Assembly: GCA_001799195.1 (NCBI GenBank)
Contig: MGSU01000181.1
Coordinates: 1 to 8,496 of the forward strand
Source: Deltaproteobacteria bacterium RIFOXYA12_FULL_61_11
GTDB taxonomy: Bacteria > Bdellovibrionota_F > JAHFAK01 > YA12-FULL-61-11
Direction of reading: 5' to 3'
Length of the DNA stretch: 8,496 nucleotides
Shown: positions 1 to 8,496 of the stretch, piece by piece
How the letters are laid out: every line of letters starts with the position of its first letter
How positions within the stretch are numbered: the first letter of the stretch is position 1
The notes under the pieces: model-generated
What the model saw: only the letters and a program-made list of their open reading frames with translations
What the model was told of the DNA's origin: nothing
Databases searched by the model: none
Position numbers and translations under genes: made by a program

Positions 1-924
1 GTCGAGCTCTGCCGGAAGAACCTCCAAGCCCTGCGCTGCAAGAACCTCGTGACGAAGTTGCGCGACTCCGAAGCCCCGGGGAGCGTGCCAGACCTCGACG
101 CGCTGGAGGACCTGGCCGGCGAGCTCGGTTCCTCGGCCGGACTGGCCGACGACCTGCGAGAGCTCCGCGTCGACCTCGAACCGCTCCCCCTCGCCCAGCG
201 GTCAGGATTGTTCCGACGCTTCCTCGACTATCTCGAGGCCTCCCTCGGCGAGCGCACCCTCGACGGGCTCGTGGAGAAGCTCACCTTCCTGCTCGGGGAC
301 ATCCGCCAAGGGCTGGAGCGGACCAAAAACATCGTCTTGGACCTGCGGACGTTCTCGCGGCTCGACGAAGCCGAGTTCCAAGAGGCGGACCTGGACCAAG
401 GCCTTCGCGCCACCCTCGGTATCGTCGCTCACCAGGCCAAGGAACGAGGGGTGACCCTGCGAGAGGACCTGGGACTCGACCGGCCCGTGCTCTGCTCGCC
501 CTCGAAGCTCAACCAGGTTATGCTCAACCTGCTCGTCAACGCCATCCAGGCCTGTTCGGCGGGCGGACTGGTCGTCGTGCGGAGCCGACTCGTAGACGAT
601 CGGGTCAAGATCACGGTCACGGACGACGGCGAAGGCATCCCTCAAGAACGCCTCCCGCGCATCTTCGACCCGTACTTCACCACCAAACCGATCGGCGAAG
701 GCACCGGCCTCGGCCTGGCCATTTGCTACCGCATCGTGGGAGAACACCACGGCGCGCTCACCGTCGAAAGTACAGAGGGCAAGGGTTCGACCTTCACCGT
801 CGACCTCCCCCTTCGCCCCCCCAGCACGAGGAAGGACCATGGAAACAGCGTCCCGTCGGCCCCTGCCCCCCTTCAAGGCAAAGGTGATCGAACCTATCCG
901 ACTGCTCTCCAGGGCAGAGCGTGA
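1..924 (+). CDS. Sensor histidine kinase, C-terminal part (5' end outside window)
   Basis: This reads open from base 1, so the gene starts upstream; the GTG at 49 is only an internal codon. The 307 visible residues hold the end of a dimerisation region and a complete HATPase_c domain. The helix 'IVLDLRTFSRLDEAE' (about 334-378) is typical of soluble myxobacterial-type kinases whose HEINNP phospho-acceptor box lies roughly 100 or more residues earlier, hence outside this window. ATP-binding boxes are clear: N box with LNQVMLNLLVNAIQA (about 508-552), G1 DDGEGIP (622-642), F box IFDPYFTTK (661-687) and G2 GEGTGLGLA (694-720). The catalytic fold ends at 'STFTVDLPL' near 816. The last 35 or so residues are low-complexity and overlap the tryptophanase gene by 86 bases. 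No transmembrane segment is visible, but the sensing region is not in view. The likely partner is the receiver protein two genes downstream (inferred from operon position). Family assignment is firm; the signal is unknown. Confidence 0.93.
   Translation, partial: VELCRKNLQALRCKNLVTKLRDSEAPGSVPDLDALEDLAGELGSSAGLADDLRELRVDLEPLPLAQRSGLFRRFLDYLEASLGERTLDGLVEKLTFLLGDIRQGLERTKNIVLDLRTFSRLDEAEFQEADLDQGLRATLGIVAHQAKERGVTLREDLGLDRPVLCSPSKLNQVMLNLLVNAIQACSAGGLVVVRSRLVDDRVKITVTDDGEGIPQERLPRIFDPYFTTKPIGEGTGLGLAICYRIVGEHHGALTVESTEGKGSTFTVDLPLRPPSTRKDHGNSVPSAPAPLQGKGDRTYPTALQGRA
828..835 (+). promoter_or_regulatory. Ribosome binding site of tnaA, inside the upstream kinase gene
   Basis: A purine-rich GAGGAAGG lies just before the ATG at 839, still inside the coding region of the histidine kinase. 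It supports the ATG at 839 as the start and suggests coupled translation of the two genes. Confidence 0.6.
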
Positions 925-2230
925 AGCCTGTCTCGAGCGGGCCGGATTGAACCTGTTCCGGCTCGACGCCGAAGAGGTCTACATCGATCTGCTCACCGAC
1001 AGCGGCACCGGCGCGATCAGCTCGGGCCAACAATCGGCCATGATGGCCGGGGACGAGTCCTACGCCGGTGCGCGCAGTTTCCGGAGGCTCGAACATACCG
1101 TGCGCGAGGTCTTCGGTCTGGAGCACGTGTTGCCGATGCACCAAGGCCGCGCCGCCGAACGCGTACTCAACTTCGTCCTGGTCAAACCCCATCAGCTCGT
1201 TCCCGGCAACGCCCACTTCGACACGACCAAGGCCCACATCGAGTACGCTCGGGGCCGTTGCCTGGACCTGACGATCGCCGAAGGCCATTCGCCGACCGCT
1301 CGCCACCCCTTCAAGGGCAATCTCGACGTGCCCCGACTGCGCACCGTCTTCGAGGAATACGGCTCGGCCGCCGTGGCCTATGTCCTGGTCACGGTGACCT
1401 GCAACTCGGGGGGAGGACAACCGGTCTCCCTGGCCAACCTGCGCGAGGTCGCGGCCGTCTGTCGCGAAGCCGGGGTGCCGCTCTTTTACGACGCCGCCCG
1501 GTTCGCCGAGAACGCCTGGTTCATCAAGACCCGCGAACCAGGCCAAGCCGACCGCAGCGTCGCCGAGATCGTGCAGGACATGTTCTCCCTCGTCGACGGC
1601 TTCACCATGAGCAGTAAGAAGGACGCAATATCCCCGATGGGGGGGCTCCTCGTGGTGCGCGACTCCGGTCTCTTCGAACGTCTGAAGATGCCGACCATCC
1701 TGTTCGAGGGCTACGTCACCTACGGCGGGATGAGCGGTCTGATGATGGAGAGCCTTGCGGTAGGGCTGCGGGAGGTGCTCGACGAGGCCTACTTGGCCCA
1801 TCGGATCGGCCAGGTCGCCGAGCTTGCCGACGTGTTGGTCCGGCGCGGCAAGGTGCCGATCGTCGAACCGGTCGGCGGCCATGCCGTGTTCCTCGATGGC
1901 CGGCGTTTCTTCCCGGCGGTGCCCGAGGACCAGTTCCCGGCCCAGCTCCTCTGCGTCGAACTCTACCGGGAAGGAGGGGTGCGCACCGTGGAGGTGGGGG
2001 CCAACCTCGCGGGCCGTGACCCGGATACTGGAGAAAACCTCCGTCCCGCCATGGACTTGTGCCGCCTCGCCATACCCCGGCGAGTGTACAACCGCGAGCA
2101 CTTCGAATATGTGGCCGAGGTCGTGGCCGAGGTCCGCGAACGCCGAGCGAGCCTCGACCGCGGCCTGCGCTTCTCGTACGAGGCCCCAGGCATCAGGCAT
2201 TTCGATTCCCGCTTCGAGGTCATCATCTGA
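839..2230 (+). CDS. tnaA: Tryptophanase (tryptophan indole-lyase)
   Basis: A cytosolic PLP enzyme of 463 residues that cleaves L-tryptophan to indole, pyruvate and ammonia. It aligns from end to end with E. coli TnaA as I recall it, including the N-terminal 'PFKAKVIEP', 'DLLTDSGTGA', 'HQGRAAE', 'NSGGGQPVSLAN' and 'DAARFAENAWFIK'. The PLP lysine is K261 in SSKKDA (codon 1619-1621); D218 and R221 fit the cofactor and substrate pocket. Sites that separate tryptophanase from tyrosine phenol-lyase all read as tryptophanase: D128 in HFDTT (Thr in the phenol-lyase), V384 and V386 in TVEVG (Met and Arg there), and H454 in RHF (Phe there). The start is fixed by homology and by GAGGAAGG upstream. It overlaps the kinase gene by 86 bases and lies 26 bases before the receiver gene, so it is co-transcribed with signalling genes. 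No tnaC-like leader is present. Full length, no defects seen. Confidence 0.95.
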   Translation: METASRRPLPPFKAKVIEPIRLLSRAEREACLERAGLNLFRLDAEEVYIDLLTDSGTGAISSGQQSAMMAGDESYAGARSFRRLEHTVREVFGLEHVLPMHQGRAAERVLNFVLVKPHQLVPGNAHFDTTKAHIEYARGRCLDLTIAEGHSPTARHPFKGNLDVPRLRTVFEEYGSAAVAYVLVTVTCNSGGGQPVSLANLREVAAVCREAGVPLFYDAARFAENAWFIKTREPGQADRSVAEIVQDMFSLVDGFTMSSKKDAISPMGGLLVVRDSGLFERLKMPTILFEGYVTYGGMSGLMMESLAVGLREVLDEAYLAHRIGQVAELADVLVRRGKVPIVEPVGGHAVFLDGRRFFPAVPEDQFPAQLLCVELYREGGVRTVEVGANLAGRDPDTGENLRPAMDLCRLAIPRRVYNREHFEYVAEVVAEVRERRASLDRGLRFSYEAPGIRHFDSRFEVII

Positions 2231-2245
2231 ACCAGCAACCCACGC

Positions 2246-2250
2246 AGGAG
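2246..2250 (+). promoter_or_regulatory. Ribosome binding site of the receiver gene
   Basis: AGGAG lies six bases before the ATG at 2257, in the 26-base gap after tnaA. It decides the start, because the same frame is open further upstream inside tnaA. Confidence 0.7.
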
Positions 2251-2256
2251 ACTACC

Positions 2257-2727
2257 ATGCCGAGTTGGAAGGAATACAAGGAGACGGGACGCCTCGGGCA
2301 GGAGGAACGGTTGCGCCGCCTCGGGTTGCTTGTCGTCGACGACGAGGACCGCATCGTGGCCTCGCTGGCCGAGACCTTTGCCGAGGTCTTCGAACTGTTT
2401 CCCACCGCGAACTCGCTCGAAGGCCTGGAGCTGTTCAAGCGCCACCGTCCGGCCCTGATCCTCTCCGATCAACGCATGCCCGGACTGACCGGGATAGAAC
2501 TCTTCTCGAAGATCAAAGAAATAGACCCCTCCACCGTGCGCATCCTCCTCACCGGTTATTCGGACATCAACGTGGTCATCTCCGCCCTCAACCAGGGTCT
2601 CTGTTGGAAATACGTGACCAAACCCTGGGACCACGACGAACTGGTCTCACTGCTGCGCAAGGGGGCGAGGACCTACCTCGAACAAGCCGGAGAGAACGCG
2701 GCGCAGTTCAAGATCCTCGGATTGTGA
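2257..2727 (+). CDS. Single-domain response regulator (receiver protein)
   Basis: A 156-residue protein with one REC domain (about residues 22-140) and no DNA-binding or enzymatic output domain. The phosphorylation site is complete: acidic pair D28-D29 in LLVVDDED, phospho-acceptor D71 in LILSDQRMPG, conserved T99 in ILLTGYSD and K122 in YVTKPWD. The 'TGYSD' and 'YVTKPW' style is that of receivers often joined to HD-GYP or other signalling outputs (RpfG-like), but here only a short polar tail follows. It probably acts as a CheY-like protein or relay intermediate, or it contacts an unseen partner. An approximately 20-residue charged extension (MPSWKEYKETGRLGQEERLR) precedes the first strand. 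The frame is open further upstream, but the AGGAG site and the domain edge favour the ATG at 2257. It is the last gene of the plus-strand operon and the natural partner of the kinase at 1-924 (inference). Confidence 0.9.
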   Translation: MPSWKEYKETGRLGQEERLRRLGLLVVDDEDRIVASLAETFAEVFELFPTANSLEGLELFKRHRPALILSDQRMPGLTGIELFSKIKEIDPSTVRILLTGYSDINVVISALNQGLCWKYVTKPWDHDELVSLLRKGARTYLEQAGENAAQFKILGL

Positions 2728-2760
2728 TCTTGAGCATCCCGCTCGCCGGGCGGTGGACCG

Positions 2761-5244
2761 TCACGGACCTTCGGGCGGCTCGGGCAGGAACACTTCGGTG
2801 AGCAACGCGCCGACGATAGCTCCGAACGAACCGAGGAAGACCCTCCAGGCCCCTGAGATCAGCGCCGCCTGACCCTGGGCGTACCAGCCGAGCACGAAGG
2901 CGGAGAAGGTCGAGAGGACCGCCAGGATCAGCCCGGAGAGCGCGGCGCTGCCGATCCGGGCGGGCAGCGGGGTTCCCTTCGCGGCGAGCGTGGTGAGGGA
3001 GCCGCAGAGCAGCGGCAGGAAGAGCACCAGGGCCCAGATCTCGCGCAGCCCAACCCCCGAGCCGGCGGAACGGCGCAGCAAGGCTTCTCCGAGGGTAAAA
3101 CCCGCCGCACCGAGCACTCCCACCACGGCCAAGGGCCAATACCGATGCTGCTGGCGGGACCGGAGTTCGGCCCGCCTCTTCATGCGCCGGCGCAGGGTCA
3201 GCGGCCAGTTGTAGCAGAGACAGAAGACCGTGTGTTCCAACAAGGCCCCGCGCTCGCCGAACACCGGTACGATGTGTACCGCCTCGGTCGCCCACCGCGT
3301 GGCCATGAACTGGGCCAGCTCCGGATACCGGTACCCCATCTGGATGGGGAAGGCCAAGTAACCTATGTATTTGAAGAAACTGAGTCCCATGGCGATGGTA
3401 TAGTCCTTGAGGTTGCGTTCTCGCAGGACCAACCAGACCACGTACAAACCCCGGGTCAGGGAACCCGGCGACACCGGGATGACCTGGAACAGGGCGACGA
3501 TACCCAGTCCGATGGCCCAGGCCTCACCCGCCGGCAGTTCGGGATGGGTCAGGACATAGCCGATCGCCAGCGAGACGGAGACCACCTGAGTGACCGGCAA
3601 GGTACAGACATGGACCGCCAAACTCTTGAGGTACCGTTGTATATAGGGGTCGTCGAGCTGGGACAAGATCCGTTCGGCCGCCTCCCCGGTCAGCATCCGC
3701 TCCGCCCGGCCCGCTTCGATCATCTCGCGCAGCCAGGTCTCGCGCAGGGGCTGATCGAAGTAGAGCCGCAAGGGACGTACAAAATAGTACGAGAGCCTGT
3801 CCCGGAGGTACGCCACCTCGGTTGTCATGCGATGCAGCCCTGCCGGTAAGAGGGCCAAGGGGAGCTGTGCGTACACCAGCGCGGGACGAGCGAGGAGGGC
3901 CGAGGCCCGCTCGGGATTGATCCGACCCGCTCGGTGCCACGCGAGGACGGTTTCACAGGCCTTACCGGCCAGGGCCTTGCCGAGATAGCCGCAGTTCGTG
4001 AGGAGGCTCTGATAGTGCCGACGCCAGCCGAGATGCCCCCAGGTCTTGCGGAGGAGTATCCCCAAGAACGGCACCAGGCCGAGCAGGAAGAGCCCGAGGC
4101 AACGGAAGCGCGAGGCCAGGAGACGCTCGCGGTGCGAGACGTCGAGCTGACCCTCGAGCCACCAACCCCGTGCCGAGGTATCGAGGACCGAGGTCCAGAA
4201 CGAGGCCCGGTGCAACCGGAAGAGATTGTGGGTGAGATCGAGGCCCCCTTCGCGATACCGTTGCTCGCACTGTTCCAACTCCTTCAACTGGTCCCGCAGG
4301 TCCTCGAATTCGTCCGGTCTGGAGGCGATGAACGTCCGAAGGGTCTCGAGGTCCCCGCGATCGAACTGGACCAGGCTCCCGCGGCGCAAGCCATCGAAGA
4401 TCAGGCCGAAGTCGCCGGGGCTCATGGGCAAGCAGGGGAGCAGCGCCAGGCCTGCGCGGAAATCGACCGCGGTCAACCCCTCCCCGGGGCCGGCTCCCTC
4501 GCGCAATCTCTTGAGACAGTTGGGTTGGCTCTTCCACGTGGTCCAGGTATACTGCCGGGCGAACTCGTGGGCGCCCAGTTCGTGGAGCAGCGCCACGAAG
4601 CGGTCCATGAACTCCTTCTTAGCGCGGTACTCCGGCGAACCGAGCCGATCTTCCTCTCCACTCCAGCCCCGTTCCCAGCGTCGCAGGAGATCCATGCGGT
4701 CATCGACCTCGAGATCCCAGGTGCGCCCTTCGATCCACTCGCTGAGCTCTCCGCACGTCCCCAGGCGTTCGTCGACCAGGGTGGCGTGAATATCGACCAC
4801 CACCCGCTCGGTACCGAACCGCAACCTGGCCGCGCGCCGTATGAACTTCTGCCACAAGGCTCCGGCCCTGGCCGCGTAGGGGTTGACCTGGAGCTGGAAA
4901 GCTCCCTGGAACCCCACGGCATAGAGGGTGTCCCGGAACAGCTTGGAAGCCCCCGAAGGGGGAACGAGGAGTTTGAGAGCGTACTGTTTGCCGACCACCA
5001 GGTCCTGCAGGGGAGCTCCTTCGAGGGCCAGGAGGGTGACCCGGTAGACCTGCCCGGCAAAACCACCGCCGATGAAACGATCGAGGTGCAGGGTCGCCTT
5101 CGCCTTGCGTCGGCACGCAACCCCGGTGAGCTCGTAGACGAGCTCGGTGCCGGGCTCGTACCGCCGCAGCCGCATCGGCCGGTGCAGCCCGAGTGCTTCG
5201 AAGGCCTGGGTACAATCCTTTTCCACCATGGCCTCGCGCTCCAT
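2761..5244 (-). CDS. Atypical protein-kinase-like domain fused to a polytopic membrane domain
   Basis: An 827-residue protein that I cannot assign to a named family. Residues about 55-285 resemble a protein kinase fold: a glycine-rich loop IGGGFAGQVYRV (58-69), a strand with YALKLL (Lys91, the position of the ATP-anchoring lysine), a hinge-like SEWIEGRTW (168-176), and VDFRAG (Asp261), which matches a DFG magnesium site. The segment where HRDxxxxN is expected reads TWKSQPNCLKR: Asn242 is kept but the catalytic Asp is not evident, so it may be an unusual kinase or a pseudokinase. A charged linker follows (about 290-375). About eight to ten hydrophobic segments then span 381-820, with a conspicuous PVSPGSLTRG motif (590-599). 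There is no signal peptide, so the kinase-like part should be cytosolic (inference). The start is ATG 5244, preceded at five bases by GAGGTG; the in-frame GTG at 5247 is too close to that site. Last gene of the minus-strand block. Confidence 0.8.
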   Translation of the reverse strand: MEREAMVEKDCTQAFEALGLHRPMRLRRYEPGTELVYELTGVACRRKAKATLHLDRFIGGGFAGQVYRVTLLALEGAPLQDLVVGKQYALKLLVPPSGASKLFRDTLYAVGFQGAFQLQVNPYAARAGALWQKFIRRAARLRFGTERVVVDIHATLVDERLGTCGELSEWIEGRTWDLEVDDRMDLLRRWERGWSGEEDRLGSPEYRAKKEFMDRFVALLHELGAHEFARQYTWTTWKSQPNCLKRLREGAGPGEGLTAVDFRAGLALLPCLPMSPGDFGLIFDGLRRGSLVQFDRGDLETLRTFIASRPDEFEDLRDQLKELEQCEQRYREGGLDLTHNLFRLHRASFWTSVLDTSARGWWLEGQLDVSHRERLLASRFRCLGLFLLGLVPFLGILLRKTWGHLGWRRHYQSLLTNCGYLGKALAGKACETVLAWHRAGRINPERASALLARPALVYAQLPLALLPAGLHRMTTEVAYLRDRLSYYFVRPLRLYFDQPLRETWLREMIEAGRAERMLTGEAAERILSQLDDPYIQRYLKSLAVHVCTLPVTQVVSVSLAIGYVLTHPELPAGEAWAIGLGIVALFQVIPVSPGSLTRGLYVVWLVLRERNLKDYTIAMGLSFFKYIGYLAFPIQMGYRYPELAQFMATRWATEAVHIVPVFGERGALLEHTVFCLCYNWPLTLRRRMKRRAELRSRQQHRYWPLAVVGVLGAAGFTLGEALLRRSAGSGVGLREIWALVLFLPLLCGSLTTLAAKGTPLPARIGSAALSGLILAVLSTFSAFVLGWYAQGQAALISGAWRVFLGSFGAIVGALLTEVFLPEPPEGP

Positions 5245-5385
5245 CACGTCACCTCACGTTTTCCGGCAACCTCGTCGACAACGCTCTCCGCGGGGTAGGT
5301 CTCGCTGATCGAGAACGTGGCTCCCGTGTAGAAGATGCTGCGCTGGAAATCAAGGTTTTCCAACGTCTTGGGTTGGTCCTGGGGG
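5244..5385 (-). other. Probable out-of-frame 3' extension of the SUMF1-fold gene
   Basis: After the run of five C on the minus strand (plus 5381-5385, G5), codon bias moves to the next frame. The annotated frame reads A/T-ending codons (2 of 10 end in G or C) and stops at 5350. The +1 frame stays open to a TGA at 5246-5244 and 35 of its 45 codons end in G or C. It encodes a soluble tail ending in AESVVDEVAGKREVT. Its stop forms a TGATG junction with the ATG of the next gene, a common coupling arrangement. Dropping one base of the C run would give a 466-residue product instead of 431. Either a sequencing or assembly error or a real mutation would explain it. Confidence 0.55.
5250..5255 (-). 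promoter_or_regulatory. Ribosome binding site of the kinase-like/membrane gene
   Basis: On the minus strand GAGGTG lies five bases before the ATG at 5244. The same hexamer at the same spacing precedes the DUF3147 gene of this block. It favours ATG 5244 over the GTG at 5247. Confidence 0.6.
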
Positions 5386-6645
5386 TGTCCCGCGGGCCGA
5401 GGCACAACGAAATCCTGCCACATGGGAGCTATAGGCCTCGAACATCCAGTCCCGGCCGGTGGTGCGGAGCGAGGAGGGACCGCTGCTCCAGTTACCGCCG
5501 CGGAGCACCCGGTTGGTAAAGCTTTCTTTATTGACCGGGTCTTGTTCCGGAGCCCTCGCGTAGTACTGGCCATCGTACCAGTCGGCCACGAATTCCCAGA
5601 CATTGCCCCCGAGATCGCACACCCCCTCTGGGGTGTTCCCCTCGGGTTTGCTGCACACCGGCCAAGTGGTGCCGCGGCCACAACCCAGGCCCTCTTCCCT
5701 CGTGGCTAGCACGGCGCGGCGGCAGTCCGGCGGGGAGTCGCCCCAGGGAAATGGCCGGCCCTTCAACCCTCGGGCCGCGTATTCCCATTGGGCTTCGGTC
5801 GGCAAGTCCGCCCCGCGCCAAGCGCAATAGGCGGCAGCATCCATCCAATTGAGACAATTGACCGGATGGTCCGAACGATCGGGCGAACCTTCGTTGCAAT
5901 AGGGTTGTTCCTCACGACGCCGAGGTCTCTTACACTTCCCGGCCTCGACGCAGCGACGGTACTCCGCCACCGTGACTTCGTGACGATCGAGGGAAAAGGG
6001 CTGGAGACAGGCCCGATGTACCGGACGTTCGTCCTCGCGCCCCTCGTTCGAGCCCATGTCGAAACATGCCCCCGGTAGCTCGACCTGATCGCTGAGCTTC
6101 GCGTGCATCAGCGGCTCGAGGACGGCTTCGAAGAGCAGGGGTTTTTCTTTTCCTTCCCGGAGTTCGAGCCGAGCTTCCTCGAACCCCAAGCGTCTCACCC
6201 TGACCGAGCGAGCGCACACGGGGAGGTGCTGTCTGCCCGCAGCCGGCCCCATCCAGGCTCCATCGACGAAGAGGTCGGCGGTCAAACCCGCCCCACTGCC
6301 GTCTCGCACCAGGATTTCGAGGACCGAGGTCTTGGCCGCAACTCTCCCGTCGAGGAAGAGACTGCTCCCCGCTTCGAGGTCCACGGTCCACCCGAGGGTC
6401 TCATAACAAGCGCTCCCGACGCTCACCGTGTGCGTGCCCGCGGACACGCGCTTCGCCTCGAGCGGAGTGATCCCCGCCTCCTGGCGATCGATGATCACGG
6501 TCAGCCCCGGCGGGGTGGAATAGACGTAGAGCGTTCCCAGCGGCGCCCCCGCGGCAGGAACCTCGTCCGAGACCGCGCTCAGTGACAGAAAAGCCCCAAA
6601 ACAAAGCAGCCCGAACAATGCCTTGCGCGGAGTTGGTGCGTTCAT
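5350..6645 (-). CDS. Secreted PEGA plus SUMF1 (formylglycine-enzyme-fold) protein, probably frameshifted near the 3' end
   Basis: 431 residues as it reads here. An N-terminal signal sequence (Lys8 followed by ALFGLLCFGAFLSLSA) predicts export; the Cys in it does not form a good lipobox. Residues about 36-100 form a PEGA domain (LYVYSTPPGLTVIID, then AGITPLEA and AGTHTVSV), with a second, weaker PEGA-like copy at about 107-175 (LFVDGAWMGPA). Residues about 186-416 form a SUMF1 domain: FDMGSN, DRHEVTVAEYRRCV, PVNCLNWMDAAAYC, LPTEAQWEYAARG, CDLGGNVWEF, LRGGNW and AGFRCA. The two catalytic cysteines of true formylglycine-generating enzymes are absent from the segment after LRGG, so sulfatase activation is unlikely. 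Many other cysteines suggest disulfides in the periplasm. The start at 6645 gives an ATGA overlap with the DUF3147 stop and places the signal peptide at the N-terminus; the frame is open further upstream but that part would precede the signal sequence. The role is probably binding or structural (inference). Confidence 0.88.
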   Translation of the reverse strand: MNAPTPRKALFGLLCFGAFLSLSAVSDEVPAAGAPLGTLYVYSTPPGLTVIIDRQEAGITPLEAKRVSAGTHTVSVGSACYETLGWTVDLEAGSSLFLDGRVAAKTSVLEILVRDGSGAGLTADLFVDGAWMGPAAGRQHLPVCARSVRVRRLGFEEARLELREGKEKPLLFEAVLEPLMHAKLSDQVELPGACFDMGSNEGREDERPVHRACLQPFSLDRHEVTVAEYRRCVEAGKCKRPRRREEQPYCNEGSPDRSDHPVNCLNWMDAAAYCAWRGADLPTEAQWEYAARGLKGRPFPWGDSPPDCRRAVLATREEGLGCGRGTTWPVCSKPEGNTPEGVCDLGGNVWEFVADWYDGQYYARAPEQDPVNKESFTNRVLRGGNWSSGPSSLRTTGRDWMFEAYSSHVAGFRCASARGTPPGPTQDVGKP

Positions 6646-6989
6646 GCGAGCAACCTGAGATAGAGCCAATAGGCAAGGGCAGTACCGATGCAGGCGAGGA
6701 ACAGCGACGGATAGAAGGTCAAACCCTTGCGCACCAGCAAGGGCAGCACGAGGAAGAACACCAACGAAGGCAGGACCGCCCAGAAGATGTCCAGGGCGAG
6801 TGCGGCAGCCTTCTCGGCACCGATCGAAGCTCCCCCCTGTTCGTGGTAGACCCAGCACAAGGCCAGGAGCGAGGTCAAAGGCAACGAGGCCAGCACCGCG
6901 GCGAGAGGACCGGAGCGTCGGGTAGCCTCGGAAACCAGGGCGATGATCGCGCCAGAGAGCACCACCTTGAGCAGAAAATACCAGGACAT
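6642..6989 (-). CDS. DUF3147 family small membrane protein
   Basis: 115 residues, nearly all hydrophobic, with about four membrane helices: residues about 3-20, 27-48, 66-86 and 92-112. The pattern MSWYFLLKVVLSGAIIALVSE, then ASLPLTSLLALCWVY, then FWAVLPSLVFFLVLPLLVRKG matches my memory of DUF3147 proteins, whose function is not known. The start at 6989 has GAGGTG five bases upstream and lies 13 bases after the stop of the channel gene. An open frame extends further upstream, but it overlaps the channel coding region and loses the family N-terminus. Its stop overlaps the start of the SUMF1-fold gene as ATGA, so the two are probably translationally coupled. Membership of the family is fairly sure; any functional link to the channel or the SUMF1-fold protein is inference from the operon. 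Confidence 0.85.
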   Translation of the reverse strand: MSWYFLLKVVLSGAIIALVSEATRRSGPLAAVLASLPLTSLLALCWVYHEQGGASIGAEKAAALALDIFWAVLPSLVFFLVLPLLVRKGLTFYPSLFLACIGTALAYWLYLRLLA

Positions 6990-6994
6990 GCTAT

Positions 6995-7000
6995 CACCTC
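6995..7000 (-). promoter_or_regulatory. Ribosome binding site of the DUF3147 gene
   Basis: GAGGTG on the minus strand, five bases before the ATG at 6989 and just after the stop of the channel gene. It fixes the short form of the DUF3147 protein. Confidence 0.6.
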
Positions 7001-7002
7001 GC

Positions 7003-8496
7003 TCAATCCCGCACGAGATGGACCTCGCGCTGGGGGAAGGGTATGCCGATGTCGCGTTCGCGGAAGAGGGCGTCGAGCGAGCAATGCACCTGGTGGCGGA
7101 CCTGGAGCAGGCGTTCGACCCCATCCAGGTACACCCGCAAGGAAAAATCCAGGGAGCTCTCCCCGAAGCGGTTGAACACCACCGAGGGCGCCGGCTCGGC
7201 CAGCACGTCCGGAGTTGCGGCCGCGACCTCGAGCAAGGTCTTCTCCACGAGGGCGATGTCCGAACCATAGGCCACCCCGACCTCAATGACCTCCCGCACC
7301 ACGGGCGAGGACAGGGTCCAATTCACCACCTTACCGGTGATGAACTCCTTGTTGGGGATAATCAATTCCTTTCGATCCCAGTCTTCGATGGTCGTGGCGC
7401 GAATGCGGATCTGGGTCACCCGACCGGAGAGGTCCCCGACCGTGACGACGTCTCCGACCCGGATGGGTTGTTCGAAGAGGATGATGATGCCGGAGACGAA
7501 ATTGCCGAAGATCTCCTGGAGCCCGAAACCCAGCCCGACGCCGAAAGCTGCCACCAGCCACTGGATCTTTGCCCAACTCACCCCGAGCAAGCCTGCAGGA
7601 AGGACCACGGCCAGGGTAATGATCAGGTATTGCCCGAGAATGCTCACCGATTGCCGGGCTCCTTCGGATAATGAAAACTTCCTCCCCGCCCATGCGAGCA
7701 AGAACTCGGGTAGGCGCCGCCGCAGCAGGAGAGCCCCGCTGGAAATCACAAGGGCGAGTGCCAGATCGAACAAGCTGACCGCCTGCCGGGGCTCGGAACC
7801 TACCCCACCGACCGTCCACAGCACCGTCGTCTCCAAGATGTTCAGGGCCGGCAACAGGTCCTTCCAAACAGCATGCACGGCGACCAGGATCGCGAGCAGG
7901 GTCAGATAGGAAGCGAGGGGAGCCTCGAACGTGTGCGCCCCGAGGGGATCACGCTGCCGCGTCCCCGGAGGGCCGGCCAGGTCCCGGCGGTACCACCCCT
8001 GTCTCAGATGATAGAGGACCACGGCTCGCAGGGTGAACAGACCGGTCATCACGCCGATGGTCACGTGCAAGCGCTGGAAGATCTGGATCGTGGTGTAATA
8101 ATAGCCGGCGATGGCGAAACCGCCGAGGCCTGCCACCAGAACGATCAACCCCAGGATGGGGAGATACCCGCCGCCGGCTTTCCGGAGGCTCCGGAACCAG
8201 CCGGTAGGCTCGAGCCAAGCACAAGCCCCCTTGGGGAAGAAGTAGCGCAGCCCGCCGAGGAAGAGCACCAGACCGAACACGAAGAAGGAGCGACCGAGCA
8301 AGCCTCGGAACAGTTCGTCATCGAGGGCTTCAAAAAAGCTCACACCCACATAAAAAGGGACAAAGGCCGTGGTGAAACGCCGCAACGCCGTGGCCGTGAG
8401 GTCGAGTTGTTCGGAACTCCAGGAGAAATACCTGCCTCCTATACCTCCCGCTCGGACTGCCTGGAGCAGGAAGAAGATCGGCCACAGGGAGAGCGC
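7003..8496 (-). CDS. MscS-superfamily mechanosensitive channel, MscK/MscM-like (5' end outside window)
   Basis: The frame is open to the window edge, so the 497 visible residues are the C-terminal part of a larger protein; the TTG at 8385 is an internal codon, because sensible sequence (GGRYFSWSSEQLDLTATALRR) continues upstream of it. About seven or eight hydrophobic segments precede the pore helix AAFGVGLGFGLQEIFGNFVSG (about 7490-7560). The beta domain follows with EQPIRVGDVVTVGDLSGRV, IRIRATTIEDWDRKELIIPN and VVNWTLS. A C-terminal domain with GVAYGSD and FGESSLDFSLRVYLD ends the protein. The LGFGLQEIFGNF pore and the DRKE/IPNKEF stretch are closest to large E. coli MscK and MscM rather than small MscS (comparison from memory). 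Such channels sit in the inner membrane and open under tension to release solutes on hypo-osmotic shock. It is the first visible gene of the minus-strand block, 13 bases before the DUF3147 gene. Confidence 0.93.
   Translation of the reverse strand, partial: ALSLWPIFFLLQAVRAGGIGGRYFSWSSEQLDLTATALRRFTTAFVPFYVGVSFFEALDDELFRGLLGRSFFVFGLVLFLGGLRYFFPKGACAWLEPTGWFRSLRKAGGGYLPILGLIVLVAGLGGFAIAGYYYTTIQIFQRLHVTIGVMTGLFTLRAVVLYHLRQGWYRRDLAGPPGTRQRDPLGAHTFEAPLASYLTLLAILVAVHAVWKDLLPALNILETTVLWTVGGVGSEPRQAVSLFDLALALVISSGALLLRRRLPEFLLAWAGRKFSLSEGARQSVSILGQYLIITLAVVLPAGLLGVSWAKIQWLVAAFGVGLGFGLQEIFGNFVSGIIILFEQPIRVGDVVTVGDLSGRVTQIRIRATTIEDWDRKELIIPNKEFITGKVVNWTLSSPVVREVIEVGVAYGSDIALVEKTLLEVAAATPDVLAEPAPSVVFNRFGESSLDFSLRVYLDGVERLLQVRHQVHCSLDALFRERDIGIPFPQREVHLVRD

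Follow-up and report, generated by a model that had tools for sequence, protein, structure and literature searches.

A putative kinase-like head joined to a conserved polytopic membrane domain in what seems an undescribed bacterial protein family

The gene and its surroundings

The window analyzed here, a stretch of 8,496 nucleotides, contains on its minus strand an open reading frame at 2761..5244 (ATG 5244-5242; stop 2763-2761, included) for a protein of 827 amino acids, which its relatives match over the full length. A ribosome-binding site, GAGG, lies at 5252..5255 on the same strand with a spacing of 7 nt to the ATG, while translation of 2761-5244 on the plus strand is interrupted by stops. 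This is a real gene with a good ribosome-binding site, and the boundaries given in the first-pass annotation fit it exactly. An alternative GTG start three bases before the ATG would yield 828 amino acids; residues are numbered here from the ATG, and numbering from the GTG is higher by one (K92, N243 and D262 for K91, N242 and D261; D296 for D295). The motifs that had been quoted from the translation, namely FIGGGFAGQVYRV, YALK (K91), VDFRAG (D261), PVSPGSLTRG, FFKYIGYLAFPIQM and ATEAVHIVPVFGERGALLEH, are all found in the protein. They represent more than chance, since 23 relatives at 42-55% identity and four distant ones keep them in recognizable form.

Upstream of the gene on the same strand, after a gap of about 105 bp, 5350-6858 encodes a protein with PEGA and formylglycine-generating-enzyme-like (FGE-sulfatase) domains, and 7003-8496 (minus) a mechanosensitive channel of the MscS/MscK type, truncated by the window end. 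At about 6642-6990 (minus), a small multi-helix membrane protein lies in the frame of ORF 6642-7286; it is reminiscent of DUF3147, and the ORF has no match in Pfam. On the plus strand, 839-2230 encodes a beta-eliminating lyase of the tryptophanase/tyrosine phenol-lyase type, placed between the end of a histidine kinase (1-924) and a response regulator (ending at 2727).

Across phyla we found no conserved gene neighborhood: the recurring neighbor clusters consist of response regulators and further common genes, or reflect synteny among near-relatives. Except for such common genes, no neighbors recur across phyla, so that the neighborhoods link the family to no pathway. An FGE-sulfatase gene is shared between the window and one other locus (L066), where it lies more than 4 kb from the target gene, and the association looks coincidental. 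In a single case (genome G323), a PspA/Vipp1 (IM30) gene (L049 11846-12580, minus) is located two genes away from a short form of the family.

Relatives, distribution and loss

The searches returned 27 relatives. Twenty-three of them, from five phyla and a Phycisphaerales MAG whose copy is full-length and 51% identical, show 42-55% identity to the window protein. The remaining four are short (about 540 amino acids, 20-22% identical) and belong to a phylum that looks cyanobacterial, judging from neighboring genes such as DUF3110. The gene is found across several poorly known candidate phyla and, in its short form, apparently in cyanobacteria.

Neither the window protein nor any relative passed the curated cut-off of a Pfam or NCBIfam model, and consensus sequences had no match in Pfam. 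No meaningful hit came from PHROGs, scanned with the window protein, or from PADLOC, scanned with three members, searches of PDB sequences with the window protein and its relatives found no sequence relative, and no relatives appeared in two viral-contig scans, plasmids or phages. Literature searches likewise found no description of the protein family. The architecture had been proposed as undescribed from the sequence alone, and these results agree: a kinase-like head with this membrane domain seems to be a family that nobody has described.

Within the host phylum, the host alone of two genomes has the gene. A profile search of 386 genomes from across the domain identified eight carriers, the host included, and within four carrier phyla the gene is present in 1/5, 3/3, 3/9 and 15/82 genomes. 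In the cyanobacterial-looking phylum it occurs in six of 291 genomes, two of these six being remnants. One decayed short form, in genome G722, is a 92-amino-acid piece (L037 1414-1689) flanked by genes for an Xaa-Pro peptidase and FtsH; the congener G670 carries an intact copy (L034 757-2340) between the same genes, at the same chromosomal place, and therefore the gene can be lost. In the tree, the split between the short group and all others is fully supported, and several phyla make up clades of their own; the largest clade (14 rows) contains both long and short-tailed forms. This distribution fits an old, patchily kept gene; transfer is also possible.

Long and short forms share both parts of the protein in the same order. 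Profile-profile comparison of the two groups gave 96.2% (E 2.4e-9, 225 columns, score 69) for the N-terminal part and 96.9% (E 1.4e-10, 235 columns, score 79) for the C-terminal part, against shuffle maxima of 23. Apart from the two remnants and sequences truncated at contig ends, no single-domain relative turned up. As both domains occur in every relative covering both, the head and the membrane domain would work together.

The kinase-like head and the membrane domain

The N-terminal domain (residues 27-344; 4213..5166, minus) is supported by profile-profile comparison and a fold search of its model. Against bacterial Ser/Thr kinases from other genomes, hhalign gave 62% (E 7e-5, score 41.0). 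In this alignment K91 falls on the VAIK lysine, and the glycine loop and the hinge E-[WF]-[IV]-x-G are paired as well. The best of 100 column-shuffles scored 23.1 and the reversed profile 14.8; in a background set of 180 neighboring ORFs, the top match (38.0) turned out to be a Ser/Thr kinase that carries HRDIKPEN. The C-lobe profile matched neither Ser/Thr-kinase nor ABC1 C-lobes. AlphaFold models, built from two sequences only, were poor, with a mean pLDDT of 36.7 for the full protein and 42.7 for the N-terminal domain, mostly 46-73 in its beta-sheet part. With the latter model, the best 50 Foldseek matches in the PDB were all of protein-kinase fold, most over about 60 residues and with E-values of 0.2 and worse, none significant. 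A second aligner placed kinase folds in all 50 of its listed rows (Z 5.8-6.9, 74-92 residues), within model residues 1-150, so that the match to the two-lobed fold is limited to the N-lobe. Nothing useful came out of the viral fold library. Each line is modest alone and some sequence signal is common to them; together they indicate that a kinase N-lobe is likely, to which a C-lobe of the same fold would be attached. The kinase-like character claimed by the first-pass annotation is accordingly supported for the N-lobe, whereas the C-lobe goes unrecognized by profile.

The residues expected around a nucleotide are well kept. The glycine-rich loop GGGFAGQVY (residues 59-67; 5044..5070, minus) aligns to the Ser/Thr-kinase P-loop and is invariant in the long forms, and GxGxxGxV is retained in 27/27 rows covering it, short group included. 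K91 (4972..4974, minus), aligned to the VAIK-type beta3 lysine, is invariant in the 27 covering rows. The hinge-like E-W-I-E-G-R (residues 169-174; 4723..4740, minus) aligns to the kinase hinge EYVxG, with its glycine and arginine invariant in 28/28. DFRAG (residues 261-265; 4450..4464, minus) resembles DFG by position, not by profile alignment; D261 is invariant in all 28 sequences within D-x-x-x-G, as is G265. The invariance of K91 and D261, suggested earlier as a check, is thereby seen. D295 (4360..4362, minus), 34 residues after D261, is invariant where the sequence is present, and K91, D261 and D295 persist across groups only about 20% identical.

The catalytic loop differs. In place of HRDxxxxN stands KSQPN (residues 238-242; 4519..4533, minus), whose lysine and proline are invariant in 28/28; nearly all long forms read K-S-Q-P-N-x-L-K, and the short group K-G-[NST]-P-x-A-[FL]-N. 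The position of the catalytic aspartate is occupied by Q240 in 24/24 long forms and by N, S or T in the short group, and neither HRD nor HGD occurs; the aspartate that had been reported missing is absent from all 28 sequences. By loop alignment, the metal-binding asparagine of HRDxxxxN is kept in the short group only. N242, listed earlier among the residues to check, is not supported as the catalytic-loop asparagine: it is invariant in the 24 long forms but variable (V/T/S/N) in the short group, and is therefore not the canonical residue. A pseudokinase has been defined by the loss of any of three catalytic residues (PMC12599244), and the head falls under this definition because its catalytic aspartate is replaced by Gln, Asn, Ser or Thr. 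Judged by these residues, the head is predicted to be a pseudokinase or an atypical transferase.

A linker (3646..4212, minus), shorter in the short group, follows the head, with a membrane hairpin near residues 380-402 and helix-turn-helix repeats G-R-x-x-x-E-x-A. Residues 360-535 and the matching part of L033-L036 also contain recurring helix-turn-helix units of the form W-x-x-x-G-R-[IV]-x-x-x-x-A-x-x-L. The conserved membrane core (residues 534-689; 3178..3645, minus) is common to the short group by profile-profile comparison and includes three motifs on the minus strand: PVSPGSLTRG (3448..3477; G594 and R598 invariant), GYLAFPIQM (3337..3363; P633 and Q635 invariant) and VPVFGERGALLEH (3232..3270; E670 invariant, H671 in 26/27 rows reaching it). 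H545, G594, R598, P633, Q635 and E670 are kept in every row that reaches them. Only the long form has the C-terminal membrane tail (2764..3138, minus) of about four helices. Hydropathy peaks near residues 381-399, 544-565, 576-594, 706-724, 737-755, 768-786 and 803-821, with two to four helices between 540 and 640, bear out the polytopic C-terminal half proposed at first reading. The membrane domain is conserved and, in profile comparisons, matches no tested family.

Possible function and known systems

We tentatively favor a role for the nucleotide-binding head as a switch or scaffold for its own attached membrane domain. The head would belong to a polytopic inner-membrane protein and is presumably cytoplasmic because it has neither a signal sequence nor an early membrane helix; its kinase fold would comprise an N-lobe recognized by similarity and a putative C-lobe. 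The glycine loop, K91 and D261 are what holding Mg-ATP needs, so that nucleotide binding is predicted, and ordinary phosphotransfer is most likely absent because no aspartate occupies the catalytic-base position. Once bound to nucleotide, the head would regulate the membrane domain, which may handle a membrane substrate itself, as suggested by the invariant polar residues H545, R598, Q635, E670 and H671. Counting against a switch, K238, Q240, P241 and N242 are strongly conserved in the long forms; this conservation looks like a retained active site and is as compatible with an atypical enzyme as with a switch.

Such an enzyme, an active transferase that would bind ATP and use residues other than the HRD aspartate to move AMP, phosphate or another group onto a lipid or a protein that the membrane domain holds, comes next and is in our estimate rather unlikely. 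SelO offers a precedent as an AMPylase without the catalytic aspartate (PMC12409994), and the glycine loop, K91, D261 and K-S-Q-P-N are conserved more than a pure scaffold needs, but the short-group loop K-G-[N/S/T]-P means that no single side chain is kept at the base position. More doubtful is a new class of membrane enzyme, whose kinase-fold head with a non-aspartate site (K-S-Q-P-N, K91, D261) would modify the lipid or protein that a new-fold membrane domain, with its own invariant His/Arg/Gln/Glu/His set, presents to it. That the N-terminal domain has a non-kinase fold, its glycine loop and lysine being chance likenesses, is very improbable: profile and fold comparisons both point to kinases and agree on the residues, while shuffles and reversed profiles do not, even though there is no HMMER family match, no C-lobe signal, and no fold match significant alone.

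Little probability attaches to a divergent ABC1/UbiB (ADCK) member, that is, a membrane-associated kinase-like ATPase of isoprenoid lipid or quinone metabolism. In UbiB proteins too, a kinase-like domain is followed by C-terminal membrane helices, and the GQVYR stretch resembles ABC1 ASxGQVYRA, where hhalign aligns 29 columns; its probability there, however, is 6.5%, weaker than for Ser/Thr kinases, inspection finds KxGQ, the alanine-rich AAAS loop and DxHPGN all absent, PF03109 is unmatched at E<=10 by the window protein, relatives or consensus, and the membrane part of our protein is far larger. We hold it similarly improbable that the protein is a lipid flippase or transporter, akin to LPG_synthase_TM or DedA/VTT, that a pseudokinase regulates. 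The precedent would be mycobacterial MviN, in which a pseudokinase is joined to a polytopic membrane protein that peptidoglycan synthesis requires (PMC12599244). The LPG_synthase_TM profile (PF03706) gave 3-5% over 29-30 columns around PxxPG, scoring 24.6 against 16.5 in 40 shuffles, but the membrane core alone scores 21.4 (shuffle maximum 20.3), and the best single LPG sequence reaches 18.6 compared with 20.4 for unrelated membrane proteins. The DedA/VTT profile (PF09335) gave 0.4%, within the shuffle range. The flippase resemblance noted at first is therefore not upheld.

The kinase-like fold proposed for the head is a known one, while neither the domain combination nor the altered catalytic loop nor the membrane domain turned up in the searched libraries and literature. 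The invariant residues named in both domains are direct test targets. Like Ser/Thr kinases of the PF00069 group, the protein has the glycine loop, the VAIK lysine, the hinge E-[YW]-[IV]-x-G and a DFG-type aspartate; unlike them, it lacks the HRD aspartate, a metal-binding asparagine in the canonical place, a profile-recognizable C-lobe and a Pfam match. With ABC1/UbiB/COQ8 it shares the general plan and the GQVYR-type loop, not the signature motifs, and with LPG_synthase_TM a P-x-x-P-G motif after a membrane helix, to which the similarity, not above background, is confined. SelO is not known to carry a polytopic membrane domain, and the target has no Pfam match to its family. The likeness, at the level of description, is a kinase fold without the catalytic aspartate at its usual place (PMC12409994).

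In bacteria, few studies have dealt with pseudokinases fused to polytopic membrane proteins; one known case is MviN, essential for peptidoglycan synthesis. In Mycobacterium tuberculosis MviN/MurJ, the ActPs3 pseudokinase domain (residues 710-942) follows the membrane part of the polytopic protein to which it is joined, and all three of its catalytic motifs are degraded (PMC12599244). In our protein, by contrast, the kinase-like domain comes first and retains the lysine and the DFG aspartate, and the MurJ model of Pfam does not match the protein. A second architecture, unrelated to MviN and spread over several candidate phyla and probably cyanobacteria, would show repeated recruitment of kinase-fold heads to membrane proteins.
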